Below, piece after piece: positions 1 to 64,000 of a stretch of DNA of 64,000 bases (the first letter of the stretch is position 1; each line of letters opens with the position of its first letter). The stretch spans positions 1-64,000 of the forward strand of contig JAJRSW010000039.1 in the NCBI GenBank assembly GCA_024278595.1. Reading direction: 5' to 3'. Made by a program: the position numbers and the translations under genes. The notes beneath the pieces are model-generated. The model was not told the DNA's origin. It was given only the letters and a program-made list of their open reading frames with translations, and searched no databases. Source of the DNA: Fidelibacterota bacterium (GTDB lineage: Bacteria; Fidelibacterota; UBA8477; JABMPR01).

Positions 1-2
1 AG

Positions 3-1472
3 CAAAAAGGCGGTCTTAGTCACCTGCAAGATATGGGTTACAACGCCGTAGAATTCTTGCCCCTGCAGGAATTCGGCAATATTGAGATCGACTTTAAGAA
101 TCCAGAACTGAGTATCTTTAATGATTGGAATCCCTACGAAGCAAACCACTGGGGTTATATGACCTCCTTCTTTTTTGCACCAGAAATCTACTATGGTTCA
201 GATGGCGTGAGCGATCGGGGAGCCTGGTTAGGGCAAGATGGCAGAGCGGTCCGGGAGATGAAGGAGCTGGTGAAAGCGCTGCATCAGGCGGGCATCTCCG
301 TGATCATGGATGTGGTCTATAATCACGTTTCTCAATATGACCAGAACCCTTATAAGCTCATCGACAAGTCCTATTACTTTAAATTGAACGAGGATGGGGA
401 ATATCTTTCTCATAGTGGCTGCGGTAATGACTTCAAAACCGAGAACCCCATGTCACGCAAGATGATCATCGAAAGCCTGGTCTATTGGATGGAAGAATTC
501 CACATTGACGGTTTCCGGTTCGATCTGGCCACCATGATCGATCTGGAAACAATTGACGCCATTACTGCAGCCACCCGAGCCGTTAATCCTGATGTCGTAT
601 TGATCGCGGAACCCTGGGGCGGTGGCGGGTATAACCCGGCTGAATTAGCCAATCATGATTGGGCCTCCTGGAATGATCATTTTCGGAACAGCGTGAAGGG
701 GCGCAACCCCAGAGCCAATGACTCTGGATTTATCTTTGGAAAACTTTGGGATGGCAAGCCAACCGAACACTATAAAAAGTTGATGCGCGGCTACCTGCAG
801 TCTGAAGGGGGACACTATCTGAAGCCCATGCAAAGCGTGAATTACCTGGAGAGCCATGATGATAATACGCTGGGTGATTTTATCAGATTGACCCTGGGAA
901 AAGTTGGCGAACATGAAGCCGTTAACCGGGAACAGGTGGCAAAACTCTCCGCAGAAGAGCTGAGGATCCATAAGTTTGCCGCTCTGAACCTACTGGTGAG
1001 TCAAGGACCAGTGATGATCTCCCAGGGCCAGAGTTGGGGTCGCTCCAAGGTCATCACCAACAGCATCGGGACTGATCCCAGAGCTGGTCAACTGGATCAT
1101 AACTCCTATGAAAAGGATGATGAGACCAACTGGCTTGACTGGGATGAGAAGGCGCTTAATGGAGAATTGGTGGACTATTACCGCGGTCTAATCGCCATCC
1201 GCAGCAAATATTCTGAGCTACGCAATGTAGATTCTGGTTTTCGCAGTTTCATCGACGGTGAGAACGAGCTTTCATTTGGTTTTAACATGGGTGTAGCACA
1301 CCAGCTACTGGTTCTGCTGAATGCAAATGCTGATACACCAGTGAAATTTAACCTGCCCAAAGGTGATTGGACTGTTTTGGCCGATGACCTCAGTGCTGAT
1401 CCTAATGGCAAGGGGAGCGTAAGCAGGTCGGTAGCGCTGAACCCTCAAAGTGGGATGATCCTGGTCAAGTAG
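3..1472 (+). CDS. GH13 pullulanase/debranching-type alpha-glucanase, 5' end outside window
   Basis: Catalytic part of a glycoside hydrolase family 13 enzyme that would cleave alpha-1,6 branches in glycogen or pullulan-like glucans. The reading frame is open to base 3, upstream of the first ATG at 33, so the N-terminus lies outside the window. The four GH13 motifs are in order: DVVYNH (309-326), GFRFD with the nucleophile Asp at 522-524, IAEPW with the acid/base Glu at 609-611, and ESHDD with the transition-state Asp at 858-860. NHWGYM and SGCGND are typical of the pullulanase subgroup. A short beta domain follows the barrel. It stands alone, with no other glycogen gene beside it. The GH13 call is secure; the exact substrate is inferred. 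Confidence 0.85.
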   Translation, partial: QKGGLSHLQDMGYNAVEFLPLQEFGNIEIDFKNPELSIFNDWNPYEANHWGYMTSFFFAPEIYYGSDGVSDRGAWLGQDGRAVREMKELVKALHQAGISVIMDVVYNHVSQYDQNPYKLIDKSYYFKLNEDGEYLSHSGCGNDFKTENPMSRKMIIESLVYWMEEFHIDGFRFDLATMIDLETIDAITAATRAVNPDVVLIAEPWGGGGYNPAELANHDWASWNDHFRNSVKGRNPRANDSGFIFGKLWDGKPTEHYKKLMRGYLQSEGGHYLKPMQSVNYLESHDDNTLGDFIRLTLGKVGEHEAVNREQVAKLSAEELRIHKFAALNLLVSQGPVMISQGQSWGRSKVITNSIGTDPRAGQLDHNSYEKDDETNWLDWDEKALNGELVDYYRGLIAIRSKYSELRNVDSGFRSFIDGENELSFGFNMGVAHQLLVLLNANADTPVKFNLPKGDWTVLADDLSADPNGKGSVSRSVALNPQSGMILVK

Positions 1473-1501
1473 GAATTTTGTAATCTGGAACGTTAAGTTT
1501 C

Positions 1502-1523
1502 TTCCTGAGGCTCTCGAAGGACA
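1502..1523 (+). repeat. CTGAGC-n-TCGAAGG family repeat copy
   Basis: The stretch TTCCTGAGGCTCTCGAAGGA lies between the GH13 gene and yjbQ. It matches the core of the repeats at 38227-38273 (TTCCTGAGCCAGTCGAAGG) and resembles the arms at 17591-17614. It is a single degenerate copy just upstream of the yjbQ ribosome binding site. Confidence 0.5.
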
Positions 1524-1552
1524 CGCGTAGTAAAAACAACAGGAGAATTAAC

Positions 1553-1975
1553 ATGAAATCAACCACCAAATATTTGCATTTTAATGTTCCAGAGCGGATG
1601 GGTTTTGTGAACATTACCCGCGATGTGGAAGCTGTGGTACAGGATAGTGGTGTCCATGAAGGACTGTGTCTGGTCAATGCCATGCATATCACGGCTTCGG
1701 TCTTTATCAATGATGAAGAGAGCGGCTTGAAAGAGGATTACAAACGCTGGTTGGAGTGGTTAGCCCCTTTTGATGCCAGTCCTGAGCGTTATCATCACAA
1801 TCGCACCGGAGAAGACAATGGCGACGCGCACCACAAGCGTCAGATCATGGGCCGTGAGGTAGTGGTAGCCATCACCAAGAGGCGCCTGGATTTCGGGACC
1901 TGGGAGCAGATTTTTTATGGTGAATTTGATGGACGGCGGAATAAACGGGTGCTGGTGAAGATTATCGGAGAGTAG
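1553..1975 (+). CDS. yjbQ: YjbQ/UPF0047 family protein
   Basis: A 140-aa protein covering the whole UPF0047/YjbQ family. Family signatures are visible: [10 protein letters not shown], a [18 protein letters not shown] stretch with conserved His and acidic residues, and [15 protein letters not shown] near the end. Some members have been linked to thiamine-phosphate-synthase-like activity, but the physiological role is unsettled. The start is well supported: AGGAG at 1541-1545 sits 7 bases before the ATG. It is a single gene followed directly by a tandem heptamer tract. Family assignment is firm, function open. Confidence 0.88.
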
Positions 1976-1983
1976 TTTTTTTT

Positions 1984-2088
1984 GTGACAAGTGACAAGTG
2001 ACAAGTGACAAGTGACAAGTGACAAGTGACAAGTGACAAGTGACGAGTGACGAGTGACGAGTGATGAATGGTGAGTGGTGAATTTCAA
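1984..2088 (+). repeat. Tandem GTGACAA heptamer tract
   Basis: Fifteen consecutive 7-base units: eight identical GTGACAA (1984-2039), three GTGACGA (2040-2060), GTGATGA, then the degenerate ATGGTGA, GTGGTGA and ATTTCAA. A second tract with the same units is at 41954-42016. Immediately downstream (2097-2135) is a further low-complexity stretch built on GAACCCATC. The tract lies between the convergent yjbQ and GDSL lipoprotein genes. Open frames across it are a by-product of the repeat. Confidence 0.95.
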
Positions 2089-2140
2089 CTCAAAAACCCA
2101 CTGAACCCATAGAACCCATCGAACCCATCGAACTCAAATC

Positions 2141-2854
2141 CTACTCCAACCCCAACTCCAGTCGGATCTCCTTGGTCCACAACGCATAACCCGCTGCATT
2201 CATATGAAGACCATCCTCACCGAAGATTTCTGGACGCGGGGTACCATCTGCACCTAACATTGGGGTGAAGACATCCATATAGTATAAGGTCTTATGCTGA
2301 TCGATATAGGCTTTGATCAGCGCATTGGCCTTCGCCATGTTGTTCAGATGGTCAATACGGGCCAGACTGGGCTTGATGGATATAAAGAAGATGGGCATAT
2401 CAGGCCACCGGGCGAATACCTGATTGACAAAACTTTGATAATCTGCCATCACTTTCTCAGGTGTTTTACCGGCCGCAATATCATTGTCACCTTCATAGAC
2501 CACGATGGCATTGGGACCATAGGGGAAAACCAGGTCTTCGATGAAATAATTCAGATCAGACATGTGGGACCCACCCATCCCGCGATTGAGCACATAGAGT
2601 TCAGGGAAGTTATCAGCCAGGGTCTTCCAGCCATGAATGCTTGAGCTGCCCACAAACAAAACTGGATTGGCCAGTGGTTTCTCCAGCTTATCATCAGCCT
2701 TGTAAGCCTCAACTACTGCAGTGAAACGTAGAGGATCAACGATGACCTCTTTCGGTCCGCCGAATGGTATCAACCCGCAAGCCCCGATGAGTATTGAGAT
2801 AATGACCAAGGGAATAATAGCGTAGATATGTCTGCTGGTGATATGTTTGATCAT
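2141..2854 (-). CDS. SGNH/GDSL-type hydrolase lipoprotein
   Basis: A 237-aa envelope esterase/acyl hydrolase of the SGNH superfamily. The N-terminus is a lipoprotein signal ending in the lipobox LIGAC, so the mature protein should be membrane-anchored. SGNH blocks are visible: block I VGSSSIHGW with the nucleophile Ser, block II RGMGGS with the oxyanion Gly, block III GDND with the oxyanion Asn, and block V EDGLHMN with the catalytic Asp and His. Substrate could be a lipid or an acetylated sugar and cannot be read from sequence. GGAG precedes the ATG. It converges on yjbQ with the heptamer tract in between. Confidence 0.85.
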   Translation of the reverse strand: MIKHITSRHIYAIIPLVIISILIGACGLIPFGGPKEVIVDPLRFTAVVEAYKADDKLEKPLANPVLFVGSSSIHGWKTLADNFPELYVLNRGMGGSHMSDLNYFIEDLVFPYGPNAIVVYEGDNDIAAGKTPEKVMADYQSFVNQVFARWPDMPIFFISIKPSLARIDHLNNMAKANALIKAYIDQHKTLYYMDVFTPMLGADGTPRPEIFGEDGLHMNAAGYALWTKEIRLELGLE

Positions 2855-3020
2855 GGGAATCGCTCCAATTCTATTTTAAAGCATACGTTTTGAATTATCC
2901 CTAAAATATGAGAGATGCATCATGAGCAACCAATTGGAAAAAGTGAGCTTTCCAGGATAATTCAGAATATTAATAATTGAGTTATCAGGAATTACTGCCA
3001 TTTTTTCACCATTCAACTTC

Positions 3021-3500
3021 CTAAAACCGCTCAGCAGCCCTATGGGTCCTGAAATGATGGGTTTTACCTTCCAGCCAGCCAACTTTGATACATTCCGCAT
3101 GATCCACATCTGGAATAAAAGGTTTGATATCCAACAGGGGCGTATCGTCTAGAATGTCCAGGCCATCCACTTTTATTAGGTTATCCTCTATTGAAAGGAG
3201 CTCCACCAGTGAGAGACCGATGGGATTGGGACGGGAGGGGGCTCGAGTAGCAAATACCCCCCGGGTTTGATCATCCAGGTAAGGGGTAACCTCCAACCTG
3301 GCTCCGTCTACGGCGTGAAAATGAAAGATCAACCAGATCTTGGAAAAGCCTGATAAGTCCTTCAAACCACTGATGAACTCTGGGAAGATCTCAACCTCAC
3401 CACCACACCGCTCCAGCCGACTGGGCTGGATGGGTGTCCCTTGCTTGGCCTTGTGGGGGGAATGAATTTTTCCGATGGGTGTAAATTTTATGGGCTGCAT
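3021..3500 (-). CDS. trmO: tRNA m6t6A37 methyltransferase, TrmO/TsaA family
   Basis: A 159-aa protein of the TsaA-like (YaeB/VirR) family. TrmO uses S-adenosylmethionine to N6-methylate the t6A37 modification of ANN-decoding tRNAs. The family signature GVFATRAPSRPNPIGLS is intact, followed by LDDTPLLDIKPFIPDVD, and the N-terminal PIGKIHSP start of the barrel fits. The length matches the single-domain form without the C-terminal extension of E. coli TrmO. It starts 6 bp after the stop of the upstream hydrolase, so the two are probably co-transcribed. Confidence 0.85.
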   Translation of the reverse strand: MQPIKFTPIGKIHSPHKAKQGTPIQPSRLERCGGEVEIFPEFISGLKDLSGFSKIWLIFHFHAVDGARLEVTPYLDDQTRGVFATRAPSRPNPIGLSLVELLSIEDNLIKVDGLDILDDTPLLDIKPFIPDVDHAECIKVGWLEGKTHHFRTHRAAERF

Positions 3501-3506
3501 TGTGAG

Positions 3507-4274
3507 TTAATCCTCTTTGAAGAAATCTCGGATACGGGAAAATACCATATCAGGTTGTTCTGCGTGAAGCCAATGTCCGGCCCCAGCAATTGTCTGTAAC
3601 TGTGCGTATGGAAAAATTCCCAGAACTTCAGGAGACAGCTCAGCCTCAAGATAACTGGATAAGTCACCGCGCAGAAAAAGAATCGGACCAGGGAAAGCAT
3701 CAGGTAGGTCCAGAGCAGTGATCAGATCTTCGTAATGATCGAGCAGCGCCTCATGGTTGAATTTCCAGGCGAAGCTGTCATCCACCCGGCGCATGATATT
3801 CTTGATCAGCAATTGGCGAATTGGAGCACTTCCAATGAATTGTTCCAGGGTTTCCTCAATATCAATCCGGCTGCTATGATCCCCGAGGTTCACCTGTGCC
3901 AAAACTTCCAGGATCGCTGCGTGCTGACCAGTTACTTCAGCTATTCCAATATCAAGAATGGCCAGGCCAACTACCCTGTCAGGATATTGGGAAGCAAAGA
4001 GCATGGCTACTTTGCCACCCATGGAATGTCCTACGATATAGGCTGGATCAAGGCGCTGTTGATCCATGAACTGACCCAGATCGTGAGCCAATTCACGATA
4101 GTCCATGGCTGATTCATGGGGCGAGCTGCCATGATTGCGTTGATCAATTGCATAAACAGTAAAAAATTCTCCCCAACGCCTGGCAAGATTGTGCCAATTG
4201 TCAGAAGATCCGAATAGGCCATGTAGGATAATTAACGGTGGACCAGCCCCATATTTTCGATAGTGGAGTTTCAC
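3507..4274 (-). CDS. Alpha/beta hydrolase, YbfF-like esterase
   Basis: A 255-aa cytoplasmic alpha/beta-hydrolase without a signal peptide. Visible features are the oxyanion loop HGLFGSSDNW, DQRNHG, the nucleophile elbow GHSMGGK with the catalytic Ser, an acidic residue in FLRGDLSSYL, and the catalytic His in GAGHWLHAEQPD. The HGLFGSSDNW and DQRNHGSS combination is characteristic of the YbfF branch of acyl-CoA/ester hydrolases. It sits immediately upstream of trmO (6 bp gap). The natural substrate is unknown. Confidence 0.85.
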   Translation of the reverse strand: MKLHYRKYGAGPPLIILHGLFGSSDNWHNLARRWGEFFTVYAIDQRNHGSSPHESAMDYRELAHDLGQFMDQQRLDPAYIVGHSMGGKVAMLFASQYPDRVVGLAILDIGIAEVTGQHAAILEVLAQVNLGDHSSRIDIEETLEQFIGSAPIRQLLIKNIMRRVDDSFAWKFNHEALLDHYEDLITALDLPDAFPGPILFLRGDLSSYLEAELSPEVLGIFPYAQLQTIAGAGHWLHAEQPDMVFSRIRDFFKED

Positions 4275-4278
4275 GATA

Positions 4279-4653
4279 TCATTTTAGCAGCAGAACCTTT
4301 TGGGAGAGGCTTTGGGTACCCAGCTGCCCCTGAATGATATAGAGACCAGTCTCGGCGATCCTTCCCTGGCCATTTGTTCCATCCCAGGCTATTTGATGAT
4401 CGCCCGCTTTGATCTCACCCAACTCCAGCGTTTTAACCAACCGGCCCTGAATATCAAACACGGAAACATTGATCCCGCCTGGTTTATCCACTGTGAGGCG
4501 CCGAACAGTCTGGCCATTGAAGGGATTGGGAAAGGCCGGCGCCAGCGTAAATGAACTGGGTTGAGCAAACAACTCGTTGGCTGTTTGGGAAGCTGGAGCT
4601 AAGGTCACTGTGAATTCACCACCCACATTCGCTGGAATAAAAAGATGGGTCAA
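4279..4653 (-). pseudogene. Orphan type IX sorting-domain fragment
   Basis: An open frame of 124 codons that is nearly all a C-terminal T9SS (Por secretion) sorting domain: APAFPNPFNGQ, SVFDIQGRLVKTL, WDGTNGQG, TGLYIIQGQ and a basic VLLLK end. There is no signal peptide and no cargo domain. The first usable codon is a TTG 5 bases after the ychF stop, with an in-frame stop just upstream. A T9SS tail without an export signal could not reach its secretion system, so this is most likely the remnant of a larger secreted protein. An assembly error is the alternative. Confidence 0.6.
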
Positions 4654-4658
4654 TTTTT

Positions 4659-5759
4659 CTAAACATTAAAATGGAAATAGATACAATCATTTTCCTGAAC
4701 GATGTATTCCTTACCCTGCAGCGTGATGAGTCCCTGCTCTTTGAGTGCTTTCTCAGAACCGTGGATCATGAGATCATCAAATTTGAAGATGGCGGCCTTA
4801 ATAAAGCCCTTTTCAAAATCAGTATGGATCTCCGCCGCCGCTTTTGGAGCCGTGGAGCCTTTACGAATGGTCCAGGCGCGCACCTCTTTAGGGCCAGCCG
4901 TGTAAAAGGATTGCAACTGCAGCAGATTATAGGCCCGGTGGATCAGTTTGTTCAACCCGGGTTCTGGTAAACCATACTCTTCACAGAATTCCAACTTCTC
5001 GGCTTCCTCCAACAGGGCGATCTCCTGCTCTAGTTTCCCACAGAGCCTGAGCGCTCCGGCACCTGTTGATTCAGCATAGTCGAACAGGCGTTGGGTCAAA
5101 TTTCCCCGGGTCTCTGCCAGGATCTCATCTTCATCCACATTCGCCACATACAGGATCGGTTTCATGGTGAGCAGAAAGTAACGTTTAACTCGCTTCAGCT
5201 CATCCTCATCAAAGGCCAGGCTTCTCACCGGTTCGATATGATCGAGATGGGTCCGAATACGGCTTAGGAGGATTTCATCAGCCTTGGCATCCTTATCTCC
5301 GGATCGCGCAATTTTGGTCACCCGGTGCAGTTGCTTCTCGACCGAATCCAGGTCCTTAATGATCAACTCGCTTTCAATGGTCTCAATATCACGGATCGGG
5401 TCGATGGACCCATCTACATGAGTGACATTTTCATCTTCAAAACAACGGACCACATGGATCAGAGCCGTAACTTCACGGATATGCCCTAAAAATTGATTCC
5501 CCAGACCTTCACCCTTGCTGGCACCGCGAACCAGACCGGCAATATCGACAAATTCCATCACGGCTGGTGTGATCTTGTCCGGTTCATAAATTTTAGCCAG
5601 TGATTTGAGTTTATCATCGGGTACAGCCACAATACCCACATTGGGGTCAATGGTACAAAAGGGATAATTCTCGGCCGGGATTTCCGAAGCGGTCAAGGCA
5701 TTGAAGACTGTTGACTTGCCCACATTAGGCAGCCCAACAATCCCACAGGTTAAAGCCAT
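4659..5759 (-). CDS. ychF: Redox-regulated ATPase YchF
   Basis: A 366-aa Obg-family P-loop protein that hydrolyses ATP and associates with ribosomes; in E. coli it affects the oxidative-stress response. Walker A is GLPNVGKSTVFNA at the N-terminus. DIAGLVRGASKGEGLGNQFL is the switch II region, with a coiled-coil insertion in the middle and a C-terminal TGS domain ending FHFNV. In YchF the G4 motif is altered, giving ATP preference; NVDE is seen here. Length is normal for the family. It is monocistronic apart from the downstream remnant. Confidence 0.96.
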   Translation of the reverse strand: MALTCGIVGLPNVGKSTVFNALTASEIPAENYPFCTIDPNVGIVAVPDDKLKSLAKIYEPDKITPAVMEFVDIAGLVRGASKGEGLGNQFLGHIREVTALIHVVRCFEDENVTHVDGSIDPIRDIETIESELIIKDLDSVEKQLHRVTKIARSGDKDAKADEILLSRIRTHLDHIEPVRSLAFDEDELKRVKRYFLLTMKPILYVANVDEDEILAETRGNLTQRLFDYAESTGAGALRLCGKLEQEIALLEEAEKLEFCEEYGLPEPGLNKLIHRAYNLLQLQSFYTAGPKEVRAWTIRKGSTAPKAAAEIHTDFEKGFIKAAIFKFDDLMIHGSEKALKEQGLITLQGKEYIVQENDCIYFHFNV

Positions 5760-5855
5760 TTTAGTGTCCTCTTAAATATAAAATTATTGTATAAATAATG
5801 TTCAAATGCAGGATCCATTGAGCGGGTCAAAGATCAGTTCATATTGGCTGCAGTT

Positions 5856-7499
5856 CTAACGGTTCAGCAGCTCATAATGGATGTTGATGCGATGTTTGGG
5901 TCGAATTTCATCCAGTAGGATCTGTCGCGTCGTGTTGAATCTTTCATGCTCCATATCTTCAAGCACACGAGCCTTGACGGTAGCATACGCCACGGGGAAC
6001 CGATGTCGTTTCAATAGTTTGACCAGGGTCCATTTATTACGATGTAAAACTGGACCGGCCAGGGTACCGGTAGAGATACTACGGGTCAATTTATAGAGGG
6101 GTGTTTCCTGATCCGGGCCGGCCAACCAGAGCTGTTCATCACCTGGATTGGTTGAGAACAAGCCGTTCCGCAGTTGATAGAGGGCTTTATGGGCAGTAGC
6201 ACTATCAGAGAATGCGAATAGTTCCACCAAAAGGCTGTCGGGAGCATGGTAGCGCCCCAACTGGTGATCCTGATAATAATTTTCAATATGGGTCTCGGTA
6301 AAGACCAGGGTATCAGCCATCAATCCCACATAGCCATCTGCCAGAAGCTGATCCTGACGATCTTGAACCTGCTCCAGGACATCAGGATGTTCATCCATAT
6401 TGAGTTCTTTGGCCTCCCGGGCCAGCATCTCATCTCGAATGATATTAGAGCTTGCCACGTACAGGTTGCCCCTGAGTTCGGCCTGATCCAACTCAGGCAG
6501 ACGATCCAGGATCTCAAGTACGGTCCAATCCTCACCATCCACACTGACCAGGATCTCGTTGTGTAAAGATTCCAGGCTGGCTTCCAATTCTGCGGCTTCT
6601 GAATTATTCAGGGACTGCGAATCTTTTGTTTCTAAACGTTTTATCACCAGTGGCCAAACCTGTTTTGTGACCTCACGGTTAAACACGATCTCAAACTGGT
6701 CCATAAACTCGTTAAGCACCTGTTTCCCCAGTACATTTTCACGTCGCTGGATGATCTTATTATGGATCAGGCTCTTGTTCTTTTGAAAATCATCTTCAGT
6801 AATGAACAATTCTTCCTGGGAATCATCCATGGCGAGAATATGCCAACCATACTGGCTTTTAACGGGTTCAGAGATCCGTCCGGGCTGTAAAGTGTAGATC
6901 GTATCTTCCAGGGTCTCATCCAGGTCACCAAAGGTGATCCAGCCTAAAGCCCCGCCATTTCTGGAAAGCACCGTGTCGCTGAACACATCTTGCGCCAGGG
7001 TATAAAATGTTTCGCTTCCATTCCTGAGACGTTCGGAATAACCACGGATCTCTGCTTCGGTTTCCGCAAAGAGGTGGCGCACGAAGATCGCTTTCTGACC
7101 CCGTTGAAACCCCTTTCGCAAATCCTGTTCCGTCGGTGGCTGAAGCGCCTCCCTGACCCATTTGCCATAGAGTTGTCGAGATAGGGCTTGGCGTTGAACC
7201 TGGTCGTGCCTGCGCCTGATATACTGTATTGTATCTAAATGGGCGGATCGTCCAAGCTGGGAAAGCAGTTTTTGGCCGATGAGAAAGTTGAGTACTTCTT
7301 CCCGGGTATCCTCACTATCAAATTTGTCACCATACAGCAGAATGGGCAGATAGGTCCTTTGAAAACTGGTCTCAGTGATCTCCAGGTCATCGACTGTGGC
7401 AACTATTACTCGCTGATCAGAACTAAGCTTTTCTTCCGGTGAACAATTGGCTAGAATGGTGAGGAGGAGGGCCAGCAGGAGGCCGGATATGCGACTCAT
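5856..7499 (-). CDS. Parvulin-type peptidyl-prolyl isomerase lipoprotein
   Basis: A 547-aa envelope chaperone of the SurA/PpiC type. The signal sequence ends in the lipobox LANC, predicting a lipoprotein facing the periplasm. Residues about 130-225 form a parvulin domain: RHLFAETEAE, FSDTVLSRNGGALGWITFG and EPVKSQYGWHILAM. The long C-terminal half is helical and of unclear fold; it may be a second, degenerate SurA-like region. Its ATG overlaps the stop of the upstream channel gene (TAATG at 7499), so the two are translationally coupled. A role in folding outer-membrane proteins is inferred from family and from the many barrel genes nearby. Confidence 0.85.
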   Translation of the reverse strand: MSRISGLLLALLLTILANCSPEEKLSSDQRVIVATVDDLEITETSFQRTYLPILLYGDKFDSEDTREEVLNFLIGQKLLSQLGRSAHLDTIQYIRRRHDQVQRQALSRQLYGKWVREALQPPTEQDLRKGFQRGQKAIFVRHLFAETEAEIRGYSERLRNGSETFYTLAQDVFSDTVLSRNGGALGWITFGDLDETLEDTIYTLQPGRISEPVKSQYGWHILAMDDSQEELFITEDDFQKNKSLIHNKIIQRRENVLGKQVLNEFMDQFEIVFNREVTKQVWPLVIKRLETKDSQSLNNSEAAELEASLESLHNEILVSVDGEDWTVLEILDRLPELDQAELRGNLYVASSNIIRDEMLAREAKELNMDEHPDVLEQVQDRQDQLLADGYVGLMADTLVFTETHIENYYQDHQLGRYHAPDSLLVELFAFSDSATAHKALYQLRNGLFSTNPGDEQLWLAGPDQETPLYKLTRSISTGTLAGPVLHRNKWTLVKLLKRHRFPVAYATVKARVLEDMEHERFNTTRQILLDEIRPKHRINIHYELLNR

Positions 7500-8491
7500 T
7501 AGATGATGGTCTCACAGAACATCTCGAATTTCATTAAATTTTCAACTGTGCCCAGTGCGATCAATTTATCATTGTTGGAAAATTTATAATGGGGATCCGG
7601 ATTGAAATTAGCTTCCCCGTTGGTTTGTTCCACAGCTGTGACAATGATATTGAAGTTTTTACGAACATCCAGTTCTATAATGGATTTACCCTCGGCGCGG
7701 GAGCCAGCTGAAACAGCAATGGTTTCCAGAGCCAGATCCAGATTACCGCGATTCAAAATAAGCTCGATAAAGTCCACTACTCCAGGTGCCATGGCCTGCC
7801 TGGCCAATTTAGTACCGGCCGCTTCATAAGGATTGATCACCTTATCAGCTCCCGCTCGTTTCATTTTTGGGATGGATCCAGGGATGGTTGCCCGGGTCAG
7901 AATGAATAGATCGCTCTTTAGACTGCGAGCAGAGAGGGTCAGAAATAAATTGTCCTGATCATCCTTCAATACACCGATCAGCGTGGTGGCACGTTCGATC
8001 CCAGCCTCCAATAAGACTTCATCCTGGGTTGCATCCCCTTCAATAAAGACAAAATCAGCATAGGTGATGTCGGTGATCTTGTCCAATTCCTTTTCAATAA
8101 CTACAAAACTTTTATTGGCCGCTCTTAGTTCCTTGGCGATGGATTGACCCATTCGTCCGAATCCGCAAAGGATAAAATGATCGCTTAATTTCTTTACTCG
8201 TTTCGCCATGCGAAATCTCCTGTAGCGTTTAAGATCAACGGCTTGCTGGGCAATGTGTCCAGCGATGAGGAAAAAGACTCCAATGCCGGAAAACATGATA
8301 ATGATGGTCCAGAGATGCCCCAGATCAGACATTTTCCAGACCTCCTGGAATCCCACGGTTGCCAGGGTGATGGAGGTCATGTAGAAGGCATCAAACCATC
8401 CAACATGCTCGATAATTACATAGCCTGTTGTGCCTAAAAGGATAATCCCGAACATGCCTAGGATCAGTTGTGTGATGCGCGTATCCAACAT
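7499..8491 (-). CDS. Two-helix potassium channel with RCK (TrkA-N/TrkA-C) domains
   Basis: A 330-aa ion channel subunit. TM1 (about 7-28), a pore loop with TLATVGFQEV, and TM2 (about 60-84) are followed by an RCK N domain whose Rossmann motif is CGFGRMGQSIAKEL. A C-terminal RCK-C domain ends the protein. Such proteins form tetrameric K+ channels gated by ligands bound to the RCK ring. The selectivity filter reads TVGFQ instead of TVGYG/TVGFG, so the second filter glycine is replaced. It overlaps the parvulin gene by one base. The family call is firm; K+ selectivity is inferred. Confidence 0.88.
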   Translation of the reverse strand: MLDTRITQLILGMFGIILLGTTGYVIIEHVGWFDAFYMTSITLATVGFQEVWKMSDLGHLWTIIIMFSGIGVFFLIAGHIAQQAVDLKRYRRFRMAKRVKKLSDHFILCGFGRMGQSIAKELRAANKSFVVIEKELDKITDITYADFVFIEGDATQDEVLLEAGIERATTLIGVLKDDQDNLFLTLSARSLKSDLFILTRATIPGSIPKMKRAGADKVINPYEAAGTKLARQAMAPGVVDFIELILNRGNLDLALETIAVSAGSRAEGKSIIELDVRKNFNIIVTAVEQTNGEANFNPDPHYKFSNNDKLIALGTVENLMKFEMFCETII

Positions 8492-8690
8492 GCGTAAATA
8501 ATAGGACGGGGACTGAGGATTTGGAAATTGAAAATTCTAATTTACCACAGTATTAATGATGGAGTTCCCAATGGATCAAAATTGTATTCCAAGGGGGTTT
8601 TTTGTTCTCCCCGACCTTTCAGACCCGCTACTTTCAGATTAGATTGCTGGCTCATGAAACCGATCAGTATCACTAACAATAATTTTATAA

Positions 8691-10001
<1,311 letters not shown>

Positions 10002-10008
10002 GAAACCT

Positions 10009-10371
10009 ATGGTAAAAAAACGGTCATCGCCTGCTAAGTCTCGCAGATCTAAAGCTCCAGGCAAGCTGTTTGGAAATAAAGTTGCCTGGATTTCGGCTGC
10101 CATCATCCTCATAATCCTGATCCAGCTGTTTGTCCTGCGTGATGAAGGCATTTATAGTCTTATGCAGCTCAAACAGGAGATCAAAGATATGGAGTCTCAT
10201 ATCACCCGTCTGGAAATTGAAAAAGCAGAGCTGGAAAGTGAACGTGATCGGTTACTCAACGACCCGGACTACCTGGAACGTATTGCTCGTGAGCGTTTTC
10301 GGATGGCAAAACCGGGTGAAAAAGTTTTCCACGTTGTCATCGAATCCAAACCGGTGGGTCAGAGAGAGTAG
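10009..10371 (+). CDS. Septum formation initiator, FtsB/DivIC family
   Basis: A 120-aa bitopic membrane protein of the divisome. It has a basic cytoplasmic tail (KKRSSPAKSRRSK), one transmembrane helix (about 27-44) and a coiled coil (about 55-85). The family's C-terminal signature is DYLERIARERFRMAKPGEKV. In E. coli FtsB pairs with FtsL and FtsQ to activate septal peptidoglycan synthesis. The ATG at 10009 follows AGGAAA, and eno lies 7 bp upstream; an eno-ftsB pair is also seen in many Proteobacteria. The longer frame from 9823 only overlaps eno in another phase. Confidence 0.88.
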   Translation: MVKKRSSPAKSRRSKAPGKLFGNKVAWISAAIILIILIQLFVLRDEGIYSLMQLKQEIKDMESHITRLEIEKAELESERDRLLNDPDYLERIARERFRMAKPGEKVFHVVIESKPVGQRE

Positions 10372-10424
10372 GATGTTGCCGAGAGTTCCATGGGAGACTC
10401 CACCCGGTTCCAGAGCCACGTAAA

Positions 10425-12188
10425 ATGTTATTTTTCCTGGTCATCGTGCTGGCACTGTTCCTCACCAATGAAGCCGTCCAGGGGGCGGATCAAGACTCGG
10501 TGGCCTACATCTTCAGACAAGATAATCTTTCAAGCAATAATGATCTCCAGATCAATTACGAATTTGACCTGGAACGTAGCACCCTGCTGATAAATGACGC
10601 CATTCGTTATAAAGTATTTGCCTACGAGAACAGCTCTATTCAAGGTGAGCAATTCTCCATAGAGCACCGTCTGAAGAGTGATTGGTCCTGGGGTGAAGAA
10701 CGGTCAAAAAGTTTCCGGCTGGAGAGCAGTCAATATCAAGATCATCGAACGGGTCTGGCCACAACGATCAAGAACTGGGCTCTGCTGGGAGGGTTTAAAA
10801 GGAACGAGACCTTTTCACTTTTTGCCGGCGGACGGTCTATCGAACGCTATGGGATCATTGATCAGGGCTGGACCACCGAACTTGACCTGCAGAATTCCTG
10901 GATAATGGGCTTCCAGCGTTCTGCCATCAATATCTCAGCTCTGCGGGATCAATTAGCTGAACATTTGAGTCACTCACTGAATATCCAGGCAGATTACCTG
11001 ATCCGGTTTGGAACTATTTCATCCTTTCAGACATCCATTCAACATGAAGCCCGTCAGCAAGTGTTCTACACGGACTCACTGGGCAGCTCACAGTCTCGTT
11101 ACAATGAAAATTTGATCTGGAAAAATCGTTTTAATTATCAGCTGAGGAAGGATCTGCAGCTCTACCACCAACTCAACTGGGGTGACCAATCCACCAGGAT
11201 CAACCAGGAAAAAGTTGACCTGGCCTCTCGCTTCAAAACAGCCAGTGAGGAACGGAAACGATTTTCCCTGGTTAATGAAACCGGGATGCGGCTGTTGCGT
11301 CCACGCTTCACTTCTTTGACGGTTTTTAAAGTTGAGAACTCACAGAACAAATACTATGTGGATTACACCCAGATATTGTATCAACTCAGGGAAGATGTGA
11401 CCTGGTCGATTCCGGGCTGGGTGGATTCTCTTGCCTGGAGCAACACGCTCTCCAGGCTGGAATATGATACGCCGGATACTACCAATGATGATGACCGGGA
11501 TGAGTTGCGAATAAATACAGAATTGCACCTGGTTTGGAACCCGAGTCCATTCTATCAAGTAGATCTGGGGGCAAAGCTGGGTCTTTTTCACCTGATCTAT
11601 CTGTTTAATACTCGCAGTTCAGAAAACAACTGGAATCGCAATCTGGTGCTTTGGTCAGGATTTAATTGGCGCCGTCAATCATGGGAGGGTTTGGGACGAG
11701 CCCGGATTCGGAGTAATTATTTTGACTATGACCACGATGAGCTGTTTGCCGAAATGGATCAACCCAGCCGCAGTTTTGTGCACCGGTCACTGGATATCCA
11801 GAAGCGTCTGACCTATCATTTTGATCAGCGCTGGTCGTTGAGCTCCAAAGTTGTTGCCCGCTGGGAGGACGAAGGCCAGTTGGATTGGGAAGCCTTTGTT
11901 CAGCAGGTGAGTAGTGACCGGAAGCAAATGGAATTGATCGTCAAACTATTCTACGATTATCGGAGCTGGCAGGGCTGGATCGGCTATCTGACCCACGACA
12001 GGCTCACCGAGTATCGATTGGCGACCCGTGAATCTGAGTCCTGGCATGGTCAGGGTCCGCTATTTGGTGTGAGACATCGACTGGGAAGTCGCTTATTTTT
12101 GGATGGGGATGCCCGGTTTATAGCTGTCCGGGATCAGGACCGGGAATATCTATTACCCAAGGTGCACCTAACCCTGGTCTACCGCTAA
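10425..12188 (+). CDS. Predicted outer-membrane beta-barrel protein, family not recognised
   Basis: A 587-aa exported protein. The first about 20 residues are a Sec signal (MLFFLVIVLALFLTNEAVQG). The rest alternates hydrophobic and polar residues in many short aromatic-rich strands (for example NRFNYQLRKDLQLYHQLNW), as in outer-membrane barrels. It ends in a strand, LPKVHLTLVYR, with an aromatic near the C-terminus as expected for BAM insertion. No known family was recognised. It follows the divisome gene by 53 bp with no clear ribosome binding site. It could carry substrate uptake or play a structural role; nothing in the sequence decides. Confidence 0.7.
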   Translation: MLFFLVIVLALFLTNEAVQGADQDSVAYIFRQDNLSSNNDLQINYEFDLERSTLLINDAIRYKVFAYENSSIQGEQFSIEHRLKSDWSWGEERSKSFRLESSQYQDHRTGLATTIKNWALLGGFKRNETFSLFAGGRSIERYGIIDQGWTTELDLQNSWIMGFQRSAINISALRDQLAEHLSHSLNIQADYLIRFGTISSFQTSIQHEARQQVFYTDSLGSSQSRYNENLIWKNRFNYQLRKDLQLYHQLNWGDQSTRINQEKVDLASRFKTASEERKRFSLVNETGMRLLRPRFTSLTVFKVENSQNKYYVDYTQILYQLREDVTWSIPGWVDSLAWSNTLSRLEYDTPDTTNDDDRDELRINTELHLVWNPSPFYQVDLGAKLGLFHLIYLFNTRSSENNWNRNLVLWSGFNWRRQSWEGLGRARIRSNYFDYDHDELFAEMDQPSRSFVHRSLDIQKRLTYHFDQRWSLSSKVVARWEDEGQLDWEAFVQQVSSDRKQMELIVKLFYDYRSWQGWIGYLTHDRLTEYRLATRESESWHGQGPLFGVRHRLGSRLFLDGDARFIAVRDQDREYLLPKVHLTLVYR

Positions 12189-12248
12189 TAACTCCTGATA
12201 AATAGGGTTCATTTTTTGGTGGATATGGTATTACTTCCACCATAGAAT

Positions 12249-12497
12249 TCAATTAGCAGGCAAGGGTTTCTCTAATTCATCAATACGCTCATTTAGCGTG
12301 TCCAGATGTCCAGCCAAATGTTTTTGAACATCCCGGATGGCCTGGTTGTAGTAGTGAGGTCCCAGGTTTTCGCTAAAATAATCCAACAGGAATTCCGCTT
12401 CAAAATTGCCCAACTCCTGCTTTAATTCCTCAGTGAAGTAGGTCTGTAACCCTCGGACCAACTCATCTTTTTGTTCCCGTGAAAAGGTGTGGATCAT
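12249..12497 (-). CDS. DUF2164-like small protein
   Basis: An 82-aa soluble helical protein resembling the DUF2164 family: SREQKDELVRGLQTYF, ELGNFEAEFLLDYF, GPHYYNQAI, and a C-terminal helix ending LEKPL. No biochemical role is known for the family. I chose the ATG at 12497 because GGGAG lies about 10 bases upstream and the family pattern begins there; a GTG at 12536 would add 13 residues. It is the only leftward gene between two outer-membrane genes reading right. Confidence 0.72.
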   Translation of the reverse strand: MIHTFSREQKDELVRGLQTYFTEELKQELGNFEAEFLLDYFSENLGPHYYNQAIRDVQKHLAGHLDTLNERIDELEKPLPAN

Positions 12498-12598
12498 GTT
12501 CCGGATCTCCCATGAAAGCAGTTGCTCAACCCCCACTTTAAGATTAACATAGCCTACACTTTAAAAACATTCTTCAAAGTTAAATTTTGGGTAGCATT

Positions 12599-13417
12599 AT
12601 GAATTATTTAAAAATTCTGCTAGTTGCAGGGTGCCTGTTATTTGGGCCAAGACCAGCAAGCGTTTCACTTTTTGGCGCATTCGAATTTCAAGGAGTCGGC
12701 TGGGCTGCTGCGGCTGCCAACATCAGAGTAGTAGGGGATGGGCATCCAGATCGATTGCTGGTAAACTCGGCCTTGTTAGGTGCTCATGCAGTCCCGCGCA
12801 CTGGTTTCCAGTACTCCAGGCCGTTCTCAGGACTGGATCTTCAGGCGGGTTCGGCAGTCGCTGAGTATCAAATTGGCCGTTTTCCGGTGATCAGTGCCCT
12901 GAGCTATTTCGGCGATGACCAGTATTCAGAATTGATGGTGACTCTGGGCACGGCCCTTTCCCTGAGTGAGCGCTGGCGGACTGGGTTGAGCTTGAACCTG
13001 TTCCAACTGAATATTGCAAAATATAACGCCCGTGGCGCTTTATCGATCAGCACCAGTATGAGCCTGGATCTGACACAAGACCTTCGCATAGGCTCGATCC
13101 TTCAGCATGTCATGCAGGTGGGTTCCGCCTTGACCCTCCCTCAGCGATTTCATATGGGAGTCGCGTATGATGGAGGTTCGGTCGTTTTGCTGGTGGCTGT
13201 GGAAAAGGAGGCCGCTCTGCCGCTTGAATTTTGCCTGGCCTTACAGACCTCCTCCCAGCGGAAATGGCAACTGGCTCTGGGATACCGCGATCTGAGTCAG
13301 TCATTATCAGCCGGCTGGCGTCTCAGATACCGGAATATGGGGCTGCATTATTCAGCTGTACTACATCCGGACCTGCCTATCTCACACGGCTTTGGACTAG
13401 AGTTGTTCTTTCAGTGA
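12599..13417 (+). CDS. PorV/PorQ-like outer-membrane protein
   Basis: A 272-aa exported beta-barrel. A signal peptide (NYLKILLVAGCLLFGPRPAS) is followed by a pattern typical of the PorV/PorQ (FadL-superfamily) barrels of T9SS bacteria: small-residue stretches (GWAAAAANIR), a VNSALLGAH segment like the usual NPA-L motif, SALSYFGDDQYSEL, and repeated amphipathic strands. PorV/PorQ proteins help process or attach type IX cargo, and T9SS tails occur in this window, but a direct link is inference. Start ATG at 12599; the TTG at 12587 is less likely. It overlaps the next gene (GTGA). Confidence 0.65.
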   Translation: MNYLKILLVAGCLLFGPRPASVSLFGAFEFQGVGWAAAAANIRVVGDGHPDRLLVNSALLGAHAVPRTGFQYSRPFSGLDLQAGSAVAEYQIGRFPVISALSYFGDDQYSELMVTLGTALSLSERWRTGLSLNLFQLNIAKYNARGALSISTSMSLDLTQDLRIGSILQHVMQVGSALTLPQRFHMGVAYDGGSVVLLVAVEKEAALPLEFCLALQTSSQRKWQLALGYRDLSQSLSAGWRLRYRNMGLHYSAVLHPDLPISHGFGLELFFQ

Positions 13418-15165
13418 GGGTGGTATTGATATGTCTGTTGTGCCTGACTTGCTCATGGGCGCAGGTAGAGCCGGATCGTTCTCATGATGAACTGGCTGAA
13501 CCGGATGAACAGGACTTTACCAATTCATTGCTCAGGCAGATTTTTGATCCAACAGATATAGAAACAGCAGATTCAGTCCGACTGCAAAATTTAGGATTTT
13601 CCCTGGAAGCTATCAGATCGATCCTGCATTGGCAGCAGAGCGGCCAAACCAAAGGTGGCTACAAACGGTTCCAGAAAACCTTAAGTGAAGCAGATCAGCA
13701 GCTCCTGGGTGGGACCATACGGGGGAGTCAGGCAGCACCTGAAATTATATTTCGACAAAAATTGCAGTATAGTGGCTCTCTGGGTGGGTGGCGCCTGCTC
13801 CAGAAAGGACGTATCCAAAGTATCTGGGGTAACCTGGTCTTTCTGGCTGAGCAGGATCCTGGTGAGGCCCGTCTAACCGATCATGTCATTTTTACCCTGA
13901 GCAGCCAGCGCGTGCCCTACTTGGAGAAATTGGTGTTGGGCGATTTTCATCTGACCTGGGGGAGTGGCCTCTTGTTGAAACAGAGCGGCAGTAGACTGGG
14001 GTTGACGCCCACAAGTCTGGTGAAGCGGACCAATCTCATACTCATGCCGCATTATTCAACCCGCGAACAAAATTATTTTCGCGGACTGGCTGGCCAGTGG
14101 CAAGTCCAGGGCTTTCAGGGGATGGTCTTTGTCTCAAATCGCCGGGCCTGGGGACGGCTAGACCAGGGTCTCTTTCTGGAGGACTCAGATGGGATCCATC
14201 TCCCGGGAAAGACCTATGACAGACAAAATATTGTCACTGCCGGTATGGCCGCTGTGCTTAAATTTTCAAAATTCCGCATTTATTTGGCCTCTTTGAGTGA
14301 TCTGAGCGGGGCAATTGAGGGTGAGCTGGGTTTATCCTGGCAGATCAGTCAAAATCAGTTTCTGCAGATATACACTGATGGCCCAGCCCTCAAAAACAGC
14401 CGTTCCATAGCCAACTGGGCTTATAAAACAGGTACAATGCAAGTCACTATCCAATCCAGATATTTCCCCGATATGGATACTGGCCCCAACGGATCCGTCA
14501 TTTCTCTATTGGGCTCGCGAGCATTGAGTGAAAAGAGCTGGTCCACCCGGATCCAGATCAGACCCTGGAAACCCGTATTGATCCGCTATGCTTTGGACAC
14601 GGGGACAGCGGTCCAATTATTCAGGTTGTCAGATACACGGAGAGTTTTGCAGCACAAGGCGCAGGGTCAGCTAAAATATCCTGGTCGTGAGTGGCAATTG
14701 GATTGGAGCCGGAGGCGTATTGGTCCCTCGGTTCCTGCTGATATTTGGGTAGAGAGCACCAGCTATTCCACCCTTACAAAATGGGGTTTTTCCCTGACAG
14801 AAAAACTTTCCGCCCATTTGCGATACCGTCTCAATCTAAAGCTGGCGTCAGACGAACATGGACGGTCAGGTCTGATCCAACAGCGGATCCTGTACTGGTC
14901 TCCAGCTTGGAAAGGGGCGGTTGGTTTCGTCCGGTACGCAGTTCCTGCAGCCGCTTTGAGGCTAAGCATTTATGAATCAAGCCTGGCGGAAAGCTTTGGG
15001 TTTTTTACAGCGTTCAAGGATGGTCAACGCTGGTTTCTGTATCTGAAAAATAGTTCCTACGATCAAACTGAGCTGGAATTAAGGATTTCACAAACCCGTG
15101 ATTATGGGAATCTGGAATTATCTAAACAACTGGAGTATAGTTTTCAGTTGTCCATTGTGTTGTAA
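13414..15165 (+). CDS. Outer-membrane barrel with N-terminal helix-hairpin-helix-like domain
   Basis: About 583 aa starting at GTG 13414, overlapping the previous stop (GTGA), which places the signal peptide VRVVLICLLCLTCSWAQ at the true N-terminus. Residues about 35-100 look like a helix-hairpin-helix unit (LQNLGFSLEAIRSILHW, GGYKRFQKTL). The remainder is a beta-barrel containing LGDFHLTWGSGLLLKQSG, a segment characteristic of HHH-barrel proteins in Bacteroidetes. ComEA-type HHH domains bind DNA, so DNA uptake is conceivable, but this is speculative. An upstream extension of the frame only overlaps the PorV-like gene and is rejected. Confidence 0.7.
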   Translation: MRVVLICLLCLTCSWAQVEPDRSHDELAEPDEQDFTNSLLRQIFDPTDIETADSVRLQNLGFSLEAIRSILHWQQSGQTKGGYKRFQKTLSEADQQLLGGTIRGSQAAPEIIFRQKLQYSGSLGGWRLLQKGRIQSIWGNLVFLAEQDPGEARLTDHVIFTLSSQRVPYLEKLVLGDFHLTWGSGLLLKQSGSRLGLTPTSLVKRTNLILMPHYSTREQNYFRGLAGQWQVQGFQGMVFVSNRRAWGRLDQGLFLEDSDGIHLPGKTYDRQNIVTAGMAAVLKFSKFRIYLASLSDLSGAIEGELGLSWQISQNQFLQIYTDGPALKNSRSIANWAYKTGTMQVTIQSRYFPDMDTGPNGSVISLLGSRALSEKSWSTRIQIRPWKPVLIRYALDTGTAVQLFRLSDTRRVLQHKAQGQLKYPGREWQLDWSRRRIGPSVPADIWVESTSYSTLTKWGFSLTEKLSAHLRYRLNLKLASDEHGRSGLIQQRILYWSPAWKGAVGFVRYAVPAAALRLSIYESSLAESFGFFTAFKDGQRWFLYLKNSSYDQTELELRISQTRDYGNLELSKQLEYSFQLSIVL

Positions 15166-15192
15166 AACTCTCCCAACTACTTTCTACGCTAT

Positions 15193-16725
15193 ATGATTCG
15201 TAGTTATGCAAAAGTTCTGATCATCCTCATGCTGGTATCGCTAACTTCCTTACAGGCCCGCAGAGCTGAGTTGATCCTGCAAAAAGCCTCCAACGAACGC
15301 TATATTCCGGCCATTCCGGTCTACGTTATCAATCAATATCAATACATTTCAATACAGGACCTGCTGGATGCCTACAAAGTATCGGCCTTTAAAAACCCGG
15401 CTGTGCGGAAGTTGGTGTTCCGGCTGGAGCGGTTGAAATTCAAAGTGACGGCGTATAATCATTACGTGATGGTAGAGGACCGAACCTTTCAAATGGCTCA
15501 CGCAGTGGTTTATTTTGATGGTGAGACCTACCTGCCCATGCTGGATTTTGTGGATATCCTAAAACGGACCGGGCTGGTCTCAGGGGACACCTTGTTGACC
15601 GGGTCAGATACTGCCGATATCCAGGATCAAAAAATTAAAGGGTACGGGGAATATTCACCCTTTGATATCGTTTCTACCAGTATTGAAGAACGCCAGAATG
15701 GAACAGTTATTCGCATCCGCACTGCCAATCGGTATGATGCCAGATCAGTTAAAGCCTGGATCAATCGTGAGGAGTGGTTGTATGTCACCTTGCCCGGTGC
15801 CAAAATAAATAAAGCCGGCATCGATCTAACCCAGATACCCCAAAACAGCACGATTCGGACGGTAACGGCGGACCAACTGGAAGGCACTGCCCAGTTAACC
15901 TTTCGATTACGCGGCACGGTGGAGGGTGTGGATGTGATCCACCGGGATTCACCGCCTGAGATCCTGCTGACGATCCGACGACCCTATGTCATTGATCAAA
16001 CCCATTATCTGGATCAGGAACGCGCCAAATGGAAATTGGACAAGATTGTTCTGGATGCTGGTCATGGCGGCCACGATCCCGGAGCCCGTGGCAACGGATT
16101 AAAAGAAAAAGATGTAACCCTGGATGTGGTTAAACGATTGGGGAAATTGATCGAGAACCGGACCGATATTGAAGTGGTATATACCCGTAAAACGGATGTA
16201 TTTATCCCCCTCTGGGAACGTACCAAGATTGCCAATGAAACCGGTGGTAAGGTTTTTTTAAGTATTCATGTAAATGCCAATAAAAATAAAAAGGCCTCTG
16301 GATTTGAGACCTATTTATTACGTCCGGGTAAGACCGATGCTGCCGTGGCCGTGGCGGAGATGGAAAATGCTGTGATCAAATTAGAAAAAAGCTCAGACCG
16401 CTACAGTAAAATGAGTGCTGAACAACTCATTCTGGCAACCATGGCTCAAAGTTCCTTTATGCAACAGAGTGAGACGCTGGCTGACCTGGTACAAAGCGAG
16501 TTTGACAAGAAATTGGTCGGGCAGAACAGGGGTGTTAAGCAAGCCGGATTTATTGTACTCATCGGTGCTTCAATGCCCAATGTGCTCATCGAGCTGGGTT
16601 TTATTTCCAATAGAAATGATGCGAAGCGGCTAAAAAAAGCAGCTTATCGTCAAAAAGCAGCCGAGGCGATTTTTCAATCACTGATGAAATATAAAACTCG
16701 CCATGAGAAATTGTTATCCCCGTGA
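15193..16725 (+). CDS. N-acetylmuramoyl-L-alanine amidase, AmiC type
   Basis: A 510-aa periplasmic peptidoglycan hydrolase. A signal peptide (about 1-22) is followed by a linker domain, an AMIN-like beta domain (about 150-265) and a C-terminal Amidase_3 domain (about 280-500). Zn ligands and catalytic residues are visible in LDAGHGGHDPGA (His), GLKEKDVTLD (Glu), LSIHVNAN (His) and VLIELGFISN (Glu). Amidase_3 enzymes split daughter cells by cutting the stem peptide from MurNAc. The stop overlaps the murI GTG start, so the two cell-wall genes are coupled. Confidence 0.9.
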   Translation: MIRSYAKVLIILMLVSLTSLQARRAELILQKASNERYIPAIPVYVINQYQYISIQDLLDAYKVSAFKNPAVRKLVFRLERLKFKVTAYNHYVMVEDRTFQMAHAVVYFDGETYLPMLDFVDILKRTGLVSGDTLLTGSDTADIQDQKIKGYGEYSPFDIVSTSIEERQNGTVIRIRTANRYDARSVKAWINREEWLYVTLPGAKINKAGIDLTQIPQNSTIRTVTADQLEGTAQLTFRLRGTVEGVDVIHRDSPPEILLTIRRPYVIDQTHYLDQERAKWKLDKIVLDAGHGGHDPGARGNGLKEKDVTLDVVKRLGKLIENRTDIEVVYTRKTDVFIPLWERTKIANETGGKVFLSIHVNANKNKKASGFETYLLRPGKTDAAVAVAEMENAVIKLEKSSDRYSKMSAEQLILATMAQSSFMQQSETLADLVQSEFDKKLVGQNRGVKQAGFIVLIGASMPNVLIELGFISNRNDAKRLKKAAYRQKAAEAIFQSLMKYKTRHEKLLSP

Positions 16726-17555
16726 ATGACCTGAATCCAGAACAGGCGATCGGGGTCTTCGATTCTGGCCTGGGTGGTATCTCAGTGGTGCGGGCGTTAA
16801 TTGATCTGTTGCCCCATGAGCACCTGATCTATTTCGGTGATACAGCCCGAGTCCCCTATGGATCGAAATCAAAAGATACGGTCATTCGGTTCTCGCATCA
16901 AATTTCTTCATTTATGCTGGAGAAGCAGGTCAAAATGATTGTAGTGGCCTGCAACACAGCCTCAGCAGTTGCCCTTGAACGACTGCAGCAGAATTTTGAC
17001 ATTCCCATCGTTGGTGTGATCGATCCTGGATCCAAGGCGGCGGTGAAGTTATCACCGAATAAGCGAATCGGAGTTATCGGGACCTCATCCACCATCCGCT
17101 CCGGCGCCTATCGGTCAGCCATCCAAAAGCTTGATTCCGCTATTCAGGTAATTGATCAGCCCTGCCCCTTGTTGGTGCCCCTGGTGGAAGAGAACTGGCC
17201 CAATGATGGCGTGCTAAAACAGGTCCTTCAAAGTTATCTCAAATCCTTTGAAAATAATACGCCGGATGCATTGATCCTGGGTTGCACCCATTATCCCTAT
17301 TTGAAAACTGCTATCCAGGAAGTGATTGGTGCTGATGTTCGTCTGGTAGATTCGGGTGAGGAAACTGCGGCTGAAGTGCAACGGGTTCTGGCCGAATTGG
17401 AGCTACTGAATTCCAAAAACGGTGACCCGGGCAAACACAAATTCTATGTATCAGATTTCCCCCAAAAATTTGAGGAAACTGCTGCTCGTTTTCTGGGACG
17501 CCCCCTGGAAAATCTATTCAAGGTGGAGCTGGAAGTTCTGGAAGCATATAAATAA
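16722..17555 (+). CDS. murI: Glutamate racemase
   Basis: A 277-aa cytoplasmic enzyme making D-glutamate for peptidoglycan. The two catalytic cysteines are in VVACNTASAVAL and ILGCTHYPYL. FDSGLGGISVVR, FGDTARVPYGSKS and IGVIGTSSTI are family signatures. The GTG start overlaps the amidase stop (GTGA at 16722-16725), giving MNDLNPEQAIGVFDSG. Transcription is probably shared with the amidase. A pair of inverted repeat arms follows at 17591-17767. Confidence 0.95.
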   Translation: MNDLNPEQAIGVFDSGLGGISVVRALIDLLPHEHLIYFGDTARVPYGSKSKDTVIRFSHQISSFMLEKQVKMIVVACNTASAVALERLQQNFDIPIVGVIDPGSKAAVKLSPNKRIGVIGTSSTIRSGAYRSAIQKLDSAIQVIDQPCPLLVPLVEENWPNDGVLKQVLQSYLKSFENNTPDALILGCTHYPYLKTAIQEVIGADVRLVDSGEETAAEVQRVLAELELLNSKNGDPGKHKFYVSDFPQKFEETAARFLGRPLENLFKVELEVLEAYK

Positions 17556-17590
17556 CCAATTCGAGTTTTCTGTGATAGAAACCCAGCTTC

Positions 17591-17767
17591 GTCATCCAGA
17601 GCGGAATCGAAGGGTAAGGTCTGCGGCATTCAGAACAAATTCTATTAAGCGTTAGCAAACCAATAAGAGTTAGCAAACCAATGAAACAAGATTTAACATA
17701 AAAATTGATTTATTTTGGTAATACCCTTCCCAATAATCTGTCCCTCAACTCCGCTCGGGATGACGAC
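17591..17767. repeat. Inverted repeat pair of the GTCATCC-GAGCGGA-TCGA family
   Basis: Left arm 17591-17614 begins GTCATCCAGAGCGGAATCGA. The right arm, 17741-17767, read on the other strand, gives GTCGTCATCCCGAGCGGAGTTGAGGGA-type sequence. Aligned from GTCATCC, 19 of 24 bases agree. About 126 bases of AT-rich DNA lie between, with an internal direct repeat (GCGTTAGCAAACCAATAA, then AGAGTTAGCAAACCAATGAA). The unit ends just before the folC start and fills the murI-folC gap. Confidence 0.75.
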
Positions 17768-17772
17768 TCAGA

Positions 17773-19050
17773 GTGAATATGCAGCAAACAAGTTTTGATT
17801 CAAAAACCATATTTGACTACATCTTTGGACTGACCTATCCTGGTGTCAAACTGGAATTATCCAGAGTCTACCAATTTATGGATTATTTGGGTCTGCCGCA
17901 TGCCGATTACCCGGTCATCCATATTGCCGGGACTAATGGTAAAGGCTCCACTGCAGCCATGCTGGCGGCCATTCTTAATGCCTATGGAATTAATACGGGT
18001 GTATTTACTTCACCGCACCTGGTTCGACCCAATGAACGGATCCGGATTGGCGAGAAGATGATCCCGGACGCTTTTATTATTGAAAAAGTGGAATCCTGGA
18101 GATCCGAAATTGACAAACTGGGGATAACTTTTTTTGAGGTCTTGACCGCCCTGGGTATGGTCTACTTCAAAGAACAGGGTGTTGATTATGCTGTCTTTGA
18201 AACCGGATTGGGCGGACGCCTGGACGCCACCAATGTGGTTGATCCGGTTGTGAGTCTTATTACGGCGATCTCCATGGATCACGAGAATATTCTGGGGCAT
18301 ACCATCGAGCTGATCGCAGCCGAAAAAGCCGGGATCATCAAGACGGGCAAGCCCCTGGTGCTGGGAAAAAACTCCCTCAAGATCCAAAATATTATGGCTA
18401 CAGAGTCTGAAGCCAAAAACACAGAGTATCACTATGTTCCTGAAAAGGCCCGCATCGAGCAGGCTGATGTAAATGGTCTGTCACAACAGGTACGAATCGG
18501 GCTGAAAGAGCAGGTCATCCATGCAAAACTACCCCTGTTGGGTTTGCATCAGGTCGAGAATTTTAGCAATGTATTGGTCACCTTGGAGTTACTGGGGCTG
18601 AAGCTGGATCAGGAAAAGATCCAATCTGGCCTGGATGGTATGCAGTGGTTGGGACGTATTCAACCCTTGCAGCAACAACCACTGGTCCTGTATGATGTGG
18701 CTCATAATCAGGAAGGACTGGAACGGCTTCTGGAATCGCTTAATGGCGCTGGGTTGCCGGATACTATTCTGATTGCAGCCTTTAATGCCCGCAAAAACAT
18801 CGCGGCGTTATTACACTCCCTGGGAAGTTGGGGTAGCCCGGTATTGTACACTTTGTTTGAGGGACATTCGGCTTTGGGGCGAAAAGAATTGCTGGAGCAG
18901 TCAATTGATCCTGAGCTGATCATAGCCGATCCTGAAGCCGCCTATACGCATGCTCTGGGACTACGAACTCATGATCAGCAGGCCATTTGTTTTTTTGGCA
19001 CGCACTACCTGGCAGAAACGCTCTTTGCCTTGTTTGATGTGCCAGCTTGA
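17773..19050 (+). CDS. folC: Folylpolyglutamate/dihydrofolate synthase
   Basis: A 425-aa Mur-ligase-fold enzyme adding glutamate to folates; many bacterial versions also make dihydrofolate. The P-loop GTNGKGSTAAML, the omega loop ETGLGGRLDATNVV, SMDHENILG and AEKAGIIK are all present. YDVAHNQEGLERL is the C-terminal domain signature. Start GTG 17773 or ATG 17779; neither has a strong ribosome binding site because the inverted repeat right arm abuts it. Confidence 0.93.
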   Translation: MNMQQTSFDSKTIFDYIFGLTYPGVKLELSRVYQFMDYLGLPHADYPVIHIAGTNGKGSTAAMLAAILNAYGINTGVFTSPHLVRPNERIRIGEKMIPDAFIIEKVESWRSEIDKLGITFFEVLTALGMVYFKEQGVDYAVFETGLGGRLDATNVVDPVVSLITAISMDHENILGHTIELIAAEKAGIIKTGKPLVLGKNSLKIQNIMATESEAKNTEYHYVPEKARIEQADVNGLSQQVRIGLKEQVIHAKLPLLGLHQVENFSNVLVTLELLGLKLDQEKIQSGLDGMQWLGRIQPLQQQPLVLYDVAHNQEGLERLLESLNGAGLPDTILIAAFNARKNIAALLHSLGSWGSPVLYTLFEGHSALGRKELLEQSIDPELIIADPEAAYTHALGLRTHDQQAICFFGTHYLAETLFALFDVPA

Positions 19051-19283
19051 TCTACTTTTAAGGCTGATCCTGCCTTCAGAGGCTAATTCCCACCGAAAAT
19101 TGACAAAATTGGACCGACATCACATCATAATAATAAATAAGGTTTTTAATTGACAAGGTATAGGTCGGGTTTAAATTCCTGTTGTAGTTCACAAACTGAT
19201 CTGCAAACTTAAACTCCCAATAACATTTTTTTCACAGCAAGAATTAATCAAAATATTAATCACACAAGAACAGGTTTAATTTA

Positions 19284-20537
19284 ATGAGTTATAGTATTAG
19301 CCAACTTCAAAAAATGAAGTTGAAAGAATTGGCGAATATTGCCCAGGAACTGGCTGTTCCAGCCATTACGGGTCAAAAGAAGATGGAGTTGGTGGAGGCC
19401 ATCATAGAGGCCCAGACCGAGAGCGCCGGGATGATGTTTTCCAAAGGTGTCCTGGAGATCCTGCCAGATGGTTACGGGTTTCTGAGAGATGCTGACAACA
19501 ACTACCTGGCCGGTGCCCATGACATCTATGTTTCACCGTCTCAGATCAAACGCTTTGGGTTGCGTACGGGCCAGATCGTTTGGGGCCAGGTTCGTCCCCC
19601 CAAGGACAACGAGCGCTATTTTGCTCTGCTCAAAGTAGAGGCCATCAATTACCAGGATCCCGAAGAGGGGCGTATCGTTCCCCAGTTCGACACCCTTGTC
19701 CCATTATACGCTGACGATAAACTAACTCTGGAACGGGGACCCAAGAGCTATTCCATGCGAGTCATGGATCTCCTGAGTCCCATCGGTAAAGGCCAGCGTG
19801 GTCTGATCGTGGCTCAACCTAAAACGGGTAAAACCATTTTACTTCAGGATATTGCCAATTCCATCATTCGGAATCATCCTGATGTTACGCTTATTGTATT
19901 GCTTATTGATGAACGTCCTGAAGAAGTAACTGATATGCGCCGGATGGTGGATGCTGAGGTCATCGCTTCCACTTTTGACGAACCGCCGGAACGCCATGTT
20001 CAGGTGGCTGATATGGTGCTGAACAAAGCCAAATGTCTGGTAGAGTTCGGCAGAGATGTGGTTATTCTGCTGGATAGTTTGACCCGTTTGGCCCGCGCTC
20101 ATAATGCCGTTATTCCCCACAGTGGCAAGATCTTATCTGGTGGTATTGATTCCAACGCACTGCACCGTCCCAAGCGCTTTTTTGGAGCAGCCCGGAATGT
20201 TGAACATGGTGGGAGTTTGACCATCATGGCCACCGCCCTGATCGAAACCGGCTCACGGATGGATGATGTCATCTTTGAGGAATTCAAGGGAACCGGTAAC
20301 ATGGAACTGGTTTTGGATCGTCGTCTCAGTGATCGTCGGATATATCCTGCTATTGATATCAATCGGTCCGGGACGCGTAAAGAGGAGTTATTACTCAGTA
20401 AGGCAGAGTTATCCAGGACCTGGATCCTGCGCAAGCTGCTCAATGAGATGACTCCGGTTGAAGCCATGGAGTTTTTGCTGGAGCGCATGCAAAGATCAGG
20501 TACGAATAAGGAATTTATTCGATCTATGAACTCTTAA
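19284..20537 (+). CDS. rho: Transcription termination factor Rho
   Basis: A 417-aa hexameric RNA helicase that ends transcription. A Rho_N helical domain ([16 protein letters not shown]) is followed by the cold-shock-like RNA-binding domain ([30 protein letters not shown]). The ATPase has Walker [14 protein letters not shown], Walker [18 protein letters not shown] and the Q-loop region. Compact, without the long insertions seen in many Bacteroidetes Rho proteins. A hairpin follows the stop. Confidence 0.97.
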
Positions 20538-20568
20538 TATCCCCTTTATAAACAATCATTAGTACTCC

Positions 20569-20593
20569 AGAGACAGGCCTTTGACCTGTCTCT
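20569..20593 (+). terminator. Hairpin downstream of rho
   Basis: A 9-bp perfect stem, AGAGACAGG (20569-20577) and CCTGTCTCT (20585-20593), with a 7-base loop, 31 bases after the rho stop. No T-tract follows, so it is a transcript 3' end or stabiliser rather than a textbook intrinsic terminator. Confidence 0.5.
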
Positions 20594-20694
20594 CCCAATA
20601 AAACAAAAATCATTATAATACACCCACCTTTCCCTTGCCAAGACTGGGGGTCCGCCGATATATTGCGCGGCTTTTTAAGGAGCTAGGAAAAGAA

Positions 20695-21882
20695 ATGACA
20701 TTTGCCAAAAGAATCAACGCCTTACAACCCTCAGCCACTATGGCTGTGATCGAAGCTGCCGCTATTCTGCGCGAGCAGGGTGTGGACGTTATTTCCTTCG
20801 GTGCCGGGGAGCCAGATTTTGATACACCGGAGCACATTGTTGCCTCCGCGAATGCAGCTCTTGCCGCAGGAAAAACCCGCTATACACCTGGATCAGGAAC
20901 GGGAACTTTAAAACAGGTCATTGCTAAAAAATTAAAAGCGGACAATTCCCTCAACTATGAGAGTAATCAGATCGTGGTCTCAAATGGCGGGAAACATTCC
21001 TTATTCAATATCATGATGACCCTCTTTGAAGAGGGGGATGAGGTTATTCTCCTGACACCGTATTGGGTAACCTACCCCGAAGTTGTTAAGCTTAGTGGGG
21101 CGGAACCGGTTTATGTTGAAACCCATGAAGATGATGGTTTTCAGATCACGCGTGAACAGCTCCTGAACGGAGTAACCGAGCAGACCCGGGGAATGATCAT
21201 CAATACCCCCTCAAATCCCAGTGGTGCCGTGCTCAACAGAGCCAGTTTACAGGCCATCGTTGATGTGGCCATCGAGCATGATCTGTGGATCATCAGTGAC
21301 GAATGTTATGAGGCCCTGGTCTATGATGGGGAACATCTCAGTCTGGCCGGGTTTGAAGGTGCGTATGAAAGAACTATCACCGTTCAGACCATGTCCAAGG
21401 CCTTTGCAATGACCGGGTGGCGGATTGGGTATGCTGCTTGTGTTCCTGAGCTGGCCAGTGCCATGGGTAAATTTCAAGGGCAGGCGACGGGTTGTCCCAA
21501 CTCTATCGCACAGTATGCTTCAGAGACAGCCCTGACTGATGAACCTGTCTTTCTTGATGACTGGCGTGCACAATTCGTAGCACGTCGTAACTATATGGTT
21601 AAGGCTTTGAATGATATGCCTGGTATGACCTGTCTCATGCCTGAAGGGGCTTTCTACGCCTTCCCGAAGGTCTCTGACCTGTTTGGGAAACGAGCAGACG
21701 ATGTTGTCATTAATAATGACATGGACCTGACAAAATATTTATTGGATGTTGCCCACATTACTGTGGTTCCAGGCTCAGCTTTTGGTGCCTCAGAACATAT
21801 TAGATTGTCCTATGCAACATCTTTGGACGCGATCAAAACCGGTCTGGACAGATTTGCCAGTGCCGTTGCTAAATTGACTTAA
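20695..21882 (+). CDS. Class I pyridoxal-phosphate aspartate aminotransferase
   Basis: A 395-aa fold-type I aminotransferase of the Thermus/Bacillus AspB-like subgroup. Visible motifs are [40 protein letters not shown] (substrate/PLP contact), [12 protein letters not shown], the Schiff-base Lys in [15 protein letters not shown], and a C-terminal Arg in EHIRLSYAT. It transfers amino groups between aspartate and 2-oxoglutarate; related members also act on other substrates. The ATG at 20695 has AGGAAA upstream; the longer frame from 20635 adds unconserved residues. Confidence 0.9.
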
Positions 21883-21901
21883 TGAAGGGAGTTATGATAA
21901 A

Positions 21902-22111
21902 ATGAAATCAGGAATCCATCCTAAATATGAATTGAATAAGGTGGCCTGCGCCTGTGGGAATAGTTTTGAAACATTCACCACTGTTGGTGAATTGCATCTT
22001 GAGATCTGCAATGAGTGTCATCCATATTTTACCGGAAAACAGAAATTGCTCGATACGGCTGGTCGTATTGACAAGTTCCGTAAGAAATACGGCACAGCTA
22101 AAGCTAAATAG
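21902..22111 (+). CDS. rpmE: 50S ribosomal protein L31, zinc-binding type
   Basis: A 69-aa ribosomal protein. Cysteines in ACACGN and [12 protein letters not shown] form the zinc site of the C+ L31 form, usually made when zinc is sufficient. [11 protein letters not shown] is the conserved N-terminus, and the tail is basic ([13 protein letters not shown]). It begins an rpmE-DUF1385-prfA run, a gene order seen in many bacteria. Confidence 0.95.
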
Positions 22112-22132
22112 ATCATCACTAAAGTTGATTTG

Positions 22133-23125
22133 ATGCCAAAGCGCAAGTTTCGCATACTGCTTCAGGCATTTCTCGCGGCCCAGCAAACGATCCTGGTTGG
22201 TGGCCAAGCCATCATCGAAGGGGTCATGATGCGGGTGCCGGGAGCTTATGCTATTGCAGTTAGAAATCCCCAAGGTGAGATCATTACGCGTCGGACTGAG
22301 TTCACCTCACTGACTGAAAAGTATGCTCTGCTGAAAAAACCAGTTATTCGGGGCATGATCGCATTGTTCGAGTCCATGAAAATGGGTGTGGGCACGCTCA
22401 ATCAGTCTGCCGAGATTGCCTATGAAGAAGAGACCGATAAAGAAATGAGCTTTAAGGATAAGGCGCTTTCTTTCCTGGGGACCATTTTGGCCCTGGGAAT
22501 CGGTTTGGGTCTGTTCTTTGTCACCCCTCTGTTCATCACAGGAAATCTGTTACACTTGTCTGAGACCGCTTTTACTTTTAATATCGTTTCAGGTGTCATC
22601 CGGATTGCACTGTTCCTGGCTTATTTGTGGGGCATTTCGCTCATGGATGATGTGAAGCGCCTTTTTCAGTATCATGGGGCTGAGCACAAAACCGTTTACA
22701 CCTTCGAAGCTGGAAAACAGCTTGACCTGGACTCGGCCAGACCCTTTCAGACCCAGCACCCCCGCTGCGGTACCAGTTTCATTTTCATTGTACTTTTAGC
22801 CTCAATAATCATGTTTGCCCTCATTGATAGTGTGGTAAAGTTGTTTGTGGGTGAGATGAATTTACAGATCCGGTTACTAACCCACCTGCCGCTGATCCCT
22901 CTGGTGGCCGGAGTCTCCTACGAAGTCCTGAAACTTACAGCTAAATATCGCCATATCGCCTGGGTTCGTGCTCTGGCCGCTCCAGGAATCTGGCTCCAGA
23001 ATATTACTACCCGTGAGCCAGATGATGACCAGCTCACAGTTGCTCTGGAATCCTTGAAATTTGCCTTTGGCGAAGACCTGGAAAAATATCAGGGTCAAAC
23101 CTATGTTGCTGAAGCTATCGACTAA
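22133..23125 (+). CDS. DUF1385 (YqhQ-like) membrane protein
   Basis: A 330-aa integral membrane protein of the DUF1385 family. The N-terminal signature GGQAIIEGVMMRVPGAYAIA is followed by transmembrane segments near residues 115-137, 150-172, 222-242 and 253-272. The conserved YHGAEHKTVYTFE with its His/Glu cluster, and HPRCGTSF, suggest a metal site. Function is unknown although the family is widespread next to prfA. The ATG at 22133 is preferred to a TTG one codon earlier. The stop overlaps prfA (TAATG). Confidence 0.88.
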   Translation: MPKRKFRILLQAFLAAQQTILVGGQAIIEGVMMRVPGAYAIAVRNPQGEIITRRTEFTSLTEKYALLKKPVIRGMIALFESMKMGVGTLNQSAEIAYEEETDKEMSFKDKALSFLGTILALGIGLGLFFVTPLFITGNLLHLSETAFTFNIVSGVIRIALFLAYLWGISLMDDVKRLFQYHGAEHKTVYTFEAGKQLDLDSARPFQTQHPRCGTSFIFIVLLASIIMFALIDSVVKLFVGEMNLQIRLLTHLPLIPLVAGVSYEVLKLTAKYRHIAWVRALAAPGIWLQNITTREPDDDQLTVALESLKFAFGEDLEKYQGQTYVAEAID

Positions 23126-24189
23126 TGCTGCTCGATAAACTTCCGGCATTACAGGAAAAATACACCGAACTGGAAACTCAGTTGTCTGACCCTGAGCTCA
23201 TGGCCAACAATCGTAAATATGCGCAAGTGGCCCGCGAACACAATGAACTCTCCAGTGTATTGGAAGCTTTTAAACGTTACGAACTTCTGGTTGAAAATAT
23301 TGAAGAAGATGAATCCATTCTCCGTGGTGATGACGATGAGCTGAAAGAGATCGTTAAGGAAGAACTGGATGGACTGTTTGAAGATCAGGTAAAGCTGGAA
23401 GACGAGCTGAAAATATTGCTGATCCCTTCTGATCCGGCTGACAACGGTGCCGCCATCCTGGAGATTAGAGCCGGTGCCGGTGGAGATGAGGCAGCCTTGT
23501 TTGCCTCAGACCTCATGCGCATGTATTTACGCTACGCTGAGAATAAAGGTTGGAAGCACGAATTCATAACACTTAACGAGATTGGTGTCGGCGGGACGAA
23601 AGAAGCCATTATTCAGATCACCGGTAATCTGGCCTACGGTACCTTGAAATTTGAGAGTGGCGTCCATCGTGTTCAGCGGGTTCCCCAAACAGAATCCAGT
23701 GGACGGATTCATACTTCGGCCGCCACAGTGGCTGTTTTGCCTGAGGCAGAAGAAGTAGATGTTGAGATCAATACCAGCGATCTGAGGATTGATACCTTCC
23801 GGGCCAGCGGAGCAGGTGGTCAGCATGTCAATAAAACAGAATCAGCCATTCGTATCACTCATCTGCCCACGGGTATGGTTGTTTCCTGTCAGGATGAATC
23901 ATCCCAGCATAAGAATAAAGATAAAGCCATGAAGGTCTTGCGAGCCAGAATGCTGGCTAATGAACGGGAGAAGCAGAACAGCAAAGTGGCTGCCATGCGA
24001 AAGACCCTGGTCTCCAGCGGCGACCGCAGTGCCAAGATCCGTACCTATAATTATCCCCAGGGACGGGTAACAGACCATCGCATAAATTTGACCCTTTATC
24101 GCCTGGAAGAGATCACCAACGGAGATCTTTCGGAACTCCATGATAAACTTTTGGCCGCTGAGATGATCAACCGACTGGAGTCACTTTGA
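23125..24189 (+). CDS. prfA: Peptide chain release factor 1
   Basis: A 354-aa class I release factor recognising UAA and UAG. The catalytic GGQ is in GAGGQHVNKTESAIR at about residue 230. The N-terminal coiled coil, the PCRF domain (EIRAGAGGDEAALFASDL) and the C-terminal YNYPQGRVTDHRI are normal. The region RVPQTESSGRIHTSAATVA contains a PxT-type anticodon-like motif (PQT), as in RF1. Its ATG overlaps the upstream stop, and its TGA overlaps a possible TTG start of the next gene. Confidence 0.97.
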   Translation: MLLDKLPALQEKYTELETQLSDPELMANNRKYAQVAREHNELSSVLEAFKRYELLVENIEEDESILRGDDDELKEIVKEELDGLFEDQVKLEDELKILLIPSDPADNGAAILEIRAGAGGDEAALFASDLMRMYLRYAENKGWKHEFITLNEIGVGGTKEAIIQITGNLAYGTLKFESGVHRVQRVPQTESSGRIHTSAATVAVLPEAEEVDVEINTSDLRIDTFRASGAGGQHVNKTESAIRITHLPTGMVVSCQDESSQHKNKDKAMKVLRARMLANEREKQNSKVAAMRKTLVSSGDRSAKIRTYNYPQGRVTDHRINLTLYRLEEITNGDLSELHDKLLAAEMINRLESL

Positions 24190-24608
24190 GCACAGGATCC
24201 ACTCGTTCCATGCGTACCTGGCGCAAATATCATCGTTATATATTTGGGTACAGTAAATGGATCAGTCTGGTTTCGGTGGTCTTGCTTATTACAATTTCAA
24301 TTACTGGTATCCTGCTAATTCATCAGGATGATCTGCGCGTCATTCAGACCGAGCGGGTACCGCTGAATTTATTACCGGATCATTATGAAGATCGGCTGGA
24401 ACATACGCGTCAAAAGCAGGGTACAACAGAAATATATGCGGCCGAACAGAGTGTCCCCTTGCGCTGGGTCATCCTGGATCTGCATACAGGGGATTTTTTT
24501 GGTAAATACGGGTTTCTGCTCTATGACGTACTGTCAGTCATGGCAATCGTTCTAGGAACAACCGGAATTTATATGTATTTCAAAATCAGGAAGAACAACG
24601 TTTTTTAA
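24186..24608 (+). CDS. PepSY-associated transmembrane protein
   Basis: A 140-aa (or 132-aa) inner-membrane protein with two helices, about 24-44 and 114-132, and a soluble loop between them. KYHRYIFGYSKWISL followed by a hydrophobic segment ending TGILLIHQDD is typical of PepSY-associated TM proteins, often near iron or redox genes. Start may be TTG 24186, coupled to prfA, or ATG 24210 (MRTWRKYHRY). No catalytic motif is visible; function unknown. Confidence 0.7.
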   Translation: MSTGSTRSMRTWRKYHRYIFGYSKWISLVSVVLLITISITGILLIHQDDLRVIQTERVPLNLLPDHYEDRLEHTRQKQGTTEIYAAEQSVPLRWVILDLHTGDFFGKYGFLLYDVLSVMAIVLGTTGIYMYFKIRKNNVF

Positions 24609-24621
24609 AAAGGAGAGCACC

Positions 24622-25119
24622 ATGTTCAAACAAACAATTATGTTGATCGTTATTGTGGCAAGTCTGGGAATGTTTTCATGTAGTTCGGATACTGCAGCAG
24701 TTACAGGTGAGGCGTATGGACAGGAATTGACCCTGGCTGAGGCCATCCCCGTAAGTGATATTTTTGCAAAAGCGAACGATTTGAACGGTCAGGTGGTTCG
24801 CGTATCTGGTACAGTCAGTGATCTTTGTAAACACAAGGGGTGTTGGATGCAGGTGAGTGATGGTGATCAGGTAATGACCGTCCGCTTTAAAGATGAAGCC
24901 TTTACGCTGCCTGCTGATGCTGCTGGTCGTCGGGTAGATTTTGAAGGTCTGCTCATCGCAGAAAAGATCAAAAAAGACTCTGGCTTGAACAGTGGCTGCG
25001 CCGAAGGTGGTCAGCACAGCGGTGATGCCGCCTGTGAAAGTATGCGTGCCGAAAAGACAGCTCAAAAAGCGACTGATATGCGTTATACCATGGTCTCAAC
25101 GGGCCTGATCCTACTGTAG
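24622..25119 (+). CDS. DUF4920-like lipoprotein
   Basis: A 165-aa protein with a lipoprotein signal (lipobox MFSC). The core resembles DUF4920: VRVSGTVSDLCKHKGCWMQVSDG, a conserved Cys pair in an OB-like fold, then MTVRFKDEAFTLP. Extra cysteines occur in a His- and Gly-containing insert (SGCAEGGQHSGDAACES), suggesting metal or thiol chemistry in the periplasm. AGGAGA at 24611 supports the ATG at 24622. Function unknown; it precedes the sigma factor but is separated from it by a repeat. Confidence 0.78.
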   Translation: MFKQTIMLIVIVASLGMFSCSSDTAAVTGEAYGQELTLAEAIPVSDIFAKANDLNGQVVRVSGTVSDLCKHKGCWMQVSDGDQVMTVRFKDEAFTLPADAAGRRVDFEGLLIAEKIKKDSGLNSGCAEGGQHSGDAACESMRAEKTAQKATDMRYTMVSTGLILL

Positions 25120-25128
25120 TTGAATGTT

Positions 25129-25205
25129 TAGCCACAAAGACTTTAAGACACGAAGGGCCACAAAATATTTTGTGGGTTATAGTGAGCGTTGTGACTTCGT
25201 GGCAA
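25129..25205. repeat. AGCCAC-type inverted repeat element with internal palindrome
   Basis: Left arm TAGCCACAAAGA begins at 25129. The right arm GACTTCGTGGCAA ends at 25205 and reads TTGCCACGAAG on the other strand. Inside, 25158-25175 is a perfect 18-base palindrome, CCACAAAATATTTTGTGG. Related elements are at 63191-63267 and, more degenerate, at 58945-59041. Confidence 0.65.
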
Positions 25206-25235
25206 AAAAAATGTACTGTAACGTCTGAATAGGAA

Positions 25236-25847
25236 TTGCATCCAATCAAACGCGAGTTGACAAGTGAAGAGACGCCGGAGCTGATCCAGGCTGCCCGAGA
25301 GGGAGACCAGAAAGCACAGTCACAATTAGTGACCATGTACTCTGCTCGACTTTATAATTTGGGTTTGCGAATGCTGCGTAATAACGAGGACGCTGAAGAC
25401 ATGCTTCAGGAGACCTTTATTACGGCCTTTCAAAAGATCGATCGGTTCAAAGGTAAATCCAGTTTTTATACCTGGGTCTACCGGATTGGTGTGAATACCG
25501 CTCTCGGCAAATTGCGAAAGCAATCCAGGATGAAGATCTCCTATTCCATCCAGGAGCCTGATTTCGAAAATCTCCATGGTCTGGATATTTCAGACTGGCC
25601 GGAGTATATTGAGACCAAGGTTACGGATGAGGAGTTCAGGATCGCCCTGAAAGTCGCCTTGGATGATCTGGATGAGAAATATCGTTCGGTTTTTGTCCTG
25701 CGTGACCTGGAAGGTCTATCAACGGCTAAAACAGCCGGGATACTGGAGCTTTCCGAGAGCAATGTGAAGGTGAGACTTATGCGGGCCAGGCTTTTTTTGC
25801 GGGACAGTATGAGTAACTTTCTTAAACGCGAAGGTTGGTTGGTATAG
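25236..25847 (+). CDS. ECF-type RNA polymerase sigma factor
   Basis: A 203-aa sigma-70 family factor with only regions 2 and 4. Region 2: LYNLGLRMLRNNEDAEDMLQ and ETFITAFQKIDRFKGKSSFYTWVYRI. Region 4: LDDLDEKYRSVFVLRDLEG, LSTAKTAGILELSESNVKVR and LMRARLFLRD. Start appears to be TTG 25236 after a TAGGAA stretch. The stop overlaps the GTG of a small Cys-rich gene (TAGTG), the usual arrangement with a cognate anti-sigma factor. Glutaredoxin and groES follow, hinting at a redox or protein-stress regulon. Confidence 0.9.
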   Translation: MHPIKRELTSEETPELIQAAREGDQKAQSQLVTMYSARLYNLGLRMLRNNEDAEDMLQETFITAFQKIDRFKGKSSFYTWVYRIGVNTALGKLRKQSRMKISYSIQEPDFENLHGLDISDWPEYIETKVTDEEFRIALKVALDDLDEKYRSVFVLRDLEGLSTAKTAGILELSESNVKVRLMRARLFLRDSMSNFLKREGWLV

Positions 25848-26098
25848 TGAAACCAAAACATAATGTAGAGCTGCAAAAAAAGATCTGCCTTGATTTTGGT
25901 GCGGATATTGGCTCTGAATTGTGTCAGGAGGTTGGCCAACTCATGGAGGAATGCCCTGAGTGTAAGGTTTACTATGATACCATGCAGCGTTCCGTAAAAT
26001 TATACCGGGTCATTGAGGATGAGTGTGAGCTCCCCAATTCAGTATCCGAACGCCTCTTCAAAGTATTGAAACTGGATAATTTGAAGAAGGATGCATAG
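25847..26098 (+). CDS. Small Cys-rich putative anti-sigma factor
   Basis: An 83-aa soluble protein translated from a GTG overlapping the sigma gene stop. Cysteines occur at ICLDFG, ELCQEV and ECPECK. The spacing resembles the zf-HC2/ZAS anti-sigma finger, whose motif is Hx3CxxC, but the His position is occupied by a non-His residue (LMEECPECK). A helix follows. It could bind the ECF factor and respond to thiol oxidation or metal, but the missing His makes zinc binding uncertain. The call rests mainly on position and Cys pattern. Confidence 0.65.
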   Translation: MKPKHNVELQKKICLDFGADIGSELCQEVGQLMEECPECKVYYDTMQRSVKLYRVIEDECELPNSVSERLFKVLKLDNLKKDA

Positions 26099-26103
26099 AA
26101 ACC

Positions 26104-26358
26104 ATGGCTACGGCTATATTACCAGCTAAAAAGGTGGTTATGTTCACCACTCCAACCTGCTCTCACTGCACCACGGCAAAACGCTATCTGAGAGAGAAGG
26201 GGGTTAAATTCAAGGAAATTGACGTGAGTAGAAATCAAAAAGCTGCTCAGGATATGTTAAGCAAGACCGGCCAGCAGGGGGTTCCCCAATTGTGGATCAA
26301 TAACCGTCCTGTAGTCGGGTTCGATAGGAATAAAATCAATAGTTTACTAGGCTTATAG
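26104..26358 (+). CDS. Glutaredoxin-family thiol oxidoreductase
   Basis: An 84-aa thioredoxin-fold protein. The active site is TPTCSHCTTAKRYL (CxxC), with the cis-proline loop QQGVPQLWINN and GFDRNKI at the C-terminus. Members reduce disulfides or mixed disulfides in the cytoplasm; the CSHC type also occurs in NrdH- and Grx-like proteins. It sits 5 bp after the anti-sigma-like gene and 10 bp before groES, so it is likely one transcript. Confidence 0.88.
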   Translation: MATAILPAKKVVMFTTPTCSHCTTAKRYLREKGVKFKEIDVSRNQKAAQDMLSKTGQQGVPQLWINNRPVVGFDRNKINSLLGL

Positions 26359-26368
26359 GAGAAAAAAA

Positions 26369-26638
26369 ATGAAAATCAAACCTTTAGATGATCGTGTTTT
26401 AGTTGTACCAGCTGATGAGGAAGAGACCACTGCGTCAGGTCTTATCATTCCTGACACAGCCAAAGAGAAACCGCGTCGCGGAACTGTTGCCGCTGTCGGT
26501 AACGATGAAGAACTGCAGGAATTGATCAGTGAGGGTGATGTCATCCTCTATGGAAAATATGCTGGCGATGAGTTGTCCTATGATGGCAATGACTACCTGA
26601 TCCTGAACCGGGGTGACATCCTGGCCAAACTCAGCTAG
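26369..26638 (+). CDS. groES: Co-chaperonin GroES
   Basis: An 89-aa GroES: IKPLDDRVLVVP at the N-terminus, mobile loop EEETTASGLIIPDTAKEKP, a roof turn, and GNDYLILNRGDILAKL at the end. It caps GroEL rings. AGGAG precedes the start. No groEL follows, because a strong terminator closes the transcript; the chaperonin must be encoded elsewhere. Confidence 0.95.
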   Translation: MKIKPLDDRVLVVPADEEETTASGLIIPDTAKEKPRRGTVAAVGNDEELQELISEGDVILYGKYAGDELSYDGNDYLILNRGDILAKLS

Positions 26639-26985
26639 CTATGTCTATATGGTAACCCACTACTTATCGTGGGTTGCCAGATGTGTTGGGAGTATACAAC
26701 CGGTTTAACGGTTTATTTCTTAAATAGGGAGTCTTCGGGCTCCCTATTTTTTATTCTCAGCTGACCCTGAGAATAACCACCGCGAAATCTCGCACTTTCG
26801 TGGGGACTAAAACGACCTACCCGGAAATTGCTCATAGGGTGAAGACGGTTTTTTTGTTTCAACACCACCGCCAGAACCTCAGGAAGCACCCCTGGCTACA
26901 GTGCCTTTACAGGTATAAAAATCTCAATAAAACGCAATATTATAATGTTGCTTGCAAATATTACGGAAAAAATTATACTGGAGCT
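26639..26985. other. Non-coding region between groES and the four-gene operon
   Basis: Holds a hairpin just after groES (AACCCAC 26654-26660, GTGGGTT 26669-26675), the terminator at 26722-26753, and about 230 bases upstream of the ATPase gene. That part contains a small dyad, CGAAATCTCGCACTTTCG, near 26783, and an AT-rich stretch with TATAAT at 26941-26946 that could be a -10 element; no convincing -35 was found at standard spacing. A frame open from 26800 has no family similarity before 26986. Confidence 0.5.
26722..26753 (+). terminator. Strong intrinsic terminator after groES
   Basis: A 10-bp perfect stem, AAATAGGGAG (26722-26731) and CTCCCTATTT (26740-26749), around a TCTTCGGG loop, followed by TTTATT. 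The stem and T-rich tail make this the clearest intrinsic terminator in the window. It separates the sigma-groES transcript from the next operon. Confidence 0.9.
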
Positions 26986-28164
26986 ATGAAACCAGTCTAT
27001 CAACGTAGTTACACACCAGAAATTTTAAGATTATGCGCTTGTTTTCCTGTTGTTGGAATAATTGGAGCGCGTCAGGTTGGAAAAACCACACTTTGCCGAA
27101 TAATCCAGGAGTTGACCGGCAAAGAGACTCAATACCTTGATCTGGAACTGAATTCTGATTTAAACAAACTGGAAAATGCCGAGCTATACCTAAACCGGTT
27201 CAAGGGGCAGTGTATCATTATCGATGAAGTTCAGCGCAAACCGGAACTCTTTCCCCTGCTGCGAGCTTTGGTGGATCAAACAGGAGACAATTGTCAATTT
27301 ATCGTAACCGGTTCTGCCTCACCTGAGCTACTCCGGCAAAGCACTGAAAGTCTTGCTGGGCGGATTGCCTATGTCGAAATTTCACCCTTTTCACTGATAG
27401 AACTCCCTGCTGGCATTAAACAAGAAACACACTGGTTCAGAGGAGGTTTTCCCAGAGCATTATTAGCACCCGATGATCATTATGCCTTGGAGTGGATTGC
27501 AAATTTTGTAAAGAGCTACCTGGAAAGAGATTTGCGTATGCTGGGATTATCTGCTGAACCACTTTTATTGCGACGATTATGGACAATGCTGGCTCATATA
27601 CACGGTAACCTGCTGAATTATTCAACTTTGGCTTCATCGCTGGGTATTGCTGTGAATACTGTGCGAAAATATATCGATTTATTTGAGCAAGCCTTTCTCA
27701 TTCGAAGACTGACTCCCCTGGTTACCAATCTGAAGAAAAAGTTGGTCAAATCACCAAAAATATACATCAGCGATAGTGGCGTTCTACATCATCTACTCGG
27801 GATAAACTCCAACGATGATTTATTCGGCCATCCCGGATTAGGAAACTCCTGGGAAGGTTATTGTATTTCCCAGGTTTTGAGTGTAGTCGGGAACCAATAT
27901 GAAGCCTCTTTCTTGCGCACCCATGATGGTGCAGAATGTGATTTGGTATTGTCAAGGGGGGGCGAGACCATGCTGGCAATTGAAATCAGGTTTTCGGATT
28001 CACCGACATTATCCAGAGGCAATACGGAAGCTTTTAAAAAAATAAAAGCCAACAAGAATTATGTTATTATACCCGAAGGTGAAGGCTACCCCTTGAATAA
28101 CTCAGTTGATGCAATAAATCTATCTGATTTTATTTTATCCGTAGCAGCAGTCAATAAAGGGTGA
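26986..28164 (+). CDS. DUF4143-type AAA ATPase
   Basis: About 392 aa of the ATPase family with an N-terminal AAA domain and a C-terminal DUF4143 nuclease-like domain. Walker A is GARQVGKTTLCR, Walker B is CIIIDEVQRKPELFPL, sensor-like VTGSASPELL, and a winged-helix part LNYSTLASSLGIAVNTVRKY. The C-terminal domain has the PD-(D/E)xK-like pattern GAECDLVLSRGGETMLAIEIRFS. ATG 26986 with GGAG just upstream is preferred over 26800. It lies 3 bp from the next gene and starts a four-gene operon. Two relatives occur at 35890-37044 and 37674-38216. Biological role of the family is poorly known. Confidence 0.85.
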   Translation: MKPVYQRSYTPEILRLCACFPVVGIIGARQVGKTTLCRIIQELTGKETQYLDLELNSDLNKLENAELYLNRFKGQCIIIDEVQRKPELFPLLRALVDQTGDNCQFIVTGSASPELLRQSTESLAGRIAYVEISPFSLIELPAGIKQETHWFRGGFPRALLAPDDHYALEWIANFVKSYLERDLRMLGLSAEPLLLRRLWTMLAHIHGNLLNYSTLASSLGIAVNTVRKYIDLFEQAFLIRRLTPLVTNLKKKLVKSPKIYISDSGVLHHLLGINSNDDLFGHPGLGNSWEGYCISQVLSVVGNQYEASFLRTHDGAECDLVLSRGGETMLAIEIRFSDSPTLSRGNTEAFKKIKANKNYVIIPEGEGYPLNNSVDAINLSDFILSVAAVNKG

Positions 28165-28167
28165 TGA

Positions 28168-29271
28168 ATGCTGGATACGACACAGCTCCGACAGTTGATA
28201 TTCAAGATCCTGAATTCAGAATTATCCGGCCAGGATATGAATGTTTATATCCGCCATTGTACAGCTTTCGCAACGGCTTATTTGTTTTCTCGGAAAAGTG
28301 CCGGCAACCTTTCTGCGGAATATTTAGAAGCCGGTGAAACAAGATTGCAGCAGTTGGCTATGGATTCCATCGCAGAGCTGTTTGCCAGAGACGAACAGGG
28401 CAGCTTTTACAAACTGAAACACTACTATGAACCGTTGCTGGGAGCGATCAGAGCCAATCCCGACGAAGCCCTGTTCATGACTCGCCGCCTTGTGATTGCC
28501 CATACAAAACAATCCATGGCACGGTTATTCCAAGGTAACGATCCCTCAGGCTACCGGATATACCGCAATCTATCCCTGGTCCACAAGAGAGATCCGAACA
28601 TTAACTCCTGCAAATATGGTGCTGAGACCTATCTGTTTTTGTGGGATCAACCTGGTGAGGCTGTATTCCCAGATGATTTGAACCCCTCTCAACCTGAGAT
28701 TGAGTGGGAAGCTGCCCTGCTCTTGCATGATCAGACACATAGGGGCCTGGATACACTGCCAGCCATTGTCCATGGTTTTCTGAGTGAGTTGAATCAGGAT
28801 CCCGATGTCCGTCACTTTATCTGCCGTAAAGTACTTTACAAAGTATTGAAGGAATCCATGGGATTGATAACGATCCCCATGGAAGAAAGCCATTTTATTG
28901 AAGATGGGGGACACCCCGGTTCTTTTGAGATCACTCAGACAGATCAAAAAGTATATACGGATCGGATTAAAATATTTCTCCGCCAGAATATCCAACAGCG
29001 CTTTGTTGCAAAATCCAAATTGGAAAAAGGGGCTGCTGAAGCGTATACCGGTATCCTTGATCTGTATTTTGAAGATCTCCTCATGGACGGATTTGCCGGG
29101 AAATTACCGGATTATCTGGCTAGATCAGCATTCAGGGACATGCAGCCTGAGCTATGGAAGGTTCATCGGGGCAGACTGGAGTATTTGATCAAAATAGGTC
29201 GGACCCAATTGCAATCCATGTATGAGCATGACTTTCCGAATCAACCCGAAGTGCCAATAGAGGATTCATAG
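28168..29271 (+). CDS. Helical protein of unrecognised family, second gene of the operon
   Basis: A 367-aa soluble protein with no signal peptide, no membrane segment and no recognised family. Predicted by eye as mostly helical, with an acidic loop (FPDDLNPSQPEIEWEAALLL) in the middle. The C-terminal segment WKVHRGRLEYLIKIGRTQLQ is basic and helical. The following gene encodes a zinc finger of the kind found in anti-sigma factors, so a very diverged sigma-like or DNA-binding factor is one possibility, but no sigma region 2 or 4 motif can be pointed to. It has AAAGGG as ribosome binding site and gaps of 3 and 4 bp to its neighbours. Confidence 0.6.
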   Translation: MLDTTQLRQLIFKILNSELSGQDMNVYIRHCTAFATAYLFSRKSAGNLSAEYLEAGETRLQQLAMDSIAELFARDEQGSFYKLKHYYEPLLGAIRANPDEALFMTRRLVIAHTKQSMARLFQGNDPSGYRIYRNLSLVHKRDPNINSCKYGAETYLFLWDQPGEAVFPDDLNPSQPEIEWEAALLLHDQTHRGLDTLPAIVHGFLSELNQDPDVRHFICRKVLYKVLKESMGLITIPMEESHFIEDGGHPGSFEITQTDQKVYTDRIKIFLRQNIQQRFVAKSKLEKGAAEAYTGILDLYFEDLLMDGFAGKLPDYLARSAFRDMQPELWKVHRGRLEYLIKIGRTQLQSMYEHDFPNQPEVPIEDS

Positions 29272-29275
29272 GATT

Positions 29276-30157
29276 ATGAGCAATTGTATCACCATAAATG
29301 TGTTGGAAAAGACAGCCTTGTACAAGTTGAAGGGGCTGCCCCTGGCACAAAAGACCACTGATCACCTGGAAAGCTGCCAGTTCTGCAGGGAGCAATTTGA
29401 AAATTTGATTCAGCAATTTCAGCTATATGAAGAGCAATTCGAGAAATTCCCTGAACATATCCTTGAGCAAATAAGCAATTCTATAACTCATAAGCAGCCA
29501 TCAGCATATATTTTTGAAGCCAGTTTATTAAAAGATACCGCTGAGCTGCATGGATTTGAGGAAAGCTTCAACACGCGTGCCGCTGATTCAAATCCCCGCC
29601 CGGCAGTTGCCCGCTTTCAGAGTATTGCGGTCTTGAGTACACCAGAGTCTGATTTGCTGGTACGGATAACCCATGATGCTGACCAAGGGAATACATGGCT
29701 GCATCTGATCGCTGAGGATGACGAAAAAGTGCGGCATGTCCCGATCCGAATCGAACCCACAGCTCAGGATTATATCACCGACGACCTGGGTCGGGTAAAC
29801 CTGGGTAATCAGCCCTTGCCGGTGGCAGAAAAGTTGAAAGTCATTGTGCAAACCCCCAGGGCCTCTTTTGATATGACTATCTTGGAGCAAAGCTGGTCTG
29901 AACTGGTGGGTAAGGGTGAGATTATTGTAACAAATCAAGCCAATGATCAGATGTTTATTGAGTTTCAACCACAAGGGGAGACTTATCGCTTGAGTGTACG
30001 CTTGCATGCTTCTCAGATTTCTGGTGGCTTGCAAAAGATTCAGATTGTGGCCAATAAGGAAAATGGTTTGAACAAAATAAAAGCTGTTAAACGCGGGGTA
30101 GCCATTTTCAGTGAGGTAACTGAAACAGCTTTGCTCAGGATAAAGATCTTCGGTTAG
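29276..30157 (+). CDS. zf-HC2-like zinc finger plus beta-rich domain protein
   Basis: A 293-aa protein. Residues about 1-45 carry a zinc-finger-like HLESCQFCREQF (Hx3CxxC), the pattern of ZAS/zf-HC2 anti-sigma domains. Residues about 105-293 are beta-rich and include YITDDLGRVNLGNQPLP, which resembles a carboxypeptidase-regulatory/transthyretin-like strand pair. No transmembrane segment is visible, unlike typical anti-sigma factors. It may sense or hold a partner, possibly the product of the preceding gene. It starts 4 bp after that gene and ends 4 bp before the Lon-like gene. Confidence 0.6.
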   Translation: MSNCITINVLEKTALYKLKGLPLAQKTTDHLESCQFCREQFENLIQQFQLYEEQFEKFPEHILEQISNSITHKQPSAYIFEASLLKDTAELHGFEESFNTRAADSNPRPAVARFQSIAVLSTPESDLLVRITHDADQGNTWLHLIAEDDEKVRHVPIRIEPTAQDYITDDLGRVNLGNQPLPVAEKLKVIVQTPRASFDMTILEQSWSELVGKGEIIVTNQANDQMFIEFQPQGETYRLSVRLHASQISGGLQKIQIVANKENGLNKIKAVKRGVAIFSEVTETALLRIKIFG

Positions 30158-30161
30158 GCCT

Positions 30162-32483
30162 GTGTCCATACCCCTGAGAGAAATCGAGCAACATTTCCGG
30201 GAGCTGCAATATTATCTCCGTAATGGTCTGGCTTCCCGGGTTAAACTGGATCTGATCAATCAATTCTTCTCAAATCTGGGTGCTCAGGAATTTCCACAAC
30301 GGTATCTGTCCTATTTTCAGGAGATTTATGAAGATTTTCTGGGACTACTGGAACCAGAGAACTTACAATTTAGATCAACTGGTTTCTTGGCAGATGTGGG
30401 TAAACTGGTGGAGGTGATGCAGCAGGCTGGTTTGAATGAGGTGTCTGATCCAGACTATCAGAAATATCATGACAATCTCAGATATCAGCAGATTGCCACT
30501 TGTTGTTATACAGCTGATCAGTCTGGCTTGGAGCTGCTCACCGGGATCAAAACACAGTATGAGTCAGGAGTCGACCCCCCTGATGTTTTAAGCAAGATTT
30601 TGTGTGCTAGTGAGTTCAAGGGCCATAAAAATATAGAGGTCCTGGAGAAAATCAGCCAGAACTGGCAAACTGATGCTCTGGGGTGGTCACAAAAAACTGT
30701 CTGGATTCCCCTGGTGGAGCAGGAAACGACTCAGAATTTTGGCAAAATAGTGCTTGCGACTCTTCAGCCGTTGAGCGTGGATGTTGAACAACGCAGGCAG
30801 GCGGCTGATATGGACCTGATATTCTTTAACAATCACCCCCTGAGTGTGGGTGACCCGGTTTACGATCAGGCTCTGGATGCGGTTGGCGCTGCAAAAATGC
30901 ACTTGAAGATTCGCAAACCGGGAAAAATTCCAAAATTCAGGATCATGTTTGGTTTTCCTGACAAACAATACTTCTATACTGGTGAATCTTTTGGTTTGGG
31001 AATGAGTCTGGCTGTGCTGGCTCAGATGGAAAAGGTGCTGATCCAGCGTAGCCAGCACCGGATTGCCCAAAATGCAGTCATCACAGGTGGGATTGACATT
31101 CTCGGGCAGGTGCGTGGTGTCTCAGAGGAGAGTTTACCTGCCAAGCTTGAGGCTTTCTATTATTCACCGTTTGAGAGCTTTGTGCATCCTGATGTCAATG
31201 CTGGTATTGTTGAAGATATTGTAAAACGTTTCTCGGGGGTTAGTCATTCTGAGCACCGCGAAGAATCTAGATTCTCAACCACCGTTTCCACCCCCTCGGC
31301 TCCCAATCTTCAAACTTTCGAACTCCCCAACCTTCCAACAGCAGATCTACCCACAATTCTCAAACATGCAACCGTCACCCAAAAACGGACCATCAGTCTA
31401 CGGGAATGGTCCCAGGCCCACATCCGCAAAAACCAGATCATGCGTTATGTGGCTGCTATTCTGGTAGTTGCAGGGATTGGCTGGGGGAGTTGGTGGTTTA
31501 CGCAGGATTTGAATCCGGTGAGTGCAACGATAGACCATGAATATTTGTATGCACGAAACAAAAGTGACAAGTTGCTCTGGACCTATAAATTTCCTTTTGA
31601 GCTTGATTTAAAACTTTATAATGCTAATCGGGAGGATAGACTGCTACATGTGTTTGATCTGGACAGTGACGGTGCAAATGAAGTTATATTAGGATTACGG
31701 GAAGAGGATGCAGAGGCTGCAGGTCTGGTCTATTGTTTTGGTCCCGACGGAAAATTATTATGGAAACTTGATCCACGGAAAAAATTTACATGCCGGGATG
31801 CAATAGTTAATGATCACTATTATGTGAAACACATCATTCCTGTTTGTGGAAAAAGTCAAGAGGATGAGAATTACCTGATCATTTGCTTTGCTCATCATCT
31901 GTATTTCCCTTATAAGATCATCAAGGTCAACAAAACCGGTCAAATAATTGGTGAATTTAACCATTGCGGGCAAATTCAGGGGATGAAATACTTCCCCGCT
32001 GAGGAAAATTATTCTGAAAAACTGGTCTTTTGGGGAACCAATAATCAGTATAACACAGCGGTATTGGGAAGTCTGGATCCGGACCATATTCAGGGCTATT
32101 CACCGGGCTATCGGCAGAAATGTGATATTTCAGATGCGATTACACCGACCGGAATGGTTTACATTAAATTCCCGGTCCCCGGTGATTATCAGGTTTCAAA
32201 AAGTTTTATTCGCTCAGAAGTAGGGAGCTACGTTTCAAACGGTGATGGCAGTTATTTAGCAAGTGTCATTTTAAGTGAGAATGCATATCTCCTGTATACA
32301 TTTAATCAAGATTTAACCCTGCTCAATTTCGATCTTTCAGATTCGTACTATGGTTTATACAAAGCGTATTATGGAGTTGATATTTATGATCAGAATGAGC
32401 CTGAGGAAGTAAGAAATTATTTCACTGCCCTCCAATACTGGAATGGTACCGGTTGGGTTTCGGGCTCTGATTTATCTGAATAG
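30162..32483 (+). CDS. Membrane protein with Lon-type S16 protease domain and FG-GAP-like outer domain
   Basis: A 773-aa protein from GTG 30162. Residues about 1-170 are helical. Residues about 200-362 resemble the Lon proteolytic domain: YTGESFGLGMSLAVLA, with Ser276 in the Lon GPSAG position, and ITGGIDILGQVRGV then PAKLEAF, with Lys328 in the GGLKEK position, giving the Ser-Lys dyad. No AAA module is present. A low-complexity linker (about 361-405) precedes one transmembrane helix, about 428-448 (YVAAILVVAGIGWGSWW). The rest is predicted outside the cytoplasm, starting with FDLDSDGANEVILGL and CFGPDGKLLWKLDP, as in FG-GAP/VCBS or PQQ-like propellers. Protease call is by motif only; the overall architecture is unfamiliar. 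Confidence 0.7.
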   Translation: MSIPLREIEQHFRELQYYLRNGLASRVKLDLINQFFSNLGAQEFPQRYLSYFQEIYEDFLGLLEPENLQFRSTGFLADVGKLVEVMQQAGLNEVSDPDYQKYHDNLRYQQIATCCYTADQSGLELLTGIKTQYESGVDPPDVLSKILCASEFKGHKNIEVLEKISQNWQTDALGWSQKTVWIPLVEQETTQNFGKIVLATLQPLSVDVEQRRQAADMDLIFFNNHPLSVGDPVYDQALDAVGAAKMHLKIRKPGKIPKFRIMFGFPDKQYFYTGESFGLGMSLAVLAQMEKVLIQRSQHRIAQNAVITGGIDILGQVRGVSEESLPAKLEAFYYSPFESFVHPDVNAGIVEDIVKRFSGVSHSEHREESRFSTTVSTPSAPNLQTFELPNLPTADLPTILKHATVTQKRTISLREWSQAHIRKNQIMRYVAAILVVAGIGWGSWWFTQDLNPVSATIDHEYLYARNKSDKLLWTYKFPFELDLKLYNANREDRLLHVFDLDSDGANEVILGLREEDAEAAGLVYCFGPDGKLLWKLDPRKKFTCRDAIVNDHYYVKHIIPVCGKSQEDENYLIICFAHHLYFPYKIIKVNKTGQIIGEFNHCGQIQGMKYFPAEENYSEKLVFWGTNNQYNTAVLGSLDPDHIQGYSPGYRQKCDISDAITPTGMVYIKFPVPGDYQVSKSFIRSEVGSYVSNGDGSYLASVILSENAYLLYTFNQDLTLLNFDLSDSYYGLYKAYYGVDIYDQNEPEEVRNYFTALQYWNGTGWVSGSDLSE
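31236..31340 (+). repeat. Intergenic-type repeat embedded in the Lon-like gene
   Basis: Within the coding sequence, TAGTCATTCTGAGCACCGCG (31240 onward) plus AAGAATCT belongs to the same GTCAT-n-GAGC-n-GAAG family as the arms at 17591-17767. It is followed by the word-like repeats CAAACTTTCGAACTCC and CCAACCTTCCAACAG. It stays in frame and encodes the Ser/Pro/Thr-rich linker between protease domain and membrane helix. Confidence 0.6.
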
Positions 32484-32597
32484 GTTATTGTTTTTTGTCA
32501 CATTATTAAAATATACCTGATTAATCCAATTACAGTTTTTTGATTTCTTTGTCCATGCGAATAGTTCTCACTAAAGCTAAATGAAAGGGGCTGTTTG

Positions 32598-35500
32598 ATG
32601 AAAAGCAAATCATTAAATCTTGTAAAACTGATTGTGTTGACCTGCTTGGTTACTACTAATGCGATTTTAGGTCAAACAATATTAAATGATGAATTTGAAG
32701 CAGGGAACCTGGATCAATGGACTATAGCAGGTCGTCAGGAAGGGGTGAATACAGCTGAAGTAACTCTCAGAGATGGTAGTAATCAAGCACATATCCGACA
32801 TGAAGATTACACTGAAATTACCTTAGAAAATCTTTTTACCTATTCTGAATCTCTCACCTTTCAATTCGATATGGAAGTTGCAGTTGCTTCGGATGCATCC
32901 AATACCAGTACCTTTTGGGCTTCGGCCGGTGTCTTCTTTAACTTTCTGGATGCTGATTCCATCAGTTTGGGTTGGGTTTCTTATGAGGCTTACACTTCCC
33001 AACTTCATCCTGATGGGCATAATACTGACAGCACCCGGGTTAATGAAATCATAGTGGGTAGTATGGATTCCTACTCATTCACAATATCGGAATTGCTTAG
33101 CCAGATATTTCTATCGGAAAATCCTTCAATTATCGAATTGGAGTTTCGTGCTTACACGACTGGTTGGCCTTATAATATGAGTGGAGATGTATGGCTAGAT
33201 AATGTGGTTGTTAGTCAAGCAATTCTGGATGATGGTCTTGTAGCTTTTTATCCGTTGAATGGTGACGCCAGTGATGAAAGTGGGAATGGGAGTGATGGAA
33301 CTGTCAACGGGGCCACTCTTACCATTGATCGGTTTGGAAATGAAAATAGTGCTTATGAATTTGATGGTGTAGATGATTTTATTGAGATCCCTGTTTTGTT
33401 TAATGGGGATCAAGATCCCATATCACTTGTTGCATGGGCCAAAATCCCAACCGGAGGTTCTGGGAATGGGACCATATTTTGTGAAACCAATGGATTTGAT
33501 CAACGAAACCAGTTCAAACTTCATGGGAATGATGAGTCTGTAAGCCTGACATTCGATCAGTATAGGCCTGCAGGTGGAGGAGCAAGCGCAAGCTTGATTA
33601 TTCCTTCATCTGAATACAATATTTGGGTTCAAATCGCTATTGTGAAAGAGGTAGATAGTGTATTCTTCTACAAAAACGGGATACTTTTTGAATCAGCGCT
33701 CCATGTTGAAACATATTCGGGTTCCGCAGTGAACACCGCTTATCTTGGTCGGCTAATAAATGCTAGTTATTCGTTCGCAGGAATATTGGATGACATCCGT
33801 ATTTACAATCATGCTGTTGACGAAACAGAGATCAATTCTCTGTATCACCTAGGTGGCTGGCCATTCAATGATCAGGATATGGTCTTGGATTTTGAGGATC
33901 AATCTCTCGATGACTGGATGATTGTAGAAGCAGTCCCTGGCTCGGGGCAAATGGAAATCCTAGCAGGTTCTCTGGATGGAACAGGTGAGTACGTCCTGCA
34001 GACACAGGTCTTCAATGCCGGAGGGAATGAAAATGATCGGGCTGCAGCGTATTATATGCCGTCTTCTGGTTGGGTTAATTATCAGATTTCCTATGATTTT
34101 CAGATTGTTTCAACAAACTATTATAACTACACAGACCAGTACTTTTTTATACAGGATGAATCCTCATTTTTACAAAATTGTTACCGGCTACGATTCTTCC
34201 AGGGAGATAACATTGCCTTCTTTAGTCTGATCCAGGATAGTGTATGGACGACACAGGCAACCGCTTCAATAACTCTAGATCCCGGTATTACATATCATGT
34301 AGATTTATTAACTGCAGCTGACAGTATTTCAATCCTGTTAGACGATGTTGTATTACTTGAGTTTGCAGATAACACTTTTCGAAGTGGTGGTTTTGCTATG
34401 GGTACATCTACAGCAGGTTTGGAAAATGGAATAACGGCCAATTATGACAATATCCATTGCTCAAATATTCAGCTCATGGAAAACCAATCACTATTGGTAG
34501 GGTCCATGTCAACCATGATGGGGCAATATGTCGATATTCCCGTATTTATGAGCACTGATAGTATTCGCGCCGCCGAGCTTGATTTCTCAGGCTATGCAGA
34601 AGGTCTGGAATATATCGGGATTGATACGGTGGGAACCATGATCGGTGGTCTGGACTGGACCTGGGCCGAGAATGAAGTTGACGGTGTGTTACAGATCGCC
34701 TTCGCCGGCTCGGAAGAGATTTCGGGTGAAGGTGTGTTCTGCTATCTGGAATTTCAGGTAGTGGGTGAGATTTGCACGACTGTGCCAGTAAACTGCGATT
34801 ATGCTCTTTTCAACGATGTGGAAGTCACCGATATCACCAACGGTTCAGTCTATATCAAGCCCATACCTGTTTTTGGTGATGTAGATGAGAATGGTTTGGT
34901 TCAGGCACTGGATGCTTCAGATATCCTGCTCTATGCGATAGACTCATTGGCGCTTGATTGTCAATCCTGGACCAATGCCAATGTTTATCTCGATTCCGTA
35001 GTAAATGCCATGGATGCCTCCATTATTCTGCAGTCGGTGGTGGATAGCATTGATTCATTACCAGTAATCCCGGGAGCAGCTGAATTCCTGGCTATGGGTA
35101 GTCTGGATGTCGATGAAATAGTTCAGGCAGGAATTGATCATTCAGTTGGCATTCAAATCAGGTTAACAAATGGTGAAAATATCTATTCCCAGGATTTGGT
35201 GCTCAGCTTTGATCCGGGTGTTCTGGAACCAAGAGCTTCCAATTTCATCGAATATTCAGCTAATACTGTTGGATTTGGGGCCGAGTACAAGGTAGTAGGC
35301 AATACAATTAGGATTGCAGCTGCTAGTGGTACATCAAATACAATTAATGGTCTGTTGGCTACATTAAATTTTGATGTCATCGCCGATGAAGCTGGTCAAA
35401 CTGAGATAGTCCTTGAGTCATTTGGGTTAAATTCAAACCTGGAAAGTGCTCTTGTGACAATTACTGTGGATATTAGGACTTCAGTGGCTGATGACAGTAT

Positions 35501-35786
35501 AATTCCTGACCAATTCATTCTGGAACAGAACTATCCCAACCCCTTCAACCCCACAACAACCATCAGTTATGGGTTACCTGAAGCATCTGAAGTATCAATC
35601 ATCATTTATGATGTGAAAGGGCGTGAGGTTGCAAATCTGGTGCAGTCGAGTCAATCAGCCGGTTGGTATGATATACAGTGGAATGGTTTGAGCAATTCGG
35701 GTAACCCGGCCAGTACCGGATTGTATTTCACCCGGATTCAGGCTGGTGGGTTTAGCGATGTAATTAAGATGGTGTATCTCAGATAA
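32598..35786 (+). CDS. Large secreted T9SS protein with LamG-like and cohesin/dockerin-like domains
   Basis: About 1062 aa with a signal peptide ending near ILGQ. Order: a beta-sandwich (about 28-205), a LamG/concanavalin-like domain starting LVAFYPLNGDASDESGNGSD (about 213-415), a second LamG-like domain (about 430-625), a cohesin-like domain (about 635-755), and a dockerin-like pair with FGDVDENGLVQALDASDILL and NAMDASIILQSVVD. A second cohesin-like domain (about 835-960) and the T9SS sorting tail NYPNPFNPTTTISYGLPEAS, ending VIKMVYLR, complete it. Probably surface-attached or released and carbohydrate-binding. ATG 32598 follows AAAGGGG. Its 3' end is duplicated at 37117-37500. Confidence 0.85.
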   Translation: MKSKSLNLVKLIVLTCLVTTNAILGQTILNDEFEAGNLDQWTIAGRQEGVNTAEVTLRDGSNQAHIRHEDYTEITLENLFTYSESLTFQFDMEVAVASDASNTSTFWASAGVFFNFLDADSISLGWVSYEAYTSQLHPDGHNTDSTRVNEIIVGSMDSYSFTISELLSQIFLSENPSIIELEFRAYTTGWPYNMSGDVWLDNVVVSQAILDDGLVAFYPLNGDASDESGNGSDGTVNGATLTIDRFGNENSAYEFDGVDDFIEIPVLFNGDQDPISLVAWAKIPTGGSGNGTIFCETNGFDQRNQFKLHGNDESVSLTFDQYRPAGGGASASLIIPSSEYNIWVQIAIVKEVDSVFFYKNGILFESALHVETYSGSAVNTAYLGRLINASYSFAGILDDIRIYNHAVDETEINSLYHLGGWPFNDQDMVLDFEDQSLDDWMIVEAVPGSGQMEILAGSLDGTGEYVLQTQVFNAGGNENDRAAAYYMPSSGWVNYQISYDFQIVSTNYYNYTDQYFFIQDESSFLQNCYRLRFFQGDNIAFFSLIQDSVWTTQATASITLDPGITYHVDLLTAADSISILLDDVVLLEFADNTFRSGGFAMGTSTAGLENGITANYDNIHCSNIQLMENQSLLVGSMSTMMGQYVDIPVFMSTDSIRAAELDFSGYAEGLEYIGIDTVGTMIGGLDWTWAENEVDGVLQIAFAGSEEISGEGVFCYLEFQVVGEICTTVPVNCDYALFNDVEVTDITNGSVYIKPIPVFGDVDENGLVQALDASDILLYAIDSLALDCQSWTNANVYLDSVVNAMDASIILQSVVDSIDSLPVIPGAAEFLAMGSLDVDEIVQAGIDHSVGIQIRLTNGENIYSQDLVLSFDPGVLEPRASNFIEYSANTVGFGAEYKVVGNTIRIAAASGTSNTINGLLATLNFDVIADEAGQTEIVLESFGLNSNLESALVTITVDIRTSVADDSIIPDQFILEQNYPNPFNPTTTISYGLPEASEVSIIIYDVKGREVANLVQSSQSAGWYDIQWNGLSNSGNPASTGLYFTRIQAGGFSDVIKMVYLR

Positions 35787-35889
35787 GGAAATACTGCCGA
35801 TAGGGTCTGGTCTATGAAGCGGGTTTACCTGTAACACAGATACAATCGTGCCGATAAAGCAGGGGCGGTCTCCGGGCAGTCCCTGCCGT

Positions 35890-37044
35890 TTAACCACCAA
35901 TCCATTCCAGATAATTATCCGGGTGGATTATTTTATGCTGCGTATCAGGATAAGTTTTGACCCAGGCCGGCGGAATCTTCACCTTCCTTTTTTGCTGCCA
36001 TTTAAATTCGAAGGCCCTTAATTCTCCATACTCTTCTTCAACCCAGTCCAATTCCTGTTGATCGTAAGTTCGCCAGAAATAATTCCGAACAAATCTATTG
36101 GAGTATTGTTGATATTTTATTCGTTCGGCAATAAGATAATTTTCCCACAACTCACCGACATCATTACGTAAATTTAAGTGATTAAAATTATTTATCACTG
36201 CATTACGAATACCTACATCATGAAAGTACCACCTCTGAGATTTGCTGATTTCTTTGCGAAGATTGCGAGAAAAACCCGGTAATTTATACAACACAAATAC
36301 TTTGGTCAATAAGTCTAAATATCTCTCGACCGTAGTTTTACTCATTTGTAACTGTTTGCCTAATTCCTGGATTGAGACTTCTTTACCAATCTGAAAGGCG
36401 ATCAACCGCAGTAAATCTAATATCTTTCCTGATCTGCGAATTCCCTCAAAACTCAAAATGTCCCTCAGCAGATAGTCATTTAGGATCCCGTTTAGATAAA
36501 CGCGCTTTTCGTCCCAATTATCGTACTGGAGCAGTTCCGGGTATGAACCGAAAATCAAGCGCTCTTCCAGTCTGGCTTTCGTTTCTAAAAAATCCTCTGT
36601 TTTTGCCAATTCCATCTGCGCTAACGGGTACAGCATGACCGTATTTTTTCGCCCTACCAAGGGTTCACCCAATTTGTTCGATAGGTCAAAGACTGAGGAA
36701 CCGGTTGCCACAATTTTTAGTTTATCAAAGTGATCTACAATTAGTTTTAGTTTACTCCCGATCTCCGGAATCCTTTGAGCCTCATCGATAATGAGATAGG
36801 ATTTTCCGCTGAGGAACCGTTTGTAATTCGTTACGGACTGCTCCCTCATGAGTTCAACATGCTGAGCATCATCACCATTAAGCAATAGCATCTCATCCGG
36901 CTGAATATTTTTTAAATATTCTTTGATGAACTCCGTCTTCCCAACCCGTCGAGCCCCCAACAGAACAAGGACCTTTTTTCCCTGGAGTCGTTTGGCAAAC
37001 GTGTCTGAAATTGCCCGCGGGATATAATCCATTTCCAATTGCAC
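35890..37044 (-). CDS. DUF4143-type AAA ATPase, second copy
   Basis: A 384-aa protein with the same plan as the gene at 26986 but clearly divergent. Walker A GARRVGKTEFIKEYL, Walker B SYLIIDEAQRIPEIGSK, VATGSSVFDLSNKL, a winged helix VSIQELGKQLQMSKTTVERY, and a C-terminal nuclease-like pattern QQELDWVEEEYGELRAFEFK. All parts look intact. Start GTG 37044 or ATG 37032. It reads leftward against its neighbours and sits between the two copies of a T9SS tail, suggesting that it arrived by insertion or recombination. Confidence 0.85.
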   Translation of the reverse strand: MQLEMDYIPRAISDTFAKRLQGKKVLVLLGARRVGKTEFIKEYLKNIQPDEMLLLNGDDAQHVELMREQSVTNYKRFLSGKSYLIIDEAQRIPEIGSKLKLIVDHFDKLKIVATGSSVFDLSNKLGEPLVGRKNTVMLYPLAQMELAKTEDFLETKARLEERLIFGSYPELLQYDNWDEKRVYLNGILNDYLLRDILSFEGIRRSGKILDLLRLIAFQIGKEVSIQELGKQLQMSKTTVERYLDLLTKVFVLYKLPGFSRNLRKEISKSQRWYFHDVGIRNAVINNFNHLNLRNDVGELWENYLIAERIKYQQYSNRFVRNYFWRTYDQQELDWVEEEYGELRAFEFKWQQKRKVKIPPAWVKTYPDTQHKIIHPDNYLEWIGG

Positions 37045-37116
37045 CTTTCTATACTGACGTAATTTATGTTAATAACGTCATGATACAAGCAGTATTAGCA
37101 TTATTATGGTCTCAGG

Positions 37117-37479
37117 ATGGAATCATTCAAACTGAATGGTAATTTGAATCTGGATATAAAAACCTTATCCATTGTTTCCACTGATCAACAACTTGAGCTT
37201 CCAACTCAGTATACTTTAAAACAGAACTACCCCAACCCCTTCAACCCAACCACGACTATTAGTTACGGATTACCAGAAGCATCTGATGTATCCATCATCA
37301 ACGATGTGAAGGGTCGTGAGGTTACGAATCTGGTACAATCAAGCCAAGCAGCCGGTTGGTATGATGTACAGTGGAATGGGACCACAGAGGCTGGTAATCC
37401 AGTGAGCACCGGACTGTATTTTGCCAGAATCAAGGCCGGTGGGTTTAGTGATGTGATCAAAATGGTTTATTTACAATAA
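37117..37479 (+). pseudogene. Duplicated T9SS tail, remnant of a secreted protein gene
   Basis: The 120-codon frame matches the last about 110 codons of the gene ending at 35786: NYPNPFNPTTTISYGLPEAS, VKGREV, NLVQSSQ, AGWYD, QWNG and GGFSDVIKMVYL are shared. Similarity starts upstream at ESF-LN-NL and continues past the stop (TAAGGAAAT). One codon is lost (IINDVKG against IIIYDVKG). No signal peptide or cargo domain is present, so it cannot be a functional exported protein. Confidence 0.8.
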
Positions 37480-37549
37480 GGAAATTCTACCGCTGAAAAC
37501 GTATTTGATGCTGTCGGGCGGGTTTTCATAAAATATGGGGCACTCTCAG

Positions 37550-37577
37550 GTATGGGCGTATCATGATACGCCCATAC
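37550..37577. repeat. 28-bp perfect palindrome, GTA...TAC family
   Basis: A perfect inverted repeat with half-site GTATGGGCGTATCA and its complement, centred at 37563/37564. It shares length, GTA/TAC ends and a central CATG with the palindrome at 42221-42248 (19 of 28 bases identical). It lies in the non-coding gap between two pseudogenes. Confidence 0.85.
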
Positions 37578-37673
37578 TTTCGCCTATCACAAATCTTCAA
37601 TTATATAAAATCCGCCCTCCTTTAGGCCGCATCAATCTGTGGATAAATATGATGTCACACCTTTAATTTGCAA

Positions 37674-38216
37674 TTACCACAACTCATTAAAAGGAACAGC
37701 ATAAAAACGGTCCCCGAAGGGCAAGACTTTATCTCCATCATACAGGACAACTCCGCAGATAAATTTGTTGTGGCTGGCTTTTAGTCGTCTCAAACCGGCA
37801 AAATCAGATGTTCTCACACTGGCAGAAGCTTTGACCTCAACCCCGCAGATGGCGCTCCCATTCTGCTCACTCACCACGTCAACCTCTACTTTGTCCTTAT
37901 CACGATAATGAAAAAAGCGCAAGGATGAATCTGTCCAGCTCGATTGACGTCGCAATTCCTGATTCACAAAAAAAAGCTGATCCAAGAAACTTATTTTTAA
38001 TGCAGCATTTTCAATCTCCATTTGGGCCAATGGAGCCAGGTGGATCACTTCCATTCTGCCGGCTAACGAATCTGCTAGTTTTGGAATAAGCATAATGTTT
38101 GCTGAACCTGTCAGTATGAAACGACCCGGCCGGCGGTCTTGAGCAACAAGAGCCTTGATTGAAGTAAATAGTTCCGGAGCTCGCTGAATCTCATCAATAA
38201 CAACACTCCGCGCCAT
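37674..38216 (-). pseudogene. Truncated and internally deleted DUF4143 ATPase
   Basis: A 180-codon leftover of a third DUF4143-type ATPase. Walker B (SVVIDEIQRAPELFTSIKAL) and TGSANIMLIPKLADSLAGRM survive. The Walker A N-terminus is missing: just upstream the sequence changes to the repeat at 38227-38273. After LAPLAQMEIENAAL the frame jumps to the nuclease-like C-terminal part (DKVEVDVVSEQNGSAICGVEVKAS in pieces), so the middle winged-helix region is deleted. It cannot bind ATP as it stands. Confidence 0.8.
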
Positions 38217-38226
38217 TTCGACGGGT

Positions 38227-38273
38227 GGTCCCTGAGCTCTGTCGAAGGGCGGTTCCTGAGCCAGTCGAAGGGC
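38227..38273 (+). repeat. Two tandem CCTGAGC-n-GTCGAAGGGC units
   Basis: Unit 1 (38227-38250) contains CCTGAGCTCTGTCGAAGGGC. Unit 2 (38251-38273) contains TTCCTGAGCCAGTCGAAGGG. The pair lies exactly at the truncated end of the ATPase remnant and 65 bases before the flavoprotein fragment, so it marks the recombination boundary between two decayed genes. Confidence 0.8.
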
Positions 38274-38337
38274 TCAATGCAACGCTCTGCGGCCTCGTAC
38301 CTCTGCGAGAGGGACTTTCTACGGGGGCGTCAAGCTT

Positions 38338-38685
38338 ATGCCTGAAAAATTTGTGATCATCGGAGGAGATGCTGCCGGAATGAGTGCCGCCAGTAAAATT
38401 AGACGACGCAACCTGATGCGGAAATGATCGTTTTTGAAAAAGGACAACATATCAGCTTTGCCGCTTGTGGAATTCCCTACTGGAGTCAGACCCAATTCGG
38501 AACTGGCCGATGAAGCAGGCATAGTGCTCGGAAATAATGGGGCAATTTCCATCAATTCAAACATGCAGACCAGTGTCCTCAATATTTATTCAGCCGGTGA
38601 TTGTGTCGAGCACAAACATCTGGTACTGGGTGAAGATATCTGGATCCCCCTGGCTCCTTCTGCCAATAAACGACAAGAAAGTTAA
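38338..38685 (+). pseudogene. Broken copy of the CoA-disulfide-reductase-like gene
   Basis: Bases 38338-38482 parallel the start of the intact gene at 40611 (MPEKFVIIGGDAAGMSAASK in frame). One base is lost near 38404, which brings a TGA into frame. At about 38483 the sequence jumps to the region equivalent to 41341-41530 (VRPNSELADEAGIVLG, IYSAGDC, DIWIPLAPSANK), skipping about 580 bases that encode the NAD-binding domain. It then leaves homology and stops at 38685. It is a degenerate duplicate, not a gene. Confidence 0.88.
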
Positions 38686-38880
38686 CCATATACGTTGATC
38701 CACCCCCGATCCAGTATTGCCAAGGCTGGCTGGTTTGCTTTAGATCACATGCATATAGAAATGTAACTTTAATTTTCTGCCATTGTGTTGCTCCTCAAAC
38801 TGCCACAGATAAATTTCGTAAACAGCCAGGCTCAGCATAAATACATAATTAGATACTGGATTCAGATCGGGGAGACAGAG

Positions 38881-40344
38881 ATGAAACGACACACAACTAT
38901 CTTTCAGCTAATGCTACTCATTTTCTTTGCTGTTCAAACTTTTGGACAGCAACCCTTGTTTAGTGAATTTCTATATTTCTCCAATTTAGAGACCTCGGGA
39001 GGAGGTCCTCATACTGGGTCGGCTGTCTCATTTGGCGGTTCAGATGTCATGGATGGGTGGGTCCACAGTAATGATGACCTGCTCATGAGCTCCTATGGCT
39101 GTCCCACATTTTATGGGTACGTAAGCACAGCTGGGACGGCAATGATGAGTAGTTGTTCAGAAGCCATATTCCAGGGTGGATTCACAGAGTACGCCGACTC
39201 TATCCAAACACCCCCTGTTTTTATGCTCAACTATTTAAGGCAAGCTGCCAACTATACTTTTTCAGCAGATCAACTCATTGGGAGGCCGGGGATCCCGGAT
39301 TCACTCATTATGACCAAACTTCACTTCACCACCGAAGGCGTTCAAGTTTACCAATGGTCATACCAGATTCCACCAATAGCAGGGGATGACTCCCCAACCA
39401 ACGATTATTATTTCTATCACAACCATTTTGTTGCTGATACCTGTCGTATGGATGGCTTTCATCACTATGATTTTCCAGAACCTGAGGACTCTAGTGCATA
39501 TATCACCTGGAATACTCAGATCTCAGATACTGCGGCCATTATTTATATCCAGGGTGGACAGGTGCAGACTTATGGTCAGATACAGGGACAATATCTTGTG
39601 ATTACCGATAAAGAGACCCCCTACTTGCCTGCCGATCCAGAATACCACGAAGATATCTGCTATAACAATATCTGGATAATTGATGATCTGATCTATGCAG
39701 ATTCAGACGCTGAGTCTGGAGAACCCCTTATGGGGAGTCCAAATCGTCTGGGCTTGGTTTCAGGTGCCAATATCATCTATGCAAATACTCTGGCAAATGG
39801 TGCGGCAAATGGTTCGGAAGGACAGGATCTTATCATTAATGCTGCATTGGTTACTTTTGAAGGCTCCATTGTTGCCCACTATTGGCAGAACACTTTAAAT
39901 GACGAATCAATGAATGGCCCAAACTATTCGGATCCGGCTGAGTCAAAAGGTGACGGCAGGGGACCAATAAATTTCGGTGGCACAACTGGCCAGGATTACC
40001 GGGGCTATATCAATCTCTGGGGTGCTATGGTCCAAAACAAACGGGGCTACATGAAGCGCAACAATCCCGGTCCCTACACTTCGACCATTGGTTATGATAA
40101 ATCTTATCATTACGATCCCAACCTTTTAACGGTTGCTCCCCCTGGTTTTGAACTCCTCATCGCTCCCTTGATAGGAGATCTGGATCTGGATGGAGATCTA
40201 TCTGTCCTGGATCTGGTGAGATTAATTGAACTGGCCCTGCAACTGGGACTACCAGCTTCGCAAATTGAAATTTATACTGCGGATCTGGATTTGAACGGTT
40301 TGTTTAATATTCTTGATGTGGTGCTGCTGATCGAGCGATTTTAG
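38881..40344 (+). CDS. Secreted DUF4900-like protein with C-terminal dockerin-like repeats
   Basis: A 487-aa exported protein. The signal peptide (MKRHTTIFQLMLLIFFAVQT) is followed by a region resembling DUF4900/pilus-associated proteins: DGWVHSNDDLLMSSYG, YVSTAGTAMMS, then LGLVSGANIIYANTL and INLWGAMVQNKRGYM. The C-terminus holds two calcium-loop repeats of dockerin type: GDLDLDGDLSVLDLVRLIEL and ADLDLNGLFNILDVVLLIER. No T9SS tail is present, so attachment would be through the dockerin or another route. The ATG at 38881 has GGGGAG upstream. Confidence 0.75.
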   Translation: MKRHTTIFQLMLLIFFAVQTFGQQPLFSEFLYFSNLETSGGGPHTGSAVSFGGSDVMDGWVHSNDDLLMSSYGCPTFYGYVSTAGTAMMSSCSEAIFQGGFTEYADSIQTPPVFMLNYLRQAANYTFSADQLIGRPGIPDSLIMTKLHFTTEGVQVYQWSYQIPPIAGDDSPTNDYYFYHNHFVADTCRMDGFHHYDFPEPEDSSAYITWNTQISDTAAIIYIQGGQVQTYGQIQGQYLVITDKETPYLPADPEYHEDICYNNIWIIDDLIYADSDAESGEPLMGSPNRLGLVSGANIIYANTLANGAANGSEGQDLIINAALVTFEGSIVAHYWQNTLNDESMNGPNYSDPAESKGDGRGPINFGGTTGQDYRGYINLWGAMVQNKRGYMKRNNPGPYTSTIGYDKSYHYDPNLLTVAPPGFELLIAPLIGDLDLDGDLSVLDLVRLIELALQLGLPASQIEIYTADLDLNGLFNILDVVLLIERF

Positions 40345-40610
40345 TCGCAGCGATTACAAAACACCCAGCTGACGAGGGCGATCAATCCTTTCCTGCACAA
40401 TGTGAGGCCATGACCTTTTCCCTGTTGAAGTAAAAAATCTTTCATCTTCTTTCCAATGTGGTGCATACAACTTTGTCACTTTCCTGACTTCCAGCACTCA
40501 AACAATATGGTACTGGCTAAGAAATGACAAGGGAGCCACACACATTGATCAAAACCTTTAAACAGCCCGGTGACCTCCGCATTCTCCGCGGTTAAAGAAA
40601 GAGCAGGATT

Positions 40611-41957
40611 ATGCCTAAAAAATTTGTGATTATCGGTGGCGACGCAGCCGGAATGAGTGCTGCCAGCAAGATCAGAAGAATGCAGCCTGAAGCGGAAATG
40701 ATCGTTTTTGAAAAAGGTGACTATATCAGCTTTGCCGCCTGTGGGATACCCTACTGGATCAGCGGCGTCATTGACGACGGCAGCAAACTACAAGTGCTCA
40801 CTCCAGAGATCGCCAAAGAAAAACGCAATATTGATGTACGTATTCTGCATGAAGTGACCAAAATTGATTCTATGAATAACCGGGTAACTGTTACAAACCT
40901 GGAAACCAGCGAACAGTATGAAGAGTCTTATGATGCCCTGCTGATCGCTACTGGAGCCAGAGCCGCCATACCGCCAATTCCGGGTATTGAAAATGATGGG
41001 GTTTTCACGCTGAGAAGTCTGGCTGACGGCCATCTGATCAAGGATTATCTGGCAAAAAATAAAATCAAACACGCCACAATTATTGGGGGTGGCTATATCG
41101 GGTTGGAAATGGCCGAAACCTATCGGCATCTAAATATCGCTGTGACCATGGTTGAGCTGCTGGATCAGATCGCGCCGACCTTTGATAAAGATATTTTAGT
41201 TAAGGTGACAGAGCATATCGTTGAGAACGGGGTGGATCTGAGACTTGATACCCGGGTTAACGGGATTGATAAAACAGCTAGACTACTGGTAAAAACTTCG
41301 GCGGGGGATATCCCAACTGATATGGTAATTGTATCCACAGGCGTTCGACCGAATTCTGAATTAGCTGGTGAGGCGGGAATCAGCTTGGGTAAAAGTGGGG
41401 CTATCACCATCAATTCCAATATGCAGACCAGTATATCAAACATCTATGCCGCCGGTGATTGTGCCGAATATAAACATCTTGTCCTGGAAGAAGATATCTG
41501 GATCCCTCTGGCACCCTCTGCCAATAAAGGCGGTCGTATCGCTGGTGAGAATATGGCTGGACAACTGACCCAGTTCCCGGGAATATTGGGAACCGCTGTG
41601 GTGAAGGTGTTCGACTATACCATTGCCCAGACCGGACTCACGGAAAAGCAGGCTGAGCAATCGTCAAAATATGGCGAGATCAGCACAACAATGATAACTG
41701 GTGGGAGCCGTGCCCATTACTATCCTGGTTCAACACCCATAACGATCAAAATGGTAGTAGAGAAAAGCTCTAAACGCCTTTTGGGTGCTCAGATAATTGG
41801 TAAAGCTGATGTGGCAAAACGGGTTGATGTGCTTGCCACGGCGATCACAGCGAGGATGACTGTGGAAGAGATTGGTCTGTTGGATCTGACATACGCGCCG
41901 CCCGTCGCACCGGTTTATGATCCCATCCATGTGGCTGCAAATGTGGCGAACAAGTAA
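40611..41957 (+). CDS. FAD/NAD-dependent CoA-disulfide or persulfide reductase
   Basis: A 448-aa flavoprotein of the CoA-disulfide reductase/NADH oxidase/NADH-dependent persulfide reductase group. FAD motif VIIGGDAAGMSAASKIRR, active-site Cys in ISFAACGIPYWISG, NAD motif ATIIGGGYIGLEMAE, second FAD motif SNIYAAGDCAEY, and a C-terminal dimerisation domain. Chemistry: reduction of CoA disulfide, CoA persulfide or polysulfide. No C-terminal rhodanese domain is fused, but a rhodanese gene lies 0.8 kb downstream with DUF1858 and OsmC genes, favouring a sulfane-sulfur role. A broken copy is at 38338-38685. Confidence 0.87.
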   Translation: MPKKFVIIGGDAAGMSAASKIRRMQPEAEMIVFEKGDYISFAACGIPYWISGVIDDGSKLQVLTPEIAKEKRNIDVRILHEVTKIDSMNNRVTVTNLETSEQYEESYDALLIATGARAAIPPIPGIENDGVFTLRSLADGHLIKDYLAKNKIKHATIIGGGYIGLEMAETYRHLNIAVTMVELLDQIAPTFDKDILVKVTEHIVENGVDLRLDTRVNGIDKTARLLVKTSAGDIPTDMVIVSTGVRPNSELAGEAGISLGKSGAITINSNMQTSISNIYAAGDCAEYKHLVLEEDIWIPLAPSANKGGRIAGENMAGQLTQFPGILGTAVVKVFDYTIAQTGLTEKQAEQSSKYGEISTTMITGGSRAHYYPGSTPITIKMVVEKSSKRLLGAQIIGKADVAKRVDVLATAITARMTVEEIGLLDLTYAPPVAPVYDPIHVAANVANK

Positions 41958-42016
41958 CAAGTGACGGGTGATGAGTGACGAGTGACAAGTGACGGGTGAC
42001 AAGTTTCGAGTTTCAA
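41954..42016 (+). repeat. Tandem heptamer tract, second copy of the GTGACAA family
   Basis: Nine units of 7 bases: GTAACAA, GTGACGG, GTGATGA, GTGACGA, GTGACAA, GTGACGG, GTGACAA, GTTTCGA, GTTTCAA. The first unit contains the stop codon of the reductase. Like the tract at 1984-2088, it degrades to a TTTCAA-ending unit. Confidence 0.9.
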
Positions 42017-42026
42017 AGGAAAGTGA

Positions 42027-42224
42027 ATGATAAATAAAGAAATGCTCATTGAGGACCTGGTTCAGGAATATCCCAAACTTATTGGCCCGCTAAAGGTAGC
42101 AGGGATTGTCTGTTTGGCTTGTGGTGAGGCCGTCTGGGGTACCCTGGAAACACAGGCAGTAGAAAAGGGTCTCACTAATATCGATGAGATCGTTGATCGC
42201 ATGAATAAATTACTCGTTGGGTAG
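42027..42224 (+). CDS. DUF1858 hybrid-cluster-associated redox disulfide protein
   Basis: A 65-aa protein with the DUF1858 plan: MLIEDLVQEYPKLIGPLKVAGI, the redox pair CLACGEAVWGTLE (CxxC), and NIDEIVDRMNKLL. Family members often accompany hybrid-cluster proteins or sulfur and nitrogen redox enzymes. The CxxC could carry a disulfide or sulfane sulfur, fitting the flanking reductase and rhodanese. AAAGGA precedes the ATG. Its stop lies inside the 28-bp palindrome. Confidence 0.85.
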   Translation: MINKEMLIEDLVQEYPKLIGPLKVAGIVCLACGEAVWGTLETQAVEKGLTNIDEIVDRMNKLLVG

Positions 42225-42248
42225 GGACATTGCATGCAACGTCCCTAC
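42221..42248. repeat. 28-bp palindrome, GTAGGG...CCCTAC
   Basis: Left half GTAGGGACATTGCA (42221-42234), right half TGCAACGTCCCTAC. All positions pair except one (a T-for-C difference). It covers the DUF1858 stop codon and could act as an RNA hairpin. Same length and ends as the palindrome at 37550-37577. Confidence 0.85.
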
Positions 42249-42344
42249 TTGTAAAAAGAACCGGTTTGTTAATCCAACACAGACTACCCATATTGTTGGC
42301 TGTGTTAATTGTTCATACCGCAAAACACTATAAAGGTAAACCAA

Positions 42345-42767
42345 ATGTCTGATGTTAAAATAAAACAACTCAAGGGCGCCACTTTTGCTGCCATAGGTCC
42401 ATCCAACCATTGGGTGACGATGGACGGAACAGCGAAGGTCGGAGGTGTAGATGGAGCCAGCCGACCCATGGAAATGCTATTGTTCGGTTTGGGAGGCTGT
42501 ACCGCAGTCGATGTGGAAGTCATCCTGAAAAAAATGAAAGTCCCGGTGGAAAATATTGAGATCGATATTGCTACGGAACGGGCTGATGATCATCCTAAAG
42601 TTTACACCAAGATCAGTATGGTCTATCACTTTTATGGTAAGGACCTGAATCTCAAAAAACTGGAGCAGGCGGTTAAGCTCTCTAAGGATACGTATTGTTC
42701 CGCCAGTGCTATGTTGGGGAAAACTGCCGAGATCACTGCAATTATAGAGAACCATAATACTGCATGA
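42345..42767 (+). CDS. OsmC/Ohr family protein
   Basis: A 140-aa thiol-dependent protein of the OsmC superfamily (YhfA-like branch). Catalytic-type cysteines are in GLGGCTAVDVEVILKK and DTYCSASAMLG. RPMEMLLFGLGGCT is typical, as is the helix-strand pattern. OsmC/Ohr proteins reduce organic hydroperoxides, and some act on persulfides. ATG 42345 follows AAAGGT; the earlier in-frame start at 42309 is unlikely. Its stop overlaps the rhodanese start (ATGA). Confidence 0.87.
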   Translation: MSDVKIKQLKGATFAAIGPSNHWVTMDGTAKVGGVDGASRPMEMLLFGLGGCTAVDVEVILKKMKVPVENIEIDIATERADDHPKVYTKISMVYHFYGKDLNLKKLEQAVKLSKDTYCSASAMLGKTAEITAIIENHNTA

Positions 42768-43159
42768 TCTATCGCCTGGTCGCATATTCCCTTATCCTAT
42801 TGGGGATTGGTGGAACTATCTATATTGGTGTTGAAGGAATTTATGGGGATGACTATGATACCCCATCAATGAGGATTGAGTCAGCCAGCCGACAACTTGG
42901 TGATTCCAGTTCAATTATCTTAGTTGATGTGAGAACAAAAACAGAAATAATGGCTGATCCAGCCCCCTGGGACAATACTATCCAAATACCGCTGCTTGCT
43001 CTGGAAGAACGATGTCTGGAACTGACAGTGTACAAGGATCGACCGCTGTTGTTGCTGTGCCCCACAGGAAATCGTTCCCGGGAAGGGGCCCGGATTCTGA
43101 GACAGGCTGGGTTTGAAGCATTTTACCTGGAACATGGGATGCGTGGTGTCAATGATTAG
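42764..43159 (+). CDS. Membrane-anchored rhodanese-like protein
   Basis: A 131-aa protein with one N-terminal transmembrane helix (about 5-23) and a rhodanese domain. SIILVDVRTKTEI, IPLLALEERC, and the active loop LLCPTGNRSREGA with the persulfide-forming Cys are present, then AGFEAFYLEHGMRGV. It should move sulfane sulfur at the membrane. The start overlaps the OsmC stop (ATGA at 42764-42767), so they are translationally coupled. Confidence 0.88.
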   Translation: MIYRLVAYSLILLGIGGTIYIGVEGIYGDDYDTPSMRIESASRQLGDSSSIILVDVRTKTEIMADPAPWDNTIQIPLLALEERCLELTVYKDRPLLLLCPTGNRSREGARILRQAGFEAFYLEHGMRGVND

Positions 43160-43238
43160 CCACTGGGACAATAAGTTGCCAAGTTGTATAAAAGGATTTA
43201 AGCACAAAGTGAATCGTGGCTGGCAAGAAGGATCAATC

Positions 43239-43460
43239 ATGAATAAAAAATATATAAAAATGTTATCAGGTTTAGGAGTAGGAGCAGTCCTTGGTTTTGC
43301 ATACTACTATTATATTGGCTGCGCTTCAGGTACTTGCGCGATCACATCGAATCCGTATATCAGTACTGCCTATGGAGCAATGATCGGACTGGTATTTATC
43401 TGGCCAGGCAAAGAAAAGAATTCAGGGAGCAAGGCAAGTGATGTTGAAAAAGCGAATTAG
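43239..43460 (+). CDS. DUF6132-like two-helix membrane protein
   Basis: A 73-aa protein with two membrane helices (about 8-28 and 42-58) and a conserved YYYIGCASGTCAITSNPY segment with two cysteines between them. This is the DUF6132 pattern, frequently found beside rhodanese genes in Bacteroidetes-like genomes. It may take part in sulfur transfer or transport, which is inference from context. AGAAGGA precedes the ATG at 43239. It overlaps the next gene by 20 bases. Confidence 0.8.
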   Translation: MNKKYIKMLSGLGVGAVLGFAYYYYIGCASGTCAITSNPYISTAYGAMIGLVFIWPGKEKNSGSKASDVEKAN

Positions 43461-44151
43461 AGATTTAATAGTTTTACTGTCAATTGTCCCAGCTTTATTG
43501 TTAGCTCAAACCAATAACTTCGAATTTATCCAGTATGATCTGGATACAATTCACAGCGAAGATTTTGTGGTTCTTCATGGGGATATTTTCAATTTAATTG
43601 ATAATGACTATGATCTATCAGTAACTCGGGTCACGCATTATATTCCGGCGGCCTGGAGTACCTCATTTTGTGTCGGTCCGGCTTGTTTACCACCATTTCT
43701 GGATACCTTCACCTTTACGTTAGCCGCTGGAGACACAGCACTGTTCAGCCTGGATACCTACCCCAATGGAGAGCTTGGTATGGGCTCCTGGACCATGTAT
43801 GCCGTTGATTCCCTGACCATGGAGATTGATTCGGTTCAGATCACCCTTGAGGTCGTTGCTGTGGGTATCGATAGAGTCGTGAACCTACCGAAGGCTTTTG
43901 AGCTTGGCAATATTTATCCCAATCCAACCAATGCTTGGATCAATTTTGATCTGGATGTAGAAAAGTCTGGTCAGTATTCGATTGTTCTTTACGCACTTGA
44001 TGGACGCGAGATCACCTCCCGTAGCTATGACCTGCGGTCTGGTAAGAACCTTCTGCAATGGGGGATGGGTGCCTTAGCCTCAGGAAATTATATCATATCA
44101 GCTACCAACGAGGGTCGAACTGTCTCCCGACAAGTGAGCGTGATAAAATGA
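43441..44151 (+). CDS. Small secreted protein with T9SS sorting tail
   Basis: A 236-aa exported protein: signal peptide ending PALLLAQ, a beta-sandwich (about 25-145) with FCVGPACLPPF, and a T9SS tail (ELGNIYPNPTNAWINFDL, LYALDGREI, SGNYIISATNEG). The single cargo domain has no recognised family. The start at ATG 43441 is inside the end of the DUF6132 gene; the stop overlaps the TlpA-like start (ATGA). Placement with TlpA and Omp28-like genes suggests an envelope redox unit. Confidence 0.8.
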   Translation: MLKKRIRDLIVLLSIVPALLLAQTNNFEFIQYDLDTIHSEDFVVLHGDIFNLIDNDYDLSVTRVTHYIPAAWSTSFCVGPACLPPFLDTFTFTLAAGDTALFSLDTYPNGELGMGSWTMYAVDSLTMEIDSVQITLEVVAVGIDRVVNLPKAFELGNIYPNPTNAWINFDLDVEKSGQYSIVLYALDGREITSRSYDLRSGKNLLQWGMGALASGNYIISATNEGRTVSRQVSVIK

Positions 44152-44639
44152 TACGGATCCTGCCAATCCTGCTGATTGTGGCCTTTGCATTTGGTCAGGA
44201 AAAAAGTCTGCCCCAGGTCAAACTAAAAGACCTTAAAAATAAGACCCATAGTCTGGAAAAGATCCTGGATGGTAAATTGACCCTGCTCAATTTTTGGGCG
44301 ACCTACTGTGTCCCCTGCCGTAAGGAAATGAAACATCTCAATCGTATCAGTAAAACCTATGCCGCACAAAATGTACAGGTTGTGGGCATCTCCATTGATG
44401 ATTCACGGACGGTTGGTCGGGTTAAAACAATGGTCAAATCACAAAAACTGGCTTATACTATCTTATTGGATACTGATCAGAAACTCTATAAAAATTTCAA
44501 TACCTCAGCCATGCCTTTTTCTGTTCTGGTGAATCCAGCGGGTCAGATCGTCTGGCAACACACGGGTTATATCCCAGGTGATGAATCCAAAATGGAAGCA
44601 GAGATAAAAAAGGCGCTAACTTCCCAGAAAAACGATTGA
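44148..44639 (+). CDS. TlpA/ResA-like thiol-disulfide oxidoreductase
   Basis: A 163-aa exported thioredoxin-fold protein. A short signal peptide (MIRILPILLIVAFAFGQ) is followed by LLNFWATYCVPCRKEMKHL (CxxC) and VVGISIDDSR, with the cis-proline loop SAMPFSVLVNPAGQIV. TlpA/ResA proteins reduce envelope disulfides, for example in cytochrome c assembly. Start ATG 44148 overlaps the previous stop. The longer frame from 44058 is out of phase with the upstream gene's coding and is rejected. Confidence 0.92.
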   Translation: MIRILPILLIVAFAFGQEKSLPQVKLKDLKNKTHSLEKILDGKLTLLNFWATYCVPCRKEMKHLNRISKTYAAQNVQVVGISIDDSRTVGRVKTMVKSQKLAYTILLDTDQKLYKNFNTSAMPFSVLVNPAGQIVWQHTGYIPGDESKMEAEIKKALTSQKND

Positions 44640-44648
44640 TCCAACTCA

Positions 44649-46358
44649 TTGTTGACCAACTGGCGTTTAATTCTGATACTTAGCCTCCCACTTGGCCTAT
44701 GGGCTGAAGGGGTGACCTGGAATATTGGCCTAATATCTAATATCGGTCAGGGAGAACAGGTCGGTCTGAATTATGATTATCTGGAAAACTTCCTGGATGG
44801 ATCCCTGAAATCAGGTCCCTGGTATCTGGATCTCAGATTTGAATATAGTGATCCACCGGAGTATGGCCGAGTGGCTTTTGGTCTTAACCGAGGCCGGTTA
44901 CAATATTCCAGTGAAAACTGGTCACTCGAGGTTGGTGATATTGCCGCTGTTTTTGGTCGTGGTATTTCTCTGAATCTATATGAAGACCAAAGTATTGATT
45001 TCGATAATCAAATTAGAGGGCTTCGGCTGACCACAACCCTGTTTGATGAGCATGAGCTTGATTTCCTGGTGGGAAGCAATTCGGATTTTCAGTTTTATTC
45101 ACCCAGCTCAGACCTGCGTGAGCCGGATGGTGAGGCAGCTTTTGAATTGTCCGGAGTGGAGGCCACTTTTAATGCCCCTAGTGGAAATTGGTATCTGGCA
45201 CCCTACCTTATTGGGAGTCGATTACAATCCAATTATAGCTGGCCTGGTATTGACCCAGCTATTGGCGGAATTGCTATTGATACGGTAACCCAAACCATGC
45301 ACACGCTCCAGGGTGGCTGGAGCCAGTCATTGTACCGGGATTCATGGGATATCTTTCTGGAATACAACCTGACCCGTAAGATCTTCGATTACCCACTGGT
45401 CTCTCAGACCATAATCCAGACTGAAGATGATCTGATCCTGCAGAATGATTCCCGCGACTACGAGTCTTCAGGTCAGGCTCTGAACATACAGATCAACTGG
45501 TTCCCAGAGTGGTTTACTGCAATGTTCGAATACAAGAGGTATCTGAATGGACCAGAATTGTTTGGGAATAAACGAAATCCCCTACTCCTGGCGACCAAAC
45601 CACTGCCCTGGCAACTGGGGCCCACCGGTATCCGACAGCATGACATAAGTCTGCTTGGCAATGTTACCCACCCCGTTGACTACGGCGATGAGTTGGGCTG
45701 GAATATGGAATTGCGTTATGCTATTGCCTCTGAATGGGCTGTGATCTTTAATGCTACCCAAGCCTCCCAAACAAGAGATAGTCGAGATCTGGACCAGACT
45801 GCCGGAATTTGGCCAAAACAAGACATCACCCGTAACCCCTGGCAGGAGTATTTTATTGAGATCGAATTCTCAGGTGAGACCCTCTCCCAACGGATGTTTA
45901 TCGCTTATACCCAATCGGTTCTCAGTGGATACTCTGCCGCCGAGATCACAGAGCATTATACCCTCGTTCCTGCTTATTTGTCCTGGTACCCCCGAGATGA
46001 TCTGGTGTTCTCGACAGTCCTGGAGCTTCAGCGATCTAAAGTACGCGGAGCGGAATATGCCGGGTCAACCATTGCAGGTCATGAGTTCCTGAGTGCCCAT
46101 ACCATCGGGAGTATTGATCTGAAGCATAAATATTCAGCCTCGCTTATCTGGGATAGTAGTGATGACCCCAATCTTAACAGTGGAATTCATGAAATCCAGC
46201 ACTGGCTCAGTGGCGAATTATCGCTTAAGCCAATTGATGGACTCTGGATCCGAGCCTCCTATGGGAAAGAAAAAGGCGGTGTTCGCTGTACGGGGGGCGT
46301 TTGTAGAGTTATTAATCCCTTCCAGGGTGTCCGCATGAGTCTGGAGTGGCGGTTATGA
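44649..46358 (+). CDS. DUF6029-like outer-membrane protein
   Basis: A 569-aa barrel-type protein starting at TTG 44649 (or the next TTG). The signal peptide ends at WAEG. The pattern LRFEYSDPPEYG, LEVGDIAAVFGRGISLNLYE and FDNQIRGLRL is the hallmark of DUF6029-type barrels, which occur with TlpA and Omp28-like genes in T9SS bacteria. A C-terminal CTGGVCRVINPFQGVRM precedes the last strand, SLEWRL. No function is known. It lies between TlpA and the Omp28-like lipoprotein, with which it overlaps (ATGA). Confidence 0.75.
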   Translation: MLTNWRLILILSLPLGLWAEGVTWNIGLISNIGQGEQVGLNYDYLENFLDGSLKSGPWYLDLRFEYSDPPEYGRVAFGLNRGRLQYSSENWSLEVGDIAAVFGRGISLNLYEDQSIDFDNQIRGLRLTTTLFDEHELDFLVGSNSDFQFYSPSSDLREPDGEAAFELSGVEATFNAPSGNWYLAPYLIGSRLQSNYSWPGIDPAIGGIAIDTVTQTMHTLQGGWSQSLYRDSWDIFLEYNLTRKIFDYPLVSQTIIQTEDDLILQNDSRDYESSGQALNIQINWFPEWFTAMFEYKRYLNGPELFGNKRNPLLLATKPLPWQLGPTGIRQHDISLLGNVTHPVDYGDELGWNMELRYAIASEWAVIFNATQASQTRDSRDLDQTAGIWPKQDITRNPWQEYFIEIEFSGETLSQRMFIAYTQSVLSGYSAAEITEHYTLVPAYLSWYPRDDLVFSTVLELQRSKVRGAEYAGSTIAGHEFLSAHTIGSIDLKHKYSASLIWDSSDDPNLNSGIHEIQHWLSGELSLKPIDGLWIRASYGKEKGGVRCTGGVCRVINPFQGVRMSLEWRL

Positions 46359-47635
46359 GAAAAATAGTGTACCTCTTAATGATATTAGCTGTCTTCTGGT
46401 CTTGTGATTGGGGACCTGAGAGGATTGATGTTGATGGTGAAACTAAATTCCAGGCCATTAACTTAGCCCAGGGCGATACACTTGATATGTTCATCACGGG
46501 TCATGACGTTGTTATCGAAGGAGTGACTACTCCAAATGTTGTTACCGCTGAGATATTGTCATCTTTCAGTATTAGGTTGATCGGGGAAAACATTGGAGAA
46601 ACTCAGCTTATAGTAAAGTATCTCCTCAATGTGGTTGGGGGGCCAAAGGCAACGGGTATCGCTTACTGGATCATTTCAGTCACAGATGGCATTCCGCTAC
46701 AGCTAACCTTGGGTGAAGCAAAAACTGTTCAACTGGCTGACTACCTAAGCGCCGAACAATTTGACCGAATCGACTCAATTTCGGTCCTGCTACCTGATAG
46801 TTTAGCTGAGGGAGATATGGACGTTCAAATAGCTGGTAGTACAGTCAGTCTCCAGAGCAATTTACCTGGAGTTAAGCGGGTGGAGATCCTCGCCCTGGAT
46901 CGCCTGGGGGTACAGATAATCCCGTTGTTATTTGAGACTCAGACCAGCATCTGGAAAAGAGTATTAGGGGAATTATTTACAAATGCAGGTTGTGTGAACT
47001 GCCCAGTAGCCAACGAAAATTTTGATCATCTCTACGAGGAATATCCTGAAAATTTCACAGCTATTCGTTATCATGTATTCTGGACAGACCCCAACGACCC
47101 CATGAATTTGTACAATCCCACGGAAGTGGAGGATCGGCGCTTATTTTATGGAGGGTCTTATGAAGCGCCTAGACTGCTTATGGAAGGTGTCCCAACAGCA
47201 GATTATGAAAACCTGGATGCTTTAAAAATATTTGTGAATCTGGCGCTTGATTCAGGATCTGATGTGCACATTTGGAAACCAGCATTTAACAGCACGGGGG
47301 ATAGTCTGTTTGTCGATTATCGGATCCAAAATTTTGGGGCAGCCCTGGATAACTTGATCTGCTGGACCGTTTTAACAGAAAACAGCATCTACTATGCTGG
47401 AACCAATGGTGAGACCATCCACATGCAGGTCATGCGTGATATGACTGCGACTGAGATAGCTGAATTGGATGGTGTGCTTACTGTTCAACAAGGCTTAAAG
47501 CTGGCCCCTGAGTATGCAGCTTCCGCGGCGTTTCATCTCGTGATATTTTTACAGGATCTGCACACCAAAGAAATATTACAAACCATTGATCATACCATTT
47601 TAGAATTATCAGCCTCGGGCTCTGAAAATCCCTGA
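46355..47635 (+). CDS. Omp28-related lipoprotein
   Basis: A 426-aa protein with a lipoprotein signal (lipobox FWSC). Residues about 30-205 form beta domains. The C-terminal part resembles Omp28: KRVLGELFTNAGCVNCPVAN with a CxxC, then YHVFWTDPNDPMNLYN, a thioredoxin-like fold, and YEAPRLLMEGVP. The conserved CVNC suggests a redox or metal role at the outer membrane. Start ATG 46355 overlaps the upstream stop. Confidence 0.82.
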   Translation: MRKIVYLLMILAVFWSCDWGPERIDVDGETKFQAINLAQGDTLDMFITGHDVVIEGVTTPNVVTAEILSSFSIRLIGENIGETQLIVKYLLNVVGGPKATGIAYWIISVTDGIPLQLTLGEAKTVQLADYLSAEQFDRIDSISVLLPDSLAEGDMDVQIAGSTVSLQSNLPGVKRVEILALDRLGVQIIPLLFETQTSIWKRVLGELFTNAGCVNCPVANENFDHLYEEYPENFTAIRYHVFWTDPNDPMNLYNPTEVEDRRLFYGGSYEAPRLLMEGVPTADYENLDALKIFVNLALDSGSDVHIWKPAFNSTGDSLFVDYRIQNFGAALDNLICWTVLTENSIYYAGTNGETIHMQVMRDMTATEIAELDGVLTVQQGLKLAPEYAASAAFHLVIFLQDLHTKEILQTIDHTILELSASGSENP

Positions 47636-47640
47636 GTACT

Positions 47641-48084
47641 ATGGCTGAGCTCCATCCATTTCTAGTTCACTTCCCCATAGCCTTGATCCTGGTTGCCTTT
47701 CTATTTGATCTGTACGGAGTGGCCAGGAGTCATTTGAACAGCACCTGGACGGCATTTACCCTGCAAATAATGGCTGCACTTTCGGCACTTCTGGCTGCTT
47801 TTAGCGGAAATCTCGCTGAATCATCCCCGGCTATGCAGGAAGTTCTGGTCCAGGGCGTGGCTGATTCTCTGGAAGCCCATATTTCCATGGGAAATACCAT
47901 TGTCTGGATCGTTGTGCTCGTTGTATTGGGGCGGACATTTGCGCTACTGGAAAAGAAAAAATGGGCAACTGGTGGTTGGTTATTCCCCACACTTAGTCTG
48001 GCTTTGGCCATCCTGGTAATCTACACCGGTTTATTAGGTGGTGCCTTGAGTCAGGATATTCTACAATATTTCATAGAACATTAA
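47641..48084 (+). CDS. DUF2231 membrane protein
   Basis: A 147-aa integral membrane protein with four helices (about 8-24, 38-56, 88-104, 114-134). ELHPFLVHFPIALILVAF with its two His residues is the DUF2231 signature, possibly heme- or metal-related. Other members occur near cytochromes; here the next gene, convergent, is a cytochrome c peroxidase. It begins 5 bp after the Omp28-like stop and ends the operon at a 38-bp palindrome. Confidence 0.87.
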   Translation: MAELHPFLVHFPIALILVAFLFDLYGVARSHLNSTWTAFTLQIMAALSALLAAFSGNLAESSPAMQEVLVQGVADSLEAHISMGNTIVWIVVLVVLGRTFALLEKKKWATGGWLFPTLSLALAILVIYTGLLGGALSQDILQYFIEH

Positions 48085-48185
48085 TCTGATACTTGCGGTC
48101 CTCTACCCGGAGGTTGAGTTCACCGAAGCCATGCTGGTGTTGTGGTAAGGGGTGGACATTTGGGCCAGGCACAAGTCCAGGCAGG

Positions 48186-48223
48186 ATAATAATAGCGAGG
48201 ATTTAAATCCTCGCTATTATTAT
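48186..48223. terminator. 38-bp perfect palindrome between convergent genes
   Basis: Half-site ATAATAATAGCGAGGATTT and its exact complement, centred at 48204/48205. It lies 102 bases after the DUF2231 stop and 30 bases before the stop of the peroxidase gene on the other strand, so it can serve both transcripts. There is no loop and no long T-tract beyond the AT-rich stem base. Confidence 0.7.
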
Positions 48224-48252
48224 GGAAAAACCCGTGGCACTGCCCAAACAAA

Positions 48253-49266
48253 TTAACGCTTGACGAATTGCTTGCCATTCATAGTGGCCAGAAATGATGC
48301 GATCTTGGCTGCTTCTGCTTCTGTGATCTGCATCATGAGTTGCATATCACCCATCATAATAATGGTTTCTTCAAGGCTGGCGACGCCACCATCATGAAAA
48401 TAGGGGCCGGTCAGGGCAACATTCCTCATGGAGGGCACCTTGAACATAAATTTGTCCTGCTCCAAACCGGTTGCTTCAAAACGTCCCTCATCAGTAAGAT
48501 CTTTATAAGGTTTGATGAGACCGTTCTTCTGGTACATACTGCCACCTAGCATGGACCCCATGTGACAGGTGATACAGGCCTTGCCCATAAAGAGTTCAAG
48601 ACCTTCAACTTCGGTTATATTCATGGCTTTAAGATCGCCCCCTAGAAAGTCGTCAAAACGGTCATGGGTAATCAGGGTACGTTCAAAAGCTGCTATTGCT
48701 TCGGTAATATTTTCGTAGTCAATGGCATCCTTTCCAAAGGCGGCAGTGAACATCGGATCGTATTCAGGAATGGCTTTGATCTTAGCAACTGCCGTAGCTG
48801 AATCCGGGATGGCCATTTCCGCAGGGTTTAAGATCGGACCACCCGCCTGCTCGTTCAGGTCTGCTGCACGACCATCCCAAAACTGAACAAAATGAAATCC
48901 GGCGTTAAAGACTGTGGGAGAATTTCTGGCTCCCGGGATCCCGTTGGTACCTTCTGAAGTTGGTTTATTATCAACACCAGCGGTGCTAAGATCATGACAG
49001 GTGTTGCAGGACATATCGTCTGTATTTGAGAGTGCGGTCTCTAAATAGAGCTTTTTCCCTAATTCGATAAGGGCTGGTGTGTCATGCTCTGATCCTGGCA
49101 TTTTAGCTGGTATAACTGCAAACATGGGTTTGGCCTGGTCCAGGATACCTTGTTGGTAGCTTAGGTCTTCTTTTGGTTCTGCTTTAGGTGCTTCTGCTTT
49201 GCCACCGCAGTGGACAACGAAAGCCATCATCATTACAGACAAGGTCAGGATCATTATTTTTTTCAT
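48253..49266 (-). CDS. Di-heme cytochrome c peroxidase lipoprotein
   Basis: A 337-aa periplasmic enzyme of the CcpA/MauG family reducing hydrogen peroxide with electrons from cytochromes. The signal ends at a lipobox-like VHCG, so it is probably membrane-anchored. Two c-type heme sites are present: SCNTCHDL and ACITCHMG. NSPTVFNAGFHFVQFWDGRA, FERTLITHDRFDDFL and LTGPYFHDGGVASL are conserved. No other respiratory gene lies next to it. Confidence 0.92.
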   Translation of the reverse strand: MKKIMILTLSVMMMAFVVHCGGKAEAPKAEPKEDLSYQQGILDQAKPMFAVIPAKMPGSEHDTPALIELGKKLYLETALSNTDDMSCNTCHDLSTAGVDNKPTSEGTNGIPGARNSPTVFNAGFHFVQFWDGRAADLNEQAGGPILNPAEMAIPDSATAVAKIKAIPEYDPMFTAAFGKDAIDYENITEAIAAFERTLITHDRFDDFLGGDLKAMNITEVEGLELFMGKACITCHMGSMLGGSMYQKNGLIKPYKDLTDEGRFEATGLEQDKFMFKVPSMRNVALTGPYFHDGGVASLEETIIMMGDMQLMMQITEAEAAKIASFLATMNGKQFVKR

Positions 49267-49481
49267 TGAGATTTCCCCTCTAGTTGTGTTAAAGTCATAT
49301 AATGCTAAAGCACAAGAAGTTATTTACACAACTAGGAAAAGCTTGAAAAAAATTACTGGGTCAGGGCACTGATTCTATGATCATTGACATGGGCACGGAT
49401 TGTCATCCCGCAGACAGAATACAGTTAATTCCACTGTAGCTACAAACCTCCACTTGCACTTGCTTCAGCGGGTTCTATATT

Positions 49482-49503
49482 ACATACCGACCAGTCGGTA
49501 TGT
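49482..49503. promoter_or_regulatory. TetR-type operator upstream of the fad operon
   Basis: A perfect inverted repeat ACATACCGAC (49482-49491), CA spacer, GTCGGTATGT (49494-49503). The core TACCGACCAGTCGGTA is the classical operator form of TetR regulators of fatty-acid degradation. It lies 28 bases upstream of the tetR start, where binding would block transcription of the regulator and, by read-through, the fad genes. Confidence 0.85.
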
Positions 49504-49531
49504 TGAGGATAATGTGATAGAAGGCCCTGAA

Positions 49532-50128
49532 ATGACAGAAAGAAGACCGAGCTCCGAACGCAGAACAGAAATACTTGAAGCAGCGCTGACCATTTTTGTG
49601 AAAAAAGGCTACTCAGATACTCGGATGGAGGACATTGTCCAGGAGATCGGGCTGAGCAAAGGAGCTCTCTATCATCATTTCCAAAGTAAGCGAGATTTGT
49701 TTATAGCCTTGATCGAACAATGGATGGATCAGTTTGCAGCTATCGAAAGATCTGATGGTTTACGGGCAAAACCATCAGCAGATATCATAAAAAAAATTAG
49801 CAGATTTACAGCCAAGATCTTTCAACGCAATCCGAACTGGTTCCTGGTAGAGCCGGAGATCTGGGCTTTCGCTAATCGTGATATGGAAATCAGGGAACTC
49901 TCAAATAAGCTCTATAACAGGGTCCTGACAGTGTTTGAGACATTGGTGGACAGAGGCATAGAATATGGTGAGTTTAAGCAGGTCAACTCCCGCATGATAG
50001 CACTGTCGATCATGACCTCACTCCATGGTATGATCTGGTTTGTCCTCTTCCAGCCTGAGGATTTTTCGTTAGAAGAATACGTTGACCTCAATATGGAATT
50101 TATCCTGAACGGTATTACCAAGAAATAG
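49532..50128 (+). CDS. TetR/AcrR family regulator of fatty-acid degradation
   Basis: A 198-aa repressor. The N-terminal helix-turn-helix is ILEAALTIFVKKGYSDTRME, DIVQEIGLSKGALYHHF, then QSKRDLFIALIEQW. The C-terminal ligand domain is divergent, as usual, and probably binds acyl-CoA given the operon. ATG 49532 has GAAGG upstream and gives MTERRPSSERRTEIL; the longer frame from 49400 would read through the operator and is rejected. Autoregulation is likely. No second operator was found before the acyl-CoA dehydrogenase gene. Confidence 0.88.
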   Translation: MTERRPSSERRTEILEAALTIFVKKGYSDTRMEDIVQEIGLSKGALYHHFQSKRDLFIALIEQWMDQFAAIERSDGLRAKPSADIIKKISRFTAKIFQRNPNWFLVEPEIWAFANRDMEIRELSNKLYNRVLTVFETLVDRGIEYGEFKQVNSRMIALSIMTSLHGMIWFVLFQPEDFSLEEYVDLNMEFILNGITKK

Positions 50129-50263
50129 CAGTAACCGCAGGGTGCGGGGAGAGCTCACAATGTTTTTAAACCTAACCGGGCATCACTCAATTATGTGAGT
50201 ATGTGATTGTGAACTAAGTACTCTGCAAGGTGGCTGGAAATTATACAAAAAAAGGAGAATGAA

Positions 50264-52036
50264 ATGAAAAAGGGTGGCGCATTCTTAACCACACCCTTCG
50301 GCGTAGATGAGATCTTCACCAGGGAAAAATGGACTGAGGATCAAAAAGAGTTCTTTGAAGCAATTCGAGACTTTGCCGCGGAAGCCATTGCTCCGCACGC
50401 GGAAGCTATTGAAAAGCTGGATGAAAAATTATCCCGGGATCTAATGAGACAAATGGGTGAGATGGGTGTCCTGGGCATGGACGTCCCCGAGCAGTATGGG
50501 GGTATTGGACTGGATAAAACTGCCGCTGCTCTCGCTTTGGAAGCAACCGCAGCTACGGAAAGCTCCTCATTGATGGTGACGATCACAGACCACACTGGAA
50601 TTGGACTTTTACCAATCCTATGGTACGGGAATGATGAACAACGCGAGAAATACATTCCTAAAATGATGTCTGGAGAGTGGATGAGCTCCTTCGCCCTCAC
50701 CGAGCCGGGTGCCGGGTCAGATGCTTTGAATGGAACCGCCTCAGCCGTACTTAATGAAGCGGGAACCCATTATCTCCTGAATGGTGTTAAACAATTTGTC
50801 ACCAACGGAGCCTGGGCTGATTTAGCGGTCGTTTTTTCCAAGGTCAATGGGGAAAAACTCACAGCATTTATTCTCGACCAAGAGACGACCGGTTGGGAGC
50901 GTGGACCCGAAGAGCATAAACTGGGCATCAAGGGTTCATCAACCACGACCTACATCTTAAAAGATTGTAAAGTACCTGTGGAAAATGTCATCGGTGAGGT
51001 GGGCAAGGGGGCCGCTGTTGCCTTCAATTGTCTCTACATCGGACGCTTAAAATTGGGTGCGGTTACCATGGGCGGCGCAAAGCAAACCTTAAAGTATGCC
51101 ATCAAATATGCCAAAGAGCGACACCAGTTTGCCCAGCCACTGACCGCTTTTGGAATGATACAGCGCAAGTTTGCCGATATGGTCATTCGCTGTTATGAGT
51201 CGGATACGATCACCTATCAATCGACAGGCTCAATTGATACGGGCACGGAGCAGTTTTCAACCGATGATCCGGAATATTACAACCATCTCTATACGGTCAT
51301 AGAGGATCACGCCATTGAGAACAGTACCAACAAGATCTTTTCATCAGAAGCCCTGTGGATCAACGCCGATGATGGATTACAGATACTGGGTGGTTATGGT
51401 GTCTCAGAAGAATATCCCTTTGCTAGAATCCTACGGGATGAACGGGTGAACCGGATCTTTGAAGGCACCAATGAGATCAACAAAATGATTATTTCAGGGA
51501 TTGTGATGAAAAAAGCGATCCTGGAGGAATTGCCCATCCGCGAGCAAATTCTTGAACTAGGTGAGAATTGGATGCCGACAGTGGCAATCCCGGACGATCA
51601 TCCAGATACCCAGGAGATCAAGGCTGTTGAGCTGGGACGTGGAATTATCCTGAAAACTTTACATGAATTGATCCTGAAATATGGACAGGATTTTAAAAAC
51701 ACTCAGTTTGAAATCGAAGCATTCGCCAATATGGTCATTGCCCAACAGGTGATCTTTAGCGTATTAAGACGTTACCTGCAATTGGATCAGACCTATGCGC
51801 GCCGGAGTACCGTGCGTTCTATTCTTAAGGTATCGGTGTTGCGCAATCTGGAAGTGATCGTTGCTAACGCGAAAAAGATTCTAAGACACATTCTGGATCA
51901 GGCAGATCGGGATAGTAAACTGAATCAGCTGGAGCTGGAACTTTCAGAACTGGCCTATCATGCTGATGTCATTAAAGAACAGGAAAATGTGTTTCAACTC
52001 TTACTCAAACGCGGTGAATATCCGCTTAATGATTAG
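50264..52036 (+). CDS. fadE: Acyl-CoA dehydrogenase (FadE-like)
   Basis: A 590-aa flavoenzyme doing the first oxidation of beta-oxidation. The N-terminal domain has MDVPEQYGGIGLD; the middle domain has FALTEPGAGSDALN and LLNGVKQFVTNG. The C-terminal helical domain has LQILGGYGVSEEYPFARILR and the catalytic Glu in RIFEGTNEINK. About 180 extra residues after that (EELPIREQILELG onward) match the long VLCAD/ACAD9-like class. AAAGGAG precedes the ATG. It starts the structural part of the tetR-fadE-fadA-fadN operon; electrons would pass to an ETF encoded elsewhere. Confidence 0.93.
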   Translation: MKKGGAFLTTPFGVDEIFTREKWTEDQKEFFEAIRDFAAEAIAPHAEAIEKLDEKLSRDLMRQMGEMGVLGMDVPEQYGGIGLDKTAAALALEATAATESSSLMVTITDHTGIGLLPILWYGNDEQREKYIPKMMSGEWMSSFALTEPGAGSDALNGTASAVLNEAGTHYLLNGVKQFVTNGAWADLAVVFSKVNGEKLTAFILDQETTGWERGPEEHKLGIKGSSTTTYILKDCKVPVENVIGEVGKGAAVAFNCLYIGRLKLGAVTMGGAKQTLKYAIKYAKERHQFAQPLTAFGMIQRKFADMVIRCYESDTITYQSTGSIDTGTEQFSTDDPEYYNHLYTVIEDHAIENSTNKIFSSEALWINADDGLQILGGYGVSEEYPFARILRDERVNRIFEGTNEINKMIISGIVMKKAILEELPIREQILELGENWMPTVAIPDDHPDTQEIKAVELGRGIILKTLHELILKYGQDFKNTQFEIEAFANMVIAQQVIFSVLRRYLQLDQTYARRSTVRSILKVSVLRNLEVIVANAKKILRHILDQADRDSKLNQLELELSELAYHADVIKEQENVFQLLLKRGEYPLND

Positions 52037-52075
52037 AGTCGCTAAACGAGTATTAAGGACTAAGGAGATTATAAA

Positions 52076-53209
52076 ATGAGTGAAAGATATAGTGTGATCG
52101 TAGATGCTGTTCGGAGTCCCATCGGTTTGAAAAATGGTGCAATGATCGGAATGCGTCCAGATGATATTACAGCCCAGGTTGTCAAAGGATTAATGGCCCG
52201 AAACCCGGCTGTAAAACCTGAAATGGTTGAAGATCTGGTGTTGGGATGTGCCTTTCCAGAAGGTAACCAGGGGATGCTCATGGGCCGGGGAGTGGCTCTG
52301 TTAGCCGGGTTGCCGGTTACCACAACTGGCAGCACAGTGAATCGCTTTTGTGGCTCTTCCATGGATGCTTTGCATCAGCTGAGTACTGCCATCATGGCCG
52401 GTGACAAAGAGATCGGGATCGCTGCTGGAGTTGAAGATATGTTTGGGGTGCCCATGGGTGGCTATAACCCGGACTTTAGTCCTGAACTTTATGAAATGGA
52501 CTATTATATGGGGATGGGTGAAACTGCTGAAAATCTGGCCCGGGAATTAGATATCAATCGGGAGGACCAAGAAACCTTTGCCATTGATTCGCATCAGAAA
52601 GCCCTGGCTGCCCAAGCTGCCGGTCGCTTTGACAATGAGATCATTCCTATTGAGATCGAAGGGGTGCGGGTTGAGCAGGATGAGGGGCCCAGGGAACCAA
52701 ATATTGAGAAGATCAAATCGCTTTCACCCGCCTTTCTGGAGGATGGGACCATCACTGCGGCTACTTCAAGTCCCATCAGCGTGGGAGCTTCAGCAGTGCT
52801 GATTATGAGCAATACCAGGGCGGAAGAATTGGGTCTGAAAGTTAGAGCCAAGATCATTTCTCGCGCAGTTGCCGGTGTGGATCCCACACTGATGGGCTCG
52901 GGACCATTACCAGCTACCGAAAAAGCATTGAATAATGCCGGAATGACGCTGGATCAGATGGATGTCATTGAATTGAACGAGGCTTTTAGCGCCCAGTCAC
53001 TCTATGTCATTCGTAAAGGTGACTGGCCGCTTGAAAAGATCAATCTGAACGGTGGTGCCATAGCCTTAGGTCATCCCCTGGGATGTTCAGGAGCCCGGAT
53101 TGTTACGACGCTCCTGAATGTGATGGAACAGCATGCTGCTCATTACGGCCTGGCCACCATGTGTATCGGTACCGGTCAAGGTATTGCCACCATCATCGAA
53201 AGGAGCTGA
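52076..53209 (+). CDS. fadA: Acetyl-CoA C-acyltransferase (3-ketoacyl-CoA thiolase)
   Basis: A 377-aa thiolase cutting 3-ketoacyl-CoA with CoA. The nucleophile Cys is in TVNRFCGSSMDALH; the His of NGGAIALGHPLGCSGARI and the second Cys of ATMCIGTGQGIAT are in place. NEAFSAQ replaces the more usual NEAFAAQ. It probably pairs with the neighbouring FadN-type multifunctional enzyme. TAAGGAG-type ribosome binding site lies upstream, and the next gene begins 2 bp after its stop. Confidence 0.95.
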   Translation: MSERYSVIVDAVRSPIGLKNGAMIGMRPDDITAQVVKGLMARNPAVKPEMVEDLVLGCAFPEGNQGMLMGRGVALLAGLPVTTTGSTVNRFCGSSMDALHQLSTAIMAGDKEIGIAAGVEDMFGVPMGGYNPDFSPELYEMDYYMGMGETAENLARELDINREDQETFAIDSHQKALAAQAAGRFDNEIIPIEIEGVRVEQDEGPREPNIEKIKSLSPAFLEDGTITAATSSPISVGASAVLIMSNTRAEELGLKVRAKIISRAVAGVDPTLMGSGPLPATEKALNNAGMTLDQMDVIELNEAFSAQSLYVIRKGDWPLEKINLNGGAIALGHPLGCSGARIVTTLLNVMEQHAAHYGLATMCIGTGQGIATIIERS

Positions 53210-53211
53210 TC

Positions 53212-55560
53212 ATGGCCTTTAAAATTGAAAAGGTAGCCATTCTGGGAGCTGGTGTCATGGGCGCTCAGATCGCCACCCACCTCTCAAATGCCGGCATCCC
53301 CAGTTTTCTGTTTGATATGAATCAGGAACTGGCGGTAAAAGGCTTGGAGGGGATGAAAAAGCTTAAACCCAGCCCGGTATATAATCCCAAAACCTTGGGG
53401 ATGATCACCCCGTGTAACTATGATGATCATCTGGACAAGATCGGTGAAGTTGATTGGGTCGTTGAAGTGATCGCCGAAAGGCTGGATTGGAAACAGGGCT
53501 TGTTTGAAAAGATTATACCCCACATGAGTGATTCGGCTTTATTGACCAGTAACACATCAGGTCTGGCTCTATCAGAGATGGTCTCAAGCATGCCGGAGGA
53601 TGTGAAGCAGCGCTTCTTTATCACGCATTTTTTTAATCCACCCCGCTATATGAAATTGGTTGAGCTCGTCGGGGGTTCCGAAACCGATCAGGAGGCCATG
53701 GAGGATATGGCGGTATTCCTGGAAGATGTACTGGGAAAGGGCGTGGTCTGGGCGAAGGACACGGCCAATTTTATTGCCAATCGGATCGGTGTGTACGGGA
53801 TGATGTTAACGCTGAAGTTGGCTCGTGAAAAGCGTTTGAGCATCCCTGATGTTGATGGCTTGACCGGGACCGCCATTGGCCACATGAAATCAGCCACCTT
53901 CAGAACGGCCGATGTGGTTGGACTGGATACGCTGGTACATGTAGCAGAAAATGCCTATGACAAAGGTGAAGCCGACGAGGAGAGAGATATATTTCTCATC
54001 CCGGATTATCTGAAGTCAATGTTGGATAATGGCTGGCTGGGAGCCAAGACTAAACAGGGATTCTACAAAAAAGTAGATCGGAAAACTATTCTGGCTCTAA
54101 ACCTGGATACCCTGGAGTATGAACCTTCCGTCAAAAAGAAATTTGATGCCATCAGGGTTTCAAAAAATGAGACCTATCTACCCGGGAAACTCAGAAGTAT
54201 TGTCAAAATCGATGATGTGGCTGGGAAATTTCTATGGGAGCTCCACGCCGGAATTTTGATCTATTCTGCCAATCGTCTCCCTGAGATCTCTGATGATATT
54301 GTCAACATTGACAATGCCATGAAATGGGGTTTTGGATGGGAAATGGGTCCCTTTGAGATCTGGGATGCCTTGGGAGTAGCTGAAACTATAACTCGCATGA
54401 AACAGGATGGTTATAAGATTCCAGCCTGGGTCACAAATATGCTGGGTAAAGGAATCGCATCATTCTATGGCTTTGATGGTCAGGTGAAAACCTATTACGA
54501 TCCAGCCAGTGAATCCATGCAAGCCGTACCAACCCATCTCCTCGCTGTCGATTTTGATGTGGTTAAGAAAACGGGCGGTTTGATCAAAAAAGATTGGTCA
54601 GCATCATTGATCGATCTAGGTGATGGTGTGGCTGCAGTTACCATGCACTCCGTGCTTCAGCCCACCTTCAATCCCATTGACGGATCCATGATCGGAATGT
54701 TTGATCAGGCCGTGGATTGGGTCCAGGAAAATGGCTACAAAGGCTTGGTGATCGCCTCTGAAGCCACTCACTTTTCTGCCGGGGCTAATCTGGCCCTCAT
54801 GCTAAAAGCGATTGATGAAAAAGATTGGGATAGTCTGGAGGCTATGAGTAAAGGAATGCAGGATACGCTGCAGAAACTGCGCTTTGCTTCCTTCCCGGTT
54901 GTTGCTGCCCCCCATTCTCTGGCTTTGGGCGGTGGTTATGAAACCATCGGCGCCTGTGATCGGATCGTAGCTGCTGCTGAATTATATACAGGCTTAGTTG
55001 AAGTCGGTGTGGGACTGATTCCCGGTGGTGGCGGCAATCTACGCATGATCATGAAAACCAGCGATCGTTTGGCCAAAGGTCGGGCGGGGGCGTTCCCAGT
55101 AGCCCAAAAGTGTTTCGAAGCAATTGGGTTCGCCAAGGTTTCAATGTCAGCAAAAGAAGCCGTGGCCATTGGTTATCTCACCAAGCAGGATAAGATCATC
55201 ATCAATGGGGACCATCGGGTTGCCAAGGCCAAGGAGGAAGTCCTGGCCATGAGTGAAGGCTATGCGGCTCCAGACATGCGGACTGATCTATTCCTGCCTG
55301 GAAAAGGCGGACGACTGGCTGTCAGGAGTACTGTAAAAGGCTTTCTGAAAACAGGAAAGATCTCGGAACATGATGCATTCATAGCCGAGAAGTTAGCTTT
55401 TGTGCTTACTGGTGGTGATAAGGGTGGGATTATGAAACCTCTGGATGAACAATATCTACTGGATATTGAAAGAGAGGCTTTTGTTTCACTTGCCGGGGAA
55501 CCAAAGACCCGGGCGCGCATAGAATACATGTTGAAGCGAGGTAAACCTCTCAGAAACTAA
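53212..55560 (+). CDS. fadN: 3-hydroxyacyl-CoA dehydrogenase/enoyl-CoA hydratase, FadN type
   Basis: A 782-aa bifunctional enzyme with the domain order dehydrogenase first, hydratase last, as in Bacillus FadN and unlike E. coli FadB. The NAD motif is VAILGAGVMGAQIATHL; FITHFFNPPRYMKLVELV and the C-terminal HAD part (WGFGWEMGPFEIWDALG) follow. The crotonase part has ATHFSAGANLALM and LALGGGYETIGACDRI, with Glu in YTGLVEVGVGLIPGGGG. AAAGGAG lies upstream of ATG 53212; the frame from 53083 is only overlap with fadA. Confidence 0.94.
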   Translation: MAFKIEKVAILGAGVMGAQIATHLSNAGIPSFLFDMNQELAVKGLEGMKKLKPSPVYNPKTLGMITPCNYDDHLDKIGEVDWVVEVIAERLDWKQGLFEKIIPHMSDSALLTSNTSGLALSEMVSSMPEDVKQRFFITHFFNPPRYMKLVELVGGSETDQEAMEDMAVFLEDVLGKGVVWAKDTANFIANRIGVYGMMLTLKLAREKRLSIPDVDGLTGTAIGHMKSATFRTADVVGLDTLVHVAENAYDKGEADEERDIFLIPDYLKSMLDNGWLGAKTKQGFYKKVDRKTILALNLDTLEYEPSVKKKFDAIRVSKNETYLPGKLRSIVKIDDVAGKFLWELHAGILIYSANRLPEISDDIVNIDNAMKWGFGWEMGPFEIWDALGVAETITRMKQDGYKIPAWVTNMLGKGIASFYGFDGQVKTYYDPASESMQAVPTHLLAVDFDVVKKTGGLIKKDWSASLIDLGDGVAAVTMHSVLQPTFNPIDGSMIGMFDQAVDWVQENGYKGLVIASEATHFSAGANLALMLKAIDEKDWDSLEAMSKGMQDTLQKLRFASFPVVAAPHSLALGGGYETIGACDRIVAAAELYTGLVEVGVGLIPGGGGNLRMIMKTSDRLAKGRAGAFPVAQKCFEAIGFAKVSMSAKEAVAIGYLTKQDKIIINGDHRVAKAKEEVLAMSEGYAAPDMRTDLFLPGKGGRLAVRSTVKGFLKTGKISEHDAFIAEKLAFVLTGGDKGGIMKPLDEQYLLDIEREAFVSLAGEPKTRARIEYMLKRGKPLRN

Positions 55561-55609
55561 TCAGTGCCCCAGGGTTTTCCGTTTTCCTCCTCAGGGTGCT
55601 TTTAATAAG

Positions 55610-55636
55610 AGGCGGCGATTTCTAATCGTCGCCTTT
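55610..55636 (+). terminator. Hairpin terminator after the fad operon
   Basis: Stem AGGCGGCGAT (55610-55619) and ATCGTCGCCT (55625-55634), 10 pairs with one G-U, around a TTCTA loop, followed by TTGTATGTT. It lies 50 bases after the fadN stop and closes the operon. Confidence 0.75.
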
Positions 55637-55794
55637 GTATGTTCTGATAATCTTTGATATGGCTGGACCTTATGCACAACCCGTTCACTCATCCAAAGTG
55701 AGTGTCGTCAAATTTTCAGCGGTTTTGTAAACTATAAATTTGCTGATCACTTATTATAGACTTATTTTTAGGAAAAAATATTCAGGACAAAGAT

Positions 55795-56124
55795 ATGGAC
55801 CTTGCCCAAAAACAACAGATTGCTGATCGCATCGCCGCTGAGATCAAAAGTACTCGGACACAGATATCTGAGTTGGAAGAGCTCACCAAACCAATCCCAC
55901 TTGATGGTACCGTTGGTCGCATCTCCAGGATGGAAGCGATCAACAATAAAAGTGTAAATGAGCATTTACTCGCAAAGACCAAAGCCAGACTGGTAAAATT
56001 AGAATCATCCCGCTCCTTTATCGAAAAAGAGGATTATGGAAACTGTCGGGCCTGCAAACAACCCATTCCTCTGGGACGCTTGATGATGCTTCCTGAAACA
56101 GATAAATGTGTAGAATGTGCCTGA
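55795..56124 (+). CDS. DksA/TraR-family C4 zinc-finger protein
   Basis: A 109-aa protein: N-terminal coiled coil (about 5-60) and a C4 zinc finger CRACKQPIPLGRLMMLPETD with KCVECA, the DksA/TraR finger. DksA proteins enter the RNA polymerase secondary channel and work with ppGpp. The coiled-coil tip lacks an obvious DxxDA motif, so it may be a YteA- or TraR-like relative rather than a true DksA. It is monocistronic. Confidence 0.85.
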   Translation: MDLAQKQQIADRIAAEIKSTRTQISELEELTKPIPLDGTVGRISRMEAINNKSVNEHLLAKTKARLVKLESSRSFIEKEDYGNCRACKQPIPLGRLMMLPETDKCVECA

Positions 56125-56283
56125 TACAGAATATGTCTGAAGATCAGCCAGCAAATAGCTTCTAAGGTGATTCGCTGTTGGTGTTAAGCTGAAAGCAGTA
56201 CATAACCATGGTAGCCATGAATATTCGTATTTACATCGACTACTTATGAGAATTGAAAAAAGGTCGCGCTTTCTAGATTAATG

Positions 56284-56631
56284 CTAACAGGTTATATGTA
56301 AGACCAGATTCGTGTCCTTGTCGTTGATGTGTGATATTGCAGCAGGTGTTTTTTTGACGATCAGGGCCACATTCATTTCGTGGGCTCGGGCCCGGACTTC
56401 TTCTGTGACTGGTAGACGACCATTCATGCCTGTTCCGATCACCAGCGTTCGACAATTCCAGGGGATGTTTTCAGCTGTGGTCAGGGGCGTATGCCCATAG
56501 CGGGATTTGAGGGCTCGAGATGATCTTTTGTTTCGAATTTCAACCAGACGATTATTACTGATCACCACATCCTGAGTATATATTTTACCATCTATTGTGA
56601 TCTTGCCAAAGAGCAGGGTATCAACTTGCAA
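56284..56631 (-). CDS. Mth938-like (DUF498) domain protein
   Basis: A 115-aa soluble protein of the Mth938-like family, which includes mitochondrial NDUFAF3. Visible family pattern: FGKITIDGKIYTQDVVI, RYGHTPLTTAENIPWNCRTL, VIGTGMNGRLPVTEEV and ALIVKKTPAAI. No enzymatic activity is assigned. It lies about 100 bases downstream of hypE on the same strand, so it may or may not belong to the hydrogenase maturation transcript. Confidence 0.85.
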   Translation of the reverse strand: MQVDTLLFGKITIDGKIYTQDVVISNNRLVEIRNKRSSRALKSRYGHTPLTTAENIPWNCRTLVIGTGMNGRLPVTEEVRARAHEMNVALIVKKTPAAISHINDKDTNLVLHITC

Positions 56632-56735
56632 TTATGAACCTCGAATTGTGATAAGTTACATGATCAGCTATTATTTCCAGAAATCTTCTGGGCGCTGTGT
56701 GATTAGAAAAAACCGCTAGTTTCTGATCAATAAGA

Positions 56736-57785
56736 TCAACAGATACGCGGGAGTTGCTCTCCAACAGGCATATCTACGATCCGGTTGGCGCCCAGGCCGG
56801 TACGCAATGCCACGATACCAGGATGCTTGTCAGTTACTTCACCGATAATAACAGCAGCCTGTCCCAGTGGATTGGCCTGCATGGCCACTAACATTTCAGC
56901 AGCTATTTCAGTTGGAACAATGGCCAGCAATTTCCCTTCATTTGCCACGTACAGCGGATCAATGCCCAGGATCTCACAGGCACCCCGAACATTTTCTTTT
57001 ACGGGTATGGTATCGGTGAAAAGCTGGATACCCACCTGCGAACTATGGGCAAATTCATTTAAACTGGTAGCCAGCCCTCCTCGGGTGGGATCCCGCATGG
57101 CGTGGATATCTTTGCTTACCTGCAGCATGTCTGCCACAAGATGATTCAACCCGGCAGTATCGCTAGTCACTTTGGATTGGAATGAAAGGCCTTCCCGGCT
57201 GGTCATGACCGCCATCCCATGGTCCGCCACGGTTCCCGAAAGTAGAATTTTATCCCCGGGTTTTAGATTGGCGGCCGAGATGTGAACATCATCCGGCACA
57301 AAACCAAATCCAGTGGTATTGATAAACAATTTATCGCAGCTGCCACGATTCACCACTTTCGTGTCACCAGCGACGATCTGAACCCCGGCAAGTTTGGCTG
57401 CCTTTTCCATGGAGAGTACTATTCGGTGTAAAATTTCAAACGGCAGACCTTCTTCAAGAATGAATCCAACACTCATGAATTTTGGCTGGGCGCCACTCAT
57501 GGCCACATCATTAACCGTTCCATTGATGGCCAGATCGCCAATATCTCCACCGGGGAAAAAGATGGGGTCTACCACAAAGGTATCAGTGCTAAAGGCTATT
57601 CTGCCGCCTGGATTTTCCAGGATGGCCTGATCTTCCATTTTCTCAAGGGTGGTATTGGTGAACCGGGGCAAAAAGATCTTATCGATCATCTCACTGGAGA
57701 GTTTGCCACCGGCACCGTGGGCCAGTTGGACTGTATCATGAGTTAGAATGGGTACGGGGCAGGCAAGGGCTTCAGGAATATCCAT
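56736..57785 (-). CDS. hypE: Hydrogenase maturation factor HypE
   Basis: A 349-aa PurM-like enzyme that dehydrates the carbamoyl group on its own C-terminal Cys to a thiocyanate, the source of CN ligands for the NiFe site. The C-terminus is PRIC, the required Cys tail. TVQLAHGAGGKLSSEMI, the ATP site FSTDTFVVDPIFFPGGDIG, and DPTRGGLATSLNE are present. It follows hypD by 47 bases on the minus strand. Confidence 0.95.
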   Translation of the reverse strand: MDIPEALACPVPILTHDTVQLAHGAGGKLSSEMIDKIFLPRFTNTTLEKMEDQAILENPGGRIAFSTDTFVVDPIFFPGGDIGDLAINGTVNDVAMSGAQPKFMSVGFILEEGLPFEILHRIVLSMEKAAKLAGVQIVAGDTKVVNRGSCDKLFINTTGFGFVPDDVHISAANLKPGDKILLSGTVADHGMAVMTSREGLSFQSKVTSDTAGLNHLVADMLQVSKDIHAMRDPTRGGLATSLNEFAHSSQVGIQLFTDTIPVKENVRGACEILGIDPLYVANEGKLLAIVPTEIAAEMLVAMQANPLGQAAVIIGEVTDKHPGIVALRTGLGANRIVDMPVGEQLPRIC

Positions 57786-57832
57786 GTATGATTCTCGCTT
57801 AAAATTACAGTTTACGCTCAGTGTTTTGCAGA

Positions 57833-58927
57833 CTAATTGTCTAATATTCGTTGATATTTAAAATACGCTGCACAAGCACCCTCACTGGAAACCATGGTTG
57901 CTCCCAGGGGGGTCTGGGGCGTGCATTCTTTACCAAAAGCAGGACAATCGTGGGGCTTCTTCAAGCCCTGCAGGATCACACCACTGATGCAGATCTCAGG
58001 TTCCTCAGTATGAATATCAGTCACTTCGAACTTTAATTCAGCATCATAGGCCGCATATTTTTGGGTAATTTTAAACCCGCTGACTGGTATTTCACCAATC
58101 CCTCGCCACTTGCGGTCAGTAATCTCAAAAATATCTCGAATGATATTCTGGGCTGCTTTGTTGCCACCCTGTTCCACGATCCTGGTGTAACGATTTTCCA
58201 CGTGGTGGGTGCCAGCTTCCAATTGTTTAACGGTATGTAGAATTCCATCCAGAACATCCAAGGGTTCAAAACCGGTGATGACGATGGGAACCTCATATTT
58301 TTTGGCAATGGGATCATACTCGTCCCAGCCCATTACTGTGCATACATGACCGGCTGCCAAATAACCTTGAACGCGATTTGACGGAGATGAGAGGAGGGTC
58401 TCCATGGCAGGAGGGACCAGGGCATGGCTCACAAGCTCACTGAAGTTGCTTAAACCTTCCTTGGCCGCTTGAGCAATGGCCATGGCATTCCCGGGAGCAG
58501 TGGTCTCGAATCCCACAGCAAAGAAGACTACCTCCTTGTCCGGATTTTCACGAGCGATCTTCAAACTCTCCAAGGGGGAAAAGACGGTTCGCACATCGCC
58601 ACCTTCTGAGCGGACCATAAATAGATCTTTATGGCTGCCAGGAACCCTTAGCATATCACCAAAGCTGGTAAAGATCACATCGGGACGACCGGCAATTTCA
58701 AGGGCCTGATCAATGATCTCCAGCGGCGTAACGCAGACCGGACATCCCGGGCCGTGAACCAGCTCGATCTCTTTGGGCAGCACCTGGTCGATGCCATTAC
58801 GAATGATGGAATGGGTCTGGCCGCCACAGATCTCCATGATCACCCAGGGTTGGGTGGTGACTGCGTGAATTTCAGCCAGGATCTTTTTGGCAACAACCGG
58901 GTCGCGGAATTCATCTAAATATTTCAT
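57833..58927 (-). CDS. hypD: Hydrogenase maturation factor HypD
   Basis: A 364-aa Fe-S protein that with HypC builds the Fe(CN)2CO unit. The conserved [27 protein letters not shown] and [15 protein letters not shown] are present. [16 protein letters not shown]-like residues near the C-terminus ([16 protein letters not shown]) carry the 4Fe-4S cysteines. Separated from hypC by 307 bases that contain repeats, unlike the usual tight hypCD junction. Confidence 0.95.
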
Positions 58928-59234
58928 TTATGCTCATCTTTTTTTAGCCACGAATTCTCATGGATGTACACAGATGTATTTGGTGGGAGTAAACGCTGCT
59001 CAACCATTTTGCAATTATGGATCATACTTTTTCATCTGTGTGAATCTGTATCCGAGACTTATGACCTAGTGTCGAGTCAACCATGTCTTGTCCTTTTTGC
59101 TGTTACCTGCGTTAAATATTTCAACCATAGCTATACTTCGATGAACTCAGCACGAGCGGCTATGCTAAGAATATTTGCCTGGTTGGCAACAAAAACTCCT
59201 GCGACTTTTTGCACATAACATGGTTAACACAACA
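58928..59234. other. Repeat-filled gap between hypC and hypD
   Basis: No gene is supported here. The part next to hypD (58945-59041) is an AGCCACGAA-type element with arms ACACAGATG (58968-58976) and CATCTGTGT (59033-59041). The part next to hypC is the nested inverted-repeat element at 59066-59238. Together they separate hypC from hypD, genes that are normally adjacent. Confidence 0.7.
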
Positions 59235-59238
59235 CTAG
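59066..59238. repeat. Nested inverted-repeat (MITE-like) element abutting hypC
   Basis: Outer arms: CTAGTGTCGAGTCAACCATG (59066 onward) against the complement of 59218-59238 (CTAGTGTTGTGTTAACCATG), 17 of 21 bases alike. Inner arms: AAATATTTCAACCATAG near 59114 against the complement of CTATGCTAAGAATATTT near 59160, 13 of 17 alike. The right end includes the hypC stop codon. No transposase frame is inside. Confidence 0.65.
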
Positions 59239-59507
59239 TCAGGCCGTTCTAGTTTTTCAATCTCAATGCCATCAGCTTGGGCTGCATCGATCACTTCATC
59301 CCAGGCATCAAAAGAATTATTGGCTTCTTCTTCATTCAAAACTGATAGGGCAAACCCAGCATGGACAATAGTGTATTGACCAATTTCGATCTCAGGAACA
59401 TATTCTAAACAGGCCTTGCTTACCGAACCAGAAAAGTCAATATTGCCCATTTTGAGACCGTTCTCGTCAAATATTTCTAATAGTTTTCCGGGGATTGCTA
59501 GGCACAT
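59235..59507 (-). CDS. hypC: Hydrogenase maturation chaperone HypC
   Basis: A 90-aa HypC/HupF: the essential N-terminal MCLAIPGKLLEI with Cys2, KACLEYVPEIEIGQYTIVHA and FALSVLNEEEANNSFD. It carries the iron with its ligands between HypD and the hydrogenase large subunit. The last codons and stop fall inside the repeat element at 59066-59238. Confidence 0.95.
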   Translation of the reverse strand: MCLAIPGKLLEIFDENGLKMGNIDFSGSVSKACLEYVPEIEIGQYTIVHAGFALSVLNEEEANNSFDAWDEVIDAAQADGIEIEKLERPD

Positions 59508-59575
59508 GTGGGGGGTCCTGTTTTAGTTTGGTGGGTTTGATGGGTTTTTGATATGAATTTGCATATTCTAAATAC

Positions 59576-59941
59576 TTAAGATCTTCGTGAATAATTCTGC
59601 AGTTTTAGTGTCATCTTCGATATGCGCTCGATTTGGTCGTAAAGCTTATTAAAAATCTTGTTGTCAATATAGTCCAAATCTAAGGCAATGTATAGATGGG
59701 ACTGCAATTCTGAAGCTGAACCGTGAGAGTAAATTAAAAAGTTAGCAAATTCTTTTGAACTTTCTCGGCCAAATCCCTCTGCAATGTTTGCCATTATAGA
59801 GACACTACAGCTGCTTGTTTGATCTCTAAGCCCGCAGTCGCAAGAATATTGTCCATTATTTGTCACCCGATAAATGTGGGTCGTTAATATTCTAGATTTT
59901 TGCCATACTTCAAGATCTTCAAATTGTTTAAATGTAGTCAT
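59576..59941 (-). CDS. Four-helix-bundle protein (23S rRNA IVS-type)
   Basis: A 121-aa protein of the four-helix-bundle/S23 family: FEDLEVWQKSRILTTHIY, YSCDCGLRDQTSSCSVSIMA, NIAEGFGRESSKEFANFL, SASELQSHLYIALDLDYI. Relatives are encoded in 23S rRNA intervening sequences or as stand-alone genes of unknown role. Here it interrupts the hyp operon between hypF and hypC in the same direction. Such genes often mark recent insertions; a role in hydrogenase maturation is not expected from the family. Confidence 0.88.
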   Translation of the reverse strand: MTTFKQFEDLEVWQKSRILTTHIYRVTNNGQYSCDCGLRDQTSSCSVSIMANIAEGFGRESSKEFANFLIYSHGSASELQSHLYIALDLDYIDNKIFNKLYDQIERISKMTLKLQNYSRRS

Positions 59942-59988
59942 AAATAGCTCTTGTTTTCAGGATTCGCGAACATATTAAACCCAAAAAC

Positions 59989-62202
59989 TCAAAAACTCAA
60001 AAACCCCCGCCCGATAGCTATCTGCCCCAGGGCTAACCCGCCATCATTGCTGGGGACTTGTCCATGGGTATAGACCTCAAATTGATCTCGTTCTAAAACT
60101 TGCAAAAGTCCCTCAAAAAGCAACTGATTCTGAAAGACTCCACCACTCAAAACAAGCTTGGCAATACCCGTATCATTTCTGAGAAGTTCAGCAATATGAA
60201 CAAAGGTTTTAATTAAGCTGTGGTGAAACCATTGGCTTAAGGCGGTAATAGATTTACCGGAGTTTATCCTGCGTACTAACTCATGCATGATATGTGAGAT
60301 AGAGATGGCATGATGGTTTTCATGTTTCAACAGATCAAAGTTAGTAAAATCCAGGCCCAATTCATTATGAGCTGCCTGCATAAATTCGATGGCGGCCTGA
60401 GCCTCATAGCGAATCTCCTGCCGGCCACCGGATAGGGCTGCCACTGCATCAAACAACCGTCCGCAACTACTGGTCAGGGGTGAGTTTAGTCCCTGTTCAA
60501 TCATTTGAATGATAGGGGTCAGGTCTTTGTTCAACAATGCTGGAATAGCAGGTAGCTCGACACCATAACTGTGGTGGAGATAACTTGCTCCAATGCGCCA
60601 CGGAGCCCTGATGGCAGCCTCGCCACCGGGTAAGGGCATGGGCTCAAAAAAGGCTTTTCGCTGGAATCCATGGAGATCACCTATCAGAAATTCACCGCCC
60701 CAGATCGTACCATCAGTTCCAAAGCCCGTACCATCCATGATGATCCCGATAACCGGTTCATCTAGGCCATTCTCAAGCATGCATGCTGCCAGATGGGCAT
60801 GGTGATGCTGAACCCCGAGTAAGGGCAGATCTTGTTCCCTGGCCCATTTTGTAGCTAGATATTCCGGGTGCAGATCGTGGACGATTAGCTCGGGTTCGAT
60901 CTCGAAAATACGTTTGATGTGCTCCATGGTCATCTGGAAAAACTCATAAGCTTCCAAATTCTCAAGATCTCCGATATGTTGACTAAGGAATACCTGATCA
61001 TCTTTTGAAAGTGCGATGGTATTTTTCAATTCACCGCCCACAGCCAGAATGGCAGGCCCCTTGTTCTTTAAGAATATGGGTCGGGGAGCAGAGCCGCGAC
61101 TACGCCGGATCGGACGGATCTCACCGGCCATTTCCGTAACTACGGAATCATCACTGCGCAAATATATATCCCGGTCATGCAGCAGAAAATAGTCAGCCAT
61201 ACCGCTCAGACGCTCCAGTGCTTCATCATTGTCAATACAAATTGGTTCTTCACTAAAGTTGGCGCTGGTCATCACCAGCACGCTCAAGGTATCATTGAGT
61301 AACAAGTGGTGCAGGGGAGTATAGGGAAGCATGATTCCCAGACGATCATTTCCAGGCGCGATATTGGGAGCAAGATCAGTCAGATCTTTGATCGAAGCCA
61401 GCAGGATCGGTGCCTGAATTGACGATAGAGCCTGCTCCTCAGCTGGATCGAGCTGGACGATCTGATGAGCCATTTCTAGATCACGTATCATCAGGGCAAA
61501 GGGTTTTTCAGCACGCCCTTTTGCGATGCGCAATGTAGCCACTGCAGTTTCATTGCCGGCATCCACAGCCAGGTGAAAGCCACCGAGACCTTTGATGGCC
61601 AGGATCTTCCCTTCAGTTAGTAACTGGACTGTCTTTAAGATCGGATCATCAACATCCTGACGCATCCCGCTGGCATCAGTAAGCCAGATCTGGGGGCCAC
61701 ATACTGGACAGGCATTGGGCTGGGCATGAAACCGGCGATCTTCCGGATCCTCGTACTCTGTTTTACAATCCTGGCAAAGTGGAAAATCCTTCATGGAGGT
61801 AAATGGTCGATCATAGGGGATATTTTCGATGATAGTATAGCGGGGACCACAATTGGTACAGTTAATGAACGGATAATGAAAACGCCGATCTCCTGGATCA
61901 AAAAGCTCCTGGCGGCAATCCTCACAGAGGGCCACATCAGGAGCAATAAGGGTGGAAACAGCTGCCTGCCCCGCTGATGGTATAATGATAAATTCAGTAT
62001 CATCGGATAGGGGAATATCCTCGGCGTCAATTGAAATTATGGTTGAAAGTGGTGGGGCCTCCAGACCAAGCCGCTGGTCAAATTCAGCATGTTGGGCTGA
62101 ACTGCCCTGGATCTTAACCTTCACCCCCTCCGATGTATTTGAGACAGAGCCCCGCAGCCCAATATCACGAGCCAGGTTGTAAATAAATGGCCGAAACCCC
62201 AC
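59989..62202 (-). CDS. hypF: Carbamoyltransferase HypF, start codon missing or altered
   Basis: HypF makes the carbamoyl group for HypE from carbamoyl phosphate. Domains in order: acylphosphatase (IVQGVGFRPF), zinc fingers (CEDCRQELFD, NCTNCGPRYT, CQDCKTEYED, ACPVCGPQ), a YrdC-like domain, and a Kae1-like domain with GVQHHHAHLAACM and GIIMDGTGFGTDG. The first standard start in frame is GTG 62202, inside the acylphosphatase signature. Homologous residues (TRRLITINGIVQG) continue in frame to about 62240 without ATG, GTG or TTG. An ATG at 62260 with GGT upstream is one frame off. A sequencing slip or non-AUG start is likely. Confidence 0.9.
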   Translation of the reverse strand: MGFRPFIYNLARDIGLRGSVSNTSEGVKVKIQGSSAQHAEFDQRLGLEAPPLSTIISIDAEDIPLSDDTEFIIIPSAGQAAVSTLIAPDVALCEDCRQELFDPGDRRFHYPFINCTNCGPRYTIIENIPYDRPFTSMKDFPLCQDCKTEYEDPEDRRFHAQPNACPVCGPQIWLTDASGMRQDVDDPILKTVQLLTEGKILAIKGLGGFHLAVDAGNETAVATLRIAKGRAEKPFALMIRDLEMAHQIVQLDPAEEQALSSIQAPILLASIKDLTDLAPNIAPGNDRLGIMLPYTPLHHLLLNDTLSVLVMTSANFSEEPICIDNDEALERLSGMADYFLLHDRDIYLRSDDSVVTEMAGEIRPIRRSRGSAPRPIFLKNKGPAILAVGGELKNTIALSKDDQVFLSQHIGDLENLEAYEFFQMTMEHIKRIFEIEPELIVHDLHPEYLATKWAREQDLPLLGVQHHHAHLAACMLENGLDEPVIGIIMDGTGFGTDGTIWGGEFLIGDLHGFQRKAFFEPMPLPGGEAAIRAPWRIGASYLHHSYGVELPAIPALLNKDLTPIIQMIEQGLNSPLTSSCGRLFDAVAALSGGRQEIRYEAQAAIEFMQAAHNELGLDFTNFDLLKHENHHAISISHIMHELVRRINSGKSITALSQWFHHSLIKTFVHIAELLRNDTGIAKLVLSGGVFQNQLLFEGLLQVLERDQFEVYTHGQVPSNDGGLALGQIAIGRGFLSF

Positions 62203-62368
62203 CCCCTGGACAATCCCATTAATCGTAATTAGGCGTCTAGTTTTGATTATGGATTCCCATTTACCTTTTCACAATAAATTCAAGAAAGATTATGAAACAT
62301 GCTTGATTTTAAACAATTCGTGTCATTTGCGAAAGTCATGGTTGTGTCATTCTTAGGCAAATATAAAT

Positions 62369-63172
62369 TTACTTTTTGATGCTTGCGTGTAGCCAGGAAT
62401 ACCAGGCCTCCAGACCTTCACCCGTAGTTGCCGACAATTCAAAGAATTCCAGGTGGTGATTAACCTGCAGTGCATATTCTTTGCACTTAGCTACGTCAAA
62501 TTGAACATAGGGGAGTAGATCGATCTTATTGATCACACAAATATCGGCGGTGTCAAACATGCTTGGATATTTGATCGGTTTATCATCACCCTCAGTGACA
62601 CTGATCACCACCACTCGTTTATTTTCACCGAGATCGAATAGAGCGGGGCAGACCAGATTACCTACGTTCTCAATAAATAAGAGAGAATCGTTCTTCAGCT
62701 TTAGCTCGGTGTAAGCTGTGTGGATCATCTCGGCATCAAGGTGACAGCCATTCCCAGTATTTATCTGCAGGACAGGCACCCCTGTGGCCGCCACACGATC
62801 TGCATCATTCATAGTCTGTTGATCACCTTCAATAACAGCACAGGCAATGTCGTTAATATCTGTGAGGGTCTTTTCTAAAAGGGTGGTCTTTCCCGATCCT
62901 GGAGAACTTACCAGATTAATCGTGAAGACATTTTTAGCTTCAAAATAGCCCCGGTTCCGTTGAGCCAGGAGGCTATTTTCACCCAGAATATCCTGCTCGA
63001 TGGCAAGGGTACGATCATGACCGTGATTGTGGTCATGGTCGTGAGTATGAGTATGGGTCGTCCCATCAGCATGGGTATGAGTGGCACCCGCTCCGTGGTG
63101 CTGGTGTTCCTCACCATGTTTTCTGAACGTTACTGTTTCACCGGGTAATCCGCAGCCACAACTATCACACAT
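62369..63172 (-). CDS. hypB: Nickel-binding GTPase HypB
   Basis: A 267-aa GTPase inserting nickel into hydrogenase. The N-terminal CDSCGCGLPG is the high-affinity Ni motif, followed by a His-rich stretch (HTHADGTTHTHTHDHDHNHG) for nickel storage. The G domain has LVSSPGSGKTTLLEK, IEGDQQT, ENVGNLVCPALFDLG with the second metal site, and NKIDLLPY. It lies 107 bases after hypA. Confidence 0.96.
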   Translation of the reverse strand: MCDSCGCGLPGETVTFRKHGEEHQHHGAGATHTHADGTTHTHTHDHDHNHGHDRTLAIEQDILGENSLLAQRNRGYFEAKNVFTINLVSSPGSGKTTLLEKTLTDINDIACAVIEGDQQTMNDADRVAATGVPVLQINTGNGCHLDAEMIHTAYTELKLKNDSLLFIENVGNLVCPALFDLGENKRVVVISVTEGDDKPIKYPSMFDTADICVINKIDLLPYVQFDVAKCKEYALQVNHHLEFFELSATTGEGLEAWYSWLHASIKK

Positions 63173-63190
63173 ATTACATTCCTCCTTTTA

Positions 63191-63267
63191 TAGCCACCCA
63201 TGCACCAAGACGCAAAGGATCACAAAAATAATTTGAGTATCCTTGGACCTTCATGTCTTCGTGGCAA
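63191..63267. repeat. AGCCAC-type inverted repeat between hypA and hypB
   Basis: Left part TAGCCACCCATGCACCAAGA (63191 onward) through AAGGAT; right part ATCCTTGGACCTTCATGTCT through TTCGTGGCAA, ending at 63267. The two are imperfect complements of about 28 bases. Same family as 25129-25205. It fills most of the hypA-hypB gap. Confidence 0.65.
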
Positions 63268-63279
63268 GCAATAGCTACA

Positions 63280-63624
63280 CTATTCATTTACCGTAACTGC
63301 CTTGAGTTTCAACTCACGTCCCTGTTTGATCTTGACCTCATAGCTTTCACATTGGGGGCAGAGTGCCATAAAACTATCGATCTCGAACTCAAAATGACAC
63401 TTAAGGCATTCACCCATACCGGTGACTTCGTTGACTAAAAGTTTTGAGTTTTCGGCGGGGGTGCCTTTGCAGACAGATTCATAGCAGAACATGAGTGAAT
63501 CCACCATGACACCTGCCAGCTTGCCAACATCAAGCTCGATCACAGAGATGGATTTAGCACCATCCTTCTGGGCCTCTTTACAGGCAATATCCACAATACT
63601 CATGGCGATAGACATCTCGTGCAT
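63280..63624 (-). CDS. hypA: Nickel chaperone HypA
   Basis: A 114-aa protein delivering nickel with HypB. The N-terminal MHEMSIAMSIVDIA with His2 and Glu3 is the Ni site. Zinc cysteines are in ECLKCHFEFE and LCPQCESYEV. It is the first gene of the leftward hyp operon; AAGGAG lies about 10 bases upstream of the ATG. Confidence 0.95.
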   Translation of the reverse strand: MHEMSIAMSIVDIACKEAQKDGAKSISVIELDVGKLAGVMVDSLMFCYESVCKGTPAENSKLLVNEVTGMGECLKCHFEFEIDSFMALCPQCESYEVKIKQGRELKLKAVTVNE

Positions 63625-63806
63625 CAGATTTAGACTCCTTTTAGCCTAGAATTACGATGGCAATAATAATGCCTTTCACTAATAGTTCAACTCAAATCAT
63701 TTAGAATTTTGGATAGCGATCGCAAAGTAATGGAGCAAGGTCAAACCAAAAGTTAGATATCTCTGAAGCGCATTGATGCTGAGAAATATTGGCTGTATTC
63801 TGCGAA

Positions 63807-64000
63807 TTAAACCCTCATCTTTGCTACATTTTGTAGTGGAGTGGAATGCTTATTTTTGTCATTGCTCTTTAACTGGACCAAAATCACTCCAACAGTGGCA
63901 ATTGATAATCCGATCCCCTCTTGGGTTGTGATCTTTTCATCAAGGAAGAACCAGGCTAGAATGGCAATTTGAATCAGCATCGTGTTATTGACAATACTTG
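63807..64000 (-). CDS. C-terminal part of an EamA/DMT-type permease, cut by the window edge
   Basis: Sixty-four codons open to the right edge, ending in TAA at 63807-63809. The readable protein is a membrane helix (MLIQIAILAWFFLDEKITTQ), then EGIGLSIATVGVILVQLK and a polar tail. The pattern of a helix ending in LDEKIT, then a glycine-led helix (GIGLSIATVGVILV), is the typical last repeat of EamA drug/metabolite transporters. The substrate cannot be inferred. The 182 bases between it and hypA hold no other gene. Confidence 0.7.
   Translation of the reverse strand, partial: SIVNNTMLIQIAILAWFFLDEKITTQEGIGLSIATVGVILVQLKSNDKNKHSTPLQNVAKMRV

What the first reader, a model, noticed from the sequence alone, without database searches (positions are those of the whole stretch)
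26986..32483. Candidate undescribed four-gene system: DUF4143 ATPase, helical protein, zinc-finger/beta protein, Lon-like membrane protease
Seen: four genes with gaps of 3, 4 and 4 bp, bounded upstream by a strong terminator and about 230 bp of leader, and downstream by an unrelated secreted protein. Known: zf-HC2-type fingers usually hold sigma factors, Lon-type S16 domains need an ATPase to feed substrate, and DUF4143 ATPases are often accessory or conflict-type genes. Inference: the outer FG-GAP-like domain could sense something outside the cytoplasm, the protease could cut the zinc-finger protein, and the helical protein would be released as effector or regulator. The ATPase may power the protease or may simply be a passenger at the front of the operon.
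Basis: partly seen in the sequence, partly recalled or inferred. Interest (0 to 1): 0.85.

Follow-up and report, generated by a model that had tools for sequence, protein, structure and literature searches.

The report
Membrane protease releasing a gene regulator
Three neighbouring genes in an uncultured marine bacterium always travel together and appear to form an unreported signalling switch, in which a membrane protein with a sugar-enzyme-like outer domain carries an inner Lon-type protease likely to cut an anti-sigma-like protein and free its partner; the fourth gene, an ATPase, is only a passenger.

Summary
The real unit is a three-gene cassette (g2-g3-g4), adjacent and in order at 21 loci; no locus with enough contig lacks a partner. 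g4 is an AAA-less Lon-type peptidase whose Ser276/Lys328 dyad is kept in every copy; it is predicted to face the cytoplasm behind one membrane helix, with an FG-GAP propeller resembling carbohydrate-active propellers outside. g3 begins with a zinc anti-sigma finger; the six proteins outside its family that its profile finds are all encoded beside ECF sigma genes. g2 is a new helical family in the sigma position, but sequence and fold tests give no sigma signal. The DUF4143 ATPase is a passenger, absent from the same locus in a relative. The next gene is often a secreted dockerin/cohesin/LamG protein. Best model: an outside-in proteolytic switch working like CRISPR CalpL/T/S, but with an external sensor. 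Cleavage, ligand and g2 activity are inferred. Three distant g3 homologues lack the finger, so the anti-sigma reading is not universal.

The parts
26986..28164 (+). g1: AAA_14/DUF4143 ATPase (392 aa), judged a passenger at the front of the operon
   Evidence: Pfam E 7e-42/1e-28; next to the cassette only here and in L037; absent from the otherwise same locus L045
26722..26749 (+). intrinsic terminator after groES, before the operon
   Evidence: 12-pair stem, T tail
26932..26971 (+). imperfect palindrome just upstream of g1; a better form of the same palindrome precedes g1 in L037 and g2 in L045
28168..29271 (+). g2: 367-aa all-helical protein of a new family (A.D.IA.LFARD / DP.G..IYRNL / EY.IK motifs), in the sigma-factor position; candidate released regulator
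   Evidence: family of 23; AF2 pLDDT 81 whole, 90 for residues 1-148; no PDB or Pfam match
29276..30157 (+). g3: 293-aa protein without membrane helix, N-terminal zinc anti-sigma (ZAS) finger plus a conserved C-terminal domain; candidate inhibitor and protease substrate
29285..29386 (+). ZAS zinc finger C4-x25-H30-x3-C34-x2-C37
   Evidence: all four ligands invariant in 12 of 12 finger-bearing members
30162..32483 (+). g4: 773-aa one-pass membrane protein with cytoplasmic Lon-type peptidase and outer propeller
30747..31247 (+). g4 Lon-type (S16) peptidase domain, residues about 196-362; Ser276 codon 30987-30989, Lys328 codon 31143-31145
   Evidence: all 46 PDB hits at E<=1 are Lon; Ser 25/25, Lys 26/26
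31437..31499 (+). g4 transmembrane helix, about residues 426-446, basic N-side flank, neutral to acidic C-side flank (N-in)
   Evidence: window peak 1.45; 11 of 13 aligned g4 sequences 1.7-2.9
31512..32480 (+). g4 outer FG-GAP beta-propeller domain, about residues 451-773, nearest to PL11 and carrageenase propellers
   Evidence: FG-GAP_3 in 10/13, Beta-prop_CGLA 8/13, RGL11_C 4/13 members; YesW/PL11 in PDB
32535..32564 (+). 30-bp block between g4 and the secreted gene, found once in the genome, 24/30 identical in L037: candidate target promoter (inferred)
32595..35786 (+). large secreted LamG/dockerin/cohesin protein with sorting domain; candidate target of the switch (start may be ATG 32600)
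   Evidence: comparable secreted proteins after six other copies

Best explanation
g2-g3-g4 is a signalling cassette that works by regulated proteolysis. g3 binds and silences g2 in the cytoplasm through its zinc anti-sigma finger and C-terminal domain. g4 spans the inner membrane once; its outer FG-GAP propeller detects a ligand, probably a polysaccharide or a surface component, and this activates its cytoplasmic, ATP-independent Lon-type Ser-Lys protease. The protease cuts g3 and frees g2, which changes transcription, with the secreted dockerin/cohesin/LamG gene just downstream as the first candidate target. Shown: the cassette, the domains, the conserved active site and zinc ligands, and the recurrent downstream surface genes. 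Predicted: the topology. Inferred: the ligand, activation, cleavage of g3, and the activity of g2. The DUF4143 ATPase is not part of it.
For: Co-conservation: g2, g3 and g4 are adjacent and in order at 21 loci (the window plus 20 others); one further copy is interrupted, one has a broken g4, and every other partial case is at a contig edge. g2 matches occur in 19 of 245 phylum genomes. Protease: the g4 Lon-domain profile hits only Lon in the PDB, 46 of 46 at E<=1, best 6.5e-5; S276, T308, G309, G315 and K328 are invariant in 13 aligned members; Ser in 25/25 and Lys in 26/26 sequences covering each position, down to about 17% identity. In other phylum genomes the g4 profile finds Lon-sized ORFs (about 800 aa) with its residues ~300-366 and other large ORFs with the propeller residues 474-611. 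Anti-sigma: C4/H30/C34/C37 invariant in 12, the published HisXXXCysXXCys motif (PMC4598750); RsiW is the best natural zinc-finger PDB match, weak at E 0.033; six of six examined out-of-family hits of the g3 profile lie next to an ECF sigma gene. Topology. Sensor: PL11/carrageenase-type propeller. Output: a large secreted protein directly downstream on the same strand in seven copies.
Against: g2 has no detectable sigma-factor homology: hhalign probability below 1% and scores within the shuffled range; its confident 148-residue N-terminal model has no PDB match, sigma factors included. Three g3 homologues of the more distant branch (L038, L040, L041) lack the finger, so it is not essential in all versions. 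Secreted proteins with the FlgD_ig sorting domain are common in this genome (75 matches), and many copies have other genes downstream, so the target link is circumstantial. The Lon profile E-values are modest (1e-4 to 1e-5). No cleavage or binding data exist.
Confidence: 0.57

Rival explanations
1. Conflict or defence module: g2 is a helical effector (not a transcription factor) held inactive by g3; on phage or competitor contact sensed outside, g4 cuts g3 and g2 harms or arrests the cell.
For: Patchy distribution (19/245 genomes), paralogues and tandem g4 copies, faster divergence of the outer domain than of the protease in some pairs (69% vs 24%, 64% vs 28%, 73% vs 37%), and a neighbouring DUF4143 gene matching the PADLOC candidate PDC-S01.
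Against: g2-g4 match no PADLOC model convincingly; g2 shows no nuclease, pore or enzyme motif; no relative of g2 in viral contigs or phages, nor of g4 in plasmids; neighbours include housekeeping genes such as groES, purH and ychF rather than islands; in other pairs the outer domain is as conserved as the protease.
Confidence: 0.2
2. g2 is a true, extremely diverged sigma factor, so the cassette is an ECF-like sigma/anti-sigma pair with an unusual protease.
For: Position just before a zinc anti-sigma gene; all-helical; sigma factors 4mq9_F, 5ipl_F, 6uu9 and 6omf appear at E about 1-7 in the whole-model fold search, with the best TM-scores of the listed hits for two of them.
Against: No profile signal; sigma factors vanish when the confident N-terminal domain is searched alone; at 367 aa it is far longer than an ECF sigma.
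Confidence: 0.15
3. The Lon-type domain is a non-proteolytic assembly module and the cassette is a structural membrane complex.
For: Some S16-fold domains are not proteases (own knowledge: RadA, BrxL); ChlI also matches 3 of 13 members weakly.
Against: Ser and Lys are kept in every copy that covers them, down to about 17% identity, as expected for an active protease.
Confidence: 0.06
4. A four-gene machine in which the DUF4143 ATPase powers the Lon-type protease.
For: A 3-bp gap to g2 and a shared upstream region here and in L037.
Against: Missing from L045, the same locus in a relative, and from the other copies; 12 DUF4143 matches are scattered through this genome.
Confidence: 0.02

Closest known systems
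CalpL-CalpT-CalpS (type III CRISPR-associated Lon protease cascade; PMC11417357, PMC12751052)
   Same: Three proteins: an AAA-less Lon-type protease, an anti-sigma protein, and its partner; in Calp the protease cuts the anti-sigma protein to free the sigma factor.
   Different: CalpL senses cyclic tetra-adenylate with a SAVED domain; g4 has a membrane helix and an outer FG-GAP propeller instead. No CalpL match was found for g4, and g2 is not recognisably a sigma factor.
SigI-RsgI of Clostridium thermocellum (PMC4711584)
   Same: Outer carbohydrate-type sensor, anti-sigma function inside, control of dockerin/cohesin surface proteins.
   Different: In RsgI sensor and anti-sigma are one protein, cut by separate proteases; here sensor and protease are one protein and the anti-sigma-like protein is separate and soluble.
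RsiW/RasP and RseA regulated proteolysis (PMC4598750)
   Same: Zinc anti-sigma finger (RsiW) and release by proteolysis.
   Different: There the anti-sigma itself spans the membrane and is cut by site-1 and site-2 proteases; g3 has no membrane helix and no site-2 protease is in the cassette.
YlbL (Lon-PDZ membrane protease of Bacillus subtilis; PMC6051672)
   Same: One membrane helix and an AAA-less Lon domain with a Ser-Lys dyad.
   Different: YlbL has a PDZ domain and is thought to act outside the cell; g4's Lon domain is predicted cytoplasmic with a propeller outside.

Membership tests
Lon-type S16 peptidase (g4) | Ser-Lys catalytic dyad in the S16 domain | tested here: met
   S276/K328 invariant; 46/46 PDB hits are Lon
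Lon-type S16 peptidase (g4) | AAA+ domain, as in LonA and LonB | tested here: not met
   No AAA domain in g4, so it is Lon-type, not LonA or LonB
Lon-type S16 peptidase (g4) | proteolytic activity | not testable with these tools
   needs purified protein
Zinc anti-sigma (ZAS) domain (g3) | HxxxCxxC plus a fourth Cys or His ligand | tested here: met
   C4, H30, C34, C37 invariant in 12/12 finger-bearing members; absent in L038, L040, L041
Zinc anti-sigma (ZAS) domain (g3) | detectable kinship with ECF anti-sigma factors | tested here: met
   6/6 examined outside hits adjacent to ECF sigma genes; RsiW E 0.033
Zinc anti-sigma (ZAS) domain (g3) | binds and inhibits a sigma factor | not testable with these tools
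   needs a binding assay; g2 is not a recognisable sigma factor
Sigma-70 family (g2) | regions 2 and 4 detectable by profile or fold | tested here: not met
   weak hint only
CalpL/T/S system | SAVED sensor on the Lon protease | tested here: not met
   no SAVED-type match; propeller instead
CalpL/T/S system | Lon-type protease and anti-sigma-type protein encoded together with a partner | tested here: met
CalpL/T/S system | linked to type III CRISPR | not tested
   no CRISPR search was run
DUF4143 ATPase as system member | travels with genes 2-4 | tested here: not met
   only window and L037; absent in L045 and the other copies

The most novel reading that the evidence does not exclude
g4 is a single-protein transmembrane receptor-protease, with a propeller sensor outside and an ATP-independent Lon-type protease inside, that signals by cutting a soluble anti-sigma-type protein and releasing a regulator of a new, non-sigma family (g2): one-step outside-in signalling without site-1 or site-2 proteases.
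Probability: 0.4. Interest if true: 0.82.

Novelty: new variant of a known kind. Interest (0 to 1): 0.62.

Why it matters
If true, bacteria have a compact route from an outside sensor to the cytoplasm: receptor and protease are one protein, and a Lon-type domain does the cutting without an ATPase. It would show that the Lon/anti-sigma logic known from CRISPR CalpL/T/S also exists with a different, external sensor, and it would give a first regulatory link for the abundant dockerin/cohesin-type surface proteins of Neomarinimicrobiota. It also defines a new helical protein family (g2) that a zinc anti-sigma-type protein seems to hold.

Tried and rejected
ATPase as a system member: rejected by the ATPase-free locus L045 and the other copies. 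g2 as a recognisable sigma factor: sought by Pfam, by hhalign against a profile of relatives' sigma factors, by PDB profile searches of the whole, N- and C-terminal parts, and by Foldseek of two models; not supported. Viral, phage or plasmid origin: none found. g4 relatives in other phyla: the single-sequence scan of genome contigs found nothing; the g2 scan found only Neomarinimicrobiota and related FCB records. PADLOC: nothing convincing for g2-g4. A g2 regulon motif: the 30-bp block before the secreted gene occurs once in the genome, so no regulon could be drawn. Palindrome as a cassette operator: it also precedes g2 where the ATPase is missing, but several other DUF4143 genes carry palindromes of their own, so its ownership stays open. 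Papers on a Lon / anti-sigma / FG-GAP combination: none found.

Full report
Observation. The window is contig C18 of a 3.26-Mb draft genome; the relatives found in named records are Candidatus Neomarinimicrobiota MAGs. The four ORFs lie as described, with gaps of 3, 4 and 4 bp. The ATPase most likely starts at ATG 26986: its orthologue in L037 has 391 codons, against 392 from that ATG. A terminator hairpin after groES lies at 26722-26749.

What travels together. A relative search for g4, then profile searches of 245 phylum genomes for g2, g3 and g4, gave 20 further loci in which g2, g3 and g4 are adjacent, on one strand and in the same order: L031, L032, L033, L034, L035, L036, L037, L038, L039, L040, L045, L046, L090, L091, L092, L093, L094, L095, L097 and L100. 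g2 is shortened or interrupted in L036 and L094. In L041 three opposite-strand genes lie between g3 and g4; in L048 only the propeller end of g4 remains. All other partial cases end at a contig edge. One copy (L031) is a paralogue in the window's own genome. L032 and L038 carry tandem g4 copies.

The ATPase. g1 is AAA_14/DUF4143. It sits before g2 only in the window and in L037. L045 is the same locus (sigma, small partner, glutaredoxin, groES, then g2-g3-g4) without it. The genome holds 12 DUF4143 matches. It is a passenger.

g4. The family profile of residues 190-365 finds only Lon proteases in the PDB (46 of 46 at E<=1; best 6.5e-5), and the printed alignment puts Ser276 and Lys328 on the Lon dyad. 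The Ser is present in 25 of 25 and the Lys in 26 of 26 sequences covering each position. One membrane helix follows; the flank before it is basic and the one after it mostly neutral or acidic in the homologues, so the protease should face the cytoplasm and the C-terminal half the outside (the window's peak is 1.45 on the Kyte-Doolittle scale, lower than the 1.7-2.9 of 11 homologues). The outer half matches FG-GAP repeats in 10 of 13 members, and lambda-carrageenase and family-11 rhamnogalacturonan lyase propellers in several. In three comparisons (window with L037, window with L032, the L038 tandem) the protease is 64-73% identical while the outer half is 24-37%; in the L033-L035 branch the two are about equally conserved.

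g3. C4, H30, C34 and C37 are invariant in all 12 members with the finger. This is the published HisXXXCysXXCys zinc anti-sigma motif with a fourth Cys (PMC4598750). The best natural zinc-finger match in the PDB is RsiW, E 0.033, weak alone. The strongest test is indirect: six weak hits of the g3 profile outside the family were examined and all six are encoded next to an ECF sigma factor gene. Three distant members (L038, L040, L041) lack the finger and keep only the C-terminal part. g3 has no membrane helix.

g2. All-helical, with no Pfam or PDB relative. AlphaFold2 gave pLDDT 81 for the whole and 90 (pTM 0.77) for residues 1-148. Fold searches returned nothing significant. Sigma factors appeared at E about 1-7 with the whole model, but not with the confident domain. 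Profile comparison with relatives' sigma factors stayed within shuffled scores. So g2 stands where a sigma factor would stand but cannot be called one.

Surroundings. Directly downstream on the same strand, the window, L038 and L043 have LamG/dockerin/cohesin proteins with a sorting domain, L037 an FG-GAP/cohesin protein, L044 a BACON protein, L032 a PKD/BNR protein and L097 a LamG-repeat protein. Sorting-domain proteins are common in the genome (75 FlgD_ig matches) and other copies have unrelated genes downstream, so this is suggestive only. Between g4 and this gene the window and L037 share a 30-bp block (24/30), found once in the genome.

Mechanism. The best reading is regulated proteolysis: the outer propeller senses, the inner Lon-type domain cuts g3, and g2 is released and alters expression, perhaps of the surface gene. 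It works like CalpL/T/S, but lacks the SAVED sensor and a recognisable sigma factor, so it is not filed as a Calp system. In biology it also recalls SigI/RsgI. Cleavage, binding and ligand are untested.

Limits. Other phyla were tested only by short-pattern scans. The genomes are drafts. The E-values for the Lon domain are modest but consistent.

Noticed in passing
L045 5027-5069; L037 8014-8066; window 26932-26971; L139 upstream of 1121; window upstream of 37044: Several DUF4143 ATPase genes have a palindrome 10-34 bp before the start codon, different for each gene (scores 6-13 against a control median of 5, 90% at 6). In L045 the palindrome remains although the ATPase gene is gone.
   Followed up: partly
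window 35524-35799 and 37220-37492: A second DUF4143 ATPase gene (35890-37044, minus strand) lies between two 76-86% identical copies of the sorting-domain end of the secreted protein, as if inserted into or recombined within it.
   Followed up: partly
window 37674-38216: Shortened third DUF4143 ATPase gene, probably decayed.
   Followed up: no
L048 6212-6996: In the single-contig genome G036 the g4 gene is broken: the protease half is missing and only the propeller end is left.
   Followed up: yes
L032 5219-9491; L038 1904-6420: Tandem g4 copies behind a shared g2-g3; the L038 pair has a conserved protease (73%) and diverged outer domains (37%).
   Followed up: partly
window 25236-26098: An ordinary ECF sigma factor gene with a small overlapping Cys-containing partner ORF lies just upstream, before glutaredoxin and groES; conserved in L037 and L045.
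   Followed up: no
L041 2691-4477: Three opposite-strand genes interrupt the cassette and a second g3-like gene precedes g4.
   Followed up: no
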